In this document: one piece after another, positions 1 through 64,000 of the stretch | How positions within the stretch are numbered: position 1 is the first letter of the stretch | How the letters are laid out: each line of letters opens with the position of its first letter | Origin: Pseudomonadota bacterium | GTDB taxonomy: Bacteria; Myxococcota_A; UBA796; GCA-2862545 | Assembly (NCBI GenBank): GCA_947505245.1 | Contig: CANNIZ010000021.1 | Span: 1 to 64,000, forward strand | Length of the DNA stretch: 64,000 bases | Direction of reading: 5' to 3' | Position numbers and translations under genes: made by a program | Notes under the pieces: generated by a model | What the model was told of the DNA's origin: nothing | What the model saw: only the letters and a program-made list of their open reading frames with translations | Databases searched by the model: none

Positions 1-877
1 CATCGGACCCGGTGCCGCCGTACTTCTGCCAGGCGTCGCCGGGCATGGCTTCGGACGCCTTCACGACCTTGTACTGGGGCTGCTTGTCGGCCGTGCCTGC
101 GGTGGCGTAGTGCTTGTTCCCCATGAGGGCTGGCTTGTAGCCCGCCTGGAACACCGCATCGTTCATGAAGATCGAGCACTTCCAGAAGTCCGCCAGCCAG
201 AACACCTTGTACTGCGCGACGCCGTCGACCTTGCCGGCCGACTTCGCGCCCGCGAGGCCCGCGTTTGGCGTGTAGAAGTTGCCCCCGTCGCCGGCGGTGC
301 CGTACGACTCGCCGGTCTTTCCCGACGCGCGCATCTTCGCTGCGTCCAACATCTTGATGTTGGGCCCCTGCGACAGCTTCCCGTACAGCGTGATCGCTTC
401 GTCGTACGACTTCGCCTTTCTCCGGCACTCGGCGAACGCCAGCTCCTGCGCGCTCGGGATGTAGATCTCGACGCCCACCGCCAGCGTGGTTGGAGGAAGC
501 GGCATCTCCTGCGAAGTCCCGCCGACGTTGACCTCCTGGACATGCTGGTTGAACGCCTGCAGGCGCTCGGGGGTGCAGCCGTTCGCCCGCGCGATCGCGC
601 GCCACGGATCGTAGTCCTGCATGTCTTTGTCCGACACGACGTAAGACTTGCCCGAAGACAACGTCACACGGCCCGCTTCGCCGGAACGCGTCTCTTTGTT
701 CTTGGTGGGCTCCTGCTCGAGCAGGGACGACTCAGGCCCCGCGGTGGCGACATCGGCTGCCGCCGCGCCGTTGCCGCGACCGTTTGTCAGGTCGGGCGGG
801 GCGGTCGTCGGCGCCGCCGTGTCCGTACCGGTCGCAGAGGTGGTGGTGGTCGGCGTCTGACGGGTTTGGGCGGGCAT
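1..877 (-). CDS. LysM-like protein with possible C-terminal cysteine-peptidase domain (3' end outside window)
   Basis: 292 codons are visible before the frame runs off the left edge. The start is the ATG preceded by CGGAG at a normal distance. Residues 1-60 are a Thr/Pro/Ala-rich, probably disordered segment with no signal peptide. Residues 79-141 resemble a LysM peptidoglycan-binding fold: YVVSDKD, then PWRAIARANG, then LAVGVEIYIPS. Downstream, KCSIFMNDAVFQAGYKP (Cys234) and an MPGD motif near residue 278 resemble the Cys-containing strand and PGD loop of CHAP or NlpC/P60 amidases; the catalytic His would lie beyond the edge. Role inferred: a cell-wall hydrolase, or a phage- or secretion-associated baseplate-type protein. 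The LysM-like part is moderately sure, the peptidase part is tentative. Confidence 0.7.
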   Translation of the reverse strand, partial: MPAQTRQTPTTTTSATGTDTAAPTTAPPDLTNGRGNGAAAADVATAGPESSLLEQEPTKNKETRSGEAGRVTLSSGKSYVVSDKDMQDYDPWRAIARANGCTPERLQAFNQHVQEVNVGGTSQEMPLPPTTLAVGVEIYIPSAQELAFAECRRKAKSYDEAITLYGKLSQGPNIKMLDAAKMRASGKTGESYGTAGDGGNFYTPNAGLAGAKSAGKVDGVAQYKVFWLADFWKCSIFMNDAVFQAGYKPALMGNKHYATAGTADKQPQYKVVKASEAMPGDAWQKYGGTGSD

Positions 878-962
878 AGCCACTCCGAGGAGAGAGGTGC
901 CTGTACATTGTCCCCCGTCCGCGGCCCGTTGTAAAGGCCGCAGAAGGCGCCTGCGACTGGCG

Positions 963-2414
963 CTACTCGACCTTCGCGCGGGCGACGAGATCTTCCGTCC
1001 ACGACTTCGTGAAGGAGGCCCGGCGCCCCGCGCGGACCTCGTCGCGCAACGCGACCTTCTTCAGCTCGAACTCGGCGACGTCGGGCTCCTGGCGCTCAGT
1101 CACCGCAGCGAGCCAGTAGGTCTTTTGCGACTCAGCGACGTCCGACGGCGGCCCGACCGGCGCGTCGACGAGCTTCTTCATCACGTCTGCGGGCGGGCCC
1201 ATTCGCTCGAGGCCCTCGGACGGGGCGAACAGGCCGCTCGATTCCGACATGATCCCCTGCTCCGCGAGCAATGCCTCCGGCACGGTGCCCGTCTGCTTCC
1301 ACTGCGCGAGCACCTTCTCGGCAAACGCCGCGGCGAGAGCTGGCGCTCCTTCTTCGCGGAGGATCTGCTTCACGAGGTCGTCCCGGACCTCTTCGATCGG
1401 GATGACCCGCGCGGGAAGCCGCTCTTCAAGGCGGTACAGCCACACGTCCTTGGCGGTCACGATCTTGCCGAGCTTCCCGACCTCGAGGCCCTTGAGCACC
1501 TCGGAAGTGGCTGGATCAAAATCTGCGAGCGCTGCGGCTGGGCGCGCGCCGCCCTGAAGCGCCGTCACATCTTCGGAATAGCGACGTGCGAGCTCGGCCA
1601 GGTCTTCGCCACGTTCGATACGAACGCGGAGGTCGTCGATCCGCTTCTCGAGGTCCGGCGCCGCGACGCCGTCGTCGCGGATCGGCAGGCGGATCACCGA
1701 AACCCGGACCCTTTCGGGGACGTTGTACAGGCGATCAAAGTCCTTGTCGTACGCCTCCTTCACCCGATCGGCGTCGCTCGCGATGAACTTTGCGACGACG
1801 TCCGGCGAGGTATCGACATCATCGTCAAAGCGCAGCGCCGGGAGCCGCACCCAGGTGATGTCGATCTTCGTGGCTTCCCGGGCCCAGGCGACCTTCAGCT
1901 CGGCGTCCGACACGTCGATCGCGTCACCCGTGAAGCCGACGAGCTTCGCGCGCAGCATCCGGTCGCGCACCATGTCTTCGTAGTCGGGTCGCTCGTACCC
2001 CAGGGACTTCAAGCGCTTCTCGTAGAGCGCCGGGTCGAACGCGCCCTGGTTGTCGGCAAACAGGGGATCGTAGGCGATCGTGCGCTCGATCTCGGACTTG
2101 GAGACCTGGAGTCCGAGGCGGTGCGCCTCCTGAAGGAGCACCTCGTCCCGAACGAGCTGGGTCTTGACCTGGTCGCCGAGGGCCGCCTTCTCTTCTTCCG
2201 TCAACGAACCGCCCCGGTACCGCTGGGCGAGGCCGAACGCGCGCCGGTACGCGATGTCCGAGATCACCACGCCATTCACCGAGGCCACGGTCTGGCCCTT
2301 GGCGTCACCGTGGGGCCGCCCGTACGACGCGACGAACGCGAGAAAAACAGCTCCGAGCATGAGCTGCATGAACGTGGAGTCTGAACCGGACCGCATCTTG
2401 TCGAGCAGCGACAT
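963..2414 (-). CDS. Membrane-anchored parvulin-type peptidyl-prolyl isomerase (PpiD/SurA-like)
   Basis: 483-residue protein with the PpiD layout: a short cytoplasmic N-terminus, one membrane helix (about residues 13-30, MQLMLGAVFLAFVAS), a SurA-N-like helical chaperone domain (about 40-180), then a PPIC/parvulin-like domain (about 225-330, from YNVPERVRVSVIRL through the Leu/Ile-rich EEVRDDLVKQIL) and a second helical C-terminal part. Such proteins assist folding of secreted and outer-membrane proteins at the periplasmic face. The start MSLLDKMR was chosen because GGAGGGCGG precedes this ATG; an in-frame TTG six codons upstream has no such site. Monocistronic, divergent from the MreB homologue. 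Family assignment good; active-site residues of the isomerase domain were not verified. Confidence 0.82.
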   Translation of the reverse strand: MSLLDKMRSGSDSTFMQLMLGAVFLAFVASYGRPHGDAKGQTVASVNGVVISDIAYRRAFGLAQRYRGGSLTEEEKAALGDQVKTQLVRDEVLLQEAHRLGLQVSKSEIERTIAYDPLFADNQGAFDPALYEKRLKSLGYERPDYEDMVRDRMLRAKLVGFTGDAIDVSDAELKVAWAREATKIDITWVRLPALRFDDDVDTSPDVVAKFIASDADRVKEAYDKDFDRLYNVPERVRVSVIRLPIRDDGVAAPDLEKRIDDLRVRIERGEDLAELARRYSEDVTALQGGARPAAALADFDPATSEVLKGLEVGKLGKIVTAKDVWLYRLEERLPARVIPIEEVRDDLVKQILREEGAPALAAAFAEKVLAQWKQTGTVPEALLAEQGIMSESSGLFAPSEGLERMGPPADVMKKLVDAPVGPPSDVAESQKTYWLAAVTERQEPDVAEFELKKVALRDEVRAGRRASFTKSWTEDLVARAKVE

Positions 2415-2515
2415 CCGCCCTCCGAGCCGCAAACGCTATCCTTGTGCGACGATTCGCGCGACGGTAGACTGTCGCACCGCCCGCCTTTCCCTCCCCGTCC
2501 TCCCCGGACCTTCCA

Positions 2516-3541
2516 ATGCTCTCTGCCGTCCTCGGCCTGTTCTCACAGGACCTGGCCCTCGATCTAGGTACGTCGCACACCCGGATTTGGATGCGAAACC
2601 ACGGCGTCGTCATCGACGAGCCCACCGTGGTCGCCGTGCACCGGAACACGCGCGGGCGCCGAAAGGTGCTCGCGATCGGAAAAGACGCGCTGCCGATGCT
2701 CGGTCGCACGCCCCACGACGTCCACACGGTCAAGCCCATCAAAGACGGGCGCATCGCCGACTTCGAGGTCGCGGAGGCGCTGCTGGTTCACCTCGTGCGG
2801 CGGGTGCACGGTCGAAACAGCCTGATGAGCCCGCGAATGGTCGTCGCGGTGCCGTGTTCAACGTCGGACGTGGAACGGCGCGCGGTGCGCGACAGCTGCA
2901 AACGGGCCGGCGCGCGCGAAGTCCACCTCGTCCCGCGGTCGCTCGCCGCCGCCATCGGCGCGAACCTCCCGATCGAGCAGCCGCGCGGTCACCTCGTCGT
3001 CGATATTGGAGGCGGCGCAGCCGAGATCGGCGTCCTGTCGCTGCGCGGGGTGGTGGCCTCCAAGTCCGTTCCCGGCGGTGGCGAAGCGATGGACGAGGCG
3101 ATCGTGACGATGCTCCGCGATCGGTTCGACCTGCTCGTCGGCCACGGCACCGCAGAGCGCCTCAAGCTCGAGATCGGCGCGGCGATGACGCGGCCCCCGG
3201 CGACGTCGAGGGTCGCGGGACGTTGCCTGCGCACCGGTGTTCCGCGGGCCGTCGAGGTGTCGGCCGAAGACGTGACGACCGCGCTTGCACCGGCGATCGA
3301 CGCGATCGCGGCCGGCATCCGCGAGGTGCTCGAGGGCACCCCGCCCGGCCTCGCTTCGGATGTCGCAGAGCACGGCGTCGTGCTCGTGGGGGGTGCCAGC
3401 AGCCTCCGGCGACTCGACATCGCGCTTCGCGACCGGATCGGGCTCCCTGTCATGGTGCTCGACGAAGGACGCGCCGCCGCGGTTACGGGCATCGGCCGCG
3501 CGCTTGAGTCGCGGGACCTCCTTGAGGCGGTTTCATGTTGA
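2516..3541 (+). CDS. mreB: MreB/rod-shape actin homologue
   Basis: 341 residues, the usual MreB length, with actin/Hsp70-fold phosphate loops: LALDLGTSHTRIW (Asp16-Thr19) and VVDIGGGAAEIG (Asp163-Glu170). The EPTVVAV, TVKPIKDGRIADFEVAEALL and PRSLAAAIGANLPI segments are typical of MreB, which forms membrane-bound filaments directing lateral cell-wall synthesis. The second phosphate loop reads GGGAAE where MreB normally has GGGTTE, and no mreC, mreD or rodA follows, so this could be a diverged paralogue. Glycogen synthase follows 19 bp later and may be cotranscribed. Confidence 0.85.
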   Translation: MLSAVLGLFSQDLALDLGTSHTRIWMRNHGVVIDEPTVVAVHRNTRGRRKVLAIGKDALPMLGRTPHDVHTVKPIKDGRIADFEVAEALLVHLVRRVHGRNSLMSPRMVVAVPCSTSDVERRAVRDSCKRAGAREVHLVPRSLAAAIGANLPIEQPRGHLVVDIGGGAAEIGVLSLRGVVASKSVPGGGEAMDEAIVTMLRDRFDLLVGHGTAERLKLEIGAAMTRPPATSRVAGRCLRTGVPRAVEVSAEDVTTALAPAIDAIAAGIREVLEGTPPGLASDVAEHGVVLVGGASSLRRLDIALRDRIGLPVMVLDEGRAAAVTGIGRALESRDLLEAVSC

Positions 3542-3560
3542 CTCCGTGTAGAATCCGCTC

Positions 3561-5054
3561 GTGAAGATCGTCATCGTCAGCAGCGAGCTCGCTCCGTTCA
3601 GCAAGACCGGTGGTCTTGGCGACGTTTGCGGCGCCCTCGGCCCCACGCTCGTGCGGCGCGGGCACCAGGTGGTGACAGTGTCTCCGAAGCACGGCTCCAT
3701 CGATCCGCGCGATCTCGCCGCTGAGGACACCGGAATCGAGGTAGGGCTCTACGGCGCAGGCGCGATGCACCGGGTGCGCTTCTTCCGGGCGCGCCGCGAC
3801 GGCGTCGATCATCTGCTGGTCGATCACCCGATGTTTCATCGAACTGGTGTGTACGGTGATGCGAACGGCACGTTCCGCGACAACCACCTCCGCTTCTCGA
3901 TCCTGTCGCGAGCGGCGATCGAAGCCGCGCGCCGCGTGCCGGTCGGCGACGGCGCCCCGATCGGCGAAGACGTCGTGTTTCACGTCCACGACTGGCCCAC
4001 CGCGCTGTTGCCCCTGTACCTCGAGGCTCACTACCGGCCGCTCGGCCTGATGACGACGGCGTCGACGGTGCTCACCATCCACAACCTGGCGCACCAGGGT
4101 CGCGTCGTGGCGGACGTATTTCCCGACCTCGAACTCGCGCCCCGCTGGCTCTCGCCCGAGGGCCTCGAGTGGTTCGGCGATCTCGGCATGCTCAAGGCCG
4201 GCCTGCTGCAAGCCGACCAGATCACGACGGTCTCGCCGACGTACGCGAAGGACATCCTCGGCCCGGATCACGGCTTCGGGCTCGACTCCGTGCTCCGGTA
4301 CCGCCGCGCCGATCTGACCGGCATCCTCAACGGCATCGACACCACTGAGTGGGATCCCGCGTCGGACGCCCACATCACGGTCCCGTACTCAGCGGACGAC
4401 CTCGCCGGCAAGGCCGCGTGCAAGGCGGCGCTCCAGGCCGAGCTCGGGCTGCCGGTCGACCCCGACGTACCGCTCGTCGGCGCCGTCGGCCGCCTGGACC
4501 CCCAGAAGGGCGTCGAATTGCTGATCGACGTCGTGCCGACGATGATCCGCGAGTACAACGCCCAGTTCGTGATCGTCGGCAGCGCCGTAGCCGCGCACCA
4601 GCACTACGAGAACCGCCTGCGCGAATTGCAGTGGACCTGGCCAAAGAACGTGTGCTCGTGGATCGGGTTCTCCGAGCGCATCGCCCACCGCGTCGAGGCC
4701 GGCGCGGATCTGTTCGCCATGCCGTCGCTGTTCGAGCCGTGCGGCCTGAACCAGATGTACTCGATGCGCTACGGCACGATCCCCGTCGTACGCGCAACCG
4801 GCGGCCTCGCCGACTCGGTCGTTCCGGTGGACATCTTGCGCGATCTCGGCACCGGGTTCACGTTCCCGTGGTTCGACGCCCAGTCCCTCGCCGAGGCCCT
4901 GCGGCACGCGCTGTGGGTGTGGCGCGAACGACCGGACGACTTCCGCCAGATCCAGCAGCGCGGAATGCGCCGTGACGCGTCTTGGAACGCCGTGATCCCC
5001 GCGTATGAAGCCGTGTACGAGCGCGCAATCGCCCGACGCCGCGCTCAGCTGTAG
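3561..5054 (+). CDS. glgA: Glycogen synthase (ADP-glucose type, GT5)
   Basis: 497 residues, near the family length. It adds glucose from a nucleotide sugar to growing alpha-1,4-glucan in the cytoplasm. The N-terminal KTGGLGDV loop (residues 15-22) binds the ADP-sugar; GAVGRLDPQKGVELLIDVV marks the start of the second GT-B domain; SLFEPCGLNQMYSMRYG (Glu near 392) and RATGGLADSVV are the C-terminal catalytic elements. All key motifs are present. It follows the MreB homologue closely, and its last 10 bp overlap the 3' end of the convergent J-like gene. Other glg genes are not in the window. Confidence 0.95.
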   Translation: MKIVIVSSELAPFSKTGGLGDVCGALGPTLVRRGHQVVTVSPKHGSIDPRDLAAEDTGIEVGLYGAGAMHRVRFFRARRDGVDHLLVDHPMFHRTGVYGDANGTFRDNHLRFSILSRAAIEAARRVPVGDGAPIGEDVVFHVHDWPTALLPLYLEAHYRPLGLMTTASTVLTIHNLAHQGRVVADVFPDLELAPRWLSPEGLEWFGDLGMLKAGLLQADQITTVSPTYAKDILGPDHGFGLDSVLRYRRADLTGILNGIDTTEWDPASDAHITVPYSADDLAGKAACKAALQAELGLPVDPDVPLVGAVGRLDPQKGVELLIDVVPTMIREYNAQFVIVGSAVAAHQHYENRLRELQWTWPKNVCSWIGFSERIAHRVEAGADLFAMPSLFEPCGLNQMYSMRYGTIPVVRATGGLADSVVPVDILRDLGTGFTFPWFDAQSLAEALRHALWVWRERPDDFRQIQQRGMRRDASWNAVIPAYEAVYERAIARRRAQL

Positions 5055-6136
5055 TACTTCTTCAGCTCGTTGTACGCGTTGGTGAGCTCGAGGTACCGCG
5101 CGTTGATGCTCTCTTTCTCTTCCGGCGACGCGTGCAGGTGCTTGAGCGGGTGGTAGCGGTTGCTGATCGTGCGGAAGTGCTTCGACAGCTCCTTCGCGGT
5201 CGAGATCTCGATCTCGTCCGCCTCGAGGACCTCGAGCAGGACAGCGATCCGCCCCGGCGACCCGGCGTCGGGATGCACCTCTTCCTCGTCGCGACCGAGC
5301 GAGGGGGCGTCCTGCTCGACGTCATCGATCCATCGCCGGTAGTCCGTGCCGATGTTCGGGACGCCGAATTGCAGCCCATACACCTCGTAGGTGAAGCCCG
5401 GGAACAGCTCCTCGAAGTCGTCCTCCGCCGGATAGAACCACTGGGCGCCGCCTTCACTGTCGAGGTACCAGGCGGGTTCCTGCGGCGCGCTCGTCGGCCA
5501 ACGAAGGAAGTACCGCCCCTGCGCGGTGCGGATGACGAGGAAACACTCTTCGTACGCGACGTTCGAGGACAGGCGCTGGTTCGCTTTGAGCGTGAGCACC
5601 TTGTGATCGTGCCGCAGGAAGTAGCTGAACTCGCCTTCGGCCGTGCGCGTCTCCCAGAAGAACTGCCCGAGCTTGTCGTGCCAACCGTGGACCGCGCGGC
5701 GCGGCGGTGGGCCCTTCTTCTTGTCGGCGGGTTTCCCGACGGCACCCCCCAGGAGGTGCCCGGGACCGGCGTTGCGGTGGCCTTCGCGGTCCGGCGCTGC
5801 CGAGACCCCGAATTTCCGATCGCGGAGCAGGTCTTCGAAGTGCTCGCGGATCTTCTCGATGGCGAGGCCCGCTTCGATGACCGGCACGCAGTACTGGGGC
5901 ATCGCGCGCACGAGGTCGACGATGTCGCGCACGCTCTCGTCGTGTCCCGCCTCCATCGGATCGTTCATGCCGCTTACGATGCCGGCGATCGTGGCGATCC
6001 GACGAAGATTGTACGGGTTTACCGCCATGAGGGCGGCGTGCAGATCGCGGACGCGCACGTGCCGACCCGAACCGGTGCGGATCGTCTCGGTGCGCGACTC
6101 ATAGACGGCAGCCTTGTCGAGGTGGAAACGGCCCAC
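5045..6136 (-). CDS. Protein with degenerate C-terminal J-like domain
   Basis: About 363 residues if translation starts at the GTG giving VGRFHLDK; no clear ribosome site decides the start, and an ATG 45 bp upstream would just overlap the divergent ATPase start. The N-terminal half is of unknown fold; a basic Pro/Lys linker (PADKKKGPPPRR) lies near the middle; next comes a region rich in aromatic residues (GQFFWETRTAEGEF, YFLRW). The last ~60 residues resemble a J domain (KELSKHFRTISNRYHP... then ARYLELTNAYNELKKYY), but the invariant HPD is HPL, so DnaK stimulation is doubtful. Coding support is the coherent protein composition and the convergent junction with glgA. Function unknown. Confidence 0.72.
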   Translation of the reverse strand: MGRFHLDKAAVYESRTETIRTGSGRHVRVRDLHAALMAVNPYNLRRIATIAGIVSGMNDPMEAGHDESVRDIVDLVRAMPQYCVPVIEAGLAIEKIREHFEDLLRDRKFGVSAAPDREGHRNAGPGHLLGGAVGKPADKKKGPPPRRAVHGWHDKLGQFFWETRTAEGEFSYFLRHDHKVLTLKANQRLSSNVAYEECFLVIRTAQGRYFLRWPTSAPQEPAWYLDSEGGAQWFYPAEDDFEELFPGFTYEVYGLQFGVPNIGTDYRRWIDDVEQDAPSLGRDEEEVHPDAGSPGRIAVLLEVLEADEIEISTAKELSKHFRTISNRYHPLKHLHASPEEKESINARYLELTNAYNELKKYYS

Positions 6137-6179
6137 GGGATCAGGATAACCACACACCCGGTCGGAGGCCGCTTCCCAC

Positions 6180-7328
6180 ATGCACCGTACGCCCTGGTCC
6201 ATCCTGGCCGATACCCGACCCCTCTCCCCCGGAGACAAGCGGTACGTCCCCCGTCCGTGGGGTGGCGGGGAGCGCCTCGCGGTCCTCGTGGAGAACGGAC
6301 TGTCGCCGATAGCGGTCACCGGCCCGAGCGGTTCGGGCAAGACGACGGAGCTGAACCACGCTGCGCGCGTACTCGGCGACGGGGCCGTGTTTCCCTTGCT
6401 GCTGCGGATCGACGCGTTGATGTCGCTCGCGGACGCGACCCCGGGCGTGGTGTTGTTCGTGGTCGCCGAGGCGATGCTCGACCGGGTAATCGCCCAGGAC
6501 CCCGGGTTGATCCCGAGCAAGAGCGTCATCGAAGACATCCGTTCGTCCGACCCGCGGCTGCCGCGCGGCAAGGGCATGCGGCGGTCTCCGTCGGATCTCC
6601 TCGCCGTCGTTCACGCCGAGATTCAGCGGATGCTCGGGCACCACGGTCAGGTCGCGCTGCTGCTCGACGGGCTCGATCGCGTCGCGGCGCCCGTCGCGCG
6701 CGCGGCCGTCGAGGGCTTCCTCGACGTAAAGGACGTGTTGCCGATCGTGGTCGTGGTCGACCCTGAGCTCGCGACCGGCCCGATGAGCCGGAGCCTGCTC
6801 ACGCGGTACCGCGTGTTCGGCCTGCCCGCGTTGCCCGTGGGAGACGACGCGAGCGGTCATCGCGGGTTCGAGCACCTCGTCGGCGTACTGCGGGCGCGCC
6901 TGCATGACGCCTATACGGACGAGTACCGCGACATCGCGCACCGCGCGGCCGAGAAGAGCGGCGGAGTTGTGCGTACGTTCTGCGAGATCCTCGCTGACGC
7001 TGCCAGCTACGCCTCCATCGAGGGCGCGCCCGGCCCCACCGTGCAGTCGCTGTCCGACGCGATCCGCGATCGCTCCGACAGCCTCCGGCGCACGCTCCAG
7101 GACGGAGACGCCGAGGCGCTCGCGCTCGCGAACGGGAGCGACGGCCTCGAAGTAAACCTCGAGCGCCGCATCCGTTTCTTGTCTCAGGGGCTGCTGCTCG
7201 AATATGCGGACGGCGAGAACTCGATCGTGCGCCCCCACCCGTTGCTCGATCGCGTCGTTGAGAGCCGCGTCCCGAAGAAGCCGACCCGCAAGAAACCGAC
7301 CCCAAAGAAACGAAAGGCCTCGAAATGA
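6180..7328 (+). CDS. P-loop ATPase (AAA/STAND-like)
   Basis: 382 residues. Walker A is GPSGSGKTTE (48-57); Walker B is VALLLDGLDRV (Asp163, Asp166), followed by a strand PIVVVVDPEL. The rest is helical and ends in a Lys-rich tail (KKPTRKKPTPKKRKASK). This resembles regulatory P-loop ATPases that sense or remodel partner proteins rather than a named enzyme. No DNA-binding domain is evident, though the basic tail could bind nucleic acid. It overlaps the next gene by ATGA, so the two are translationally coupled. The start lies within a few bases of possible starts of the divergent J-like gene. Confidence 0.75.
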   Translation: MHRTPWSILADTRPLSPGDKRYVPRPWGGGERLAVLVENGLSPIAVTGPSGSGKTTELNHAARVLGDGAVFPLLLRIDALMSLADATPGVVLFVVAEAMLDRVIAQDPGLIPSKSVIEDIRSSDPRLPRGKGMRRSPSDLLAVVHAEIQRMLGHHGQVALLLDGLDRVAAPVARAAVEGFLDVKDVLPIVVVVDPELATGPMSRSLLTRYRVFGLPALPVGDDASGHRGFEHLVGVLRARLHDAYTDEYRDIAHRAAEKSGGVVRTFCEILADAASYASIEGAPGPTVQSLSDAIRDRSDSLRRTLQDGDAEALALANGSDGLEVNLERRIRFLSQGLLLEYADGENSIVRPHPLLDRVVESRVPKKPTRKKPTPKKRKASK

Positions 7329-7783
7329 TCGTCGTCCTGTTGCTGCACTCCTGGCTCCGCTGGCTCGTCGTACTCGCTCTCGCAGGGCGTACCGGACTCG
7401 CCGGCGTTCGCCTCGCTCAGGGTGCTCCGTTCGAGAAGATCGACCGCGCGACGAGCGGTATCACGATGGGCCTCGTGCACACCGAGATCCTGATCGGTCT
7501 GCTGATGTACGGGCTGTCTCCGCTCGTTCGCGTCGCGATGTCCGACATGGGCGCGGCGATGAAGGATCCAACCCTGCGATTCTTCGCAGTCGAACACAGC
7601 ACGATCATGGTCATCGCGGCCGTCGTCGTCACGGCGGCCATGGTGTTCGCGCGCCGCGCCGCCGATGACCGACGCCGCCACTTGATCACCCTGGTGGGCT
7701 TCGGGCTCACGCTGCTGCTCGTGGTCGCGATGATCCCCTGGCCGTTCCGAGGCTTCGGCCGCGCCTGGTTCATGATCCCGTAG
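7325..7783 (+). CDS. Four-helix membrane protein, cytochrome b-like family
   Basis: 152 residues with four predicted membrane helices. Conserved-looking positions are HSWLRWLV at the N-terminus, HTEILIGLLMYGLSP, RFFAVEHSTIMV and IPWPF near the end. The pattern of one His per helix matches small integral proteins often annotated as cytochrome b-like, but haem binding is not demonstrated. It overlaps the ATPase stop by ATGA, so a membrane partner for that ATPase is possible. Its 3' end nearly touches the convergent methyltransferase gene. Confidence 0.7.
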   Translation: MIVVLLLHSWLRWLVVLALAGRTGLAGVRLAQGAPFEKIDRATSGITMGLVHTEILIGLLMYGLSPLVRVAMSDMGAAMKDPTLRFFAVEHSTIMVIAAVVVTAAMVFARRAADDRRRHLITLVGFGLTLLLVVAMIPWPFRGFGRAWFMIP

Positions 7784-7784
7784 G

Positions 7785-8558
7785 TCACTTCCCGGAGAGG
7801 GCGCATTCCAGGATCTGGACCTCGGACGACGCGTCGAGCGGTCCGCCAGCGAAGTCGCCAAAGCGTTCCACGACGCGCAGCCCGGCTGCCTGGACGCGCG
7901 CGATCAATTCGGCGGGGAACAGCTGCCGGTGCGCGAGCGGGACCGCGTGGTCGCCGACCCACATCGTGACGAGCTGCACCTGAGCGATCGGATCGTACTG
8001 AAACGCCTCGGCGTAGGGGAGCTTCTGGCCGGCCACCACGACGGGTCGCGCCCGATAGAGGCGGCCAGGATCGCGCGCCAACTCGGCGGCGTCCGGCACA
8101 CGTACGTCGAACACGAACCGGCCACCGCGCCGGACGTGAGCGCGCGCGGTCGCGAAGCCGCGGTCGAGGTCATCGTCCGTGTACAGGTGCATCCACACGT
8201 TGAACGGCGCGATGACGAGCTCGAACTTCGCGCCGATCCGCGAGTCGCGCACGTCACCATCGACGAAACGCACGCGGTCGCGCACCGCCCGCGGCGCCCG
8301 CGCCCGCACCTCTTCGGCGCGCGCGAGCATCGTCGGTGACGCGTCGACGCCGACGACCTCGATGCCCTCCCGGGCGAGCGCGAATGACACCCTTCCGGTG
8401 CCGCACCCGAGCTCCAGTACGGGCCCGAGTCCACGCGCGCGCTCGACGTAGAACGCGACGTCTTCGCGCCGCGCTCGATAACGGCGGTCGTACGCGGCGG
8501 CGTCCAGGTAGTGCGCCTCCGTGCCGACACGGAGCGCGCGATCGGAGATTCGAGTCAT
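7785..8558 (-). CDS. Class I SAM-dependent methyltransferase
   Basis: 257 residues. Motif I is VLELGCGTGRVSFALA (about 47-62), followed by VVGVDASPTMLARA (acidic loop binding SAM ribose) and VRFVDGDVRD; the strand ELVIAPFNVWMHL is motif IV. The ending (VVERFGDFAGGPLDASSEVQILECAL) is typical of the YcgJ/UbiE-like branch acting on small molecules. The substrate cannot be told. Divergent from the amidase with 35 bp between the starts. Confidence 0.85.
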   Translation of the reverse strand: MTRISDRALRVGTEAHYLDAAAYDRRYRARREDVAFYVERARGLGPVLELGCGTGRVSFALAREGIEVVGVDASPTMLARAEEVRARAPRAVRDRVRFVDGDVRDSRIGAKFELVIAPFNVWMHLYTDDDLDRGFATARAHVRRGGRFVFDVRVPDAAELARDPGRLYRARPVVVAGQKLPYAEAFQYDPIAQVQLVTMWVGDHAVPLAHRQLFPAELIARVQAAGLRVVERFGDFAGGPLDASSEVQILECALSGK

Positions 8559-8593
8559 CGCGCGTAGGATACTCCCCGAACTCGGAGGTCTCG

Positions 8594-10246
8594 ATGGCCG
8601 ACATGCGACTTGCAGGAACCCAGCTGAAGGTGGTTCGGATCCTCGCCGGAAACCCGCTCACCAAGGGGGTGATGTGGGCGGTCACCAGCAAGGACTTCAA
8701 GATCGCCGAGCTCATGGCCCTGCCGGCGTCCGACCGTCATCCCGTCAATGACAGCGCGCGGCCGGTCCAGGGCGCTCCCCCCCGGCGGTGGGGCGCCGAC
8801 GACGCACCCGTTCCCGGCCGTACCGACGGCTGCACGTCCGCCGAACTCACAGCCGCCTACCGCGCAGGCCGCACGGATCCGGTCGCGGTGCTCGACCGCG
8901 CCCTCGCGCGGGTGAAGGCAAACGACTTCGGACCGGCGACGAACTCGCCGTTCATCGCGTTGGACGAAGGTCCCGCGCGCGAGGCCGCAGCGGCGTCAGC
9001 GAAGCGCCACCGGGACGGCCGATCGATCGGCGCCCTGGACGGCGTGCCCGTGTGCGTCAAAGACGAGGTCGATCTCGTCGGGCACGACACGCTCGGCGGC
9101 ACCACGTACCTGCGCGGGAACCCGGCAAACGCGGACTCGTGGGTCGTCACAAAGCTTCGGGAAGCCGGCGCGGTCGTGTACGCGAAGTCGCACTGCCCCG
9201 AGTGGGGCCTGAACCCGCTCGGCATCTCGCAGTTCTACGATTTTCCGCGCAACGCGTGGCGCAACGATCGCGGCGCCGGGGGCTCGTCGACGGGGACCGG
9301 CGTAGCCACCGCGATCGGCCTCGCGCCCGTGGGGCTGGGCAGCGACGGCGGCGGCTCGATCCGCATCCCGTCTGCCACCAACGGCGTGTTCGGCATCAAG
9401 CCGACGTACATTCGCATCGGGCGCACGGGCGACCTCTGGGGCCCCGGCACCATGCCGCACCTCGGACCGCTCGGCCGCAGCACGGCCGATCTCGTCGAGT
9501 TCCTCGCGGCCACGGCTGGAGTCGATCCGCAGGACGGGACGTCCTCGATGCAGTCCGACGCACCTGTCGCCGGCTGGCGGGCCGCGTTGACGCGCTCGAT
9601 CAAGGGCTGCCGGATCGGGATCGTGCAGTCCGAATGGAAAGACACGGACACCGCGATCGCCGACGCCGGCATGAACGCGCTCGACGCCCTCGCAAAGGAA
9701 GGCGCGGTGTTGGTGGACGTAAAGATCCCGCTCGCGATCCACGCGCCCGCCGTCGGCGCGCTGACGATCGCATCGGAGAGCACGGCGAACATCTCCGACG
9801 ACGTCGTGAACTACCGCGACCAATTCGGCGAGGAGATGCTCGCCATCAGCGCCTTCCTGTCCAATGTATCCGCGCGGGAGTTCCTCGCGGCCCAGCGCAC
9901 GCGCGCGGCCATGCGGCGGCAGGTCGCGACCGTCCTCGCTGGAGTCGACGTGCTCGCACTCCCCGTGATGGCCCGTTTTCCTGTCCCCTATGCCCTGACC
10001 GAGAGCCGCCAGGCGATCATGGACACGGGTTTCACCGCTGGGATGACGCGCTTCGCGTTCCTCGGCAACCTCACCGGGCTCCCCGCCGGCAGCATCCCCG
10101 TCGGACTCCACGACGGCCTCCCGATCGGCCTGCAGATCATGGCCGACGCGTGGGACGAAGCGAGCGTGTTCGCGGTCATGGCCGCATGCGAACGGGCCGA
10201 AATCTCGGCGCTCCCCGCCTGCCCCGGCTTCAAGTCGCTGCTGTGA
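8594..10246 (+). CDS. Amidase signature family hydrolase
   Basis: 550 residues. The Ser-cisSer-Lys triad is complete: Lys156 in VCVKDEVDL, cis-Ser231 in GGSSTGTG and nucleophile Ser255 in GSDGGGSIRIPS. The spacings of 75 and 24 residues equal those of fatty acid amide hydrolase. The enzyme hydrolyses a linear amide; the substrate is unknown, and GatA is unlikely because no gatB or gatC is nearby and residues 1-90 form an extra N-terminal segment. The ATG is preceded by GGAGG at 8584-8588. Its stop overlaps the GTG of the next hydrolase (GTGA), suggesting two steps of one catabolic route. Confidence 0.92.
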   Translation: MADMRLAGTQLKVVRILAGNPLTKGVMWAVTSKDFKIAELMALPASDRHPVNDSARPVQGAPPRRWGADDAPVPGRTDGCTSAELTAAYRAGRTDPVAVLDRALARVKANDFGPATNSPFIALDEGPAREAAAASAKRHRDGRSIGALDGVPVCVKDEVDLVGHDTLGGTTYLRGNPANADSWVVTKLREAGAVVYAKSHCPEWGLNPLGISQFYDFPRNAWRNDRGAGGSSTGTGVATAIGLAPVGLGSDGGGSIRIPSATNGVFGIKPTYIRIGRTGDLWGPGTMPHLGPLGRSTADLVEFLAATAGVDPQDGTSSMQSDAPVAGWRAALTRSIKGCRIGIVQSEWKDTDTAIADAGMNALDALAKEGAVLVDVKIPLAIHAPAVGALTIASESTANISDDVVNYRDQFGEEMLAISAFLSNVSAREFLAAQRTRAAMRRQVATVLAGVDVLALPVMARFPVPYALTESRQAIMDTGFTAGMTRFAFLGNLTGLPAGSIPVGLHDGLPIGLQIMADAWDEASVFAVMAACERAEISALPACPGFKSLL

Positions 10247-11595
10247 CCGCGATCGCGCAATACGACGGCGACAGCGTGCCGACGCTGATCACCGACGTCG
10301 CGGTGTTCGAATCCGCAGCAGGCACCGTCGACGGTCCGTTCGACGTGTACCTGAATGATGGGAAGATCACGGCGGTACGAGCGGCCGGCGACATGGACTG
10401 GCGTGCTCGCACGGTGCTGCTGGACGACGCCGTACTCGTCGATGGTGGCGGTCGCACATTGCTTCCCGGCTTGATCGACGTGCACGTGCACCTCGGTTCG
10501 ATGGTGGCCGTGCCCGGCAAGCTCCGCATCCCCGATCCGTTCGATAACGCCGCTGCGTTCGCGTACTGCGGCGTGACCACGGTCGTGGATCTCGCCACGC
10601 CCATGGCCGAGATCGCGCGTCTTCGGCGCCGAATCGACTCCGGTCGCGCCGTCGGGCCCTCGATCTACGCGACGGGCAAGCCGTTCTCGGCCCCAGGCGG
10701 GCACCCCGAGAGCTCGGTCGAGCGCATGTTCCCGTCAGCCATCGGTCGCTTCGCCGCGCGGCACATGACCAACCGCGTCGCGACCGCTGAGGACGTCGAC
10801 GAGGCTCTGACGACCGAGCCCGTAGGCGACGCGATCAAGGTGATGTTCGACAGCATCCCGCCGGGCTCGCCGGAGATCTCCGACGAGGCCCTCGAGCGCC
10901 TCACGTTCGCCGCATCCGCGCTTGGAAAACCTGTTTTTGCGCACGTCGGACGGTCCGAAGATGTCGACCGCGCCCTGGCCCACGGCGTCTCGGCGTTGAT
11001 GCACCTGCCGTACGCAGCGGTCCTGTCGCCCGCGCAGCAAGCGCAACTCGTCGCCCTGTTCATCCCCGCCGCGCCAACGCTCGCCGTGTGGGACGCCGTC
11101 GGCGGCCTCGCGTCCGGGCACGTTTACCCCACCGATCTTGGCCGCGAGGTGCTCACCCCGCGTCAGGAACGCGACCTCGCGGACCCCCTCGCCCACGCAC
11201 CGCTCGACGACGAGATGGGCGCCTGGGCGAAGGACGTGGCCGCGCACCGCTCAGTGCGGCTGGCGGGAGCCAAATCATTCGCCGACGCGGGTGGGCGCGT
11301 GCTCGTGGGCAGCGACACCCCGTTCTTGTCCGAGCCCGCCGGGGCAGGTCTCCACCATGAACTCGACCTGTTGCAGGAAGCTGGCCTCACCCCTGGCGAG
11401 GTGCTCCGTGCAGCGACCTGGGGCAACCGCACCTTCCTCGATCCCCAGGGCAAGTTCGGTGCGATCGTCGAAGGTTGGCAGGCCGATCTGTTGATGGTTG
11501 AGGGCAACCCCGTCGTCGATCCGGAGGCCATGCACGCGGTCGTGGACGTATGGATCGACGGACGTCGGGTGGTGCGGAGGCCCGGCGGACGGTAG
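10243..11595 (+). CDS. Amidohydrolase family metal-dependent hydrolase
   Basis: 450 residues in the imidazolonepropionase/prolidase-like branch. Metal ligands are visible in order: LIDVHVHLG (His81, His83), a Lys in GDAIKVMF (Lys199, candidate carboxylated Lys), FAHVGR (His234), a His at LMHLPY (His254) and GSDTP (Asp358). The C-terminal ADLLMVEGNPVVDPEAMHAV is the usual family ending. It hydrolyses a C-N bond of an unknown, perhaps cyclic or dipeptide, substrate. The GTG start overlaps the amidase stop, so they are coupled; yhbY starts immediately after its stop. Confidence 0.9.
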   Translation: MTAIAQYDGDSVPTLITDVAVFESAAGTVDGPFDVYLNDGKITAVRAAGDMDWRARTVLLDDAVLVDGGGRTLLPGLIDVHVHLGSMVAVPGKLRIPDPFDNAAAFAYCGVTTVVDLATPMAEIARLRRRIDSGRAVGPSIYATGKPFSAPGGHPESSVERMFPSAIGRFAARHMTNRVATAEDVDEALTTEPVGDAIKVMFDSIPPGSPEISDEALERLTFAASALGKPVFAHVGRSEDVDRALAHGVSALMHLPYAAVLSPAQQAQLVALFIPAAPTLAVWDAVGGLASGHVYPTDLGREVLTPRQERDLADPLAHAPLDDEMGAWAKDVAAHRSVRLAGAKSFADAGGRVLVGSDTPFLSEPAGAGLHHELDLLQEAGLTPGEVLRAATWGNRTFLDPQGKFGAIVEGWQADLLMVEGNPVVDPEAMHAVVDVWIDGRRVVRRPGGR

Positions 11596-11901
11596 ATGGG
11601 GGCCATGGACCTCAACTCAAAGCAACGAAGCCACCTCCGCGCCCTCGCGCATCACCTCGACGCCGTCGTGCAGGTCGGCACCGCCGGAATCACCGACGCG
11701 ATCATCGCAAAGGTCGACGTGGAGCTCGAAAACCACGAACTCGTCAAGGTCAAGGTGAGCAAGGAAGCGCCAGTCGAGGTCCAGGCGGGTGCGGAGGCAG
11801 TTGCGCTCGCAACACGAGCAGGCCTTGCCCAGATCATCGGCCGCACGATGGTGCTTTATCGGCCACGAAAGAAGAAACCGGTCATCAAGCTGCCTGAATG
11901 A
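11596..11901 (+). CDS. yhbY: YhbY/CRM-domain RNA-binding protein
   Basis: 101 residues, one CRM domain: LNSKQRSHLRALAHHLDAVVQVGTAG, then VELENHELVKVKV, then the QIIGRTMVLYR ending. These proteins bind the pre-50S ribosome and assist its maturation. The ATG three codons in (MDLNSK) is an equally good start. It abuts the amidohydrolase stop and overlaps the haemoglobin start by ATGA. Confidence 0.92.
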   Translation: MGAMDLNSKQRSHLRALAHHLDAVVQVGTAGITDAIIAKVDVELENHELVKVKVSKEAPVEVQAGAEAVALATRAGLAQIIGRTMVLYRPRKKKPVIKLPE

Positions 11902-12266
11902 CCGACTGGGAGCGCCTCGGCGGCGAGCCTGGCGTGCGGCTGCTTATCGACGCTCTCGTGGACCGCTTTTCCGACGACCTGATCATCGGGTTCCACTTCG
12001 AAGGGCGCGACCTCGATCGCATCAAGTCCCACGAACTCGGCCTCGCGTCCCTCCATCTCGGCGGCAAGTTGACGTACCAGGGCCGTCCGTTGGCTTCCGC
12101 GCACCGCCCGTTGCGGATCAACAAGGGTCAATTCCGCCGTCGACTCGCTCTCCTTCGAACGGTTCTGTGTGCACGCGGAGTGCCCGACGACATCGTGGAC
12201 CGCTGGATCGCCCATGACGCCCGCTTCGAGAGTGCGATCACTGACGGAACGGACTGCGCGCCATAG
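11898..12266 (+). CDS. Truncated haemoglobin-like protein
   Basis: 122 residues with the 2-over-2 globin pattern: WERLGGEPGVRLLIDALVDRF at the A-B helices, ELGLASLHLGGKLTYQGRPL, and the HRPLRINKGQF segment containing the candidate proximal His, then WIAHDARF at the end. Such globins bind O2 or NO, or act as haem sensors. The ATGA overlap with yhbY suggests cotranscription with the three upstream genes. Haem ligation is inferred from motif position only. Confidence 0.85.
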   Translation: MTDWERLGGEPGVRLLIDALVDRFSDDLIIGFHFEGRDLDRIKSHELGLASLHLGGKLTYQGRPLASAHRPLRINKGQFRRRLALLRTVLCARGVPDDIVDRWIAHDARFESAITDGTDCAP

Positions 12267-12277
12267 CGGCCCCCTCG

Positions 12278-12395
12278 CCGATGATCCGATCCGCGCACGT
12301 CACCCGAAACCGATGATCCGATCCGCGCACGTCACCCGAAACCGATGATCCGATCCGTGCACATCAACCGGCACGTGCGCCGATCGGATCATCCG
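12278..12395. repeat. 32-bp direct repeats with an inverted copy
   Basis: Two identical units begin at 12278 and 12310 and a third, diverged unit at 12342, sharing CGATGATCCGATCC then GCACGTCACCC; the period is exactly 32 bp. An imperfect inverted copy of about 25 bp (12371-12395) follows after 4 bp, so the third unit and the inverted copy can form a long hairpin. It lies between the convergent haemoglobin and lhr genes, where a terminator is expected, but there is no T run. No coding potential is seen here. Confidence 0.85.
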
Positions 12396-12429
12396 TGACG
12401 ACGTTCGTTGTACGTGGACAATCCGCGCG

Positions 12430-15400
12430 TCACGGGTCGCGCGTCACCAACAACGCTTCGCGTTCTCGGAGCATGCCCCCTCCGACCAGGCGGTCTGCCT
12501 TTGGATGGCTCGCCGCCGGAGCGCCGTCCATTCGTTCGATGCGGAACGAACGCAAGCGGCGACGGGCAAGCCACGTTCGCAGCGCCGTAACGACCTGCGC
12601 CGCCACACCTTCGCCCGTCAGACCATCGAACGACGCCGCCGTCGATTTGTCCAAGAACAACACCGGCTCGCCTCCAAAAGAGACGACGACCGCCCCCGCG
12701 GCCCGGCGTGGGCGGCCGCCCGTGTGCGGCCACGGTAGCAGCGCCCCCCACGGGCTCGCGGGGTCGACCGCCGCGAGAACCTCGACGCGGGGAGCTTCCG
12801 AAGCCCGTCCGCGCAGCCGGTCCACCGTGGATGGCGTCGCAAATTGCGCGCCTACGAATCCCTGAACGAAGTGACCTCGCCGCAGCCGCCCCTGATCCTC
12901 CATCGCCCGCAGGACCGCGATCAGCTCCCGGGTCGGCGCGTCCTCCGCCGCATCCTTCGCGACGATGCCATACCGTTCGATCCGATTCTCGGCCTCGGCG
13001 GCGAGTTGATGCGTCGCGTCCGTTCCGGCGCCGACGAGGTCGCGCACGAGGGACCACCGCCCGCCCGCCGACCGTGCGGCCCCCCGACCGAGCTCCCGCA
13101 GCGGGGCGACGGTGTCGTTTGTGACCACTCCAGCCCAGGCGAGATCCCACAGGCACGCGACGACCTCGTCGAGCGGCCCGCCGCAGGCGCCGGCGATCGC
13201 GGCTAGAAAGCACGCGCCACGTCGCTCCAGGTGCGCAAGGATCGCCACGTGTACGGGCCCACCCTCGAAGGTTCCGGACGTCACGAGCAGCGGCACGCGA
13301 TCGCGTCGATACAGCGCGACGCGGCCGTCCGTCGTCCCGAGCGCTCCCCGACCGACCCACGCGATCTCGCCCAATGCGCCGAGCTCGTCGAGCATGGCCG
13401 ATCGAAAGTCGGCGATCCGTGCGGGCAGGATCGAGGCCTCGATCTCCGACCACGGCAACGCGACGCCCTCCAACTGCGCCACGACCTCCCGCAGACGCGT
13501 CGTTCCGGTTGCCGCAGACCCGACCCCGTGAAGGTCGATGAGGAACCGCTGGAATACAGACCCCGGCACGGCCTCGGCCTGGCCGCGCGCCTGGGCGAGT
13601 GAGGCGCGCCGGATCCGCCGCAGCACGTCGGGGTCGCACCACTCCTGCCCCGTGCGGCCCGGCAGGAACGAGCCGCGCTCGAGCCGCGCGTCAGCGACGA
13701 GCCCCTCCAGAACGCGCTGAACCGCGTCGGGGTCGACGGAGTACCTAAGCGCGGGCCCCGAAGCGTTGAACGGACCGTGGGTGCGCGCATACCGAACCAG
13801 GACGTCGCGGAGAGCCACCGCGAGCGGCGCCCCGTCCCGAAACCGCTCGCTGTCATCCGACGAAACCCACCGCAGCTCACCGGCGATCTTCACGCGAACG
13901 GCGCGCTTCTCCGCCCACAACGACGCCAGCCACTCGTCCGGCGAGCTGTCGCACCGCGCGGCGATCTCGGCGTCCGTCAGGTCCCCGACGCCGCGCAGCA
14001 CGTCGTGCAGCGTGTCGGCCGAGGTCGCGTGGCGTTCCGGCTCCACGCGCTGCAGCGTCCGCTCCACGTCCGCGATGACTTCGGGATCGAGCAGATCCCG
14101 CAGGCTGGCCTCCCCGAGGAGGTCCCGCAACAGGTCCCGGTCCAGCACCAGCGCCTGCGCGCGGCGCTCGGCGAGCGGCTGATCCTGGTCGTAAAGGAAG
14201 CCAGCGACCCACGCGAACGCGAGGGTCTTGGCCATCGGAGACGCTCCGCGCGTCTCGACTTCGTGCACGCGAATGCTGCGGTCGCGAACACCCCGGAGGA
14301 TCTCGACCAACGCGGGGAGATCGAACACCTCGCGCAGGATCTCGCGGTACGTCTCGAGAACGATCGGGAAGCCCGCGTGGCCCTTCGCGACCGCCAGGAG
14401 GTTGGCCGATCGCTGCCGCTGCGCCCACAGCGGCGTGCGACGACCGAACGTTCGACGCGGCAACAACAACGCGCGAGCGGCGTTCTCGCGGAAATGAGAG
14501 GCAAACACGCTCGACTCGCCGAGCCGCTCCATCACCCGGTCCTCGACCTCGTCGGGGTCCGGAAACAGCGCCGCGACGTCCGGCGGGGCGTCCACGTCTG
14601 GCAGCTTCAGCGCGATCCCATCGTCGCCGTGCAACATCTGCAGCGCGAAGCCGCGCCGCACGCCGAGCGTCGCCTCGAGCGCGAGCGCCCACGGCGCGTG
14701 CACCCGATCGCCGAACGGCGTGAGCATGCACACCCGCCAGTCGCCAACCTCGTCGCGGAATCGCGCGACCACGATCGTCGTATCGGTCGGCAGCGCCCCG
14801 GTCGCGTCGATCTCGTCACGCAGGTAGGCGAGCAGGTTGCGCGCAGCCTGGGGGTTGAGCGCGTTCTCCGTCGTCAGGCGCGCCACCGCGGCTTCCGTCG
14901 GCAGTGCGCTGATCTCGCGCGCGAACGCCCCGACCGCGCGCCCGAGCTCCACGGGACGTCCGAGCCCGCGTCCCTTCCAGAACGGCATCCGACCCGGCTC
15001 CCCCGGCGCCGGATCCACGATCACGCGATCCCGCCCGATCTCGGCGACCCGCCACGTCGAAGCCCCCAGCACGACGCGATCGCCCACCTTCGTCTCGTGC
15101 ACCATCTCCTCGTCGAGCTCACCGATGCGGGGCCCCTTCGGGCCGTGGTGCACCCCGTACAGGCCCCGATCGGGGATCGTGCCCGCGTTCATGCGCACCA
15201 GGACGCCCGCCCCGGCCCGTGCGCGCACGCGATCCTGCGCGCGGTCCCACGCGATGCGCGCCCGCAGCTCCCCGAAGTCCTCCGACGGGTACCGGCCGGC
15301 GAGCATGTCGAGCACCGCGTCCAGCGCCTCGCGCGAGAGGTCCCGGTACGGCAACGTGCGCCTGAGCAGCGTGTGCAGCTCCCCCACGCTGCGTTCCCGC

Positions 15401-16665
15401 TCGGCCACCATCGCGACGATCTGCTGCGCGAGCACGTCCAGGCAATTTCGCGGCACGTGGGTTTGCTCGATCGCCCCGGCGCGCATCCGCTCGGCCACCA
15501 CGGCCGCCTCGAGCAGATCCCCCTTCCACTTCGGAAACAGGTACCCCTTCGACGTGCCGCCGACCTGGTGACCTGCCCGCCCGACCCGCTGCAGCCCCCG
15601 CGACACCGACCCCGGGCTCTCGATCTGCAGTACCAGGTCCACGGCGCCCATGTCGATGCCGAGCTCCAGGCTCGACGTCGCGACGATCCCAGGCAGATCG
15701 CCGCGCTTCATCCGGTCTTCGGTCTCCTGCCGGCGCTCGCGAGCGAGGCTCCCGTGGTGCGCCCGCACGATCTCCTCGCCGGCCAGGGCGTTCAGCGCGA
15801 TCGAGATGCGCTCGCAGAGGATCCGGCTGTTCACGAACACGATCGTCGAGCGGTGCGCGCGGATCAGCTCGAGCAGCCGCGGGTGGATCGCCTCCCAGGC
15901 CGACGGAAGCCGCTCTCCCGGCAGGGCCGGCTTCACCGGGATGTCCAGGTCCTCCACCGGGACTTCGACGTGCAGCTCCATACGCGGCGGCGCGTGTGCG
16001 TCGACGATCGTCACCGGCCGATCGCCCCCGAGGTAGGCCGCGATCTCGTCGAGCGGTCGCTGGGTCGCCGACAGGCCGATCCGCTGCGGATCCCGTTTGC
16101 AGCGCTCCGACAGCCGTTCGAGGGTCACCGCCAGGTGCACGCCGCGCTTCGTCCCCGCCACGGCATGGATCTCGTCGACGATCACGGTCTCGACGTGCGC
16201 CAGGGAGTCGTCCCCCGCCTGCAACCGCAGGAACAGCGACTCTGGCGTCGTGACAAGGATCTCCGACGGGGACTTCCGCTGACGCACCCGGTCGGACTGC
16301 GTCGTGTCGCCCGTCCGCACGTCGACTCCGATCAGCCGTGCGTCCACACCCAACTCGTGCGCCATCGCCCGGATGCCCGCGAGCGGCGCCTGCAGGTTGC
16401 GCTCGACGTCGTACACCAGAGCCTTCAGCGGCGACACGTACACGACGCGCGGCCCCTTCGGCGCGTCGCGATCGAGCCGTTCGAGCCGATCGATCGCCCA
16501 CAGGAACGCCGCGAGCGTCTTCCCCGAGCCGGTCGGCGCGAGCATCAACACGTGCGCCCCGCCCGCGATCGCCGCCCAGCCGCGTTCCTGAACCGGCGTC
16601 GGCTCGCCGAACCGCCCCGCGAACCATGCGCGGGTCGCTGGTCCAAAGGAGGCCAATGCCGACAT
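12430..16665 (-). CDS. lhr: Lhr-family large ATP-dependent helicase
   Basis: 1411 residues, the full-length Lhr architecture. The helicase core starts with PTPVQERGW; Walker A is APTGSGKT (43-50) and Walker B is DEIH (164-167); TSSLELGIDMG and QRVGRAGH are motifs V and VI. The winged-helix and beta-barrel modules of Lhr-core follow, then the long C-terminal extension of bacterial Lhr. It translocates 3' to 5' on single-stranded DNA and is a DNA-repair helicase. ATG giving MSALASFG was chosen because it fits the family start; it overlaps the divergent hydrolase start by 2 bp. No nuclease or phosphoesterase partner is adjacent. Confidence 0.95.
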   Translation of the reverse strand: MSALASFGPATRAWFAGRFGEPTPVQERGWAAIAGGAHVLMLAPTGSGKTLAAFLWAIDRLERLDRDAPKGPRVVYVSPLKALVYDVERNLQAPLAGIRAMAHELGVDARLIGVDVRTGDTTQSDRVRQRKSPSEILVTTPESLFLRLQAGDDSLAHVETVIVDEIHAVAGTKRGVHLAVTLERLSERCKRDPQRIGLSATQRPLDEIAAYLGGDRPVTIVDAHAPPRMELHVEVPVEDLDIPVKPALPGERLPSAWEAIHPRLLELIRAHRSTIVFVNSRILCERISIALNALAGEEIVRAHHGSLARERRQETEDRMKRGDLPGIVATSSLELGIDMGAVDLVLQIESPGSVSRGLQRVGRAGHQVGGTSKGYLFPKWKGDLLEAAVVAERMRAGAIEQTHVPRNCLDVLAQQIVAMVAERERSVGELHTLLRRTLPYRDLSREALDAVLDMLAGRYPSEDFGELRARIAWDRAQDRVRARAGAGVLVRMNAGTIPDRGLYGVHHGPKGPRIGELDEEMVHETKVGDRVVLGASTWRVAEIGRDRVIVDPAPGEPGRMPFWKGRGLGRPVELGRAVGAFAREISALPTEAAVARLTTENALNPQAARNLLAYLRDEIDATGALPTDTTIVVARFRDEVGDWRVCMLTPFGDRVHAPWALALEATLGVRRGFALQMLHGDDGIALKLPDVDAPPDVAALFPDPDEVEDRVMERLGESSVFASHFRENAARALLLPRRTFGRRTPLWAQRQRSANLLAVAKGHAGFPIVLETYREILREVFDLPALVEILRGVRDRSIRVHEVETRGASPMAKTLAFAWVAGFLYDQDQPLAERRAQALVLDRDLLRDLLGEASLRDLLDPEVIADVERTLQRVEPERHATSADTLHDVLRGVGDLTDAEIAARCDSSPDEWLASLWAEKRAVRVKIAGELRWVSSDDSERFRDGAPLAVALRDVLVRYARTHGPFNASGPALRYSVDPDAVQRVLEGLVADARLERGSFLPGRTGQEWCDPDVLRRIRRASLAQARGQAEAVPGSVFQRFLIDLHGVGSAATGTTRLREVVAQLEGVALPWSEIEASILPARIADFRSAMLDELGALGEIAWVGRGALGTTDGRVALYRRDRVPLLVTSGTFEGGPVHVAILAHLERRGACFLAAIAGACGGPLDEVVACLWDLAWAGVVTNDTVAPLRELGRGAARSAGGRWSLVRDLVGAGTDATHQLAAEAENRIERYGIVAKDAAEDAPTRELIAVLRAMEDQGRLRRGHFVQGFVGAQFATPSTVDRLRGRASEAPRVEVLAAVDPASPWGALLPWPHTGGRPRRAAGAVVVSFGGEPVLFLDKSTAASFDGLTGEGVAAQVVTALRTWLARRRLRSFRIERMDGAPAASHPKADRLVGGGMLREREALLVTRDP

Positions 16666-17746
16666 GGACCCACCCCCGCCAGCCAAGCTATCCTGTCCCG
16701 GCGGAGGGTCGTTGCACCTGCTGCTCTGGGTGCTGGTCGCGTGCACCGCCGGTCATGTCGCGCCACAAGAAGCTCTCGCCGGGCGCGTGTCCGAGCCGTT
16801 CGCGTCCGCACCCGCAGGCGCCATTTCGGCCGCCGCCCTCGAGACCGTGCGCACCTACGCCGCTGAGCGAAGCACGCGCGGCCTGCTGGTGCTGGTCCAC
16901 GGGCAGCTCGCCTACGAGTGGTACGCCGCCGGCACCGACGCCACGACGCTCCTCGACGGCCGTTCGATGACCAAGACCATCACCGCGCTGGCGTTCGGGA
17001 TCCTTCAGGGCGAGCAGCGGATCCCACCCGTCGATCGCCCGATCACCGAGACGGTGTTCCCCGAGCTCGCGCGCGACGCCACCCGCAGCCTGATCACCTG
17101 GCGCGACCTGCTCGAGATGGCCTCGGGCCTCGGCAACGACGCGGACCAGACCCCGCTCGAAGCACCCTTGGAACGCACCGCATTGTCGATCCCGGGCCTT
17201 CACACGCCGGGCTTCGCGTTCGACGACAACGACGCGAACACCGAGCTCCTCGGGCTCGCCGTCGAACGTGCGAGCGGACAGCGTCTGGCGACCGTCCTCT
17301 CTGACCGCCTGTGGCGCCCCCTGGGCAACGGCGAAGCCTCGATCGCCCTCGATGGCCGTGGGCGCACCGCCTACGCCTATTGCTGCCTGTTGGCCACCAC
17401 CCGCGACTGGGCCCGCGTCGGCCAGCTGCTCCTCGATGGCGGTCGCGTCGGCACCACCCAGGTCGTACCGCGCGACTTCGTGATCCGCATGACCCTTCCC
17501 TCGCGCAACAACCCCGACTACGGCTGGCACCTGTGGCGCGCCGATGACGGGCCTGGGAGCGAGCGCGCCAAGGGCCGCAGCGAACCCCTGCTCGAAAAGG
17601 CGATGTTCTGGCTCGATGGCGGTGGGGCCCAGCGGATCTACGTCCTCCCTGCGTCCGGGCTCGTCGTCGTGCGGATGGGGGACGAACCGCCCGACTGGGA
17701 CGATGCGTTCGTCGTAAACACGCTGATCCGCGGAACGCGCCCATGA
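16664..17746 (+). CDS. Class C beta-lactamase-like serine hydrolase, probable lipoprotein
   Basis: 360 residues if started at ATG. A hydrophobic run ending LLLWVLVAC (Cys27) looks like a lipobox. GRSMTKTITAL is the SxxK motif (Ser101, Lys104); AYCCLLATTRDWARVGQLLL holds the second catalytic Tyr (Tyr239) in the YCC form common in the NylB/esterase branch; DGGGAQRIYVLPASGLVVV is the third element. It is likely an esterase or amidase acting outside the cytoplasm, rather than an antibiotic-resistance enzyme. A TTG at 16712 behind GGAGGG is an alternative start, which would leave almost no n-region. Overlaps the next gene by ATGA. Confidence 0.85.
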   Translation: MDPPPPAKLSCPGGGSLHLLLWVLVACTAGHVAPQEALAGRVSEPFASAPAGAISAAALETVRTYAAERSTRGLLVLVHGQLAYEWYAAGTDATTLLDGRSMTKTITALAFGILQGEQRIPPVDRPITETVFPELARDATRSLITWRDLLEMASGLGNDADQTPLEAPLERTALSIPGLHTPGFAFDDNDANTELLGLAVERASGQRLATVLSDRLWRPLGNGEASIALDGRGRTAYAYCCLLATTRDWARVGQLLLDGGRVGTTQVVPRDFVIRMTLPSRNNPDYGWHLWRADDGPGSERAKGRSEPLLEKAMFWLDGGGAQRIYVLPASGLVVVRMGDEPPDWDDAFVVNTLIRGTRP

Positions 17747-18369
17747 TGAGGCTCACGCTCCGCTCCGGCAAGGACGGCCGCTTCCTCGCGCGCATCGTCG
17801 AGTCCGGCAGCGCGCATCCGTTCGTCCTCGACTTCGGCGACCGCCGGATCATCGACGACGTCCAGCAGCGCCTGCACAAGGGCTTCACGATGTGGCGGTT
17901 CGGCCAGCTCGTACAAACCGCCCCACAGGACCCCGAGCTGCTGTTCCTGCTCGCCGAGTTCTACTGCGGTGAGGGCCTGCTGGTCGCGTTCGAAGAGCCC
18001 ACCTGGCCCGGTCGCGAGTCGACGCTCGACGAGCGGATCCCGGTGCCCGCGGTCGACCGCGCGTTGTTCGGTGCGGCGCCTGACACGCTGCGCACCATCG
18101 TCCCCGATCGCGACGACGCGACCGAGTTCACCAAGGTTCCAACCGAAGACCGCACCGAGGAGCGATCCGATAGCACCGAGCTCGTCGACCTCGAGGAGAT
18201 GACCGACCTCGGAACGTACCTCGAGGACTCCACCGATCCCGCCATGGCCGTGCCGATCCCCGCAGCCTACCGCCGGGTCAGCGCCGTCGGCGACGCCGTC
18301 GAGGATGCGCAGACCGAGTTCGTCGAAGTCGAAGATGCCGGGACCGAGATCGCCCCGAAGCCGAAATAG
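17743..18369 (+). CDS. Unknown protein with acidic low-complexity C-terminal half
   Basis: 208 residues. Residues 1-90 form a compact basic domain (LRSGKDGRFLARIVES, FGDRRIIDDVQQRLHKGF, LFLLAEFYCGEGLLVAFEEPTW). The rest is rich in Asp, Glu and Thr and probably unfolded. No signal peptide or membrane segment is visible, so it is probably cytoplasmic. It is coupled to the hydrolase by ATGA and separated by 1 bp from the next start, so the three genes form an operon. No family recognised. Confidence 0.75.
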   Translation: MMRLTLRSGKDGRFLARIVESGSAHPFVLDFGDRRIIDDVQQRLHKGFTMWRFGQLVQTAPQDPELLFLLAEFYCGEGLLVAFEEPTWPGRESTLDERIPVPAVDRALFGAAPDTLRTIVPDRDDATEFTKVPTEDRTEERSDSTELVDLEEMTDLGTYLEDSTDPAMAVPIPAAYRRVSAVGDAVEDAQTEFVEVEDAGTEIAPKPK

Positions 18370-18370
18370 C

Positions 18371-20677
18371 GTGACGTCCCGCTCTCGATCGGCCCTCCTG
18401 TTGCCCCTCGCCGCCTTGGTGATCGCGGGCCTGTGGCTTGCCTGGCCTCGCGCGCAGGCTCCGAAATCGCGCCCGAACGTCCTTTTCGTCACGTTCGACG
18501 CCACCCGGGCCGATCACCTGGGCTTCCTCGGCGGCCCCGCCGGCGCCACCCCCATGCTCGACGCGATGGCCGCGCGCGGCACCGCTTTCGAGGAGGCGAT
18601 CACGGTCCAGCCGCTCACGCTGCCGTCGCACACGTCGCTGATGACGGGCCTGTACCCCGATCACCACGGGGTGCGGAACAACGGGACCTACGTCGTCCCC
18701 GCCGAGGTCCACACGCTCGCCGAGCGGCTCAACGAACTCGGCTACGCCACCCACGCCGTCGTGTCGTCGTTCGTGCTCGACTCACGCTTCGGCCTCGACC
18801 AGGGGTTTGACTCCTACGACGACGATCTCACCGGGTCGGCCACCCAGAAGCTGTTCATGTTCGAGGAGGTCACCGCCGACCTCACCGCCGAGCGCGCGGT
18901 CCGCTGGTTCCGCTCCCGCCCCACCGATCGCCCGTTCTTCCTGTGGGTCCACTTCTTCGATCCCCACGCCGACTACACGCCGCCGCCCGACGTCGCGGCC
19001 CGGTTCCCCGGCGATCCGTACACCGCGGAGATCGCGTTCGCCGACCGCGAGTTCGGCCGGATCATCGCGGAGCTCGACGACGCCAAGGTCCTCGACAACA
19101 CGCTGTTCGTGTTCTCCGCCGATCACGGCGAGGCGCTCGGCGAACACGGCGAGTCCACCCACGGGATCTTCGTGTACGACGCCACCGCGCGCGTCCCGAT
19201 GTTGCTCGCCGGCCCGGGCGTCCCCGTCGGCGGTCGCGTCCGGGACGTCGTGCGCACGGTCGACGTCGTCCCCACCGTGCTCGATCTGCTCGGCCTGCCC
19301 GCAGACACCGCCCTCGACGGCCGCTCGCTCGCCGCGATCTGGCGCGGCCCCGACGAGCCTCGCACCGCCTACGTCGAGTCCTTTGCTCCGCGGCTGAACT
19401 TCGGCTGGTCCGAGCTGCGCTCGCTTCGGACCGATCAGCTCAAGGTCATCGACGCGCCCCGGCCCGAGGTGTTCGACCTCGACCGCGATCACTCGGAGCT
19501 CGACAACCGTTGGGCCAGTCGCCGCGACGAGCCCGCGATCGCCAGCCTGTTCGCCGACCTCGCCACAAGGCGCGCCGCCGATCCGTTCGCCAAGGGCGCC
19601 CACACGCCCACCACCATGGACGCGTCCACCCGCGAGCAGCTCGCAGCGCTCGGCTACGTCTGGGAGGCCGGCTCCGAAGGGGAAGGCCCGCGATCCGATC
19701 CGAAGGATCGCCTCGTGTACTGGACGCGGTTCCAGGCCGGCCAGGATCTGATCCGCCAGGAGAAGTACGAAGACGCGATCGCCTCGTTGCGCGCGCTCCT
19801 CCTGGAAGACGCCGACAACGTCACCGCGATGGGCTCCCTCGCCCTCGCCCTCGCCAAGGCCGACCGCCCCGACGAGGCCCTCGCCACCTACGCGAGCATG
19901 ATCGCCAAGGACGCCGCCCGCGACACGCCCTACCTCGCGTCGATCCGCCTGCTGCGCGACAAGAAGCGCTTCCCCGAGGCCGAGGTCATCGCGCGGAAGC
20001 TCGTCGCCGCCCAGCCCGAGAACACCGACGCCGCCACGGCCCTCGGCGACGTGCTCACCGAAGCCGGCTCGTTCGACGGCGCCGCCGAGTCCTACCGCCG
20101 CGCGCTCGCCCTCGATCCCGACGCGATGTCCGCCGCCGCCGGGCTCGGCAACTGCCTCAACCGCTCGGGCAAGCGGTCCGAGGCCCGCGCGATCCTCACC
20201 GCCGCCCACGAGCGCGATCCCGCCGATCACGGCGTCACCTACAACCTTGCCGTCGTCAGCGATCAAGACGGCGACCCGACCGCCGCGCTCGCCCTGTACG
20301 CCCGTGCCACCGAGCTCGACCCCGACCACGCGATGTCGTGGAACAACTACGGCACGGTGCTCGAGCGCCTCGGCCAGCACGCCGACGCCGTCGCCTCGAT
20401 CGAGCGCGCCCACAAGATTGACCCCCGCTGCTCCGAGGCCTCCTACAACCTCGGCGTCATGCGGCTCGCCGACGGCAAGGTCGACGAGGCCATCGCGATC
20501 TGGAGGGACGCTGCGGCCACCTGGCCCGACGCCTGGCTCGCCATCGCGCACGCCGAGCTCAACCGCGGCGATCGGGCTGCGGCTCTGGACGCGCTCGTTC
20601 ACGCTCGGGCGGGCGGGGCGAGTGCGCTTTCGACCGAAGACCCGTTAAACGGGCTCGTCGATCCCACGCGGCGCTAG
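18371..20677 (+). CDS. Sulfatase-fold (alkaline phosphatase superfamily) protein with C-terminal TPR repeats
   Basis: 768 residues. An N-terminal membrane segment (about 8-26) anchors it. The superfamily core follows: VLFVTFDATRADHLG (metal ligand Asp43), PLTLPSHTSLMTG and FSADHGEALGEHGESTHG (Asp251, His252). The nucleophile position is Thr83 in TLPSH instead of the Cys or Ser of C/S-x-P-S-R, so formylglycine cannot form; a phosphate- or phosphonate-ester hydrolase or transferase is more likely. From about residue 455 at least six TPR units follow (for example EKYEDAIASLRALLLEDADN). The GTG lies one base after the previous stop. It is the last gene of the operon. Confidence 0.88.
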   Translation: MTSRSRSALLLPLAALVIAGLWLAWPRAQAPKSRPNVLFVTFDATRADHLGFLGGPAGATPMLDAMAARGTAFEEAITVQPLTLPSHTSLMTGLYPDHHGVRNNGTYVVPAEVHTLAERLNELGYATHAVVSSFVLDSRFGLDQGFDSYDDDLTGSATQKLFMFEEVTADLTAERAVRWFRSRPTDRPFFLWVHFFDPHADYTPPPDVAARFPGDPYTAEIAFADREFGRIIAELDDAKVLDNTLFVFSADHGEALGEHGESTHGIFVYDATARVPMLLAGPGVPVGGRVRDVVRTVDVVPTVLDLLGLPADTALDGRSLAAIWRGPDEPRTAYVESFAPRLNFGWSELRSLRTDQLKVIDAPRPEVFDLDRDHSELDNRWASRRDEPAIASLFADLATRRAADPFAKGAHTPTTMDASTREQLAALGYVWEAGSEGEGPRSDPKDRLVYWTRFQAGQDLIRQEKYEDAIASLRALLLEDADNVTAMGSLALALAKADRPDEALATYASMIAKDAARDTPYLASIRLLRDKKRFPEAEVIARKLVAAQPENTDAATALGDVLTEAGSFDGAAESYRRALALDPDAMSAAAGLGNCLNRSGKRSEARAILTAAHERDPADHGVTYNLAVVSDQDGDPTAALALYARATELDPDHAMSWNNYGTVLERLGQHADAVASIERAHKIDPRCSEASYNLGVMRLADGKVDEAIAIWRDAAATWPDAWLAIAHAELNRGDRAAALDALVHARAGGASALSTEDPLNGLVDPTRR

Positions 20678-20723
20678 TCGCCTGCTCAGTACATCGGCTA
20701 CAGTGGCTCAAGTTGGAGGGCAA

Positions 20724-23428
<2,705 letters not shown>

Positions 23429-23432
<4 letters not shown>

Positions 23433-24517
23433 ATCCTGAACTTAGACGTAGCAGCGTCCGTAAACCGGCGTGCGATCACGTTCGGCATGCTGGTGGCCGT
23501 TCGAATTACGCCTCGGGAGCCATCCTGTGCCAGAACCTTTAACAGGTATCGGGCAGTTGCCCCATCAGCCCCCTCAGGCCGAGCGAGGTCGGCAGGCCGC
23601 AGCAAACGTCTAAAGGCAACGCTCTGCCAACGAGGCAGCACGAGGGCACAAGCGATGTCGTCCGGCACCTTCGCGCCGAACAGCGCTACGGCCAAAGACA
23701 GGCCCGCAGAAAGGGCTGACCGAGTGCGAGAGTTGCGCACCCGGTCTATTAGTAGGTATGGATCTGCAAGACGCACCAATTCACGGAAATCTAGGATGTT
23801 TCCGAGGGGCCGAAATCCGTGGCGCACAAGGTTGATCGCCGCGATAACAAGCGCATCCTCGGGCGAGGGAAAACGCAATCCCGGGAACGCAGGCTTCGAG
23901 CGCGCAAAGAGACCGGCTGCGTCCAAACGCATTTCGCGTACCAGACTTAGCGGGCCCACGAGTCTCCAATGTAGGTCTACGTCCAGGGTTAGCGACGGTA
24001 AAAGGTCCTTGAGAAAGGAAGCCTCGCACGCTCCCTGTCCGGTCTGCATGTGGCCAGGTTCGAATCCTAGGTCGAGTAGGACCCGTTGCGCTGCGTCGCG
24101 CTCAGAAGGCAGCACCAAGAGGTCCAAATCTCCGAATGGCCGTTCATGGGGATGGCGATATACCCCGTGCGCGAGGTGGAAACCCTTAAGCGCGACGCAC
24201 GCAATCCCTTCGCGGGCAAGGGCCTCTCCGATGGCGCGTGTCGCCTGTGACTTTAGATCGTTCGCATATGCGAGAGCCATCGCCCGCGCTCTAAGTTCGT
24301 GAACCCACCACTGCGGAGCGTCGGCTGAGGACGCCCGCGCGTGGAGCTCACCAAGAACCCTGTTCTTGGCGGCCAGCACGAGCACGCCCTCCCCACCCTT
24401 GGATTCATTCCATACGAATGGGCCACCAAGTAGGAGAGACAGTAGAGAGCGAGCTTCACCGTCTTCGCCCCGACGGACGCGACGGTCCACCCAGTCACAG
24501 AACCCCGGATCGCTCAC
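23429..24517 (-). CDS. Lasso-cluster nucleotidyltransferase-family protein (N)
   Basis: 362 residues of the nucleotidyltransferase family found in paeninodin-type lasso clusters. CVALKGFHLAHGVY (Lys111, Gly112) precedes RPFGDLDLLV, whose Asp130-x-Asp132 is the metal-binding pair; LTLDVDLHWRL supplies a further acidic residue. It may add a nucleotide to, or otherwise tailor, the lasso peptide; this is inferred from context. The GTG start overlaps the B2 stop (GTGA). Its stop overlaps that of the convergent beta-helix gene. It is the last gene of the cluster. Confidence 0.85.
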
Positions 24518-24906
24518 TGCTGTGGCACACTGAATCGCACCGGGCTTGGTTCGCCAACAACAGCGACTCCACCGATCTCAAGCCATGCGTGCGCCGAGAA
24601 CCCGGCAGTGGCAGTGGCAGCGTGACCAACGCACAACCGAGCATCGACACCTCGAACAGCAAGCACATTATGGGCGGCGACTGCGCGGACGAGGCAATTT
24701 GACCCGTGAACAACTCGGGCCCAACGCGAAACGGTACGACCAATCAAGCGCGCCAAGCGCTCATCCTCAGAAGTTACTGCGCAAACACGGGCCGACATCA
24801 TCCGCGCCACCTCGTCGTTCCCTACCCGTATGGACCGTCGCGCTTTGCGAAGTGCCAGGATCACCTCCGCCGTTAGGGCGACGGCCTCAAGGGTCTCACG
24901 CGTCAT
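24514..24906 (-). CDS. Lasso peptide leader peptidase B2 (transglutaminase-like)
   Basis: 130 residues, the normal size of a stand-alone B2 protein. Cys71 in GSNCLVRAVAAHNVLAVRG and His106 in FSAHAWLEIGG are the catalytic pair of the McjB-C/Transglut_core3 fold, with Glu110 nearby. B2 removes the leader from the precursor once B1 has bound it. The ATG giving MTRETL overlaps the end of B1 by 11 bp; a TTG 12 bp upstream is a weaker alternative. The next gene overlaps by GTGA. Confidence 0.93.
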   Translation of the reverse strand: MTRETLEAVALTAEVILALRKARRSIRVGNDEVARMMSARVCAVTSEDERLARLIGRTVSRWARVVHGSNCLVRAVAAHNVLAVRGVDARLCVGHAATATAGFSAHAWLEIGGVAVVGEPSPVRFSVPQQ

Positions 24907-25189
24907 CGCGGTTCTCAACCAAGCAATGAAATGAGAGTTCTTGGAGGACTGCCGCTAAGTCTCGTTCGGCACGTTCCTGGCTTACGTCGTACTCGGATAT
25001 CAAAACGGCAACGAGTTCGGCAAAGGACCTCTCTTCCTGAAGGAGTTGCCACACCCGTACGCCAACTGCGTTCAGAGCGAAGTACTCGCCTGTATCGAGC
25101 AATAGCACCACCCCTTCGTCGCGCACCGCGCTATGCGCGTGTCGACGGTTGGCACGAATACGATTCTTTGGGCCAAGAGGATCGTTCAT
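24896..25189 (-). CDS. Lasso peptide leader-recognition protein B1 (PqqD-like RRE)
   Basis: 97 residues with the PqqD/RiPP recognition element fold: EGVVLLLDTGEYFALNAVGVRVWQLL (about 25-50), then SFAELVAVLISEYDVSQERAERDLAAVLQEL. B1 binds the leader helix/strand and presents it to B2. The ATG giving MNDPLGPK begins 4 bp after the exporter stop; no Shine-Dalgarno is evident, so reinitiation is likely. The separate B1 and B2 place this in the split-B class of lasso clusters. Confidence 0.93.
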   Translation of the reverse strand: MNDPLGPKNRIRANRRHAHSAVRDEGVVLLLDTGEYFALNAVGVRVWQLLQEERSFAELVAVLISEYDVSQERAERDLAAVLQELSFHCLVENRDDA

Positions 25190-25193
25190 ACGT

Positions 25194-26828
25194 CTATTGT
25201 ACCCGATCGCCATCAACGTGGCGACCCAACCACACGACATGGTCTGCCGCAGCGAGTATCGCCGGCGAGTGGGCCACAACCATCAGGCGCCTAGTGGACT
25301 TGAGTTCGGAAAGTATCCCGACGAGCATTTCTACGCCGGCGGGGTCGAGGTTCGTCTCGGGTTCATCTAGCATCAAGATGGGCCGATCGGCCGCGAACGC
25401 CCTGGCCAAGCAGAGGCGCTGACGCTGCCCCGACGAAAGGACGTCGAGCGGAGCCGCCAGCGGATCTCCAAACCTCGTACGTAATGCTAGACCCAGACCA
25501 ACACGTTCGAGCCATGATCGGAGCACATCATCCGAAATCTGGACGGCGTATACGCGCATCGCATCGCCGACAGTGCCGCCCACCGGAAGGTGTGATCTCT
25601 GAGGAACGAAGGCCAAAGCGCGCCGCCAGGCGCAAATGTCCACGTCGGTGAGCCATGAACCTCCGATGCGCACCCTACCAATGGACGGATCGCAGATTCG
25701 AAGGATCAGCCGTAATACCGTACTCTTACCTGATCCGTTAGGACCTGCGAGGGCGAGAAACGCCTCGGGCCCCCACACAAAGGACAAGCGGTCGATCGCC
25801 CTGCCTGACCTGGAATAATCGAACGTAACGTCGTCAAACACGACATCCCCGCTCAGATTTGGCACACCAGTTGCCGCAGAAGTCCAGCCAGGGTCTGGTG
25901 GCGCCTCCATCATTGAGAGGAACGTAGTCAGGTCGACCAAGCCTGAACGAGCCCGCACGCCCCCGTGTGCCAGTCCAACGACGGCCGGAACCAGACTTGC
26001 AAAGACAAACATTTCGGCCGCTGCAGACCACGTAGCATCGCGGCCAACGACGTACAGCCACATCATGGCTCCGGCCGCGGCGGCTAAAGCGACAGGGAGA
26101 TACCCTCCTATGGCGCCTACGGCCGAAGACCGTTGCCGCATCCGACTCCACCGCAAGGCGCTTGCCACGGTCGCATCTACGTGCTGGCGCGCCGCTCCTC
26201 CGGCGACAATCTCAAGATGGCCGTCCGTAATCAGTCCAAGGGCCGAATAGAAACTCTGGTCCTCGTCCTGCGCGAGTGCCAGCCTGATTTGGTGCGCGCG
26301 TCCAAGTGCCGCGTATGCAGTCGCGGTGACAATGCACATGAGCACGATCCACGGCACCACCTTGAGCGGCATTCGTGACATGACAAGTGGGCCAAACGTG
26401 GCAATCGCAAGGCCATTGGAAATCAATGTTGGGTACACATCCACCAACAGTTCGCGCGAGGCAAGCAAGGCACGAAAGAACCATGCCTGCGCCGAATCCG
26501 ATGGTCCGACTGCGAGCGCAGAAGTCGAGCACACGTATTCAGCCGCGCGTCTTGTGAACGCCACCTGCACTCGCGTCGAAGCGCCTGTACGTACGACTCC
26601 TGCAATTGCGCGCAACAAGAGGCCTGCCGCCGAGGCCACCAACAGCGCATGCATTCGGCCCCAGTCCACCAAGAGGCCCGCCAGCGCGACCATCGCAAGT
26701 TGGGACCACTGAAGCACGACGAGCAGCCCAAGAATCACGATGGTACCTTCGTCAGGCCCCCCAACCACGCTCCGAAGCCACGCGAGTGTGCGCGCTCCGC
26801 GCTGCGCTGTTCCTTCGGCAGAAGTCAT
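25194..26828 (-). CDS. Lasso peptide ABC exporter (fused membrane and ATPase domains, D)
   Basis: 544 residues. Residues 25-300 form an ABC exporter membrane domain with about six helices; the ATPase domain has Walker A GPNGSGKST (362-370), signature LSSGQ (464-468) and Walker B LMLDEP (485-490). As a half-transporter it would work as a dimer to export the mature peptide, usually also giving self-immunity. It starts 2 bp after the kinase stop. No peptidase C39 domain is present, as expected when B2 performs cleavage. Confidence 0.93.
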   Translation of the reverse strand: MTSAEGTAQRGARTLAWLRSVVGGPDEGTIVILGLLVVLQWSQLAMVALAGLLVDWGRMHALLVASAAGLLLRAIAGVVRTGASTRVQVAFTRRAAEYVCSTSALAVGPSDSAQAWFFRALLASRELLVDVYPTLISNGLAIATFGPLVMSRMPLKVVPWIVLMCIVTATAYAALGRAHQIRLALAQDEDQSFYSALGLITDGHLEIVAGGAARQHVDATVASALRWSRMRQRSSAVGAIGGYLPVALAAAAGAMMWLYVVGRDATWSAAAEMFVFASLVPAVVGLAHGGVRARSGLVDLTTFLSMMEAPPDPGWTSAATGVPNLSGDVVFDDVTFDYSRSGRAIDRLSFVWGPEAFLALAGPNGSGKSTVLRLILRICDPSIGRVRIGGSWLTDVDICAWRRALAFVPQRSHLPVGGTVGDAMRVYAVQISDDVLRSWLERVGLGLALRTRFGDPLAAPLDVLSSGQRQRLCLARAFAADRPILMLDEPETNLDPAGVEMLVGILSELKSTRRLMVVAHSPAILAAADHVVWLGRHVDGDRVQ

Positions 26829-26830
26829 TC

Positions 26831-27598
26831 TCAGCGGCCGCCCAATCCGGGCACGCTCGGGTCGCTGGCGATGCGCAGCAATTCCTCAGCGATGTTGGGA
26901 ATGGCTTCTTCGAGTGCCGCCAACCCCGAGGGCTCCCTGAGCATCACTACAGGCACGCGATGGACAATGCCAGCCACTGCTCGTAGCTGCGGCTCCCACG
27001 CAGAGGGGGAAGGATGCCCGCCGAAACGATGCTGGCTGACCTCGACGAGACCGTCCATAGCCGCCAAGGTTTCCATCGAGTGCTCGCCGAATGTACGTTC
27101 ACCGAGAAGAACGATGAGACAAAGAGGGCGCCAACAGCGGCGATTTGACACCAGACGAGTTGCGAGGTTCGCATAGGACACGGCGTTCGGCGTACTCACA
27201 GCTTCGCCCGCCCAAGCCCGTACTACAATCTCCGCGGCAACATCAACGTTTCCACTGTCGTCACACACGATCAGGTCATCCAGTACCGGCGCGAGACCCA
27301 CGCGTCCCAGGAACTGGGCGAGCGTTGATTTCCCCGCCCCACCAATGCCAAGGATACCGATCACACCGACCGGCGTCTGGACTGCTGAACCGTGTAGGCA
27401 GACGACGCCTTGCGTCGCGAGGCCAATGGCCGCCCCCCAGCGCACAAGGTCGCGCGGATCAACATCGCCAGCACCACGCGCCTCAATGCGCGCACTTCTG
27501 CCGTCGTCAAAAAATGACAACGCCGGTACGCCGTCGATCGTCAACGCGAACTGCTCGCGCCCAGTAGCCCTAACGTAGAACGTGATGCGAGAGGTCAC
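26831..27598 (-). CDS. Lasso peptide kinase-like protein (HPr kinase C-terminal fold, K)
   Basis: 255 residues. The HPrK-like core is clear: LHGSAV (68-73), Walker A GIGGAGKST (84-92) and the Asp pair in PVLDDLIV (107-108). In paeninodin clusters the homologue phosphorylates the C-terminal Ser of the precursor. The precursor here has no Ser in its core; Thr14 of the core would be the closest acceptor, or the protein acts differently. The GTG start is 15 bp after the precursor stop. Confidence 0.9.
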   Translation of the reverse strand: MTSRITFYVRATGREQFALTIDGVPALSFFDDGRSARIEARGAGDVDPRDLVRWGAAIGLATQGVVCLHGSAVQTPVGVIGILGIGGAGKSTLAQFLGRVGLAPVLDDLIVCDDSGNVDVAAEIVVRAWAGEAVSTPNAVSYANLATRLVSNRRCWRPLCLIVLLGERTFGEHSMETLAAMDGLVEVSQHRFGGHPSPSAWEPQLRAVAGIVHRVPVVMLREPSGLAALEEAIPNIAEELLRIASDPSVPGLGGR

Positions 27599-27613
27599 AG
27601 AGGCTGTTTCTCG

Positions 27614-27787
27614 CTACGGTTTCGTCTTGAACGGACCGGTATCCGCTTTCGTGCCGGCACCTCCAAGGGTCAGGTCGTCCAATCGCCCGAGGCGAACGAG
27701 CGTTGGGGCTACGTAAGACTTGCGCGCGGAAGCTGCTCCAGCTTCGCTTGTCTCCCCTTTGGCATTCCTGTCAACTCTGTCCGGCAT
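27614..27787 (-). CDS. Lasso peptide precursor (A), 57 residues
   Basis: Leader residues 1-41 contain the class motif YVAPTLVRLGRLDDLT (25-40): a Tyr and Pro for B1 binding and Thr40 at the penultimate leader position. Cleavage after Leu41 gives the core GGAGTKADTGPFKTKP (42-57). Gly1 and Asp8 of the core are correctly placed for an 8-residue isopeptide ring, leaving an 8-residue tail with Phe12 as the only bulky residue and three Lys in total. The start has AGGAGG five bases upstream, the best ribosome site in the cluster; longer forms in this frame lack one. The first 17 bases overlap the end of the cyclase gene. Peptide chemistry is predicted, not shown. Confidence 0.9.
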   Translation of the reverse strand: MPDRVDRNAKGETSEAGAASARKSYVAPTLVRLGRLDDLTLGGAGTKADTGPFKTKP

Positions 27788-29570
27788 CGCGGCCTCCTGT
27801 AGTGTCGATAGCAACGTTGGAATCCAGCTTCGAGAGCCACGATTCGACCGCCACCACGTTTAGGACATGCCTCCCACTATCCCTGCGACTCGGACCTGTC
27901 GTCAACCGCGATCGCGAGGCCAGCGCTCGGGCGCGTTGAAATTCCAGGAAGCGAGTTGCTTGCCAATCCCGCGAGTTGTCGATCTCGTTAGCCAACTCGG
28001 GCGTCGTCGCGTGCAATATCGCGTCGTTGTACGTGTCGAAGAAAGGCTTCCATCGCTGAGCCGTAAGCGTCTTTGGAACGACGTCTCGAGTGGCATGCAC
28101 CAGAATCGGCTTGAATGGCGCGCTTTTTTCCGGCACCGGGCGTTTCGCCGCGTGGGTCCCGTACACCAGTTCAGAGAGCCTGCGATCGAAAAAGGGCGAC
28201 CGTACCTCGAGGCCGTCTCGAAGGAACAGCTGGCCGAACCAAGCTCGCCTCCACTGAGCGCTTGCATCGCTCGTCATTGCCCAACGCACGTCGTCCGTAT
28301 ACGTGGCAAGACCCGTGCTTACCGCCCGACGCCGTACGCTGATCATCCTCGCCTCGGGCCACCACCGAGGCTCCAGTACTTGTCTTGATGCCACCCGCTC
28401 CTTCATCGAGCGCCAAGGTCGCAACAATCCTTGCAGGGACGCCGAGGCCGCCGCCCTCGAAACGCGAAACATAGCGTTCAAAGGGCCGATGGCATGTACG
28501 TCACTTACGTAGGCAACGGCCCTCGGCCAGCGCCCGAACCCGAACTCTCGCAGCACGTCACCAGGGTCGTAAAGGTCGTACACAAGTTCGTCTCCGCCAA
28601 ACCCACCAAACAAGGCCACCGATCCCCGGCTATTGGCAAGCGAGGACCAAGTCGCCAGCGTGGATTCCTGCTGCAATACAAAGGGAGCGTCGAAAAGCGC
28701 CGCATGATCGGCGATATCGGAGGGCAAAATCGGTCCAGGCTCGCAGGCGAACGTGTCACCCAAGAAGGGCAAGGCTTGGCGGGCTATCGCAATCCGTTCA
28801 GACTCGTCGCAGTCGAAACCGTGGAACATCGCCGATATTGTTCGGACCTCCGGGAGAGCTATTCCCGGCTCCCTCGACAGCGCAGCCGCAACGCCCGCGA
28901 TCGCCGTCGAATCAAACCCACCGCTGAGCAGGATGCTGACGGGCCCGCCCAACAGCAGCCGGTCCCTCACTGCATCGAACAACAGCTCCCGAAACCGGGC
29001 GATGAAGTCCGCCTGCGTCTTGATCCCTTCATCCGCCGGGAAGAACGGCCCCCACCACCGGCGCACGTCCACCCGCCCGTTCCGCGCGACCAGCCGACAA
29101 CCGCCCGGCAACCGCTTGATGTTCGCATAGAACGAGGCATCCTCGCGCTGCGGACCGTCCACCAACCAAGCCACCACCGTCAAATCATCAACCTTGCTCC
29201 CCACCCACGGCAGCGCCCGCAGCGCCCGCGTGTCCGTCGAAACCGCGACCTTCCCCTCCTTCGCCGCGTAGTAGATCGGCCGCGACCCGGCAGTATCCGA
29301 CACCGCGATGAGCACCCCCTCCGTCGGGTCCCACACCGCGTACGACACCTCTCCAAGGAGATGCGACGGGAACTCCCTCCCCCACTTCCGGTACGCGGCC
29401 AGCACGAACTCTTCGCGGCCCGCGTCCTCGGCAAGCCCAAGCTCCCGACAGAACGCGCCGTACCGCAGGATCTCGCCCCAGGCCGCCGCGCGTGGCACCG
29501 GCCCGGCGGGCGACACGTCGTCGATGACGACCATGAACCCGCGCCGTTCAGCCAGCTCGAGGACCTTCAC
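27771..29570 (-). CDS. Lasso peptide macrolactam synthetase (asparagine synthetase-like, C)
   Basis: 599 residues. The N-terminal part is a glutaminase-like fold without the catalytic Cys after the initiator Met (GEVSYAVWDPTEGVLIAVSD, RPIYYAAKEG); the synthetase part has the PPi loop SGGFDST (216-222) and FGGFGGDELVYD. It adenylates the core Asp side chain and closes the ring on Gly1. The GTG start overlaps the stop of the upstream lipoprotein (GTGA); an ATG 36 bp later (MVVIDDV) is an alternative. The 5' third has host-like GC, the rest is more AT-rich. Confidence 0.93.
   Translation of the reverse strand: MKVLELAERRGFMVVIDDVSPAGPVPRAAAWGEILRYGAFCRELGLAEDAGREEFVLAAYRKWGREFPSHLLGEVSYAVWDPTEGVLIAVSDTAGSRPIYYAAKEGKVAVSTDTRALRALPWVGSKVDDLTVVAWLVDGPQREDASFYANIKRLPGGCRLVARNGRVDVRRWWGPFFPADEGIKTQADFIARFRELLFDAVRDRLLLGGPVSILLSGGFDSTAIAGVAAALSREPGIALPEVRTISAMFHGFDCDESERIAIARQALPFLGDTFACEPGPILPSDIADHAALFDAPFVLQQESTLATWSSLANSRGSVALFGGFGGDELVYDLYDPGDVLREFGFGRWPRAVAYVSDVHAIGPLNAMFRVSRAAASASLQGLLRPWRSMKERVASRQVLEPRWWPEARMISVRRRAVSTGLATYTDDVRWAMTSDASAQWRRAWFGQLFLRDGLEVRSPFFDRRLSELVYGTHAAKRPVPEKSAPFKPILVHATRDVVPKTLTAQRWKPFFDTYNDAILHATTPELANEIDNSRDWQATRFLEFQRARALASRSRLTTGPSRRDSGRHVLNVVAVESWLSKLDSNVAIDTTGGRDAGQS
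27793..27798 (-). promoter_or_regulatory. Ribosome binding site of the lasso precursor
   Basis: AGGAGG with a 5-base spacer (CCGCG) before ATG. It lies inside the 3' end of the cyclase gene. It fixes the precursor start and should give the precursor a higher translation rate than its coupled neighbours, as needed for a substrate made in excess over its enzymes. Confidence 0.85.
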
Positions 29571-30157
29571 GGGCCGGTGTCACCGTCGATCAGGCCGCCA
29601 TCGAGCCGCCAGATGCCGACCGTGAACGCGCCCGAGGTGGCCCCGTTCGCGCCGGCCACGCCGAGCAGGATCTCTCGATCGGCGAAGCCGATCATCGGCC
29701 CGATCACCTCGGTGTCGCCGGGGTTGTTGTCGTTCGCCTGGTCCATGCCCGCCTCGCATCGGGTGGGCGAGGACACGTTCGGGGGTGTCTCGGCGGACGC
29801 GGGCAGGTTCTCGATCGTGTAGATGCTCACATCGACGCCGTCGGCGGGATCGACCTGAATCACGATGTTGCCCGAACCCTGCTTGTCGATGCCCGGGTAC
29901 AGCACGTGGTTGCCGGTGAAGTTGACGTTCTCGGTCGAGACCCAGCAGTAGACGCCGGAGTCGTCGGCCCAGTCGACGCTGATGATGCTGCCGTCGGCGA
30001 GATCGCCGTCGAACGTCTCGTCGGGGTCGCCGAGCGAGTCCGGCACACCGTCTTCGTTCGTGTCGATCGTCTGGAAGCCGTCGTCGCCGCCGCCGAGATC
30101 GACGCCGCCGCCGTCAGTGCAACCCGCCAAAAACACAGCCAACGCGACGAACCTCAT
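29567..30157 (-). CDS. Secreted lipoprotein, unknown function
   Basis: 196 residues. Lipobox LAVFLAGC puts the acylated Cys at 13; a Gly/Asp-rich stretch and a calcium-type NEDGVPDSLGDPDE follow. The rest looks like a beta-sandwich with two Cys (VYCWVSTENVNF and TRCEAGMD). ATG is preceded by GGAGGAG. It overlaps gluQ (ATGA) upstream and the lasso cyclase (GTGA) downstream, so it sits between housekeeping and biosynthetic genes. A link to the lasso peptide is only positional. Confidence 0.82.
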   Translation of the reverse strand: MRFVALAVFLAGCTDGGGVDLGGGDDGFQTIDTNEDGVPDSLGDPDETFDGDLADGSIISVDWADDSGVYCWVSTENVNFTGNHVLYPGIDKQGSGNIVIQVDPADGVDVSIYTIENLPASAETPPNVSSPTRCEAGMDQANDNNPGDTEVIGPMIGFADREILLGVAGANGATSGAFTVGIWRLDGGLIDGDTGP

Positions 30158-31110
30158 GGGGACTCCTCCGTGCCACGCACGAGGCACAATACCCCCGCTT
30201 CGGGCGTTGGGCACCCGCCACCTTCCCAAGCCACGGAGATCGGCCCCCGAGGCCCGTTCGCGGGGTCGAACACACGCGCGGCCGCGCCGAGATCGTCGGC
30301 GCCAGGGAGCCCGAGCCATGGCAGGACGACGGCCCAGACCTGCGCCGGTGACCAGCCGGCGTCGCGCAGGGCGGCGATCGCGACGGCGCCGTGGGACTTC
30401 GAGAGCTTCTTGCCGTCCGGGCCGAGGATCAGCGGCGCGTGCAGGAACGTCGGCGGGGACGCGCCGAACGCCTCCCACAACTTGAGCTGGACGGCGGTGA
30501 AGTCGAGGAGATCGGCACCGCGAACGACCTCGGTCACGCCGTCGGCGACGTCGTCTGCGACGACCGCCAGGTTGTACGTGTACAGTCCGTCGCGGCGCCG
30601 GACGATCGGATCGCCGAACGCCACGCGCGGATCGACGTCGCGAGCTCCGAACTTGCGATCGCGCACGGCGACGATCCCGTCGGGGAGCCGGAACCGGACG
30701 GCGCCCTCGCGATGCCCGGCGTCGCGGCAGGTGCCAGGGTACGCAGCTCCGACCACCTCTTTGCGCGAGCATACGCACCGGTAGGTGTCGAGCCGCGCGA
30801 GCCACGGCGCGTAGTCGCGCGCGGACTGGCGAGGCACCTCGGCGTCCCAGAAAAGCCCGAGCCAGTCGAGATCGCGGCGGATCCGATCTTCGACTTCAGG
30901 CCGGGCGCGCTGAAGATCGACGTCCTCGATGCGGAGCAGCAGTCGCCCGCCGGCGCTGCGCACGGACAGCCAGGCCGCCGCGAACGCGCAAACGTTGCCG
31001 AGGTGCAGCTCCCCCGAAGGCGTCGGCGCGAGGCGGCCGACCGGGGGGCGACCGACCGCGGGTTGGGAGGCGCTCAGGCGTCGCTCAGTAGTCGAAGCCG
31101 AACTGCCCAC
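30154..31110 (-). CDS. gluQ: Glutamyl-Q tRNA(Asp) synthetase
   Basis: About 318 residues, resembling the catalytic half of GluRS with no anticodon-binding domain. RLAPTPSGELHLGN carries the HIGH-type motif (36-39); Cys residues in YRCVCSRKEV and YPGTCRD are the zinc ligands; KKLSKSHG is the KMSKS loop. It glutamylates queuosine in tRNA-Asp. The GTG start lies inside the 3' end of the upstream gene (26-bp overlap); a GTG about 18 codons later is also possible. Overlaps the lipoprotein gene by ATGA. Confidence 0.92.
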   Translation of the reverse strand: MGSSASTTERRLSASQPAVGRPPVGRLAPTPSGELHLGNVCAFAAAWLSVRSAGGRLLLRIEDVDLQRARPEVEDRIRRDLDWLGLFWDAEVPRQSARDYAPWLARLDTYRCVCSRKEVVGAAYPGTCRDAGHREGAVRFRLPDGIVAVRDRKFGARDVDPRVAFGDPIVRRRDGLYTYNLAVVADDVADGVTEVVRGADLLDFTAVQLKLWEAFGASPPTFLHAPLILGPDGKKLSKSHGAVAIAALRDAGWSPAQVWAVVLPWLGLPGADDLGAAARVFDPANGPRGPISVAWEGGGCPTPEAGVLCLVRGTEESP

Positions 31111-32539
31111 CGACCACCCACAACGAGCCGCCGACCGGGATCGCGTCGCCGGTGACAGGGAAGCCCGCGGCCGGAACGTCCGACGCGTGCGGCAGCGAGG
31201 CGGAGGCGAGCACGTCGCGCTGACCGAACACGTCGACGCGCACGGGGCCGTCGTTGAGCTTGAACGGATCGTGGGTCTCGAAGCCGAGCCCGAGCGCGAA
31301 CCCGTACCGATCGCTGTCGAGGATGGCGCTGTTGCCGCCCTGGGTGACGAGCGGCGACGGCTCGAACTGGAAGCCGCCGCGCACGTAGAGGCGCACGTAC
31401 TCGAGCTTCGAGGTCATCTCCCACTTCGGCAGCCACACCTCGACGCCGGTGCGCACGCCCACGGTGTTTCGCAGCGTGACCTCGTACGCGTTGCCGTCCT
31501 GTGCGAAGCCGTCGCCAAAGTCGACGAGCGGGCTCGTGAGCTCGGCGCGCGACACCCGCGCGACGTTGAGCGGCATCCGCTTCCAGAACGTGCGCCGCAC
31601 GTCGACGTAGGCCGTGAGCGTGTTCTCGGCGTTGTACGCGGCCCCGAGCGAGAGGTTCGCAGGCACGTAGTGGTCGTACAGCGCGAGACCGGCGTCCAGG
31701 ATCGCCGCGAACACGAACGGGTCGAGCGACCCGACGTCTTCGACATCGACGTTGGCCTGAAGATCGAGGTCGACGCTGATCGGCAGGCCGACCGATCCGC
31801 GGTACGCGCCGGCGAGCACGAGCCCCTTCAAGCTCCCGCTCCACTGGCCGATGTCCAGCTGGAACCCGACGATCGGCGCGTAGCCGGGCACCAGGTCGAG
31901 ATCCATCTGGTGGACGTCTACGGTCACGTCGCCGACGAGATCTTCGAGCCCCGCGTCGGGATCGCCCGTCCCCTGAAGGTTCGCGTCGACCGTGAGCGCC
32001 ACCGTGTACCGGGCGGACGGCACGAAGTCGATGCCCGCACCGATGGCGAGCCCTTTTACGGGCTGACCGCCGACGCCGAGCGCGAACGCGTACCGCTGGG
32101 GCCGGTTGTCGTACATGATGTAGTTCGGAAGCGACGGTTCGAACGTAGAGAACCGCAGCAGGCGCTGCGTGGGCACATACCCCGAAACCCCCACCCCGAA
32201 CTTCCCGCCGATGTTTCGCCCCATCGAGAAGTGAAGCCCGATCGCATCGTCCACGCGCGGCTGAAAGTCCAGCGGGGGATCCGACGCATCGATGGCGCCG
32301 TCGCGGTTCGTGTCCCACCAGAGCGCCGGCACGGGCTCAAAATTCGCCGTCGCGAGCGAGAACCCCAGCGTCACCGTGGGCTGCCGGATCATGTACAGCC
32401 CGGCCGGGTTCGTGTGCGCCGCCGCACCGTCCGCCACAATCGCGACCCCGCCGCCGCCCATCGCGATCAGCCGACCGCCGGCCCCGTACATGTCGGGCAC
32501 CGTCGCATACGCCGCACAGTCGAGCAAGAACGCGAACAT
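31085..32539 (-). CDS. FadL/OmpP1-like outer-membrane beta-barrel protein
   Basis: About 484 residues. A short hydrophobic N-terminus (MFAFLLDCAAYA) is followed by DMYGAGGRLIAMGGGGVAIVADGAAAHTNPAGL, the N-terminal plug-like motif of FadL-type barrels, then alternating beta strands up to the end. Such proteins pass hydrophobic molecules across the outer membrane; the substrate is unknown. No strong ribosome site supports the start, and the frame is open upstream. It heads the polycistronic block that runs through gluQ and the lipoprotein into the lasso genes. Confidence 0.78.
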   Translation of the reverse strand: MFAFLLDCAAYATVPDMYGAGGRLIAMGGGGVAIVADGAAAHTNPAGLYMIRQPTVTLGFSLATANFEPVPALWWDTNRDGAIDASDPPLDFQPRVDDAIGLHFSMGRNIGGKFGVGVSGYVPTQRLLRFSTFEPSLPNYIMYDNRPQRYAFALGVGGQPVKGLAIGAGIDFVPSARYTVALTVDANLQGTGDPDAGLEDLVGDVTVDVHQMDLDLVPGYAPIVGFQLDIGQWSGSLKGLVLAGAYRGSVGLPISVDLDLQANVDVEDVGSLDPFVFAAILDAGLALYDHYVPANLSLGAAYNAENTLTAYVDVRRTFWKRMPLNVARVSRAELTSPLVDFGDGFAQDGNAYEVTLRNTVGVRTGVEVWLPKWEMTSKLEYVRLYVRGGFQFEPSPLVTQGGNSAILDSDRYGFALGLGFETHDPFKLNDGPVRVDVFGQRDVLASASLPHASDVPAAGFPVTGDAIPVGGSLWVVGGQFGFDY

Positions 32540-32605
32540 GGCCGCGCTTAACGCGTCAGCCGCCCAACTGCGCCAAGACCCGCCGAGAAGCGCGCGCAGC
32601 CCCGC

Positions 32606-32720
32606 AGCGAACGACGTTCCGACGGAATGTCGTTCCGAGGAGCCAGCCAGAGGCCGTGCGGTTGTCCATAGACAACCGGCGTTCGCCGAAGGCGAATGAC
32701 CCGCAGCGAGCCCGGCTCGC
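32606..32720. other. Cluster of four hairpins in an intergenic region
   Basis: Four inverted repeats follow one another in about 115 bp: GAACGACGTTCC with GGAATGTCGTTC (32609-32635, one G-T pair), CGGTTGTC-CATA-GACAACCG (32659-32678), TTCGCC-GAA-GGCGAA (32682-32696) and GCGAGCC-C-GGCTCGC (32706-32720). They lie in the 258-bp gap downstream of the subtilase and upstream of the barrel/gluQ/lasso block, both on the minus strand. They could terminate the first transcript, form a structured leader of the second, or encode a small RNA. Confidence 0.75.
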
Positions 32721-32797
32721 AAGGGCAGGCCGACCCCCACCGCCCGGGGCCAACACACCGCCCGAACCCCGAAATGAAGCGCTCCTCCCGGCGTTTC

Positions 32798-33559
32798 CTA
32801 GCTGTAGCCGATCTCTGGGATGGGCACGAGCGCGGTGCGCCGTAGCGCCTTGATCAGGTCTTCCCCCGACGCCATCGGTGAGGCTTCGGCGATGCACGCG
32901 AGCACGCCCGCCTGGTACGCCGTCGCCATGCCGGACCCGCGGTACTTGCCGACGGTGCCGTCCTTGTTGATGCCGTACCCGTGGGTGAGGAACTTGTCCG
33001 ACAGGACGCCCCACTCCTTACGGGGGAAGCGCTTCGGATCGAAGTAGAAGTACTTGTCGATCGGGCAGTCCGGGTGCGCGGCGACGCCCACCGTCTCGGG
33101 AAGGTCGGCGGGATACGCGCGCTCTCCCTTGGGGTGCGCGGCCGAGAGCACGACGGAGCCGACCTCGATCGCGTTCGCGCAGCAGTCGCGCAACAGCAAC
33201 GCCTTTCCCATGTTCGGCGTGCCGAGCGAGAGGTTGATGACCCGCGCTTTATTTCGATAGGACGTCTCGATTCCAGCGGCCATCAGCTCGGCCGACGTGC
33301 GCAGGCGGTCGCTCATGATCTTGACGCCGAGCAGCTTGACGTGGGGGGCGATCTTCAACACGGCCGCCGCGATCTCGGTTCCGTGGCCGTTTTCGTCGTG
33401 GTAGTCGCTCGCGAGGAGCGCGTGGCCCGTCGCGGAGAGCGAGATCGACCACCCTTCGATCTCGACGCCGGCCAGTCGCGGATCGTTCCGATCGATGCCG
33501 GAGTCCACGATCGCGACGGAGATACCTTTCCCCGTGTAGTCCTTGCCCAAGTAGCGCAT
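32798..33559 (-). CDS. Subtilisin-like serine protease (S8), no signal peptide
   Basis: 253 residues. The catalytic triad is visible: Asp19 in VAIVDSGID, His59 in NGHGTEIAA and Ser209 in GSGMATAYQAG. The oxyanion Asn expected after VVLSAA is His142 (AAHPKG), which may lower activity. There is no signal or propeptide, so it may act in the cytoplasm or be exported otherwise. The ATG giving MRYLGKDY has GAGAGGGG upstream; the frame extends to a TTG 17 codons earlier. Lies upstream of the hairpin cluster and lasso block on the same strand. Confidence 0.85.
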   Translation of the reverse strand: MRYLGKDYTGKGISVAIVDSGIDRNDPRLAGVEIEGWSISLSATGHALLASDYHDENGHGTEIAAAVLKIAPHVKLLGVKIMSDRLRTSAELMAAGIETSYRNKARVINLSLGTPNMGKALLLRDCCANAIEVGSVVLSAAHPKGERAYPADLPETVGVAAHPDCPIDKYFYFDPKRFPRKEWGVLSDKFLTHGYGINKDGTVGKYRGSGMATAYQAGVLACIAEASPMASGEDLIKALRRTALVPIPEIGYS

Positions 33560-33680
33560 GTAGGATGCCCCTCTCGTCGGCACTTTAGGGCCAGCAGCGA
33601 TCCGCCGCAAGGGGTCCGGTTGGCGCTAAGATGAAATCGGGAGGTGGCGGACGGGACCGGTAGAGCGCATCGCCGCTGAC

Positions 33681-34862
33681 ATTGTCGAGTTCTCGCGCGT
33701 GGAGAAGCGCCTCGCAGGCTCCGAAGGCGAGCGCGAGATGCTTCACCTCGTGCGCAGGCGCCTGCCTGATGGCGCGGTCGGAAGGATCGAGCCGTTCGTC
33801 GCGCACACCAGCCCGTCGCTGGTGGCGGCCGCGCACGACCTCGCGCTGGTGGTCGCCGGGCTCCTCGGCCTCTGGCACCCGTCGATGGGGCTCGTGGTCG
33901 CGGCGTTCGTCACGGGCTCGCTGCTGCTCGAAGGCGCAGGGCGGACGAGCCCGCTACGCGCGCTGCTGCCGATGTCTGCGTCCTACAATTTCGTCGTCCG
34001 CCAGAAGGTCCCCGACGCGCAAGGCACGATCGTATTCGCCGCGCCGCTGGACGCGCCCCCGTGGGAGCCGCTCGACCTCCCCTGGGTGCGCAACGCGCGA
34101 CCGATGCGGCTCACGTTTGGCGCAGGCGCCCTTATTACCGGGATCCTGGCGTTTCGTACGCTCGCCGAGCCGTGGGGCCCGCGGAGCTTCGAGTTGTACG
34201 TCGGCGCGCTCGGGGTGCTCGGCGTCGGAATGCTGCTCGGCGTCATCGCGCACCGCCGACCGGGCGAGGGAAAGGACGACGGCAGCGGCTCCGCAGCCCT
34301 GCTCGAGCTGATGCGACGCCTCCAGCGCGATCCAGTCCCTGGTCTGGACGTTTGGTTCGCGTTCACCGGCTGCGCGCGCGCCTACCAGGGCGGCATGGAC
34401 TCGTTCCTCACCCTGCACCGGCGCACCTTTCGCGGCCCCGTGTTGGTCGTCGCCGTAGCAGACGTCGCCGGGCAGCCGCTCGCCGCGATCACCGCCGAGG
34501 GGCCGTTGTTCACGCAGAGCCACCGCCCGACGGGTCCCGCGCTTGTCGAGCGCCTGCGTTGGGCCGGCGTTCAGGTGCCGTCCATCGATCTCGCCGGTGC
34601 CACCGACGCGCGCGCCGCCTTCGTCCTGAAGTACCGGGCGCTCGCGTTCAAGGGCGGCGATGAGAAGCCGTCGAGCGAGGCTGCAGCGCGCGCGGTGGAC
34701 GTGTTCGAGACGATCACGCGCTGGTTCGCGGACGATCTCGCCCGGGTCGCGGTGAATCGTCCAACGCTCAAAGAGCTCGCGAAGACGACGCTTCCGCCGG
34801 ACATCACAGACGAAGAGGAGCCCGATCAGGGCGATCCCCACACCAACGAAGCGCTGCGGTGA
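33681..34862 (+). CDS. M28 peptidase-like membrane protein lacking metal ligands
   Basis: The start is uncertain: similarity to M28 N-termini (ADIVEFSRVEKRLAGSEGEREML) begins before the GTG at 33699, and an in-frame stop lies at 33627, so ATT at 33681 or the GTG is used. Two hydrophobic pairs (about residues 45-80 and 125-175 from the GTG) are membrane helices. The motif normally reading HxD is APLD (117-ish), and DDGSGSAALLELM replaces the DNxSG segment, so zinc binding seems lost. It may be a non-catalytic relative. It is coupled to the next gene by GTGA. Confidence 0.72.
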   Translation: MVEFSRVEKRLAGSEGEREMLHLVRRRLPDGAVGRIEPFVAHTSPSLVAAAHDLALVVAGLLGLWHPSMGLVVAAFVTGSLLLEGAGRTSPLRALLPMSASYNFVVRQKVPDAQGTIVFAAPLDAPPWEPLDLPWVRNARPMRLTFGAGALITGILAFRTLAEPWGPRSFELYVGALGVLGVGMLLGVIAHRRPGEGKDDGSGSAALLELMRRLQRDPVPGLDVWFAFTGCARAYQGGMDSFLTLHRRTFRGPVLVVAVADVAGQPLAAITAEGPLFTQSHRPTGPALVERLRWAGVQVPSIDLAGATDARAAFVLKYRALAFKGGDEKPSSEAAARAVDVFETITRWFADDLARVAVNRPTLKELAKTTLPPDITDEEEPDQGDPHTNEALR

Positions 34863-36577
34863 GCGCATCGGTCGCCGTCCTGCTCGCTGGCATCGCGCGC
34901 GCGGCGACGATCGAAGGCCAGGTGACCACGGCGGACGGAAGTCCCCTGCCCGGCGCGTCCGTGATCGCGTACGACGCGCGGCTCTCGTACGTCTACACCG
35001 AGACCGCCGACGACGGGACCTACGCGCTGCTCGACGTCCCCGACGGGGAGCACCGGATCCGCGTCCTGCCCTCGATGCTCGACAACGTCCAAGAGTCGTG
35101 GTGGCCCGAAGGGCTCAACGTCTGCGACAGCGCTGTCGTGCCGGCCGGCGATCAACACGTGGACGTCGAACTCCACGTCGGCGGGATGATCACCGGACAG
35201 CTCCGCGATCCCGCGGGGCAACCCGTCGTCGCGGCGCTCGTGATCGCTCGGCCGGACAACGCGGGCTCCACGCAGCTCCGCACCGCCCGGACCGACGTGA
35301 ACGGGCGGTTCCGCCTGCGCGGGCTCGCGCCGTTGAGCGGCGACCACGGGTCGTTCAAGCTCGAGGTCCAGGCGAGTGGCTTCCCGAGGCAGTTCGTCGG
35401 GCCCACCTACGATCCCGCACTGGCGCAGAAGATCGACGCGCGACCCGGCGAGGAGACCGCGGACGAGGATCGCACGCTGCTGCAAGGCATCGCGGTCGGG
35501 GGGGCCGTGTTCGGGCCCGACGGGGCTGCAGCCGAAGGTGCGGTCAAGGTGTACAGCCCGTCCGAGATCGCTACCACAACCATCGTAGACGGGCGTTACC
35601 TCGCGCGCGGCCTGCCGCCCGGGTTCGTGCAGGCGTGGTCGTACGTCGACGGGCTCGCCCTCACGTACGCGCCGTCGTCCGATCGCCCCGGCGCGGGAAT
35701 CGCCGTGCTCGCCGAGGGTCAGCTGTACGACTCGCTCGACATCACCGCCCCAGCCGAGGCCACCTTCCTCGGCGAACTGCACGGAGGCGGGCTCCCGATC
35801 GAAGGCATCAACGTGCTCGCGTGGAACGATGATCACACCGTCGCCGCCGGCGCGGTCGCAGATGTCGACGGCGCGTTCGTCATCCACGGGCTGCACGCGG
35901 GTCGCTACACGTTGTGGGTCTACGGGTCGGAACGCGGCTTCCTCGACGACTGGTCGCGCGACGAGGCAGGTGCGGTGCGAACGTTCGACCTGCCCGGTGC
36001 AGCAGCGTTCGAAGTGCCGCTCGTCGTCGGCGGGCACGTGTCCGGCGTGGTCACCGACAGCTCCACGGGTCTGCCCGTCTATGGCGCCACGATCGAGGCC
36101 ACGCCCGTCGCGGACGGCGAGCCGTTCTCGACGGAGACCGCGCTCACCGGCATCTACGATCTGCGCGGGCTCCCCGCGGGTTCGTACCGCCTGTCTGCGC
36201 GCTACGAGCCGTATTGCCGCGGCGACCGCTCGTGGGCACCCACGTACTACCCAGGCACGCCGAACCCGCTCCTCGGCGGCGGCGTGCGAATCGACGGCGA
36301 TGCAGGCGTGGTGTGGGACGCGAGCCTCCCGCCTGATCTCGACCGCGACGGCATGGACGACGCGTGGGAGTCGGCGAACGGGCTCGACCCCGCGCGCGAT
36401 GACGCCTCGGAAGACGCGGACGGTGACGGGTTCGCGAACCTCGACGAGTACCGCCTCGGGACCGATCCAAACGCGGTCGTCGAGGAGCCGCCCGGGTGCG
36501 GCTGCGCGTCCACCGCGACGTTCGGCCTTGCCCCTTGGCTCCTCGCAGGCGCTATGCTCCGGACCCGGAGGCGTTGA
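34859..36577 (+). CDS. Secreted multi-domain carboxypeptidase-regulatory-like protein with C-terminal anchor
   Basis: 572 residues: a short signal peptide (1-16), then five or more repeats of the transthyretin/CarboxypepD_reg type (IEGQVTTADGSPLPGASVIAY, GTYALLDVPDGEHRIRV and similar). A calcium-binding DRDGMDDAWE...DADGDGFANLDEY thrombospondin-3-like segment is followed by GCGCAS, a hydrophobic helix and RTRRR. That ending resembles the MYXO-CTERM signal and matches the beta-helix protein at 20.7 kb in design. Probably surface-attached and adhesive or structural. Starts in a GTGA overlap with the M28-like gene. Confidence 0.87.
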   Translation: MSASVAVLLAGIARAATIEGQVTTADGSPLPGASVIAYDARLSYVYTETADDGTYALLDVPDGEHRIRVLPSMLDNVQESWWPEGLNVCDSAVVPAGDQHVDVELHVGGMITGQLRDPAGQPVVAALVIARPDNAGSTQLRTARTDVNGRFRLRGLAPLSGDHGSFKLEVQASGFPRQFVGPTYDPALAQKIDARPGEETADEDRTLLQGIAVGGAVFGPDGAAAEGAVKVYSPSEIATTTIVDGRYLARGLPPGFVQAWSYVDGLALTYAPSSDRPGAGIAVLAEGQLYDSLDITAPAEATFLGELHGGGLPIEGINVLAWNDDHTVAAGAVADVDGAFVIHGLHAGRYTLWVYGSERGFLDDWSRDEAGAVRTFDLPGAAAFEVPLVVGGHVSGVVTDSSTGLPVYGATIEATPVADGEPFSTETALTGIYDLRGLPAGSYRLSARYEPYCRGDRSWAPTYYPGTPNPLLGGGVRIDGDAGVVWDASLPPDLDRDGMDDAWESANGLDPARDDASEDADGDGFANLDEYRLGTDPNAVVEEPPGCGCASTATFGLAPWLLAGAMLRTRRR

Positions 36578-37401
36578 TGTGGCTCGCTGCCCTGGTCGCA
36601 TGTACGGTGCCCGCAGTCGACGAGACCGCCGCCGAGACGGACATCCCCGTGGACCTCGAGTGGGCCCCGCCGGCGGTCCGCGACCGTTCCTACGTGCGCG
36701 TCATGAATCACATCTGGGACCGGTACGGTCCCGACTCCGGCCGCGGGCTCGACGTCGCGATCCCGCCCGAGAACCCGCTCGCGCTCGTCGAAGCGTTCCC
36801 GACCGGGGGAAACACCGGCTACGCCGACCTGCTCCTGCCGGGCACGTATGACCTCGCCGCGACCGACGTCGACGGCACCGTCGTGCAGCTGGTGGAAGGT
36901 GTCACGGTCGCGCCGGGCGTCGTGGCGACGATCGAGCTTTACGGCGTCGCCGCCGCCCCGGTGACGTTGGGACACGCCGTCCTGCTCGACGATCGGGCGA
37001 TGCCCCCTGCCGGCGACTTCCGGCTGCGCCTGTTCAACGGGGCAACCGGCACCGCCGTCCTCGACGTCGTCGACGGTACCGATCCAATCGCGTCATCGCT
37101 CGTGTATGGACACGCGTCGGACGCGATCGTCCTCGCGATGGGCGACTTTGCGTTCGACGTCGACGTGGCGACGCCGGCCCCGCAGAAGGCGCTCGACGGC
37201 GTGCCCGACGCGCGCTGCTCCGGAAGCATCACCGCCGACGACTTCATCGACGGGCGCTCCCGCGTCGTACACGGCACGTTCGCTCCCGGCGCGGGTCCGC
37301 TCCCCGGCGTGGGCGCCATCCTCGCCTACGTGGACGGTGATTATCCCGACGACCCCGCCGCGCAGGAGCCGATCGTCCTGCCGTGCGTCGCGCTGCCCTG
37401 A
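36577..37401 (+). CDS. DUF4397-like lipoprotein
   Basis: 274 residues. MWLAALVAC gives a very short lipoprotein signal (Cys9). Two DUF4397-like repeats follow: YVRVMNHIWDRY ... LDVAIPPENPLALVEAFPTGGNTGYADLLLPGTYDL, and FRLRLFNGATG later. Each repeat is a small beta-sandwich found in surface proteins. The ATG overlaps the previous stop (TGATG), so the three genes 33.7-37.4 kb form one operon. Function unknown. Confidence 0.8.
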   Translation: MWLAALVACTVPAVDETAAETDIPVDLEWAPPAVRDRSYVRVMNHIWDRYGPDSGRGLDVAIPPENPLALVEAFPTGGNTGYADLLLPGTYDLAATDVDGTVVQLVEGVTVAPGVVATIELYGVAAAPVTLGHAVLLDDRAMPPAGDFRLRLFNGATGTAVLDVVDGTDPIASSLVYGHASDAIVLAMGDFAFDVDVATPAPQKALDGVPDARCSGSITADDFIDGRSRVVHGTFAPGAGPLPGVGAILAYVDGDYPDDPAAQEPIVLPCVALP

Positions 37402-37443
37402 CCGAGCGGGAAGTCGCGCCTCGGTCGCGGTTGGCTTTTTTTT
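37400..37443 (+). terminator. Possible weak terminator
   Basis: A 7-bp stem (GACCGAG at 37400-37406, CTCGGTC at 37420-37426) is followed after 9 bases by eight T. The gap between stem and T run is longer than in ordinary intrinsic terminators, so the call is tentative. It follows the DUF4397-like gene. Confidence 0.4.
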
Positions 37444-37506
37444 GACCCGGCTGGTCAACATTCCCAGCTAGCTTGCCACCGATTGATCGATCTCTCGGAG
37501 CGCATC

Positions 37507-37698
37507 ATGGTCGAACTCGTCCTGCAGTGGTTCTACGTCGTGCTCACCACCTGCAACCTCGCCGGCGATTTGCAGCCCGAGCAGGAGCCGAATTGGCGAG
37601 GGTCCACGCAGACGCCGCCAGCGACTGCCGAAGTCACGTACGAAAAGCACCGCCGGATCGACGGTGGTTTCGAAGGCGACATCTACAACGGCTTCTAA
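37507..37698 (+). CDS. Small protein upstream of ECF-like sigma factor
   Basis: 63 residues from the ATG preceded by CGGAG; the frame is open to an earlier ATG at 37483. The N-terminus MVELVLQWFYVVLTTC could be a short membrane segment or signal with a Cys at 15; the rest is polar (PEQEPNWRGSTQTPP). It ends 11 bp before the sigma gene, so the two may be cotranscribed. No family recognised; it could be a regulator of that sigma factor. Confidence 0.45.
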   Translation: MVELVLQWFYVVLTTCNLAGDLQPEQEPNWRGSTQTPPATAEVTYEKHRRIDGGFEGDIYNGF

Positions 37699-37709
37699 GG
37701 GGCGCGGCA

Positions 37710-38330
37710 ATGGACGGAGATACCTTCCGCGACGCGCTCCGAGCGCTGCTCGCCGATCGACACGGCCCCGAGGCCAAAGCGCTGTTCCTCACGCTCTCGC
37801 GGTACGTCGAGGGTCGCGTGCGCTGGTTCGGTCGCGCTCGCGGGGCCGACCTGTTCGGCGACCCCGACCTCGAAGAGATCGTAGGCGACGTGATGTACCA
37901 GCTCATGTTGGGGTCGCTCGCGCAGTTCCGCGGCGGCTCGCTGCCCGAGCTGCTCGCGTTCGTGCGCACCGTGACGGACCGCTGCCTGTGGAAGCAGGCC
38001 CGCAAGCGCATCGACGAGAAGCGCGCGCTTGAGACCGACGCCGTCGCGGACGTCCTGCGTGGGCGGCAGTTCTCACCTCGCCGCGCCGACGAGCTCGTGC
38101 TGCTGCTCCCCGAGAGCCCGATCGACCCGAAGGACCAGGAGTACCTGGAAGCCCTGCTCGCAGCTGGATCGAAGGCCGCCTACGCGCGGGACGCCGGCGT
38201 GAGCCGTGCCGCGGTGACCAAGCGCGTCGACCGCATCAAGTCGCGGATCGATGCCATGGAAGAGAGCCAGAAAGAGGCCGCCCAGGCGTGGCTCGAACAT
38301 GCCGCCCGTCGAGCGGTCGGCGGCGTCTGA
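37710..38330 (+). CDS. ECF-like sigma factor
   Basis: 206 residues. A sigma-70 region 2-like segment (DLEEIVGDVMYQLMLGSLAQFRGGSLPELLAFVRTVTDRCLWKQARKRIDEKR, about residues 51-105) is followed by a linker and a helix-turn-helix resembling region 4 (SKAAYARDAGVSRAAVTKRVDRIKSRID, about 155-182). Region 4 is shortened relative to ordinary ECF factors. AAGGGG precedes the ATG. It presumably directs transcription of a small regulon. No anti-sigma factor of recognised family is adjacent; the small upstream protein is a candidate partner. Confidence 0.7.
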   Translation: MDGDTFRDALRALLADRHGPEAKALFLTLSRYVEGRVRWFGRARGADLFGDPDLEEIVGDVMYQLMLGSLAQFRGGSLPELLAFVRTVTDRCLWKQARKRIDEKRALETDAVADVLRGRQFSPRRADELVLLLPESPIDPKDQEYLEALLAAGSKAAYARDAGVSRAAVTKRVDRIKSRIDAMEESQKEAAQAWLEHAARRAVGGV

Positions 38331-38385
38331 CGCCCTGACCGTCTCGCAACCCGCAGACACAAACCCCACAGACACAAACAAAGAC

Positions 38386-38412
38386 GACCTCGCGAGCACG
38401 GCCCGCGAGGTC
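38386..38412. terminator. Bidirectional rho-independent terminator
   Basis: A perfect 9-bp stem (GACCTCGCG with CGCGAGGTC) and a 9-base loop. It is followed by TTCTTCGTTT on the plus strand and preceded by an A-rich stretch that reads T-rich on the minus strand. It sits between the convergent sigma-like gene and rpmJ. Confidence 0.85.
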
Positions 38413-38465
38413 TTCTTCGTTTACGTGTCCCACAGGGCGGGACGGCGCGTCTGGCCGAAGCCGGA

Positions 38466-38609
38466 CTAGCCCTTCTTGCTGGTGGAGCCCTGACGCGCCT
38501 TGAAGCGCGGGTTGCTCTTGCAGATCACGTAGACCTTGCCGCGCCGGCGAACGACCTGACAGTCTTTGTGGCGCGCCTTGAGGCTCTTGAGCGAGTTGCT
38601 GACCTTCAT
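38466..38609 (-). CDS. rpmJ: 50S ribosomal protein L36, zinc-independent (YkgO-type) form
   Basis: 47 residues starting [18 protein letters not shown] and continuing [18 protein letters not shown]. This is the longer YkgO-type L36 that lacks the four-ligand CxxC...CxxxxH zinc site of the ordinary protein. In other bacteria this form replaces the zinc form during zinc limitation under Zur control; no Zur site was identified here. GGGGT lies upstream of the start. The frame extends upstream but without family similarity. Confidence 0.93.
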
Positions 38610-38699
38610 GAAATACCCCGGCCGCACGAAGCGGTTGAACCATCCGCGATTAGCCCGCCGCCCAGAGGCCGTCAAGGACACGAGCCCCACCGACGGTGA

Positions 38700-39857
38700 T
38701 TAGCGGCCGAGCTCCGCGAGCAGCGCGCGGGCCGCCGCGACGTAGCCGGCGACCGCGACGTCCAAGACCCGGGGATCGGGAAGGAATCCCCCTGAGTGGG
38801 CCGGATCCGTCCGCGCGCCCGCGCCCGACGCGCCCCAGCGCAGGTACACCCCCCGCCGACCGACGAGCAGATCGCTGAAGTCTTCCCCACCGGTGTTCGC
38901 CCGCGCGAGCCGCACGACGTGGATCCCAGAGGCCCGGAACGCAGCGACCACCGCGTCGACGAGCGCCGCGTCGTTGACGACTGGATCGTGGCCGGGCTCG
39001 AGCGTGAACTGGACCTCGGCCCCGCAGGCCGCTGCGATGCCGGCACACACGCGCGGGACGGCGCTCCGCAGCTGTACGCGAACCTCCGGCGATCCTGATC
39101 GGATGGTGCCCTGAAGCGTGGCCTCGCCAGCGAGGATGTTGCTGCGCTCGCCCGCGCGAAACACGCCGACCGTGATCACGGCGGGCTGCCCGGGCTCGAC
39201 CTCGCGCGCGACGATGCCTTGCAGGGCGTCGACGATGCGCGCCCCGCAAAGGATCGCGTCCACGCCCTTGTGTGGACGAGCAGCGTGCGACGCGCGACCA
39301 CGCACGGTGATCGTGAACTGATCCGTGCTCGCGCACATCGGCCCGGCCTGGAGCGCTACGGTGCCCACCGGGTAGTCGAGGTCGAGGTGGCCGCCGAACA
39401 CGGCAGCGATGCCGTCACACGCGCCGTCCGCGACGCACCGGCGCGCGCCGATTCCCCGCTCCTCGGCAGGCTGAAACAGCACGCGGATCGCAGGGGAGTC
39501 GCGCACAAGGATCGACGTCGCGCCGATCAGGGCGGAGGCGTGGACGTCGTGGCCGCAAGCGTGGGCGACACCCGGGACCGTCGAGGAGAACGACACGCCC
39601 GTGGCCTCGGTGATCGGTAGCGCGTCGATGTCGGCGCGCAGGCACAACACGGGAGACGCCGCGAGATCGGCGACAAGGCCGGTCTCCGCGACGACCCGAG
39701 GCTTCAGGCCGAGCGCGACGAGGTCCTCGGCGATGCGACGCTGGGTGCGGCGCTCCTGCAGCGACAGCTCGGGGTGGGCATGAAGGTCTTCGCGCAGGGT
39801 CCGCGCCCGCTCCAAGTGCTCGTCGTCGAGGCCCGCGGCCCCAAGAAACCTGTTCAT
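38700..39857 (-). CDS. M20D amidohydrolase (hippurate/N-acyl-amino-acid hydrolase-like)
   Basis: 385 residues, the family length. REDLHAHPELS near the start, LRADIDALPI, HACGHDVHASALIGA and LFQPAEERGIGA are the M20D metal and catalytic motifs, and ANTGGEDFSDLL and the HSGGFLPDPRVLD ending complete them. It removes acyl groups from amino acids or related amides in the cytoplasm using a di-metal centre. Divergent from the radical-SAM gene with 39 bp between the starts. Confidence 0.93.
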   Translation of the reverse strand: MNRFLGAAGLDDEHLERARTLREDLHAHPELSLQERRTQRRIAEDLVALGLKPRVVAETGLVADLAASPVLCLRADIDALPITEATGVSFSSTVPGVAHACGHDVHASALIGATSILVRDSPAIRVLFQPAEERGIGARRCVADGACDGIAAVFGGHLDLDYPVGTVALQAGPMCASTDQFTITVRGRASHAARPHKGVDAILCGARIVDALQGIVAREVEPGQPAVITVGVFRAGERSNILAGEATLQGTIRSGSPEVRVQLRSAVPRVCAGIAAACGAEVQFTLEPGHDPVVNDAALVDAVVAAFRASGIHVVRLARANTGGEDFSDLLVGRRGVYLRWGASGAGARTDPAHSGGFLPDPRVLDVAVAGYVAAARALLAELGR

Positions 39858-39896
39858 CCCCGCCCCGCTGCGACCCGCACGTTATCCTGCCTCCCG

Positions 39897-41354
39897 ATGC
39901 TGGTGCTATACAACCCGCGTTCGAACGCGCAGCGAAAGCCGATTGTTCCGTACGCGCTCCTCGCGCTCGGCGCGTCCGTCGAGGGGCGCCACGACTACGC
40001 GATCGTCGACGGCAACCTCGAACATGATGCGGCCTCCCTGATCGCACGCAAGCTCGCTGAGGGCGGTCCACCGATCCTGGGTGTCACGAGCATGCCCGGA
40101 CCACAGGTGGTCGATGCCGTGGGCGTCGTGGGCCGCGTGAAGTCGCTCGTTCCCGCGGTGCGCACCGTGTGGGGCGGATACTTTCCGACCCAGCACGTCG
40201 ACGCCTGCCTCCGCTCGCCGCTCGTCGACGTCGCGGTGCGCGGGCACGCCGACGTCGCGTTCCCGCACCTGATCGACGCGCTCACGACCAACGCCGACGT
40301 GAGCTCCCTTCCGGGCGTTGCAGTTCGAGGGTCCTCCGCGCGCATCCCCGAGGCGCCCATCCCGCGCGCGTCCGAGCTCGCTCCGTTTCCGTGGCACCGC
40401 GTGCAGCTCGAACGGTACGTCCGCAGCACCGTCCTCGGGAGGCGCACCCTCGGGTACCACGCGAGCTACGGCTGCCCCTACGTGTGCAACTTCTGCGCGG
40501 TCGTGAACATGGTCGGCGGGCGGTGGACCGGACTGCCTGCGGAGCGCGTCGCGGACGACGTCGCGAGGTTCGTCGAACGGCACCAGGCCGACGCCGTCGA
40601 ATTCTACGACAACAACTTCTTCGTCCAGGAGGGCCGTACTGTCGAGATCGCGGAGCGCATCACCCACCACGGGCTCACCTGGTGGGGCGAAGCGCGCATC
40701 GACGGGCTGATGAAGTACTCGGACGCGTCCCTCGCGACGATGGCGCGCTCGGGCCTTCGCATGGTGTTCTGCGGGGCCGAGAGCGGCGACGCCGAGACGC
40801 TCGCGCGGATGGACAAAGGCGGCACCCTCACGCCCGAGATGACGCTCGACTTCGTGGCGCGCGCCAAGGCGTTCGGCATCGTGCCGGAGCTGTCGTTCGT
40901 GCTGGGCTCGCCGCCCGACCCCGAGGGGGACATCGACCGCACGCTCGCGTTCATTCGGAAGGTCAAAGCACGCAATCCTGCCACCGAGATCATCTTGTAC
41001 CTGTACACGCCCGAGCCCGTCGCCGGGCCGCTGTGGGACCAGGCCCAGGCCGCAGGCTTCGCGTTTCCGACCACGCTCGAGGCGTGGGCCGCGTTCGAGG
41101 ACGTCGTGCAACGCCGTTCGGAGCGCCTCCCATGGCTCCCCACGGCCACCCGCCGACGTGTCCGCGGGTTCGAGCGCGTCCTCAACGCGTACTACCCGAC
41201 CACCACCGACGTGCGCCTCACCGGGCCGCGGCGCGCGTTGTTGCGAGCCCTGTCAGCGTGGCGTTGGCACCTTCAGTTCTACCGGGCGCCGCTCGAGCTC
41301 GCCGCCGCCCAGCGCCTGCTCCGGTACCAACGCCCCGAGACGGCTGGCTTCTAG
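39897..41354 (+). CDS. B12-binding-type radical SAM protein
   Basis: 485 residues. Residues 1-130 resemble a cobalamin-binding Rossmann domain (PILGVTSMPGPQVVDAVGVV, VWGGYFPTQH), but the DxHxxG His that coordinates cobalamin is absent. The radical SAM core has CPYVCNFC (Cys193, Cys197, Cys200), followed by FYDNNFFVQEGRTVEIAERI and MVFCGAESGDAETLARMDKGG. The C-terminal part is of the BchE/methyltransferase-like kind. Reaction unknown. The ATG in this frame was chosen because homology to the family begins there; the gene overlaps nothing. Confidence 0.88.
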   Translation: MLVLYNPRSNAQRKPIVPYALLALGASVEGRHDYAIVDGNLEHDAASLIARKLAEGGPPILGVTSMPGPQVVDAVGVVGRVKSLVPAVRTVWGGYFPTQHVDACLRSPLVDVAVRGHADVAFPHLIDALTTNADVSSLPGVAVRGSSARIPEAPIPRASELAPFPWHRVQLERYVRSTVLGRRTLGYHASYGCPYVCNFCAVVNMVGGRWTGLPAERVADDVARFVERHQADAVEFYDNNFFVQEGRTVEIAERITHHGLTWWGEARIDGLMKYSDASLATMARSGLRMVFCGAESGDAETLARMDKGGTLTPEMTLDFVARAKAFGIVPELSFVLGSPPDPEGDIDRTLAFIRKVKARNPATEIILYLYTPEPVAGPLWDQAQAAGFAFPTTLEAWAAFEDVVQRRSERLPWLPTATRRRVRGFERVLNAYYPTTTDVRLTGPRRALLRALSAWRWHLQFYRAPLELAAAQRLLRYQRPETAGF

Positions 41355-41357
41355 TCG

Positions 41358-43868
41358 CTAGAAGAAGCTGCCGATCGAGAAGTCGAACACGCCCTTCTTC
41401 ATGTCCGGATCCGGATTGAGCGGGATCCCGTACTCGAAGCGCAACGGGCCGATCGGCGACCGCCAGCGAACGCCGGCGCCGGCCGCGAACCGCAGCTCGA
41501 GCGGGTTGATGAACCCGCTTCCTCCGGGGTCGCCGAACGCGTTGCCGGCGTCGAAGAACGCGACGCCGAGGATGCCGGCCTGCCGGATGATCGGCGCCTC
41601 CAACTCGACGTTGTTGATCCAGGTCGAGGTGCCGCCGACGACCAGCTCCGTGTCCCCGTGCTGCGGATCTTCGGTATCCAGCACGCGAATCGTGGGCCCG
41701 AGGCTGAACCAGTTGTAGCCGCGAACCGAGTTGATGCCGCCCGCGCGGAACCGGTGGATGTACGGAACCGTGGAGCCGTCCGTGGACTGAATCCACCCCG
41801 CCGTGCTGTTCAACCGGAACACGAGCTTGTCGCCGTCACCGATGAGCGGCTGGAAGTAGCGCAGGTTGAGGCGCGACTCGACGAAGTTGAAGCTCCCGCC
41901 CAGCACGTTCAACACCTTGTTGTCGGACACCCGAAGGCCGCCGGACAACGTGGTCGCGGCCGAGAAGTAGAACCCGTCGGTCGCGAAGATCCGGTTGTTG
42001 CGCTTGTCGACGCTGAGCGTCACCCCGAGGCTGCTCGTCAGGCCGCTGCGGAACAGCTGGCCGCCGTACAGCTTCTCCTTGAACGCATCGATCGACGTGA
42101 GGCCGACGTCCTCGAACGTGTACTCGACGGAGAGCTGCACGTCGTCCCGGTAGTCCAGGTAGCGGCCGAAGCCGACGCTTGAGCCGCGCTGGTACTGATC
42201 TTCCTGGTACTGCTGCGTGCTCGAATACGCGGAAGCGTTGAAGCTCCACCGCGAATCGAGGAAGTACGGATCGCTGAACGACAGGTTGAACTGGTGCCGA
42301 AGCTTGGACCAGTTGATCGCGATGGCCGCGTTGTAGCCGAGGCCGAAGAAGTTGTTCTTCGACATGTTGAACGTGAGCACGAAGCTCTCGAGGCTCGAGA
42401 ACCCGAACCCGGCGGAGAAGCTGCCCGTTGGCTGTTCCTTTACCTGCACGTTCACGTCGAGCTCGTTGTCGCCGGCTCCGCGCGGCGTTGAGATGTCGAC
42501 GGTCTCGAAGTAGCCCAACCGCTCCAAGCGCGACTTCGACGCCCGCAGCAGCGATCCGCGGTACAGGTCCCCTTCACTGACGAGGATCTCGCGCCTCACG
42601 ACCTTGTCGAACGTGGGGTCGTTGCCGGTGATGTTGATGCGACCGATGCGGACCTTGTCGCCTTTGTCGATCGCGAACGTGAGATCGACGATCTTCGTCT
42701 CGGGGTTCGTGTGCGGCAGCGGAACGACGTTGACGAACGCGTAGCCGCGATCGCTGTACAGGTCCGTGATCGCCTGCATGACGCCGCGGACCTGGGACAT
42801 CTTGAACGCGTCGTTCTCCAAGACCTTGGACGGCGCGAGGTCGCGCGACCGGCGGACGCGGCGGTTCGTAGCGGTCCGCCACTGCTCGTCCTGCACGTCG
42901 AACACTGGCGTGCCGATGATGAGGTCCATCACGGCCTGCTCGGTGAGCCCATCTTCGGCGACGAAGTCGCCCTGGGCGTCGACCGCGCCGATCGCGTACT
43001 TTGGCCCTTCGTTGACGTGGAACTGGACGTAGATGAAGCGCTTGTCGGGCGACAGGAAGATCTCGGGGGGATCGACCTTGATGTCGACGAAGCCCTCCTC
43101 GCGGTACACCTCTTCGACGATGTACGGATCGTTCTGGATGCCGTCCTTCTTGAACGTGCCCCGGCTCGTAAGCCACGGCGCGATGCCGCCTTCCTTCGTC
43201 TGGAGGAACTTCTCGATCTTGCGGTCCGCCAGCTGATCGTTGCCGACGATCTCGACGCGCTGCACGACGACCTTGCGGCCCTCGCGGATGTCGAAGGTGA
43301 TGTCGACCTGATCGTCACCGACGTCGGTGATGACGGGGTCGATCTCGGCCAGGTAGTAGCCCTTCTCGATGTATTTATCGCGAAGTCGATCCGTGTTGGA
43401 CTTCACCGCGGCGTCGCTCAGTACGGCGAACGGCTCAATGTCGAGGATCTCCCTCAGGTCGTCCTCGTCGATCTTCTTGTTGCCCGTGAGCTTCACGTCC
43501 CGCACGGCGGGCTTCTCGTCGACCACGTAGATGACCGACACCCCGTCGGCGTCGGGAACGACCTCGACGCGGACATCATCGAAGAAGCCCGTGCCGTAGA
43601 TGGCCTTCAGGTCACGGCGCACCTTGGCTGCCGTGAGCAGTTCGCCCCGTCGCAGGCTTATCGCAGGCCAGATCGTCGCTTCCTCGATGCGGCGAGTGCC
43701 TTCGATTGTTACCTTTGACACCCGACCATCAGCGGGAGCCGGCACATCGGCCACCGCGGGCGCGGCCAACGCGAGCGACGCGACGACAGCGAGGCCACGG
43801 ACGAGACGGGACGGAAACGACAGGGCTGATTCGGAAAACACGGCCACGGGTAACCGGCGTGCAGTCAT
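41358..43868 (-). CDS. bamA: Outer-membrane protein assembly factor BamA
   Basis: 836 residues. A signal peptide ends near residue 41 (ALAAPAVADV). Five POTRA domains follow (from VSKVTIEGTRRIEEATI, then VRDVKLTGNKKIDEDDL, VQRVEIVGNDQL, and on to IGRINITGNDPTFDK), then a 16-strand barrel from about 470 with the family signature GGINSVRGYNWFSLGP. The protein ends with Phe-Phe, the usual barrel insertion signal. It inserts barrels into the outer membrane. The ATG overlaps the upstream stop (ATGA). Usual neighbours such as skp, lpxD or rseP are absent. Confidence 0.96.
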   Translation of the reverse strand: MTARRLPVAVFSESALSFPSRLVRGLAVVASLALAAPAVADVPAPADGRVSKVTIEGTRRIEEATIWPAISLRRGELLTAAKVRRDLKAIYGTGFFDDVRVEVVPDADGVSVIYVVDEKPAVRDVKLTGNKKIDEDDLREILDIEPFAVLSDAAVKSNTDRLRDKYIEKGYYLAEIDPVITDVGDDQVDITFDIREGRKVVVQRVEIVGNDQLADRKIEKFLQTKEGGIAPWLTSRGTFKKDGIQNDPYIVEEVYREEGFVDIKVDPPEIFLSPDKRFIYVQFHVNEGPKYAIGAVDAQGDFVAEDGLTEQAVMDLIIGTPVFDVQDEQWRTATNRRVRRSRDLAPSKVLENDAFKMSQVRGVMQAITDLYSDRGYAFVNVVPLPHTNPETKIVDLTFAIDKGDKVRIGRINITGNDPTFDKVVRREILVSEGDLYRGSLLRASKSRLERLGYFETVDISTPRGAGDNELDVNVQVKEQPTGSFSAGFGFSSLESFVLTFNMSKNNFFGLGYNAAIAINWSKLRHQFNLSFSDPYFLDSRWSFNASAYSSTQQYQEDQYQRGSSVGFGRYLDYRDDVQLSVEYTFEDVGLTSIDAFKEKLYGGQLFRSGLTSSLGVTLSVDKRNNRIFATDGFYFSAATTLSGGLRVSDNKVLNVLGGSFNFVESRLNLRYFQPLIGDGDKLVFRLNSTAGWIQSTDGSTVPYIHRFRAGGINSVRGYNWFSLGPTIRVLDTEDPQHGDTELVVGGTSTWINNVELEAPIIRQAGILGVAFFDAGNAFGDPGGSGFINPLELRFAAGAGVRWRSPIGPLRFEYGIPLNPDPDMKKGVFDFSIGSFF

Positions 43869-45637
43869 CGGGCCCGACGCGCCGCTGCGAGCGCCTCGAT
43901 GTCCACCAAAGACACCGTCCGAGACGAGATGTCCAGTGTTTCGACGACGTGGCTGTCTGTGACCACTCGCGCGTAGTGCATGGGCCCGATTTGCACGTCC
44001 ACCGGGGTCTCGTCGACCCACGCCCGGTCCACCGACCACGTGCCCGGCGCGTCCACCCAGAAGTGGTCACGATCGGTCGCGCGCCAGCCCATCGCCAGAA
44101 AGTCGGGCGCACCGGCGTCGGCCAGGTCGACCACGACGGTCACGTCCGCGCCAGCCTCGCCGAGCCCCTTCACCTCCACCAGACGCGCGGAGGAGCCGCC
44201 GACACGTCGCGCGATCGCCACCTCGCGGTCGTCCGGCCCGACGTCTTCCAAGGCCAGCCGCAGCATCAGCGCCTGGGGCCCCTTGAGGGTCACGGTCACC
44301 CGCGTCCCGTCGACGCGGACGTGCAGGCCTCCGCGGACAGGATCAGGCGTCTGCGAGACGGTCTCTGAAAACGCTGACGCGCCGAGCAGGAGCGGACGGA
44401 CCTCGAACGGAGCGCACGACGCGCAGCCAGGATCGATCCAATAGGCCTGATCGTCGAACCATACGCGGACGAGCGCTTCGTCGTGCCCGACCGGGCAGAC
44501 CTCGTCCCCGGGCCCCTGATCGGCGGGCCGCACGAGCACCACGTCCGCCGGGAGCGCGGCCTGCATCGCGTACAGGCGGAGGATCAGCGCGGCCTCGACG
44601 GGCGTGACGACCTCGGAGCTGCGGGCCTTGTAGAGGTGCCTGGGAAACAGCGGATCGCCCGGCAGGTCCGCGACGCGGGCGCGACGCCACAACGCCGGGC
44701 GCAGCAACGTGACCAGCTCGAGATCGCGGCGGTGGTGCTTGAGCTCGAGCGGAAGGGCCGGTTCGGGTAGCGCGAGGCGGTCAAATCGCCACTGCAGTCC
44801 GCGCGCAACCGAAGCTCGTTCGGGCATCACGGCCTGATCGCCGTGGGAAACGAGCGTCCAGAACGGCCCGTTGATGGCGACGTACCCGTCCGGATCTACG
44901 ACGTCCCAGTCGAGGTTCTGGCCGGCTTCGGTGACCTGTTCACCGCACGCCGAGGGGTCCGGCAGCGTGTACCTGACCTCGAGGTTCGCCTCTGTCGCAG
45001 GCGAGGGCGTCGCGAGTACCCCTCCGTTGACGACGCGAAGCGTGCCGTCACCAGGCTTTTCGAACGCCACCGACACGTCAACCGCCTCGCGCGGGACGGC
45101 GTGGAAGACGGTCGACCCGTCCGGCGTCGACGGGATCCGCACCTGCTCGACGACCGCCGCCGACGCAGCTCCTCCGGGGTACATCGCGGCTTGGACGTCG
45201 CCGCCGGGGAGGTCGAACGTCATCGTCCGGTGAACATCGATCGCCGACGTGCCCGCTGCCATCGGCGCCTCAGGGGCCTGTGCGAACGGATCGAAGCCTG
45301 CAGGGACGAACCAGCGCCGCGTGAAATCCACGCGAACGTGATCGTTCATCAAGAGCTCTGGGACGGCGATCTGCGCGACCCTGCGCCCCCCGTCGACCCG
45401 AAACGACAGGCGAGTGTCCGGCAGCTTGCGCTTGGTGTCGTCGGACAGCACGAGGCGTCCTCGCCAGTCGACGAGGTCCGCCGTCGTCGGCAGCTCGATC
45501 GCCACCCAGCGACACGAGCCGTCCTCCGACGTCGCGACGACGCGGCTGTGCTCGAGGAAACCGCCCTCGGACGCCTCCCGCGTCGTCTCCACGCTCACGA
45601 TCGCGCACCCGTCATCGGTCGCGAACAGCGCCCCCAC
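43865..45637 (-). CDS. Transglutaminase-like (DUF3857-type) protein
   Basis: 590 residues from a GTG behind GGGAGG that overlaps the preceding stop (TAGTG). An N-terminal beta-rich half (LVLSDDTKRKLPDTRLSFRVDG, VRVDFTRRWFVPAG, LEVRYTLPDP) resembles DUF3857; the middle (VVTPVEAALILRLYAMQAALPADVVLVRP ... GHDEALVRVWFDDQAYWIDPGCASC) resembles a transglutaminase core, although a clear catalytic Cys is not seen at the usual place. No signal peptide is evident. Coupled to bamA downstream and the AlkD-like gene upstream. Function unknown. Confidence 0.75.
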   Translation of the reverse strand: MGALFATDDGCAIVSVETTREASEGGFLEHSRVVATSEDGSCRWVAIELPTTADLVDWRGRLVLSDDTKRKLPDTRLSFRVDGGRRVAQIAVPELLMNDHVRVDFTRRWFVPAGFDPFAQAPEAPMAAGTSAIDVHRTMTFDLPGGDVQAAMYPGGAASAAVVEQVRIPSTPDGSTVFHAVPREAVDVSVAFEKPGDGTLRVVNGGVLATPSPATEANLEVRYTLPDPSACGEQVTEAGQNLDWDVVDPDGYVAINGPFWTLVSHGDQAVMPERASVARGLQWRFDRLALPEPALPLELKHHRRDLELVTLLRPALWRRARVADLPGDPLFPRHLYKARSSEVVTPVEAALILRLYAMQAALPADVVLVRPADQGPGDEVCPVGHDEALVRVWFDDQAYWIDPGCASCAPFEVRPLLLGASAFSETVSQTPDPVRGGLHVRVDGTRVTVTLKGPQALMLRLALEDVGPDDREVAIARRVGGSSARLVEVKGLGEAGADVTVVVDLADAGAPDFLAMGWRATDRDHFWVDAPGTWSVDRAWVDETPVDVQIGPMHYARVVTDSHVVETLDISSRTVSLVDIEALAAARRAR

Positions 45638-46389
45638 TAGGCCTCCCGCCTTCGCGCCTTCTTCGCGGCCTTCTCGACCTCGTCGCGAAGCAGCCGCGGC
45701 GCCCCCCCTTTGACGGCCTCCAGCCACTCGGTCGCGCCGTCGGCGTCCTCGGCCGCCCACGCTCCGAGCACGCGACGAAGGGCCTTGCGCACGATCGGAT
45801 CCTCATCGCGCACGAACAGATCCGCGATCCCGCCTACCACTCCCGGCACCACATGCTCGACGAACTGGACGTCCTTCGACCCGATGCGCTCGCGCAACGG
45901 CGCTCCCGCCGGGCCCTCGATCGGCACGGGAAGCGAGGCCATCGCGGCCATCACGGCGGCGCGGCGCGTCTCCGGGCGCGGCATCGTCCGCAGCTTGCTC
46001 GCGAGTCCGACGAGGTCCTGACGGGACGCCAACGCCGACGGCCCGAGCACCAGCCAGCCGACGGCATCCGCCGAGATCGAATCGTCGATCCGGTCGAGCC
46101 AGCCGCGGGCGATTTCCAAGGCGTCGTGCGGGCGATCGGGGACGCTGGCCGCGAGCAGACCGATTGCGACGATGCCGTCTTCCCAGGCCGCTCCAAACAG
46201 CGTGTTCAGCGCATCTTCCGCGCGCGGCAGCTTCCAGCCCCCGCCCTTCCACGCCTCCGCGGCCACCCGCGCGATGACGCCGTGGGGAGAGCCACGGACC
46301 CCGCGGATGGAGCGTACATGGAGGCCCGATCCTGCGCGGTCGGTCTCGGCTGCGTCAGCAAGTCGCTGACCGATCTCTTCGGGGTTCAC
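45637..46389 (-). CDS. DNA alkylation repeat (AlkD-like) protein
   Basis: 250 residues, near the length of AlkD glycosylases. Helical repeats follow the HEAT-like pattern: FGAAWEDGIVAIGLLAAS, ALEIARGWLDRIDDSISADAVGWLVL, PETRRAAVMAAMASLP and VRKALRRVLGAWAAED. AlkD-family enzymes excise alkylated purines; the catalytic Asp was not located with confidence, so a plain HEAT-repeat protein is possible. GTG overlaps the upstream stop (GTGA), and its own stop overlaps the next start. Confidence 0.68.
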   Translation of the reverse strand: MNPEEIGQRLADAAETDRAGSGLHVRSIRGVRGSPHGVIARVAAEAWKGGGWKLPRAEDALNTLFGAAWEDGIVAIGLLAASVPDRPHDALEIARGWLDRIDDSISADAVGWLVLGPSALASRQDLVGLASKLRTMPRPETRRAAVMAAMASLPVPIEGPAGAPLRERIGSKDVQFVEHVVPGVVGGIADLFVRDEDPIVRKALRRVLGAWAAEDADGATEWLEAVKGGAPRLLRDEVEKAAKKARRREA

Positions 46390-47174
46390 GGTTCCTCGAG
46401 TCGCACGGTCGCCGCCACGGCGTAGTGGTCGGACAGACGGGTATCCGGCCAATGAACGACGTGCGCGTCCGCCACCGTCCAAGCCGCCGCTGATCCGCTC
46501 CGAAGCAGGATCCGATCGTACCGGTCTTGCGTGCCCGGGTACGTCGGCGAGCCATCCCCAGAGACCGCCGCCGCGTCGATCAGCCCGGCGGCTTCGAGGG
46601 CGCGTTCGGTCGCGCGGTCGATCCCGTTGCCCGAATACAAGTTGAAATCGCCCAGGACCACGCTCGGATCGGCCTCACCGTCCAGCCGCGATAGGATCTC
46701 GCTCACCTGGTGTGCGCGCACTGCGGCGTTCCGATCGCCGCTGCCAGCCTGAAGGTGCGTGACCAGGACGTGAACGTCCCGGCCATCCAGATCGATCATC
46801 GCCTCCAGCATGCCCTTCGACTTCAGCGCGTCAAACCCCCGCTCATCGCCGAACATTGATGCTTGAACATCGCGCGCATCCCCGCGGGAAAGCATCGCGA
46901 GACCGGTGTCGCCGGCGTCGAGGTGGGGCGTGAACAAGCCGGGCACGGCGAGCATCGCGCGCGCTCCTCGCCAAAGCTCTTGAATTCCCACCAGGTCTGG
47001 ATCGGCGGCTGCCAGCCACTCGGCGACCTTCGGAAGACGCCCCGCGCGGTCCTCTGCGATCGGCGAGGGCAAGCCCCAGACGTTCACCGTCATCAGCTCG
47101 TAAGGGCCCTCGCCAGCCAGCGCGGCAGCGGTCAGCAGGACAATCAAGCCCACCTCTGTTCCAACGTACCGCAC
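46386..47174 (-). CDS. Secreted endonuclease/exonuclease/phosphatase-fold hydrolase
   Basis: 262 residues with an N-terminal signal (LIVLLTAAALAGEG). EEP motifs in order: LMTVNVWGLPSP, LVGIQELW, HVLVTHLQAG, VVLGDFNLYSGN and DTRLSDHYAVAA with the final catalytic His. It resembles bacterial sphingomyelinase-type or DNase-type secreted phosphodiesterases. The start is a GTG with no strong ribosome site; a second in-frame GTG lies seven codons later. It leads the four-gene operon that ends with bamA. Confidence 0.85.
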   Translation of the reverse strand: MRYVGTEVGLIVLLTAAALAGEGPYELMTVNVWGLPSPIAEDRAGRLPKVAEWLAAADPDLVGIQELWRGARAMLAVPGLFTPHLDAGDTGLAMLSRGDARDVQASMFGDERGFDALKSKGMLEAMIDLDGRDVHVLVTHLQAGSGDRNAAVRAHQVSEILSRLDGEADPSVVLGDFNLYSGNGIDRATERALEAAGLIDAAAVSGDGSPTYPGTQDRYDRILLRSGSAAAWTVADAHVVHWPDTRLSDHYAVAATVRLEEP

Positions 47175-47224
47175 TTCCGCGAGCGTCGCGCGAAAGCCTA
47201 GGGTACGCTCGGGTCGGAGGATTC

Positions 47225-47875
47225 ATGCGCCCTACGTTCGTCCCCTTCCTCGCCCTGTTTGCTGTCGCGTGTAACGGCGGCTCCGAATCCGACACGAACG
47301 TCGATCCGGGCGACATCGATTGCGAGGTCGACGGTGCCGCATCCGCGTACACGGCGCTGTGGGGAATCGACGGCACCGAGCCCGACTGCGAAGTCATCGT
47401 CACGGACGATTGCCCGCAGGGCTACCACGTCGCGGGCAACACCCGCTTCTATGTCGGCGAGGTCACCTGGGACGCGGACGGCGCGGTATGCGGATACGAG
47501 GCGAAGGTCGTCTACCCCAACGCGCAGTGGCACACGGACACCCCAGACGTGGACGATTGCCTGGTGGTGTGGAGCCTCTCGGGCACCGTTACGCCGGACA
47601 CCGGCAGCTACACCTACACGCTGACGATGCACGCCGCGCTGGACTCGGGCCAGTCGACCTGCCTCTCCGAGTACACGCAATTCGAAGCCTCGAGCTACGA
47701 CGTCGTCTACCACCTCACCTTCGGCACCGATGACGTCTCTACCGTGTTCTTCGAGAGCGGAAACCCGTTCGCCAATGGCTTTGGAACGGACAACGGACCC
47801 GACGCGGCAGGCGCCGTCACGTACGCCTCCGCCGGTGGCTGCGAAATCCTCGGCAGCGCGGACTGCCCCATCTAG
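47225..47875 (+). CDS. Secreted lipoprotein with Cys-rich beta domain
   Basis: 216 residues. Signal MRPTFVPFLALFAVAC gives acylated Cys16; the mature protein has several Cys pairs (DCPQGYH, CGYEAK, DDCLVVW, STCLSEY, GGCEILGSADCPI). GGAGG lies upstream of the ATG. A strong terminator follows, so it is a single-gene unit, divergent from the EEP operon. No family recognised. Confidence 0.82.
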   Translation: MRPTFVPFLALFAVACNGGSESDTNVDPGDIDCEVDGAASAYTALWGIDGTEPDCEVIVTDDCPQGYHVAGNTRFYVGEVTWDADGAVCGYEAKVVYPNAQWHTDTPDVDDCLVVWSLSGTVTPDTGSYTYTLTMHAALDSGQSTCLSEYTQFEASSYDVVYHLTFGTDDVSTVFFESGNPFANGFGTDNGPDAAGAVTYASAGGCEILGSADCPI

Positions 47876-47891
47876 CCAGCAGCCGCCCTCC

Positions 47892-47931
47892 AAACGAAAA
47901 CAGGCTCCCCGAAGGGAGCCTCTTTTCGTTT
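47892..47931. terminator. Strong bidirectional terminator
   Basis: An 8-bp stem AGGCTCCC-CGAA-GGGAGCCT (47902-47921) is flanked by AAACGAAAA and TTTTCGTTT, which also pair. Both strands therefore give a GC hairpin followed by a T-rich tail. It separates the convergent lipoprotein and TolB-like genes. Confidence 0.93.
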
Positions 47932-47949
47932 AGAGACTTCGACCCGCGC

Positions 47950-49011
47950 CTATTGCAGCTTGTCCGTCACGTCGAGCACCGTCAACTTGCGCCAGTCCGC
48001 GCCGTTGTTCTGCAGGTACGTGAACGCAAGGATCGTACGACCGCCGTTCACGGCGAGGGCGGGCTCACCGCAGGCGTTGAAGCCGCTGTCGATCTCGACC
48101 GTCTTGGTTCCGTCCACCTTGCCAAGGTACACCTTGCCGGACAGTTCAGCCTTGTTCGAGGTCCACGAGACCCACTGCCCGTCCGCCGTGAGCGTGGGGC
48201 GCGAGCGCAGCGGCAGGCGAACATCCTTCGCCACCGTGCGCTTGTTGGCGCCAGCCGCGTCCACGGCCATGATGTCCCACGCGTCCTGGCCGCGCTCGTT
48301 GCTGAAGTACAACACCGTGCCGCCGGCCGCGAACGTGGAGCGTGTCTGGTCGCCGCCGCCTGTCACGAACGCCTTCTCGGTCTTGGTCGCGAGATCCAGC
48401 AGGAAGACGTCTTCCGTGCCGCCCGAGTTGCGATTGAACAACAGGGTCTTGTTGTCGGCCGAGTAGGTCGGGAACGACTCCGAGTGCTCACTCGTCGTGA
48501 GCTGGCCGAAGGCGTCCTTCGTGCGATCCCAGCTGCGGATGTCGCCAGCGCCCGTCGCGCTCGACACGAACGCGATCGTGTTGCCGTCTGCCGTCACGAT
48601 CGGGAACGTCAGGTTGCCTGACGCCTTTGCGCTCGTGAAAAGCTCGGTCGGCGAGCCGCCACCCGGCTGGTAGATGTACAGGCGATAATCACCGCCCTGG
48701 TTGCTGCCTTCGAAGATCGCCTGACCAGCGGGGTGCCACGTAGGGTTGATCAGGATCTGCCCGGTGGCGCCGAACTGGCTGCCACCCGCGAGCGACACCT
48801 TGATGCCGTCCTTCGCGATGGCTCCCGCGACAGACGACACGAACATGTCGATGCTGCCGCCGTCATAGCTGTTGACTTCGTAGGCCAGCCACTTGCCGTC
48901 CTTCGAAAAGATCGGGTTGTAGGCATGCCCTTCAGCCGCGTACCGAACGTCCCCAGCCAGAGCCTGGCTCGCGAGCGCAACTCCGAACAACACACCAAAA
49001 ACGCGATTCAT
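47950..49011 (-). CDS. TolB-like beta-propeller secreted protein
   Basis: 353 residues. Signal peptide 1-19 (VLFGVALASQALA). WD40-like PD40 blades repeat: AYNPIFSKDGKWLAYEVNS, NPTWHPAGQAIFEGSN, FPIVTADGNTIAFVSS, FPTYSADNKTLLFNRN, RPTLTADGQWVSWTSN. The fold is a periplasmic six-blade propeller; it lacks the extra N-terminal domain of true TolB and no tol/pal genes are near. GGAGACGTTC precedes the ATG. Confidence 0.85.
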   Translation of the reverse strand: MNRVFGVLFGVALASQALAGDVRYAAEGHAYNPIFSKDGKWLAYEVNSYDGGSIDMFVSSVAGAIAKDGIKVSLAGGSQFGATGQILINPTWHPAGQAIFEGSNQGGDYRLYIYQPGGGSPTELFTSAKASGNLTFPIVTADGNTIAFVSSATGAGDIRSWDRTKDAFGQLTTSEHSESFPTYSADNKTLLFNRNSGGTEDVFLLDLATKTEKAFVTGGGDQTRSTFAAGGTVLYFSNERGQDAWDIMAVDAAGANKRTVAKDVRLPLRSRPTLTADGQWVSWTSNKAELSGKVYLGKVDGTKTVEIDSGFNACGEPALAVNGGRTILAFTYLQNNGADWRKLTVLDVTDKLQ

Positions 49012-49152
49012 GAACGTCTCCAATCCGTGAACATGTCGAACAGGGTCTGCACTAAACTGTTTCGCCGGGCGACGGCAACCACGCGCAGGCGTTTTGCCGT
49101 CTGGGAACCCGTCGATGTGGCGGTCATACGGTAGACACCGGACGCGCTTCTA

Positions 49153-50532
49153 TCATCCCTTGAAACGTTTGATGTGCGGAACAACACCGAACCGCACGCC
49201 CGCGTTGATGTACGAGCGGTCCCCGTCCGTCGCCCATGAGCCACCAAGCTCGACCAACCCCATCAACGGCTCCAAATCCAGCAGACCGTAACCGGCCGTA
49301 AACTGGAAGCCAGCCATCGTCGCCGTGCCGCCGAACCGGAGCAAATCGTTGGGGTATGCGGTGTGATCCTGGTTGCCCAGGTCCGTCGTGCGATCGTACC
49401 AGGAAGCGACGCCCTGCCCCTGCGCGACGACCACACCGTAGGTAGGTCCGAACGTGATCCGCGCGTTTCCCGGGCGGAACGAACCGGCCAACCAGCCGCG
49501 GAACAGGTGCGCCGAGTCTGGAGGAGCGAAGGCTCCGGAGTACGCCACGGTGCCCGACGCAGCGAACTTCTTGCCGGTGAACACAACCTCGGCGCCGACT
49601 TCGGCCGACAGGCCTGCGCCGCCGAGCGCGCCGATCTGCGTGGGCATGTAATCTGCGCTCGCCGGCGTGTCGTCCGTATAAGAGTCTGGACACCACGGCA
49701 CGTCCGCGGTCGGCGCCGGGCAATTATCGGGCGCTTTGGGCTCCCCGGACGACAAGTAGTTGAAGCCGATCATCGCGACCGGGCCGGCCGAATCGATGTT
49801 GCCCTGCGCTCCACTGGTCGCCTTGGGAGGCTTCCCGCCGTCAGGAGGCTTGCCACCGTCGGGCGGCTTCCCGCCGTCGGGGGGCGGGTTGCCGTCGGGA
49901 GGCGGCGGGGCGGCGACTTTCCCACCCGCGGCCGCCTTCCAAAGGCCAACGCTGTGCAGGTCGAACGCCTGCCAATCGGGACCCGCATGCGGCGTGATCG
50001 GGACGATGTACCCGGCGCCGTTCACCTTGTATTCGATGTCGATCGGCAACATGCCCTTGAAAGAGCCGGTCTCCACCAACACCTTCTGGGCCCACTCGAT
50101 GCTCTTGCGCTCGTCGGGCGAGAACGGCATCACCACCTCGACGGTGGGAAGCACCTTGAAGGTGCCCTTGATCTCGACGCGACCGTAACGAGCGTCGATC
50201 GCCTCGAGCTCCGAGACCACGTCAGGCTTGGCGTCGATGCCCTTGGCACGGGTGAGGCGCTCGTACATCTCGTAGGTCTTGCCTTGATACTTCGCAGCCT
50301 GCGCGCCGAGGAAGTGGTCGTCGAACTTCAACGTGCCGCAGCTGAGCTTCGTGAGCTCGTCGTACTTGCGCTCCACGCCCGCCCACGCGTTCTTCGTGGC
50401 GAGCTTCTTCATCTCTTCACGAGCCGAAAAACACGCCGCCGCGTCGGGGTCCTGGGCGAGCGCCGGAGCCGCATAAGACATGGCGCCAACGGCAAGGCCC
50501 GAGGCAAGGATCAACCGGTTCAAGCCGCGCAT
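49153..50532 (-). CDS. Secreted protein with Pro/Gly linker and probable C-terminal beta-barrel
   Basis: 459 residues. Signal peptide 1-26 (SYAAPALAQDP). Residues 30-205 form an alpha/beta domain with a helical repeat flavour (EEMKKLATKNAWAGVERKYDELTKL). A flexible linker of PPDGGK units (four copies, about 205-235) leads to beta strands up to the end (TFGPTYGVVVAQG, GFQFTAGYGLLDLEPL, YINAGVRFGV). The fold suggests an outer-membrane protein with a periplasmic head. GAGGAG precedes the ATG. Last gene of the run that contains the Opp-type transporter. Confidence 0.8.
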   Translation of the reverse strand: MRGLNRLILASGLAVGAMSYAAPALAQDPDAAACFSAREEMKKLATKNAWAGVERKYDELTKLSCGTLKFDDHFLGAQAAKYQGKTYEMYERLTRAKGIDAKPDVVSELEAIDARYGRVEIKGTFKVLPTVEVVMPFSPDERKSIEWAQKVLVETGSFKGMLPIDIEYKVNGAGYIVPITPHAGPDWQAFDLHSVGLWKAAAGGKVAAPPPPDGNPPPDGGKPPDGGKPPDGGKPPKATSGAQGNIDSAGPVAMIGFNYLSSGEPKAPDNCPAPTADVPWCPDSYTDDTPASADYMPTQIGALGGAGLSAEVGAEVVFTGKKFAASGTVAYSGAFAPPDSAHLFRGWLAGSFRPGNARITFGPTYGVVVAQGQGVASWYDRTTDLGNQDHTAYPNDLLRFGGTATMAGFQFTAGYGLLDLEPLMGLVELGGSWATDGDRSYINAGVRFGVVPHIKRFKG

Positions 50533-50543
50533 TTGTCGCTCCT

Positions 50544-51455
50544 CTAAAACGCAGTGGACATCGCAAAGTCGTGCTGACCCCACGGGTCGAACAGCATCTT
50601 TGCATAGGGATGTTTAGGATCGCCGTCCGGAAATTGAATCTCTTCGATGACCTGACCTTCGAGCATGACCAGACCACGATGACACCACTTTCGTGCTTGT
50701 GTCATCTCGTGCGTGACGAGGATGCAGCCTGCTTCCGGTGGCAGGTTGTGGATCAGGTCCTCGAGCACGGACTCCTGGCGATCCGGGTCGAGGCCGCTCG
50801 TGGGCTCGTCGGCGACGACGAGCTTCGGCTGAAGCGCGAACACTCGCGCAAGCGTGACGCGCCGCTGTTCACCGCCTGACATCTCGCGGGGGAGCGCGTA
50901 GAGGCGGTGCCCGAGGCCGAGGCGCTCGAGCATCTTCACCGCCTCCCCTTCCACGTTTGTCGGGTCCCGCTTGCCAAGAATCGTCAGCGACTCGATCACG
51001 TGCTCGAGGGCCGTTTGCTGCGGATCCAGCGCTGACAGCGCGTCCTGCGGCACGTACTGGTATTTGACCCGCTGCGGGCGGCGCTGCATCTCCGACAAGC
51101 CGTCCCAGCGCATTCCTTCCAGGCGAATCTCGCCCTTGGTGGGCTCTTCGAGCCCGAGGACCATGCGCGAAACCGTCGTCTTCCCCGAACCTGACTGACC
51201 GATGAGGGCGAGGACTTCACCGGGCTTGATCGTGAACGTGACGTTGCGCACGGCATGAACATCGCGCTTCGGGCTCCACGGCCACCGACCAGGGATCGTG
51301 AAGCTCTTGTCGACACCGTTGAATTCGACGATCGGCTTGGCCTGGGCCTCGACCGTGCGCGGCGCTGGCGCGTGCAGACGAACGGTCCCCGCCGGCGTGC
51401 GCGCAGGACGCTCCGGAAGCACGTTTCGATTCGCCGAAGCGGGCGTGGCGTTCAT
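50544..51455 (-). CDS. Peptide/nickel-type ABC transporter ATPase (OppF-like)
   Basis: 303 residues. After a 40-residue Pro/Ala-rich extension, the ATPase core has Walker A GQSGSGKTT, Q-loop YQYVPQDALSALDPQQT, signature MSGGEQRR and Walker B LVVADEPTSGLD. The C-terminal oligopeptide region is short and ends LFDPWGQHDFAM. It hydrolyses ATP together with the neighbouring ATPase to drive import. The start overlaps the next gene by ATGA. Confidence 0.92.
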   Translation of the reverse strand: MNATPASANRNVLPERPARTPAGTVRLHAPAPRTVEAQAKPIVEFNGVDKSFTIPGRWPWSPKRDVHAVRNVTFTIKPGEVLALIGQSGSGKTTVSRMVLGLEEPTKGEIRLEGMRWDGLSEMQRRPQRVKYQYVPQDALSALDPQQTALEHVIESLTILGKRDPTNVEGEAVKMLERLGLGHRLYALPREMSGGEQRRVTLARVFALQPKLVVADEPTSGLDPDRQESVLEDLIHNLPPEAGCILVTHEMTQARKWCHRGLVMLEGQVIEEIQFPDGDPKHPYAKMLFDPWGQHDFAMSTAF

Positions 51456-52213
51456 ACGGGTGCGCCTTCCAGGGTGGGCTTGCTTCCGACCGGCACGATC
51501 TTGACGACGACGTCCGCCACGCGATCGACCGTGTCCATGTTGTGGGAGATCAACATCAGGCCCACCCCGTGTTTGCGGGCGACCTCGAGCATGAGCTCCG
51601 TCACGACGCGCCGCAGGACCGGGTCAAGACCCGTCTCGGGCTCGTCAGCGATCATGATCCGAGGCTGCGGGGCGATCGCGATCGCGAGCGCCGCGCGCTG
51701 GGCCATCCCGCCCGAAAGCTCGCGCGGCAGGGCGTACGCAGCCCGGGCGGGCAGCCCGACCTCGTTCAGCACGTCCTTCACAACCTGACCGATGTTCGTC
51801 GCCGGCTTGGTCCGGCGCCCGATCGCGATCTCGAGCTGGCGCCCGATCGTTCGCCCCGGGTTGAGCGCAGACGACGCGGACTGCGGGGAGTACGTAAGGT
51901 ACCCGCCGCGGAGGATGGTCGTGTCCGCGAGCAGGCGCCGCTGGGCCTTCATGCCGTTCCCGCGCACGCCCTCGAACCAGTCGCGGTCGCCCGACCACCC
52001 TGGGAAGCGAAGGGAGCCTCGCACCAGGCCGGGATCGACGTCGAGGACGCCCATCGCTGCACGCGCGGACAGGCTCTTTCCTGACCCCGAGTGACCGATC
52101 ACGGCGGTGACCTTTCCTGCCCGAACGGAGTAGCTCACGCCGTCCACAAGCGTTCGCTCTGCGGTCTTGATGCAGAGGTCCGACAGGTCGAGCAACAGGT
52201 CCGGGTCGCTCAT
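51452..52213 (-). CDS. Peptide/nickel-type ABC transporter ATPase (OppD-like, short)
   Basis: 253 residues, about 70 fewer than ordinary OppD because the C-terminal OppD/OppF extension is missing. Walker A GHSGSGKS, Q-loop LTYSPQSASSALNPGRT, signature LSGGMAQRAAL and Walker B IMIADEPETGLDP are intact. ATGA overlap with the permease before it and the other ATPase after it shows a single operon. Confidence 0.9.
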   Translation of the reverse strand: MSDPDLLLDLSDLCIKTAERTLVDGVSYSVRAGKVTAVIGHSGSGKSLSARAAMGVLDVDPGLVRGSLRFPGWSGDRDWFEGVRGNGMKAQRRLLADTTILRGGYLTYSPQSASSALNPGRTIGRQLEIAIGRRTKPATNIGQVVKDVLNEVGLPARAAYALPRELSGGMAQRAALAIAIAPQPRIMIADEPETGLDPVLRRVVTELMLEVARKHGVGLMLISHNMDTVDRVADVVVKIVPVGSKPTLEGAPV

Positions 52214-53085
52214 CGCGCCCTCGCCGACATGCGAAAGGCCTGCGCCATGAACGCGACCACGAAGACCAACCCCAGGCCCAGGCCCAGCGCGTGGTACATG
52301 GGGACGCCGCCGACCAGCGACGTGTAGCCATCGTACAGCAGCGACGCCCACGAATGAAGGTTGTCGCCATGGGTGAACGACGGCTCGTTCCGTGCGGCCG
52401 CGAGGTAACTCATGGCGATCTCGAGAAACACGACCTGCATCATCACTTCGGCGCCCTGACGCACGAGCACGGAGCGGAGGTTCAACCAGACGATGTGGTA
52501 CACGTAGATGCGAACGGCGTCAAATCCGTGCGCGCGAAGGGCCTCGACGAACCGCGCACCGCCGAGCCGCTCAGCGGTTGCCGCAGCTTCATCCATTGCG
52601 CCTGGGGCTGCGAGCAACGCCCATGCGATTCCGATCGGGTACAACGAACGCCACTCGCGAGGCACCGCCAGGGCGACGACCAGAATGACGACGAGACGCG
52701 GCAACGCCCCGACGAGCTCGGTGAAGACCTGCAACGCGCGGTCGGTCCAGCCGATGTCCGCGCAGCGGGACAACCCGGACAGGGTGGCGAGCGAACTCAC
52801 CAGCAACCCAGCCACCACCGCCGGGAACGTAACGATTCGCGCGCCCTGCAACGCGTATTCGAGGAGCCCGATCCCCATTCCGTCGGTGCCAAACGGCCAC
52901 CGCTGCCAGGGCAGCAAATACGAGGCCGCCATGCGTTCCTTGAACGAGCCGGGTGGCGGGGACAGGTTTTCTGGAGCAATCCAGGAGGCGAGCGCGAGAC
53001 CGCCAAGCAACACGATGCCGGCGATAAGCCAGAGCGTCTTGATCCTTTGCGCGCGTTCGACCGCGCCAACGACTTGTGTGCTCAT
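52210..53085 (-). CDS. Peptide/nickel-type ABC transporter permease (OppC-like)
   Basis: 291 residues with five or six membrane helices after an N-terminal TM segment and a periplasmic loop (PWQRWPFGTDGMG, the OppC-type HxxGTDxxG-like element). The EAA-like coupling loop is RFVEALRAHGFDAVRIYVYHIVWLNL. Pairs with the upstream permease to form the channel. ATGA overlaps at both ends. Confidence 0.9.
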   Translation of the reverse strand: MSTQVVGAVERAQRIKTLWLIAGIVLLGGLALASWIAPENLSPPPGSFKERMAASYLLPWQRWPFGTDGMGIGLLEYALQGARIVTFPAVVAGLLVSSLATLSGLSRCADIGWTDRALQVFTELVGALPRLVVILVVALAVPREWRSLYPIGIAWALLAAPGAMDEAAATAERLGGARFVEALRAHGFDAVRIYVYHIVWLNLRSVLVRQGAEVMMQVVFLEIAMSYLAAARNEPSFTHGDNLHSWASLLYDGYTSLVGGVPMYHALGLGLGLVFVVAFMAQAFRMSARAR

Positions 53086-53999
53086 GCCGGCACCGCTTCG
53101 CCAGCGTCGTGTGGGACGGCGGGAGCACGGCGAATGTGCATCTCGACGGCCACCTCGGCGACCGCCTGAACGAGCAAGAGCGCGCCTGACATCAGTGAGA
53201 ACGCGAAGGCCGCGGCGAGCACCACGGGAAAGTCCTGAAGCAGCGTTCCGTCCCACAACAGGTCGCCGAGCCCGGAGATGTCCAGCACGACCTCCACGAT
53301 CACGGCACCAGACATGATGTGCAGCACGCGACCACGGAACTGACCGATCAGCGCGGGAGTGACGTTGGGGAGGGCGTTGAGGAACGTCGACTCACCCCGC
53401 AGCATCGCGATCTGGATGTACCGAGCCTTGATCTCTTCGTCGAACACGGACCGCGTCCCGATGACCGCGCCTGCGAGCGTCCCATCGGCGCACGCGAGGA
53501 CGAGGGCGCCGAACCCGAGGCGAAGCATGGCGGGCACGCCGTCACCGCTGCCCGCACCGTACGAGATGGTGATGTAGGCGGCGGCGAGCAGCGACAAGAT
53601 CACAGAGGGGACGAGTCCGACGGCCTGCCACAGGTAGTCCAGCGCCCGGGGCAGCAGGTTCGCGGAGGCGAGCGACGACAGCACGAACACCGGCAAGAGC
53701 GATGCACCGACGAGCGCGGCTGTGGTGGGCAGTGACTCCCTAAGGAGGACCCAAACGTGCTCCCCCTGTGCGACGCGCAGCGAGCGCCCGAAATCGAGTT
53801 CGACGGCGTGGGAAAGCCAGCACGAGTAGAAGTGCCAGGCGCCGTCAGCCATGCACAGCCGCTGCGCCATCTGCGCCTGCCCGGTGCAGAGCCCCGGCGG
53901 ACACATGATGTCGATCGGGTCGCCTGGAAGTGCCCACAAGATCTCGGTGATCACGAACGGCACGATCAACGGGAGCAGCACCGCAGCGATGATCCGCAT
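53082..53999 (-). CDS. Peptide/nickel-type ABC transporter permease (OppB-like)
   Basis: About 305 residues if started at MRIIAAVLLPLIVPFV; the frame is open for 32 more codons (TTG starts only). The first helix and ALPGDPIDIM match the OppB N-terminus. A periplasmic insert has four Cys (MCPPGLC, RLCMADG, YSCWLSH), unusual for OppB. The coupling loop is RYIQIAMLRGESTFLNALPNVTPAL. The gene follows the binding protein after a hairpin. Confidence 0.88.
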   Translation of the reverse strand: MRIIAAVLLPLIVPFVITEILWALPGDPIDIMCPPGLCTGQAQMAQRLCMADGAWHFYSCWLSHAVELDFGRSLRVAQGEHVWVLLRESLPTTAALVGASLLPVFVLSSLASANLLPRALDYLWQAVGLVPSVILSLLAAAYITISYGAGSGDGVPAMLRLGFGALVLACADGTLAGAVIGTRSVFDEEIKARYIQIAMLRGESTFLNALPNVTPALIGQFRGRVLHIMSGAVIVEVVLDISGLGDLLWDGTLLQDFPVVLAAAFAFSLMSGALLLVQAVAEVAVEMHIRRAPAVPHDAGEAVPA

Positions 54000-54139
54000 C
54001 AGTGGCCGTATCCACCAGTACAAACCGTCTCCCAGAAAAACGAGGTCGCCCGCGGCCACGAAGCTTAACAGAGTTGAGGTAGCGCAGCCGCACAATCACG
54101 CGAAATCTGACCGATTGCCCGAACCGGTCCGCCAAAACA

Positions 54140-54179
54140 GTTCGGACGCGATCGGCGCCAGGGCCAAACGCGTCCGAAC
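54140..54179 (-). terminator. Strong hairpin between binding-protein and permease genes
   Basis: An 11-bp perfect stem (GTTCGGACGCG with CGCGTCCGAAC) with an 18-base loop is followed on the minus strand by TGTTTTGG. It probably terminates part of the transcripts, or protects the mRNA end, so that the binding protein is made in excess over the permeases. Confidence 0.7.
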
Positions 54180-54199
54180 TTCAGGTGGGTCGTGTCGGG

Positions 54200-55822
54200 C
54201 TAGGGCGACGCAGGAACCGCCGCGCCTTCGTACCGCCAACCGTCGAACTCAGTGAAGTAGTAGTACGGCGAAATGGTGTTGTTGCGCACTTCGTTGCGCC
54301 ACGCCGACTTCGTGTCGAGCTTCCACAGGAAAAGGTAGGGCAGATCGTCGGAGAGGCTCGCGTGCAGCTCGTGGTACGCGTCACGCGCCTCGGTGTCCGT
54401 CTTTGCAGCGTCGAACTTCCCGAGGATAGCGTCGGTGACGGTACTGTTGTAGTTGAACACGTTCAACGCACCCTTGCCGTCCTTGCTCCGGCTGTGGAAC
54501 AGCGGGTTGACGTCTTCCACCTGACCGAACGACCACTTGCCGATGAGCAGATCGAAGTCCGTCATCTGGCCCGTCACGGCCTTCCGCGCCCAGTCGTCCT
54601 GCGTGATCTTGTAGACCGTGCGGTCGAAACCGCCCGCCTGGAACTGGTTGCCGACCTGGTTCAGGAGGTCCTTCGCCTCGGCGTCCAGCGGCGCGTTCAT
54701 GCCGATCTTGAGCGTGATGGGCTGACCATCGGTCCACATCCAGCGGCCAGCGTTCTCGGTGGCGCCGGAGGCCGTCATCAACGTGCGCGCGGTCGCACGA
54801 TCGCTCTTTTCGACCGGCTTGATCTGACGGTTGTAGTAGGGCGAGCTCTGAACGAACGGACCGGAGATGAACTCGCACGGCGGGTTGTCGTCGTTCGGAT
54901 CGACGCCGATCGTCAGCTCGCGAAGCTCGTTGCGGTCGATCGTGAGGTTGAGGGCCTGGCGGACGCGCTTGTCCTTCAAGGCTCCCTTGCTCGTGTTGAC
55001 CGCGACGAACCACCACGAACGAAGGTCGTAACTCTTGAGCGCGACGTCGTCTGCCGCGGCGACGTCCGGGCGGAGCGGCGGGGCGACCGAGATGACGCCG
55101 TGAACACCGCCTGACAGCAGGGTGCGCACCTGCACGAACGGATCACCGCCCTCGTTCAGGGAGAGGATGTCGATCTTGGGGCTGTGGTGCACGTTCGCAA
55201 AGGCTTCGAACTTCACCTCTTTGCGACCCTTGGCGCCCTTCATGGGGCCGGTACCGATGGGACGCGAGGAGAAGTCGAGGTCGGGAGAGATCGACGTCCC
55301 CTGGAACGAGTGCTTCGGCAGCACCGAGAATTGCAGGTGTTCAAGCGGCTGGTGGAACGCCTTCTTGAAGTGGATGATTACGGCGTTTTCGCCTTTCACC
55401 GACTCGCACGAGTTGATCGACTCGCGGAACGTCTTCGCGATTGGCGACGGCGTGCTCTCGTCGAGCATCGCCGCGATCGTGAAGCACACGTCTTCAGGCC
55501 CGAACTTCTCGCCGTCGTGCCACTTGACGCCTTCTTTGACCCACAACTTCACGGCGAGGCCGGCCTCGAGCCGCTCAAGCTTGACGTACGGCGCCTGCGC
55601 ATTTTCGACGAGCACGCGACTGCGGAGCTCGTTGTTGATCGCCGACCGGAAGACCATTCGATCGAAGATCAGCTCATGGGAGCGGAAGTCGACCATGGTC
55701 CGCGCGAACAGCGGGTTCATCGTGGTAGGAAGCGACTCTTCGTAGTAGGTCACCGTCGCGCCACCGAGCAACACGGTACCGAGGAGACCGACCGCAGCGA
55801 ATAGCGGGTGTGTGGACTTCAT
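54200..55822 (-). CDS. Extracellular solute-binding protein family 5 (OppA-like)
   Basis: 540 residues. The N-terminal hydrophobic run (LFAAVGLLGTVLLGGATV) is a signal peptide or anchor without lipobox Cys. Family-5 features: ESLPTTMNPLFART, VKWHDGEKFGPEDVCFTIAAMLD, IIHFKKAFHQPLEHL, PIGTGPMKGAKG, SWWFVAVNTSKGALKDKRVRQALNLTIDR. It captures peptides or similar ligands for the four-protein transporter encoded downstream. Confidence 0.93.
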   Translation of the reverse strand: MKSTHPLFAAVGLLGTVLLGGATVTYYEESLPTTMNPLFARTMVDFRSHELIFDRMVFRSAINNELRSRVLVENAQAPYVKLERLEAGLAVKLWVKEGVKWHDGEKFGPEDVCFTIAAMLDESTPSPIAKTFRESINSCESVKGENAVIIHFKKAFHQPLEHLQFSVLPKHSFQGTSISPDLDFSSRPIGTGPMKGAKGRKEVKFEAFANVHHSPKIDILSLNEGGDPFVQVRTLLSGGVHGVISVAPPLRPDVAAADDVALKSYDLRSWWFVAVNTSKGALKDKRVRQALNLTIDRNELRELTIGVDPNDDNPPCEFISGPFVQSSPYYNRQIKPVEKSDRATARTLMTASGATENAGRWMWTDGQPITLKIGMNAPLDAEAKDLLNQVGNQFQAGGFDRTVYKITQDDWARKAVTGQMTDFDLLIGKWSFGQVEDVNPLFHSRSKDGKGALNVFNYNSTVTDAILGKFDAAKTDTEARDAYHELHASLSDDLPYLFLWKLDTKSAWRNEVRNNTISPYYYFTEFDGWRYEGAAVPASP

Positions 55823-55888
55823 CAGGCAATCTCCCTCAATCAGAGCCCTTAATGGGCAAATAGCGTGATTCGTGTTGGCCGGGTTCGT

Positions 55889-57316
55889 CTACTGCTGCGG
55901 TCCAAGTGCCGGGCCCTGACGGCTCCGCCTCAACGCAAGAATGTCCAGTGCGTATCTCGACGCTTCGACCGACGGGTAACGTCGAATCGCGTCGTGGAGA
56001 ATCTCCGCGCCGCGCAACGTGTAGCCGTTTCCGGCGTCCCACGCTGCTAGAGACAACAAACCCGCGGGACAGGCGGTATGTTCCTTGGTGTCGGCCATTT
56101 CCATGGCCAGGATGCGCAGCTTGCCGCTTTCCTCGCTCTGGCGCCGCACTTCGACCTCAGGAACGAACGCGAGAGAGCGCATCGCACCTGCCTTCGCGAT
56201 GTCCGCGAACGTACTATGCGCGGCGTCCTGTTCGCCGCCGTTCTTTGCGACCGAAGCGACGATGAGTTGGTCGCGTAGATTTGCTGCATGATTCCCTGCA
56301 AGCTCTGCGCTGAACGTTCCATCGGCGTTCCGACTCTGCGCGGCCATCGCGGCGAGCAGGCTCTTGCTGGCCCACTGCTCGACCGCGGCTCCGCCTTTGG
56401 CGCCCATCAAGTCGGCCATGAACGGGCCATCGGCCGGAACGAGGTAGTCGCTGCCGACGAGGAACTCGTAGGGGAGGTCGACGCCTGCGACGTCGGGCTC
56501 GATAACGAAATGGTACCGAGCGAGGTAGGTGTCGACCGCTGCGCCGTTCGAGCCTGCTGCGTCGTGCGCGACCTTGTCGTGCCACAACGCGAGCGCCACG
56601 AGTGCCCCAGGATCTGCAGTCTCGATCGACGTCGTCGCGCCGCCCTGCTCGGGGAGGCTGTAGTTGGGGAACGCGACCTGCGGGGACTCACCGAGCGTTG
56701 GGGGCGGCAGGTTCAGCGGGAGCGACGAGAGGTCGGGCGGCCAGACAGGGTTTTCCTGCGCGAGCCAGGCCTTCCACGGCGCATGCCAGGGCGTGGAAGG
56801 GTCAGCGGCGAACGCGTCCATCTTCGCGCTGTATTCGCGGGCCTTGGCGAGGTCGCCGGTCAACGCATAGGCAACGGACAACAAGTGCGCGGTTCCGGCA
56901 GGATCCGTCGGCTCTGCGCTCTCTTCGTAGGTTACGAGGTAGCTCCAGGACGAGATCATCGCGGCTTGGCGATACAGCGCGGCCTGGTCGGCGTGAGCCC
57001 GTGCAGCCGGCAACCCTCCGAGCTTGCCAAGTTGAGTCGTGGCCGACTCGTACTTGCGCTGCAGGATGAGCGCGACCCAGCCTTGGGAGGTGCCAGTCAG
57101 CTTCTCCTGGTCGGCCGGCGTGGCCAGCATCAACGGCCACGAAGCGTCGATCAGAGCCGCCGGCAGGACGTCCGCCGCCGGCCTCGTCGTGTCAACGTCC
57201 TCAGGGGGTACAGAGCCCGTGCAGGCGCTCTGAACCGAAAGGCCCACACCGGACGCCAGAAAGACCCACGCGACCAGCCACGAACCCCGGCGAGGCCGGC
57301 TGCCAAGCAAACGCAT
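55889..57316 (-). CDS. Secreted lipoprotein-like protein, unknown function
   Basis: 475 residues. N-terminal signal with WLVAWVFLASGVGLSVQSAC, a plausible lipobox Cys near 32. The rest is helical with repeat-like hairpins (YESATTQLGKLGGLPAARAHADQAALYRQAAM, AYALTGDLAKAREYSAKMDAF) and an ending LHDAIRRYPSVEASRYALDILAL that resembles TPR. The start ATG overlaps the previous stop (TGATG). Part of the envelope gene run upstream of the binding protein. Confidence 0.8.
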   Translation of the reverse strand: MRLLGSRPRRGSWLVAWVFLASGVGLSVQSACTGSVPPEDVDTTRPAADVLPAALIDASWPLMLATPADQEKLTGTSQGWVALILQRKYESATTQLGKLGGLPAARAHADQAALYRQAAMISSWSYLVTYEESAEPTDPAGTAHLLSVAYALTGDLAKAREYSAKMDAFAADPSTPWHAPWKAWLAQENPVWPPDLSSLPLNLPPPTLGESPQVAFPNYSLPEQGGATTSIETADPGALVALALWHDKVAHDAAGSNGAAVDTYLARYHFVIEPDVAGVDLPYEFLVGSDYLVPADGPFMADLMGAKGGAAVEQWASKSLLAAMAAQSRNADGTFSAELAGNHAANLRDQLIVASVAKNGGEQDAAHSTFADIAKAGAMRSLAFVPEVEVRRQSEESGKLRILAMEMADTKEHTACPAGLLSLAAWDAGNGYTLRGAEILHDAIRRYPSVEASRYALDILALRRSRQGPALGPQQ

Positions 57317-58779
57317 CAGCCGCCCTCGCAGAAGTCCGCCGTGCCTGCGGCAGATACACACAACTGCAACGCGGTCGTCGTGTCCTTGCCGGCCTGCTTA
57401 CAGTACTCATACCACTCGCGGGCGAACGTCTTGGTCGTATTCCGCGACTCGTCGACCTTCTTCTTGGTCTCTTCGGTCGGGGCCTTCGCGTGTTCCTCCT
57501 CAGAGGCCTTCCACATCGACTGTGCGGCGGCGGCCCGGAGCTTGTAGAGGCCGCTGACGCGGCTGACGTAGGTGTCCCCCGTCCATACGGTGCGGTTGTC
57601 GAGCGCGGTGTTGGCCCACCGGATGACGCCGCTCGCACGCCCTGCGCCACCCTTTGACAGATGCACAGCGTACTTGTAGCAAAGGTCCGGGTCGGACTGG
57701 TCGATCTCTTCGAGGTGCCGCTTAATCAGCTTCTCCCAGGTCTTCGTGTCGCCCTTGGAGTAGGCGTTCGCCATCAGGATGCGGCTGATCTTGTCCTTGT
57801 CGGTCGGCTTCGCTGCGGCGGTATAGGCGCCTTCCAGGCAGGCCGTCTGACCGTCCGTGAGCTTTCCGAGCATCGCCGGCGGCTCGAGCTTGGTGAGGTT
57901 GTCGCAGGAGTTGTCGACAGGCGCCGTGGACGCCACCGCAGGCTGCGAGGTGACCTGGATGCTCGTGCTGGCCGGTGCGCGGGCAGTTTCAGCTGTGCCG
58001 GCGGCCGCGACGGGCGCCGCGGTGCTGGTGGTGGAGGCCGCCGCGGTCGTGCTGGTCGACGCGGTGCCAGCGGGGCGGACCGATGAGCTGGTGGACGTCG
58101 ACGCCGGGGGCGTGGTCGTCGCTGCAGCCGCCGTCGTCGCGCCGGCGGGGCGGACTGAGGAGCTGGTCGCCGCAGGGTCCGTCGCTGCAGGCCTTACGGA
58201 CGAGCTGGTGGAGGAGCTGGTGGTCGTTGCCGCGACGGCCGCGGGCTCGGACGTCCCCGAGGCTGGGCGCACGGACGATGCGCTCGAGGTCGTCGCCGCG
58301 GTGGATGCCGTGGAGGCGGTAGAAGCCGTGGACGCCGACGCGTTCTCACTTCCAGACGAGCTTGAAGCCGTGGAAGCCGTGCTCGCGGGCGCCACTTCAG
58401 GCTCCGCTGTACCGTTGTTCGCGGCCGGCTCGTCCGGCACGGTGGCAGGCGCCACCTCGGTCGGTGGCGGCTCTTCCTGTTCCGCGTCGGCGACGGCGAG
58501 TTGGCCGGTGTAGCTCGAGAGCTTCGAGAACGGCGAGAACGACGCGGTCGGTTCCAGCGTGTCCCACGAGACCCGCATGGTCGCCGGAACCGGAAGCCCC
58601 TTGGAGCTCTCGGCGAAATCGGGACCGACAGCCTTCCCGTCTACGATGCAGGCCATCCAACCGTCCTGGCACGGAAACAGCGGAAAGGCCTTTTCGTAAT
58701 CCGACCAGGCGCCAGCCTGTGCGACTCCGGCCAACAACGTCGAGCCGGTGAGCAAGGCAAGAAACAGAGACGTTCGCAT
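57316..58779 (-). CDS. Secreted protein with long Ala/Ser/Thr low-complexity linker
   Basis: 487 residues. Signal peptide 1-21. A short Cys-containing domain (PCQDGWMACIVDGKAVG) precedes an acidic stretch and then about 140 residues of Ala, Ser and Thr with four SSVRPA motifs. The C-terminal 190 residues form a helical domain with Cys pairs (NSCDNLTKLEPP, TACLEGAY, DLCYKYAVHLSKG, YCKQAGKD, LCVSAAGTADFC). The second of two adjacent ATGs was chosen because GGAG lies five bases before it. Periplasmic spacer protein, function unknown. Confidence 0.8.
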   Translation of the reverse strand: MRTSLFLALLTGSTLLAGVAQAGAWSDYEKAFPLFPCQDGWMACIVDGKAVGPDFAESSKGLPVPATMRVSWDTLEPTASFSPFSKLSSYTGQLAVADAEQEEPPPTEVAPATVPDEPAANNGTAEPEVAPASTASTASSSSGSENASASTASTASTASTAATTSSASSVRPASGTSEPAAVAATTTSSSTSSSVRPAATDPAATSSSVRPAGATTAAAATTTPPASTSTSSSVRPAGTASTSTTAAASTTSTAAPVAAAGTAETARAPASTSIQVTSQPAVASTAPVDNSCDNLTKLEPPAMLGKLTDGQTACLEGAYTAAAKPTDKDKISRILMANAYSKGDTKTWEKLIKRHLEEIDQSDPDLCYKYAVHLSKGGAGRASGVIRWANTALDNRTVWTGDTYVSRVSGLYKLRAAAAQSMWKASEEEHAKAPTEETKKKVDESRNTTKTFAREWYEYCKQAGKDTTTALQLCVSAAGTADFCEGG

Positions 58780-58804
58780 CATTTCTCCGGGCGGAAAAAG
58801 CAGG

Positions 58805-59281
58805 TCAGGGGTTGGGGTTCGAGCCGCTGCCGTCGATAGGCTTGTCGCGACCGAACTGGATGACTGGATCCTCTTCGTCGGGATCGGTTCCCAAATCGAA
58901 GGCCATCTTTTCGAGGGTGATGGGCAGGACGTTTTTTCGAGAGCGGACCAGGTACTGGATTCTCTGATTCACGTAGCCGGGTGCCGAAATTTCGAGTTCC
59001 AACGTCATGCCTTTCAGGAACCGAAGCTCGGTGCCATCGGGCAGGTACAACACGGCGGCTTCCCAGCTGCCGTCGAACGTGTTCACTCGGTGACGGTCGG
59101 CTTCCTGTGGGTGCCGGACGACCGCCGTTGGGATCGGCTTGCCGTCGACGTCGGTGACGATCACCTTGACGGGGATGCCTTCGGCCTCATCGGCGGCGTG
59201 GGCGACCTGACTCTCGGTGACGGCTGCGACTGTGGCGCCAAGCGCAAGACAGACCAGGAATGCACGAACAACGCTGCGCAT
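58805..59281 (-). CDS. Small secreted beta-sandwich protein
   Basis: 158 residues. Signal peptide up to about 29 (ATVAAVTESQVAHA). A single carboxypeptidase-regulatory-like domain follows (VKVIVTDVDGKPIPTAVVRHPQ, LRFLKGMTLELEISAPGYVNQRI) and an acidic tail. It starts 1 bp after the upstream gene, so the two are cotranscribed. Function unknown. Confidence 0.8.
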   Translation of the reverse strand: MRSVVRAFLVCLALGATVAAVTESQVAHAADEAEGIPVKVIVTDVDGKPIPTAVVRHPQEADRHRVNTFDGSWEAAVLYLPDGTELRFLKGMTLELEISAPGYVNQRIQYLVRSRKNVLPITLEKMAFDLGTDPDEEDPVIQFGRDKPIDGSGSNPNP

Positions 59282-59282
59282 T

Positions 59283-60332
59283 TCAGTTCTCCAGGAATTT
59301 CTTGTAGTTACCGCTGGGCACGACCTCTTTGGCCTTGTCGGTCGCCCCCGCTTCTACCAGACACCGCGCCGCGGCGACGGATTCCACGGACCCGGCAAGG
59401 GTCGTAGCCGTCTCGACGTTCTTGGTGAGCGCGCACGCCGTTGCGAGCGCGTCCGAGAGGCCGTCCGCCGGGGCGCCCGCCGAGGCGAGCGCCGCGAATA
59501 CGCCGACACCTTCATCGTCGCGACCTTCTGCGATCGCGATCATTCCCTTGGTGGCTTCGACGCGCCACGCGTTCTCTGGCGGAGGCGCGCTCATTGCATC
59601 GAGCAGACCCGTCGCGATCGCGGGGCGCCCGGACGTGACCGCGCGTCCAGCCCAGATCAGCAACAGCTCGCTCTTGTCTTCGCGCTCTTCAGGCAGCATG
59701 CGCACCGTCTCTTCGGCGGCTTCGACTGCAAGATCGCGCTGACCCAGCGCCCACAGCGCGCTCGCGGCGGCCAGGCCCTGGTTCAAAGGATCTTCGCTCT
59801 CGAGCATGGCGACGTAGGTCTTTGCCGTCTGGCCGACCTCGCCGTCCGCCTTCTCAGCTTCCTTCAGGAGCTTGAGAGCCTCGTCCGTCTCGGCGTCCGC
59901 GATGAAGACCTCGGCCGCGAGGACCTGACCGACGGGATCGCCGGAGTCCTTGCCGAACTTCTTCACGTTGTCGAGGTTTCCGGACTGCAGCGCCACGATG
60001 GCGCGCCGGACCTTGATCTTCTTGACCTCGTCTTTGTACGCGTCGCCGCCCTCGGTGGCCTTCTTTTCAGCCTTGGAGAGCGCCGCGTCAGCACCATCGA
60101 AGTCGCCCGCGAGCATCTTCGCGTAGGCATCTCCTTCCATGGCATAGACGCTGTCAGGGTTGTCTTTCAACGCCTGGGCGTATTTGTCCTTCGCTTCGGG
60201 AAGGTTCCCCTTCTTCGCGAGGGCATCGGCGTCCTTCGTCAACTCTGGAGAGTCCGAAGTGCCGAAAATGTCCGCACAACCCGCTGCGGCGATAACAAGG
60301 TATGTGGCCGTCAAAATCGCTGCGCTCTTCAT
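59283..60332 (-). CDS. TPR-repeat lipoprotein
   Basis: 349 residues. Signal ending VIAAAGC (Cys19) gives a lipoprotein. TPR-like helix pairs are clear: ADALAKKGNLPEAKDKYAQALKDNPDS, AYAKMLAGDFDGADAALSKAEKKA, ADAETDEALKLLKEAEKA. Such proteins scaffold envelope complexes. GGAGAGTGG precedes the ATG. It is the first gene of the minus-strand envelope run and is divergent from the kinase. Confidence 0.87.
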   Translation of the reverse strand: MKSAAILTATYLVIAAAGCADIFGTSDSPELTKDADALAKKGNLPEAKDKYAQALKDNPDSVYAMEGDAYAKMLAGDFDGADAALSKAEKKATEGGDAYKDEVKKIKVRRAIVALQSGNLDNVKKFGKDSGDPVGQVLAAEVFIADAETDEALKLLKEAEKADGEVGQTAKTYVAMLESEDPLNQGLAAASALWALGQRDLAVEAAEETVRMLPEEREDKSELLLIWAGRAVTSGRPAIATGLLDAMSAPPPENAWRVEATKGMIAIAEGRDDEGVGVFAALASAGAPADGLSDALATACALTKNVETATTLAGSVESVAAARCLVEAGATDKAKEVVPSGNYKKFLEN

Positions 60333-60373
60333 CCACTCTCCATGACCCGGCAGGGTGCGGGGCCCCGGACCGA

Positions 60374-60424
60374 CAGTGTCATGCCACACTGCCGCACACG
60401 TTTCAACTCGCGACCACTCGCGAG
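60374..60424. promoter_or_regulatory. Two dyads between divergent kinase and TPR-lipoprotein genes
   Basis: CAGTGT-N6-ACACTG (60374-60391) and CTCGCGA-N4-TCGCGAG (60407-60424) lie in the 157-bp divergent gap. They are candidate operators for coordinated control of the kinase and the envelope operon. No protein can be assigned. Confidence 0.4.
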
Positions 60425-60489
60425 GGTGCTCCGGAACCGAGCGGTTGCCTCATATTGCCACCTGGATTTGTCGGCCACAGGATTATGCT

Positions 60490-61851
60490 TTGACAGCTCC
60501 AACCAGGGGCCTCGAACACCTCGTTCCGATTACTGAGACGGGAGCCGGTCCTTTGGGAGAGGTCTGGCTGGTCGAGCGGCGCGTTGGACCGCGCGTCGAG
60601 TTGGCGGCGATGAAGGTGGTCGAGCGACGCTATCCGCGAGACATCGACGTCCTGATCGCGGCGCGAGAGCGGGGGAGATTGATGGAGCGCGCCGGAGTGC
60701 CCGGCGTCGTGCCCGTGGTCGACCTCGCGCGGGTCGGGCACCGCCTGGCGATCGTCCGTCCGTGGGTGGATGGGCTGGACGTCCTGGAGTGGGTCGAGAT
60801 CCTCCGAGAGCGCGACGTCGCGCTGCCGACGCGCGTCGCCTGCGAGATCCTCGCAGGGGCGGCGGGTGCACTCGCTGGCGCGCTCTCCGCGATGGGTCCC
60901 GACGACGCGGATCCGCTCGCGATCGAGCACCGCGATTTCAAGCCAACGAACGTCCTGATCCGACGGGACGGCGAAGTTCGCGTCGTCGATTTTGGGTGCG
61001 GTTTCACCTCGATCGCCGGGCGTTCGGGCCGCACGGGCGCGCTCCAAAAGGGTCTTGTCCGCTACCTTTCGCCAGCACGGCGGGAAGGAAAGCGCGGTGG
61101 GCCGCCGGCCGACGTCTATGCGCTCGGGATCCTCGCAGTGGAGCTTTTCCGGGGCCGATGGCTCCGGCGGTTGCACCTTCACAATCCATCACACGATCGC
61201 CACCTGTCCGAGGTCGTCGCGCGGCTCCCCGCTTTGGAAATGCGAACACCAAAGGATGATCTCGCGCTCCGAAACCTGCTTCTTCGCATGATCGGTTGGG
61301 ACCCGGAAGGTCGCCCGACGGCTGCGGAGGCGCACCAGACGTTCCGAACGCTCGCCGATCGTGCTCCCGGGCCATCGCTGGCGTCCTGGTCCGTCGCGCA
61401 CCTGGGCCCGCACCTGTGGTTTCCGCACGTTGATCCGGCAGCCCCCGGTCCCGGAGAGGTCGCGATCCTCGGTGACGAGATCGACCCGAGCGAGATCCCA
61501 CCGATCCCGGAGGACGCCGATCCAGTCGCGTCGGCCGCGCCGCGATGGGAAGAGACGGAGGACGGCTGGCGGATCGTCGACGAAGAGGACGAAGAAGACA
61601 GCTCGATGTTCACGCCCCCCGCGGCGTCGCCGCGCGCAGCTTCGCCAGAGGTTGAGGTGGCCTTCGTCGAGGACACCGCAACGGTCGAGGTGATCGCCGA
61701 GCCCCGTACGACCGCGAAGCGGAGGGCCGATCCCCTGCCCCTTCGGGCTGGGTTTCCGCTCATGGTGGTGATCGCGGCGGCGCTGGTCGGGGCCGTGATC
61801 GGCGCCGCGATCCTCGCATTGGGCGTCGCTATCTACTTCGCGCGCGGCTGA
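60490..61851 (+). CDS. Membrane-anchored Ser/Thr protein kinase
   Basis: About 453 residues from a TTG; the frame is open to an ATG at 60355, which would run through the divergent promoter region. Gly loop TGAGPLGEVW, AMKVVER (ATP-binding Lys), EHRDFKPTNVLI (catalytic loop), VVDFGCGF (DFG) and DVYALGILAVELF are all intact. An acidic linker with Pro-rich parts leads to a C-terminal membrane helix (PLMVVIAAALVGAVIGAAILALGVAIYF). Substrates unknown; the envelope operon beside it is a candidate. Confidence 0.88.
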   Translation: MTAPTRGLEHLVPITETGAGPLGEVWLVERRVGPRVELAAMKVVERRYPRDIDVLIAARERGRLMERAGVPGVVPVVDLARVGHRLAIVRPWVDGLDVLEWVEILRERDVALPTRVACEILAGAAGALAGALSAMGPDDADPLAIEHRDFKPTNVLIRRDGEVRVVDFGCGFTSIAGRSGRTGALQKGLVRYLSPARREGKRGGPPADVYALGILAVELFRGRWLRRLHLHNPSHDRHLSEVVARLPALEMRTPKDDLALRNLLLRMIGWDPEGRPTAAEAHQTFRTLADRAPGPSLASWSVAHLGPHLWFPHVDPAAPGPGEVAILGDEIDPSEIPPIPEDADPVASAAPRWEETEDGWRIVDEEDEEDSSMFTPPAASPRAASPEVEVAFVEDTATVEVIAEPRTTAKRRADPLPLRAGFPLMVVIAAALVGAVIGAAILALGVAIYFARG

Positions 61852-61852
61852 A

Positions 61853-62923
61853 TCAGGCCGCAGATTCTTCGGAAGGTGAGGCGTCCTCTGGCGAGGCGCC
61901 GTTGAACGGGTGGGGCTCCTCACCCGCCTCCCAGCGGCGAAGTCGGTCGAAGAACTCCCGCACGACGCCGATCGCCTCGTCCGCTGAATGGGAGTGAAGA
62001 ACGGCAACCCGCAACAGGCTCCCGTAGGGCACGCCGTGTGTGAAGTACTTGCTGATCTTCTTGAAGCGGCCGAGGGCGCCTTTGTCGTGCCCGAAACGAT
62101 CGCGGATCGAGGCAAAATAGCCGAGCATCACCTGCTCACGCTCGTGCGCATCGACCTCGATTGAGGCCTCGCCGCGAAAACGTGCGGCGACCTGTTTGAA
62201 CACCCAGGGGTTCTTGATCGCGCCGCGCCCGATCATCACGCCGTCCGCGCCCGTTCGTGCGAGCGTGTCGACGGCCGAGTCATAGTCGACGATGTCGCCG
62301 TTCGCGAGCACGGGGATGCGAAGCCGACGCTTCACCTCCGCGATCGTGTCGAGTTCGCGCACGCCGCCGTAGAGATCGGCCCGCGTGCGCCAGTGGACGG
62401 TCACCATCTCTGCGCCTTCTTCCTGGCACATCCACGCAATTTCGGGCGCGTTCTTGTGGGACGGATCCCAGCCGGTGCGCATCTTCACGCTGAACGGCGC
62501 CTTGATCGCGCCGCGGATCGCCCGCACCAGCTCGCGCGCGATCTCGGGCTCCTTGAGCAGGGCCGAACCACCGGAGTGGGCACACACCTTCTTGCTCGGG
62601 CAGCCCATGTTGAAGTCGACGATGTCCGCGCCGAGGTCTTCGGCGATCTTCGCACCTTCGGCCAGCGCGGCCGCCGAACGACCATACAGTTGCACGGCGA
62701 TCGGGTGTTCATCTTCATCGAACGCCACCATCTCGCGGACCTTGCGGATGTCCCTCCGGAGCCCCTCGGCCGGGATGAACTCGGTGAACACGAGCCCGGG
62801 GCCACCGATCTGGCGGATGAGGCGACGGAACGTGAGATCCGTCACGCCCTCCATCGGCGCGAGGACGAGGTTGGGCGCGATGCGAACGTCGCGAACGAAC
62901 AATTCGTGGGGAACAGCGGGCAT
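61853..62923 (-). CDS. dusB: tRNA-dihydrouridine synthase (DusB-type)
   Basis: 356 residues. LAPMEGVTDLTFRRL, VQLYGRSAAALAEGAKIAEDLGADIVDFNMGCP (catalytic Cys in the loop KKVCAHSGGSALL), VKMRTGWD, VTVHWRTRADLYGG, IPVLANGDIVD and MIGRGAIKNPWVF are the Dus FMN and tRNA-binding motifs. It reduces a uridine in tRNA D-loops with NADPH. The ATG has GAGGGTGGGG upstream. Its stop is one base from the kinase stop. Confidence 0.95.
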   Translation of the reverse strand: MPAVPHELFVRDVRIAPNLVLAPMEGVTDLTFRRLIRQIGGPGLVFTEFIPAEGLRRDIRKVREMVAFDEDEHPIAVQLYGRSAAALAEGAKIAEDLGADIVDFNMGCPSKKVCAHSGGSALLKEPEIARELVRAIRGAIKAPFSVKMRTGWDPSHKNAPEIAWMCQEEGAEMVTVHWRTRADLYGGVRELDTIAEVKRRLRIPVLANGDIVDYDSAVDTLARTGADGVMIGRGAIKNPWVFKQVAARFRGEASIEVDAHEREQVMLGYFASIRDRFGHDKGALGRFKKISKYFTHGVPYGSLLRVAVLHSHSADEAIGVVREFFDRLRRWEAGEEPHPFNGASPEDASPSEESAA

Positions 62924-62960
62924 CCCCACCCTCTAACCGGATGCCCGGCCGTTCGTCCCG

Positions 62961-63488
62961 CTACTCTTCGCGAATCGGCGCGGCGGAGGGCATGATCGGC
63001 ACCGGTCCGAACGCGATGCTCACCAACGAGACGGGCTCTCCAGCACAGCGGACCACGACCTCGTGGCTCGGGTCCCCGGCGAGGACGAGCGCGTCGTCCA
63101 GCAGCCACGGCAGCGCGTCCAGGTCGGGCTCATACAACGAGCGACAAAGCTCGAGGTCGTCCTTGCGAGGCCCGTCGACTACCGCGATGCGGGCGGCGTT
63201 TGACGCGAGGACAGCGGCGACCACGGCGTCGTCGTACAGCTCCCAGAACTGCCCCGCTGCGGCCGACGCGACGAGCACGACCTCGACGAGGCGGTCTTCG
63301 TCGGTCTCGTGCGGGCGACCGAACACCTGCCACATGCCGGAGAGCGCCCGCGTGGCGTGGTACGCGCCGTTCGACGGGTTCCGCGCGAGCACGAGTGGAT
63401 CACCAACCACCACGACGGACCCCAGCCGCAACGCGCCCAGCGGCTCGAGGCCCTCGCGCTCGATCTTCGACCGGTTCTCTGTCGGCAT
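62961..63488 (-). CDS. Unknown protein
   Basis: 175 residues. An alpha/beta composition with LGSVVVVGDPLVLARNPSN, FWELYDDAVVAAVLASNAARIAVVDG and VVVRCAGEPVSLVSIAFGPVPIMPS. No membrane segment or recognised motif. The ATG overlaps the stop of the upstream gene (TGATG) and GGGGGGAAG lies just before it, so the two are cotranscribed. Confidence 0.75.
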   Translation of the reverse strand: MPTENRSKIEREGLEPLGALRLGSVVVVGDPLVLARNPSNGAYHATRALSGMWQVFGRPHETDEDRLVEVVLVASAAAGQFWELYDDAVVAAVLASNAARIAVVDGPRKDDLELCRSLYEPDLDALPWLLDDALVLAGDPSHEVVVRCAGEPVSLVSIAFGPVPIMPSAAPIREE

Positions 63489-63964
63489 CACTTCCCCCCT
63501 CCGATGACTCTCAGCCCAAGCAACTCGATCAGACGCCGTTCATCGGCGTCGTGCTCGGCCCGGTACCACTGCTTCACGTAGTCCCGATTGAGCAGGGTCT
63601 TCACGTCCGTTTCCGCCAAGCCGAAAGCGATCGCGGCGTCCCGGAACAACAGGTCGTCGGGGTATCCGTACAGCAGGCCGTCTCCGTCGAGGATGATCTG
63701 CTCGCCGCGGCGACCGCGAACCCACAGCTCACCGCGCGCGTCGTCGTACAGCACGCCCGCGCAGGTGGACAGCGCCTCGAGGACCCCGTCCTTCGGCACG
63801 TCGAGAGCGAGGAACTCCCGTGGCGGGGCTCCCTCCTTTGGCGCGCTCCGATCAACCTTTTGAACCCACCGGACACCGAACGGCCCGTTGACGACCTCGA
63901 TCAAGGCGCGGTGAGCGGCCGCGAGCCGCTCGGGCAGCACGGACACGAGCAGCCGCGTCGGCAT
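63488..63964 (-). CDS. Unknown protein, possibly continuing past the right edge
   Basis: 158 residues from the ATG giving MPTRLLVSVLPERL. The same frame stays open to the window edge and reads EEGFIGQTEPG just before the ATG, so the true start may lie outside. The protein is alpha/beta with IILDGDGLLYGYPDDLLFRDAAIAFGLAE and ends LLGLRVIGGGK. No family recognised; it is coupled to the next unknown gene. Confidence 0.7.
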   Translation of the reverse strand: MPTRLLVSVLPERLAAAHRALIEVVNGPFGVRWVQKVDRSAPKEGAPPREFLALDVPKDGVLEALSTCAGVLYDDARGELWVRGRRGEQIILDGDGLLYGYPDDLLFRDAAIAFGLAETDVKTLLNRDYVKQWYRAEHDADERRLIELLGLRVIGGGK

Positions 63965-64000
63965 GCCGGGCTCGGTCTGGCCGATGAAGCCCTCTTCAGG

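Follow-up and report, generated by a model that had tools for sequence, protein, structure and literature searches.

Within the 64-kb stretch of DNA analysed here (hereafter, the window), the interval 23429-29570 very probably represents a complete and likely functional operon of seven genes directing the synthesis of a modified lasso peptide, horizontally acquired by a Myxococcota-type genome. The peptide and its lineage are new; the gene set and the mechanism are already known, since the bsf cluster has the same seven genes.

Gene set, enzymes and predicted core

All seven ORFs (7/7) of the initial annotation were recovered at their coordinates on the minus strand, co-directional and in the order C-A-K-D-B1-B2-N, with adjacent genes overlapping or separated by at most 16 nt (Table 1). 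Likewise, the motifs quoted earlier were all read directly in the translations: SGGFDST (C, residue 216), GIGGAGKS (K, residue 84), GPNGSGKST (D), and Cys71/His106 (B2). Curated NCBIfam lasso cut-offs were passed by precursor A and B2, and clear Pfam or NCBIfam family matches were obtained for C, B1, D, and N. Furthermore, a regular expression combining leader and core matched once in the window, at the A gene, and nowhere in 130 kb of background DNA. A search for S9-family peptidases (PF00326) gave no match anywhere on the window's contig, which agrees with the earlier remark that no isopeptidase is present. These data support a split-B lasso cluster that is complete and encodes a predicted new core of 16 residues.

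Table 1. Features of the lasso peptide locus in the window (coordinates of the core include the stop codon).
Feature	Coordinates	Strand	Evidence
C, putative lasso cyclase of asparagine-synthetase-like type, 599 aa, GTG start	27771..29570	-	PF00733 (Asn_synthase) 105.8 bits; NF033535 144.7 bits; SGGFDST at 216
A, lasso precursor, 57 aa	27614..27787	-	NF033521 (lasso_leader_L3) 23.3 bits, cut-off 19; Y(-17) P(-14) L(-12) T(-2) spacing
Predicted 16-residue core, ring Gly1-Asp8	27614..27664	-	Leader spacing and T(-2) rule
K, HPr-kinase-like peptide kinase, 255 aa	26831..27598	-	BsfK motif residues; AlphaFold model match to HprK/P, PEPCK
D, ABC exporter, permease fused to ATPase, 544 aa	25194..26828	-	ABC_tran PF00005 86.1 bits; CydD/CydC/MsbA-like
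B1, predicted PqqD/RRE leader-binding protein, 97 aa	24896..25189	-	PqqD PF05402 61.3 bits; NF033536 53.5 bits
B2, leader peptidase, transglutaminase-like, 130 aa, Cys71/His106	24514..24906	-	NF033537 60.5 bits, cut-off 33
N, nucleotidyltransferase-family tailoring enzyme, 362 aa	23429..24517	-	PF14907 (NTP_transf_5) 120.7 bits; model match
Codon-usage break inside C, GC3 0.88 to 0.67, codons 216-217	28919..28924	-	Change-point LLR 15.9, 1000 permutations, p<=0.001
11.3-kb segment missing from this site in one genome of the same genus and one of the same family	18232..29566		Gene pairing in L098 and L101

Precursor A has an ATG start with AGGAGG shortly upstream, and its leader ends in ...YVAPTLVRLGRLDDLTL. 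The positions of Y(-17), P(-14), L(-12), and T(-2) are exact, and this spacing is common to at least 20 homologous precursors; therefore, cleavage is predicted before GGAGTKADTGPFKTKP, together with a Gly1-Asp8 ring. Indeed, Gly1 and Asp8 follow the rule of Gly/Ala/Ser/Cys at position 1 and Asp/Glu at positions 7-9. The core, with a predicted lasso monoisotopic mass of 1513.789 Da, contains three threonines (Thr5, Thr9, and Thr14), no serine, and a C-terminal proline. It had been described as not matching the familiar lasso peptides, and a full-text literature search returned no paper with this sequence; close relatives of A or C were also lacking in the genome contigs scanned.

Searches of K against Pfam, NCBIfam, and PDB sequences provided no identity, and a PDB match to "Lipase B" was discarded because the alignment covers the P-loop region only. 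The BsfK motif H-G-G-G-K-S-D-D is complete in K (H69, G84, G87, G89, K90, S91, D107, and D108), and HprK/P and PEPCK were the only strong fold matches of its AlphaFold model (pLDDT 75), with identity to homologues of at most about 28-32%. B1 passed the PqqD cut-off (23.4 bits) and missed the narrower one of the NF033536 lasso PqqD family (80 bits). In B2, the Cys and the HAW motif are kept in 59 aligned sequences; no obvious catalytic Asp follows HAW, and this position is not conserved in homologues either. In N, K111, G112, D130, and D132 are invariant, D130/D132 being the catalytic DxD, and the predicted model matches the MenT1 and ANT(2'') nucleotidyltransferases. PF14907 and the DxD place N with PsmN/BsfN-like proteins at the level of the family.

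Probable insertion site and codon usage

The absence of the 11.3-kb segment in relatives was observed directly: in L098, the homologues of window positions 29570-30157 and 17734-18231 adjoin, about 10 bp apart, and the same pairing occurs in L101. The segment would be an insertion, or would have been deleted in both relatives. Moreover, GC3 is 0.84-0.90 in the genes upstream of C but falls to 0.57-0.66 in A-K-D-B1-B2-N, and no B2 above cut-off was found in any of 57 related genomes (0/57), all tested same-family genomes included. Because the segment is absent in two relatives, codon usage is foreign-like, and B2 is missing from the 57 genomes, the operon was probably acquired horizontally. The GTG start of C overlaps the stop of an upstream lipoprotein gene (29567-30157) by 4 nt; this gene was rejected as an operon member despite the overlap, since its homologues occupy the equivalent position beside the GluQRS gene in relatives that have no lasso cluster.

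Foreign-like codon usage starts inside C, precisely where SGGFDST is encoded, and the change-point over the whole operon reached an LLR of 56.7. The cyclase is at most 28% identical to lasso cyclases of the phylum, and both C and K form long branches in trees, with no supported sister. Among plasmids, only distant asparagine-synthase-like matches were found for C, and none for K. Since codon usage breaks within the gene, C is possibly a mosaic; an assembly join is the less likely source of the break.

Such a join would have fused the 5' part of a host asparagine-synthetase-like gene, at SGGxDS, to the lasso cluster of another organism. The exact position of the break, the 139 contigs of the source assembly, and the 5' third, which scores slightly higher with asparagine synthases from related genomes than with lasso cyclases although the remainder matches lasso cyclases only, would fit this explanation; nevertheless, the frame is open through the break, full-length lasso cyclases can be aligned across both parts (residues 47-582 with that of L114), and the other end of the cluster meets the neighbouring gene in a neat 4-nt convergent overlap. 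In addition, a misjoin requires a long stretch of identical letters on both sides, rarely provided by a protein motif, and we regard it as improbable. Even more remote is the idea that the locus yields some other RiPP, or an amide, with borrowed lasso-type enzymes: the best NCBIfam match of C, the NF033535 lasso cyclase, lies far under its cut-off of 525 bits, and C is related to asparagine-synthetase-like enzymes generally, whereas the lasso leader signature of the precursor is above cut-off, Gly1 and Asp8 are canonical, and B1 and B2 are of lasso types.

Related clusters and the candidate phosphosite

C, A, K, B1, B2, D, and N occur together in several loci of the phylum. The nearest characterised system is bsf of Bradymonas sediminis FA350, from the same phylum, for which BsfK, BsfB1, and BsfB2 have been tested biochemically (PMC10368454); it corresponds to our locus L056, whose encoded core of 2015.8416 Da equals the published BsfA core mass. 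Both clusters comprise A, B1, B2, C, D, K, and N, with YxxPxL at -17 to -12, a Gly1-Asp8 ring, and no C-terminal Ser, and the K of L056 was the best BLAST match of the window K among the clusters compared, at only 28% identity. However, the window has T(-2) and Ala3 where bsf has Ile(-2) and Ser3, the gene order in bsf is C-A-D-B1-K-B2-N, and identity is only 28-33% where BLAST aligns (K, D, B1, and B2), C and N of L056 having no match to their window counterparts at E<=1.

The gene content had been initially labelled as paeninodin-type. Paeninodin of Paenibacillus dendritiformis indeed shares the split B, the HPr-kinase-like K, and the ABC exporter, but its phosphosite is a C-terminal Ser, and N does not figure in the descriptions consulted (PMC8498205; PMC9266682). 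The label is therefore imprecise, the full set being that of bsf, and pseudomycoidin (psm) of Bacillus pseudomycoides also combines K and N. In pseudomycoidin, the C-terminal Ser, for which the core here has no equivalent, receives a phosphate and then hexoses, the N gene giving hexose and not nucleotide (PMC9266682; PMC8498205). Consequently, of the phosphate or nucleotide product proposed earlier, the nucleotide need not follow from N, and the phosphate would have to sit elsewhere. Similar in leader and core are five uncharacterised clusters of the same phylum (L048, L058, L065, L109, and L110), with T(-2), S/T5, D8, K beside the precursor, and no C-terminal Ser, although their gene orders differ, C is at most 28% identical, and no sister relationship is supported.

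Characterised lasso kinases of Firmicutes and Sphingobium require a C-terminal Ser (PMC8498205; PMC9266682), while BsfK, of the same family as K, can use a ring Ser or Thr, the bsf site being ring Ser3 (PMC10368454). Since the core studied here lacks Ser altogether and carries Pro at its C terminus, phosphorylation of the paeninodin or pseudomycoidin kind is impossible, and the phosphosite, if used, must be Thr5, Thr9, or Thr14. The bsf-type pattern (Ile/Val at -2, Ser/Thr at core position 3) is also lacking, with T(-2) and Ala3.

The comparative data weakly favour ring Thr5 as the candidate. Ser or Thr stands at position 5 in 10 of the 12 precursors of the T(-2) set (chance about 5e-5, ignoring common descent), and in 7/9 once the window and near-duplicates are removed (about 1e-4, with the same disregard of descent); it is found in one of six clusters placed with the C-terminal-Ser ones. 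In L058, K adjoins a precursor whose core has Thr5 as its sole hydroxyl residue, and L105/L107, the single K-less lineage with a precursor in the comparison, has Asn5. As Thr5 is also present in paeninodin, which is phosphorylated on its C-terminal Ser, S/T5 by itself may be a structural feature. Tentatively, K and the kinases of the T(-2) clade in the same phylum might phosphorylate Ser/Thr5 within the macrolactam ring; if true, this would add a third type of phosphosite in lasso peptides to the C-terminal Ser and ring residue 3, and N would decorate the ring and not the tail.

Alternatively, the core may have lost its phosphosite, leaving the lasso peptide unmodified or otherwise modified, and K and N as relics or acting on another substrate. 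The Ser-less core, set against the C-terminal Ser needed by characterised Firmicutes and Sphingobium kinases, and the strong divergence of K would agree with this. We consider it unlikely: every catalytic residue of K is retained, its frame is open with codon usage like that of the rest of the operon, BsfK offers a precedent for a ring Ser or Thr (PMC10368454), and the L058 pairing again places K beside a Thr5-only core.

Proposed route and significance

All enzymatic steps of the proposed route are assigned by homology. B1 would bind the YxxPxL leader of A, and K, aided by B1, would phosphorylate a hydroxyl group of the core while the precursor is still linear. B2 would then cleave after ...LTL, and C would activate Asp8 for bonding to Gly1, closing the ring around the threaded tail. 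Finally, N would attach a hexose or nucleotide to the phosphate, and D would export the finished product.

In brief, the cluster extends the K-plus-N lasso peptides by an uncharacterised member and a divergent set of enzymes; with three Thr and no Ser in the core, the site choice of the kinase is directly testable. In the comparative set, the choice of site (C-terminal Ser, residue 3, or residue 5) seems to track kinase lineage, which would yield a prediction for many sequenced clusters. Moreover, the probable insertion site and the codon usage offer a clear example of the acquisition of such an operon.

Lasso operon and predicted core peptide

The seven lasso genes claimed on the minus strand in the initial annotation were all found as described among the open reading frames of the window, and the cluster is a real, complete lasso operon with the gene set of bsf, the characterised lasso cluster of Bradymonas sediminis FA350. 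Packing is operon-like, with the start of the precursor gene A lying within the 3' end of the cyclase gene C, AGGAGG directly upstream of A, 16 nt between A and K, and K, D, B1, B2 and N spaced or overlapping by a few bases. A scored above the cut-off of the curated NCBIfam lasso-leader model and B2 passed that of the NCBIfam lasso B2 model; B1, N and D matched PqqD, NTP_transf_5 and ABC exporter families, respectively, and C was an asparagine-synthetase relative with lasso cyclase as its top NCBIfam model, at a score below that model's cut-off.

Numbered from T(-2), the precursor carries Y(-17), P(-14) and L(-12), a spacing also present in the identified lasso precursors of the phylum, towards which the search expression itself was biased, and given for bsf (PMC10368454). 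The leader-plus-core expression matched once in the 64-kb window, at gene A, and 0 times in 130 kb of background DNA. Cleavage is predicted after LTL and would release a 16-residue core, GGAGTKADTGPFKTKP, with a predicted Gly1-Asp8 ring and a predicted lasso mass of 1513.789 Da; this core sequence was not found in a full-text literature search. The gene set is already known from bsf, and the peptide is new. The operon's mechanism is predicted by homology, and its product and modification are likewise only predicted.

Coordinates of features in the window and in comparison loci (L052, L061)
Feature	Position	Strand	Remarks
GC3 break in C	28919-28924		Codons 216-217; coincides exactly with the SGGFDST motif
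Extra segment	18232-29566		Sulfatase-TPR gene, beta-helix/DUF1565 gene with MopE motifs, lasso operon; missing from this junction in both L098 and L101
Two more ABC-transporter reading frames	50547-52519	-	Fit the D profile; outside the operon
Tandem pair of lasso precursors	L052:11642-12135	+	In one cluster; AAVGSNNDGNLGQQRS and AARGSLADGGLGLQRSS
Single reading frame spanning lasso cyclase and precursor	L061:6611-8263	-

Kinase and candidate phosphosite

K was named by none of the family libraries searched. It carries the lasso-kinase motif (H69-G84-G87-G89-K90-S91-D107-D108), with G89, K90 and D107 invariant in an alignment of 28 homologues, and the strong structural matches to its AlphaFold model (mean pLDDT 75; poor over the first 40 residues and over 128-152) were only HPr kinase/phosphorylases and PEP carboxykinases, which have one fold in common. 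The structure model of N resembles nucleotidyltransferases, e.g., MenT1 and ANT(2'').

The kinases of paeninodin and pseudomycoidin modify a C-terminal Ser (PMC8498205, PMC9266682), and the phosphosite of the bsf precursor BsfA is ring Ser3, a position where Thr is tolerated too (PMC10368454); the window core has neither residue. Ten related T(-2) clusters group by their kinases in a supported clade; position 5 is S/T in 8 of their precursors, and a C-terminal Ser occurs in none of them. Adding L052 and the window, and entering the near-identical L065 and L114 once, gives S/T at position 5 in 10/12 precursors; the share is 1/6 among clusters that were placed alongside those with a C-terminal Ser, and 1/7 in the Ile/Val(-2) set (5/7 at position 3), all position-5 counts being inflated by common descent. 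The L052 precursors carry S5 as well as a C-terminal Ser. Since S/T5 is frequent in the T(-2) set, within whose kinase clade the window's position has no tree support, and Thr5 is the sole hydroxyl residue of the L058 core, Thr5 is suggested as the window phosphosite, tentatively and as a rather doubtful candidate; S/T at position 5 may instead be structural.

Possible mosaic cyclase and probable origin of the segment

Along the operon, GC3 steps from 0.89 to 0.64 at codon 217 of C (within C alone, from 0.88 to 0.67, p<=0.001). The 5' third of C scores 71 bits against relatives' asparagine synthases versus 62 bits against lasso cyclases, and the remainder matches lasso cyclases only. Recombination at the conserved SGGFDST motif may have produced a mosaic cyclase; a join made during assembly, the other reading of this step, is less likely.

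In L098, a genome of the same genus, the homologue of the lipoprotein gene at 29570-30157 is followed within ~10 bp by that of window 17734-18231, and L101, of the same family, has the identical pairing; the window therefore has ~11.3 kb extra at this junction. Furthermore, GC3 is 0.84-0.90 in genes upstream of C versus 0.57-0.66 in A-K-D-B1-B2-N, and a search of 57 related genomes, 20 of them from the window's own family or genus, gave no B2 above the cut-off. Arrival of the segment by insertion fits best, and its loss from both relatives fits less well.

Lasso clusters of the phylum

Some 60 loci with a B2 gene, all from the window's phylum, made up the comparison set and were annotated by iterated profiles; K adjoining the precursor is common among them, and N is often there too. 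L056 was identified as the bsf cluster because the computed mass of its core GTSGNEVDGSTPADRGNNPGD (2015.8416 Da) equals the published calculated value for the BsfA core (2015.8417). Its gene order is C-A-D-B1-K-B2-N, from which the window differs in the place of K. L056 is also the best BLAST match of the window K (27.8%); in trees, the window C and K lie on long branches without a supported sister.

Lasso-type clusters without K were observed at L105 and L107, the precursor being YESPRVEDLGNAVEKTK followed by GVIGNVADM(V/P)GTFRTRGHGW, with Asn at position 5. In locus L061, the leader YEPPALEYLGELGEVVR and a core beginning GAASDVYDTASQGC come after the cyclase; since no stop intervenes, either cyclase and precursor are naturally fused or translation of the precursor begins at an internal ATG. 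Moreover, 52/108 genomes of the phylum's family f15 gave lasso B2 matches at E<=0.001, 39 of them above the curated cut-off, and these genomes are a rich supply of uncharacterised lasso clusters.
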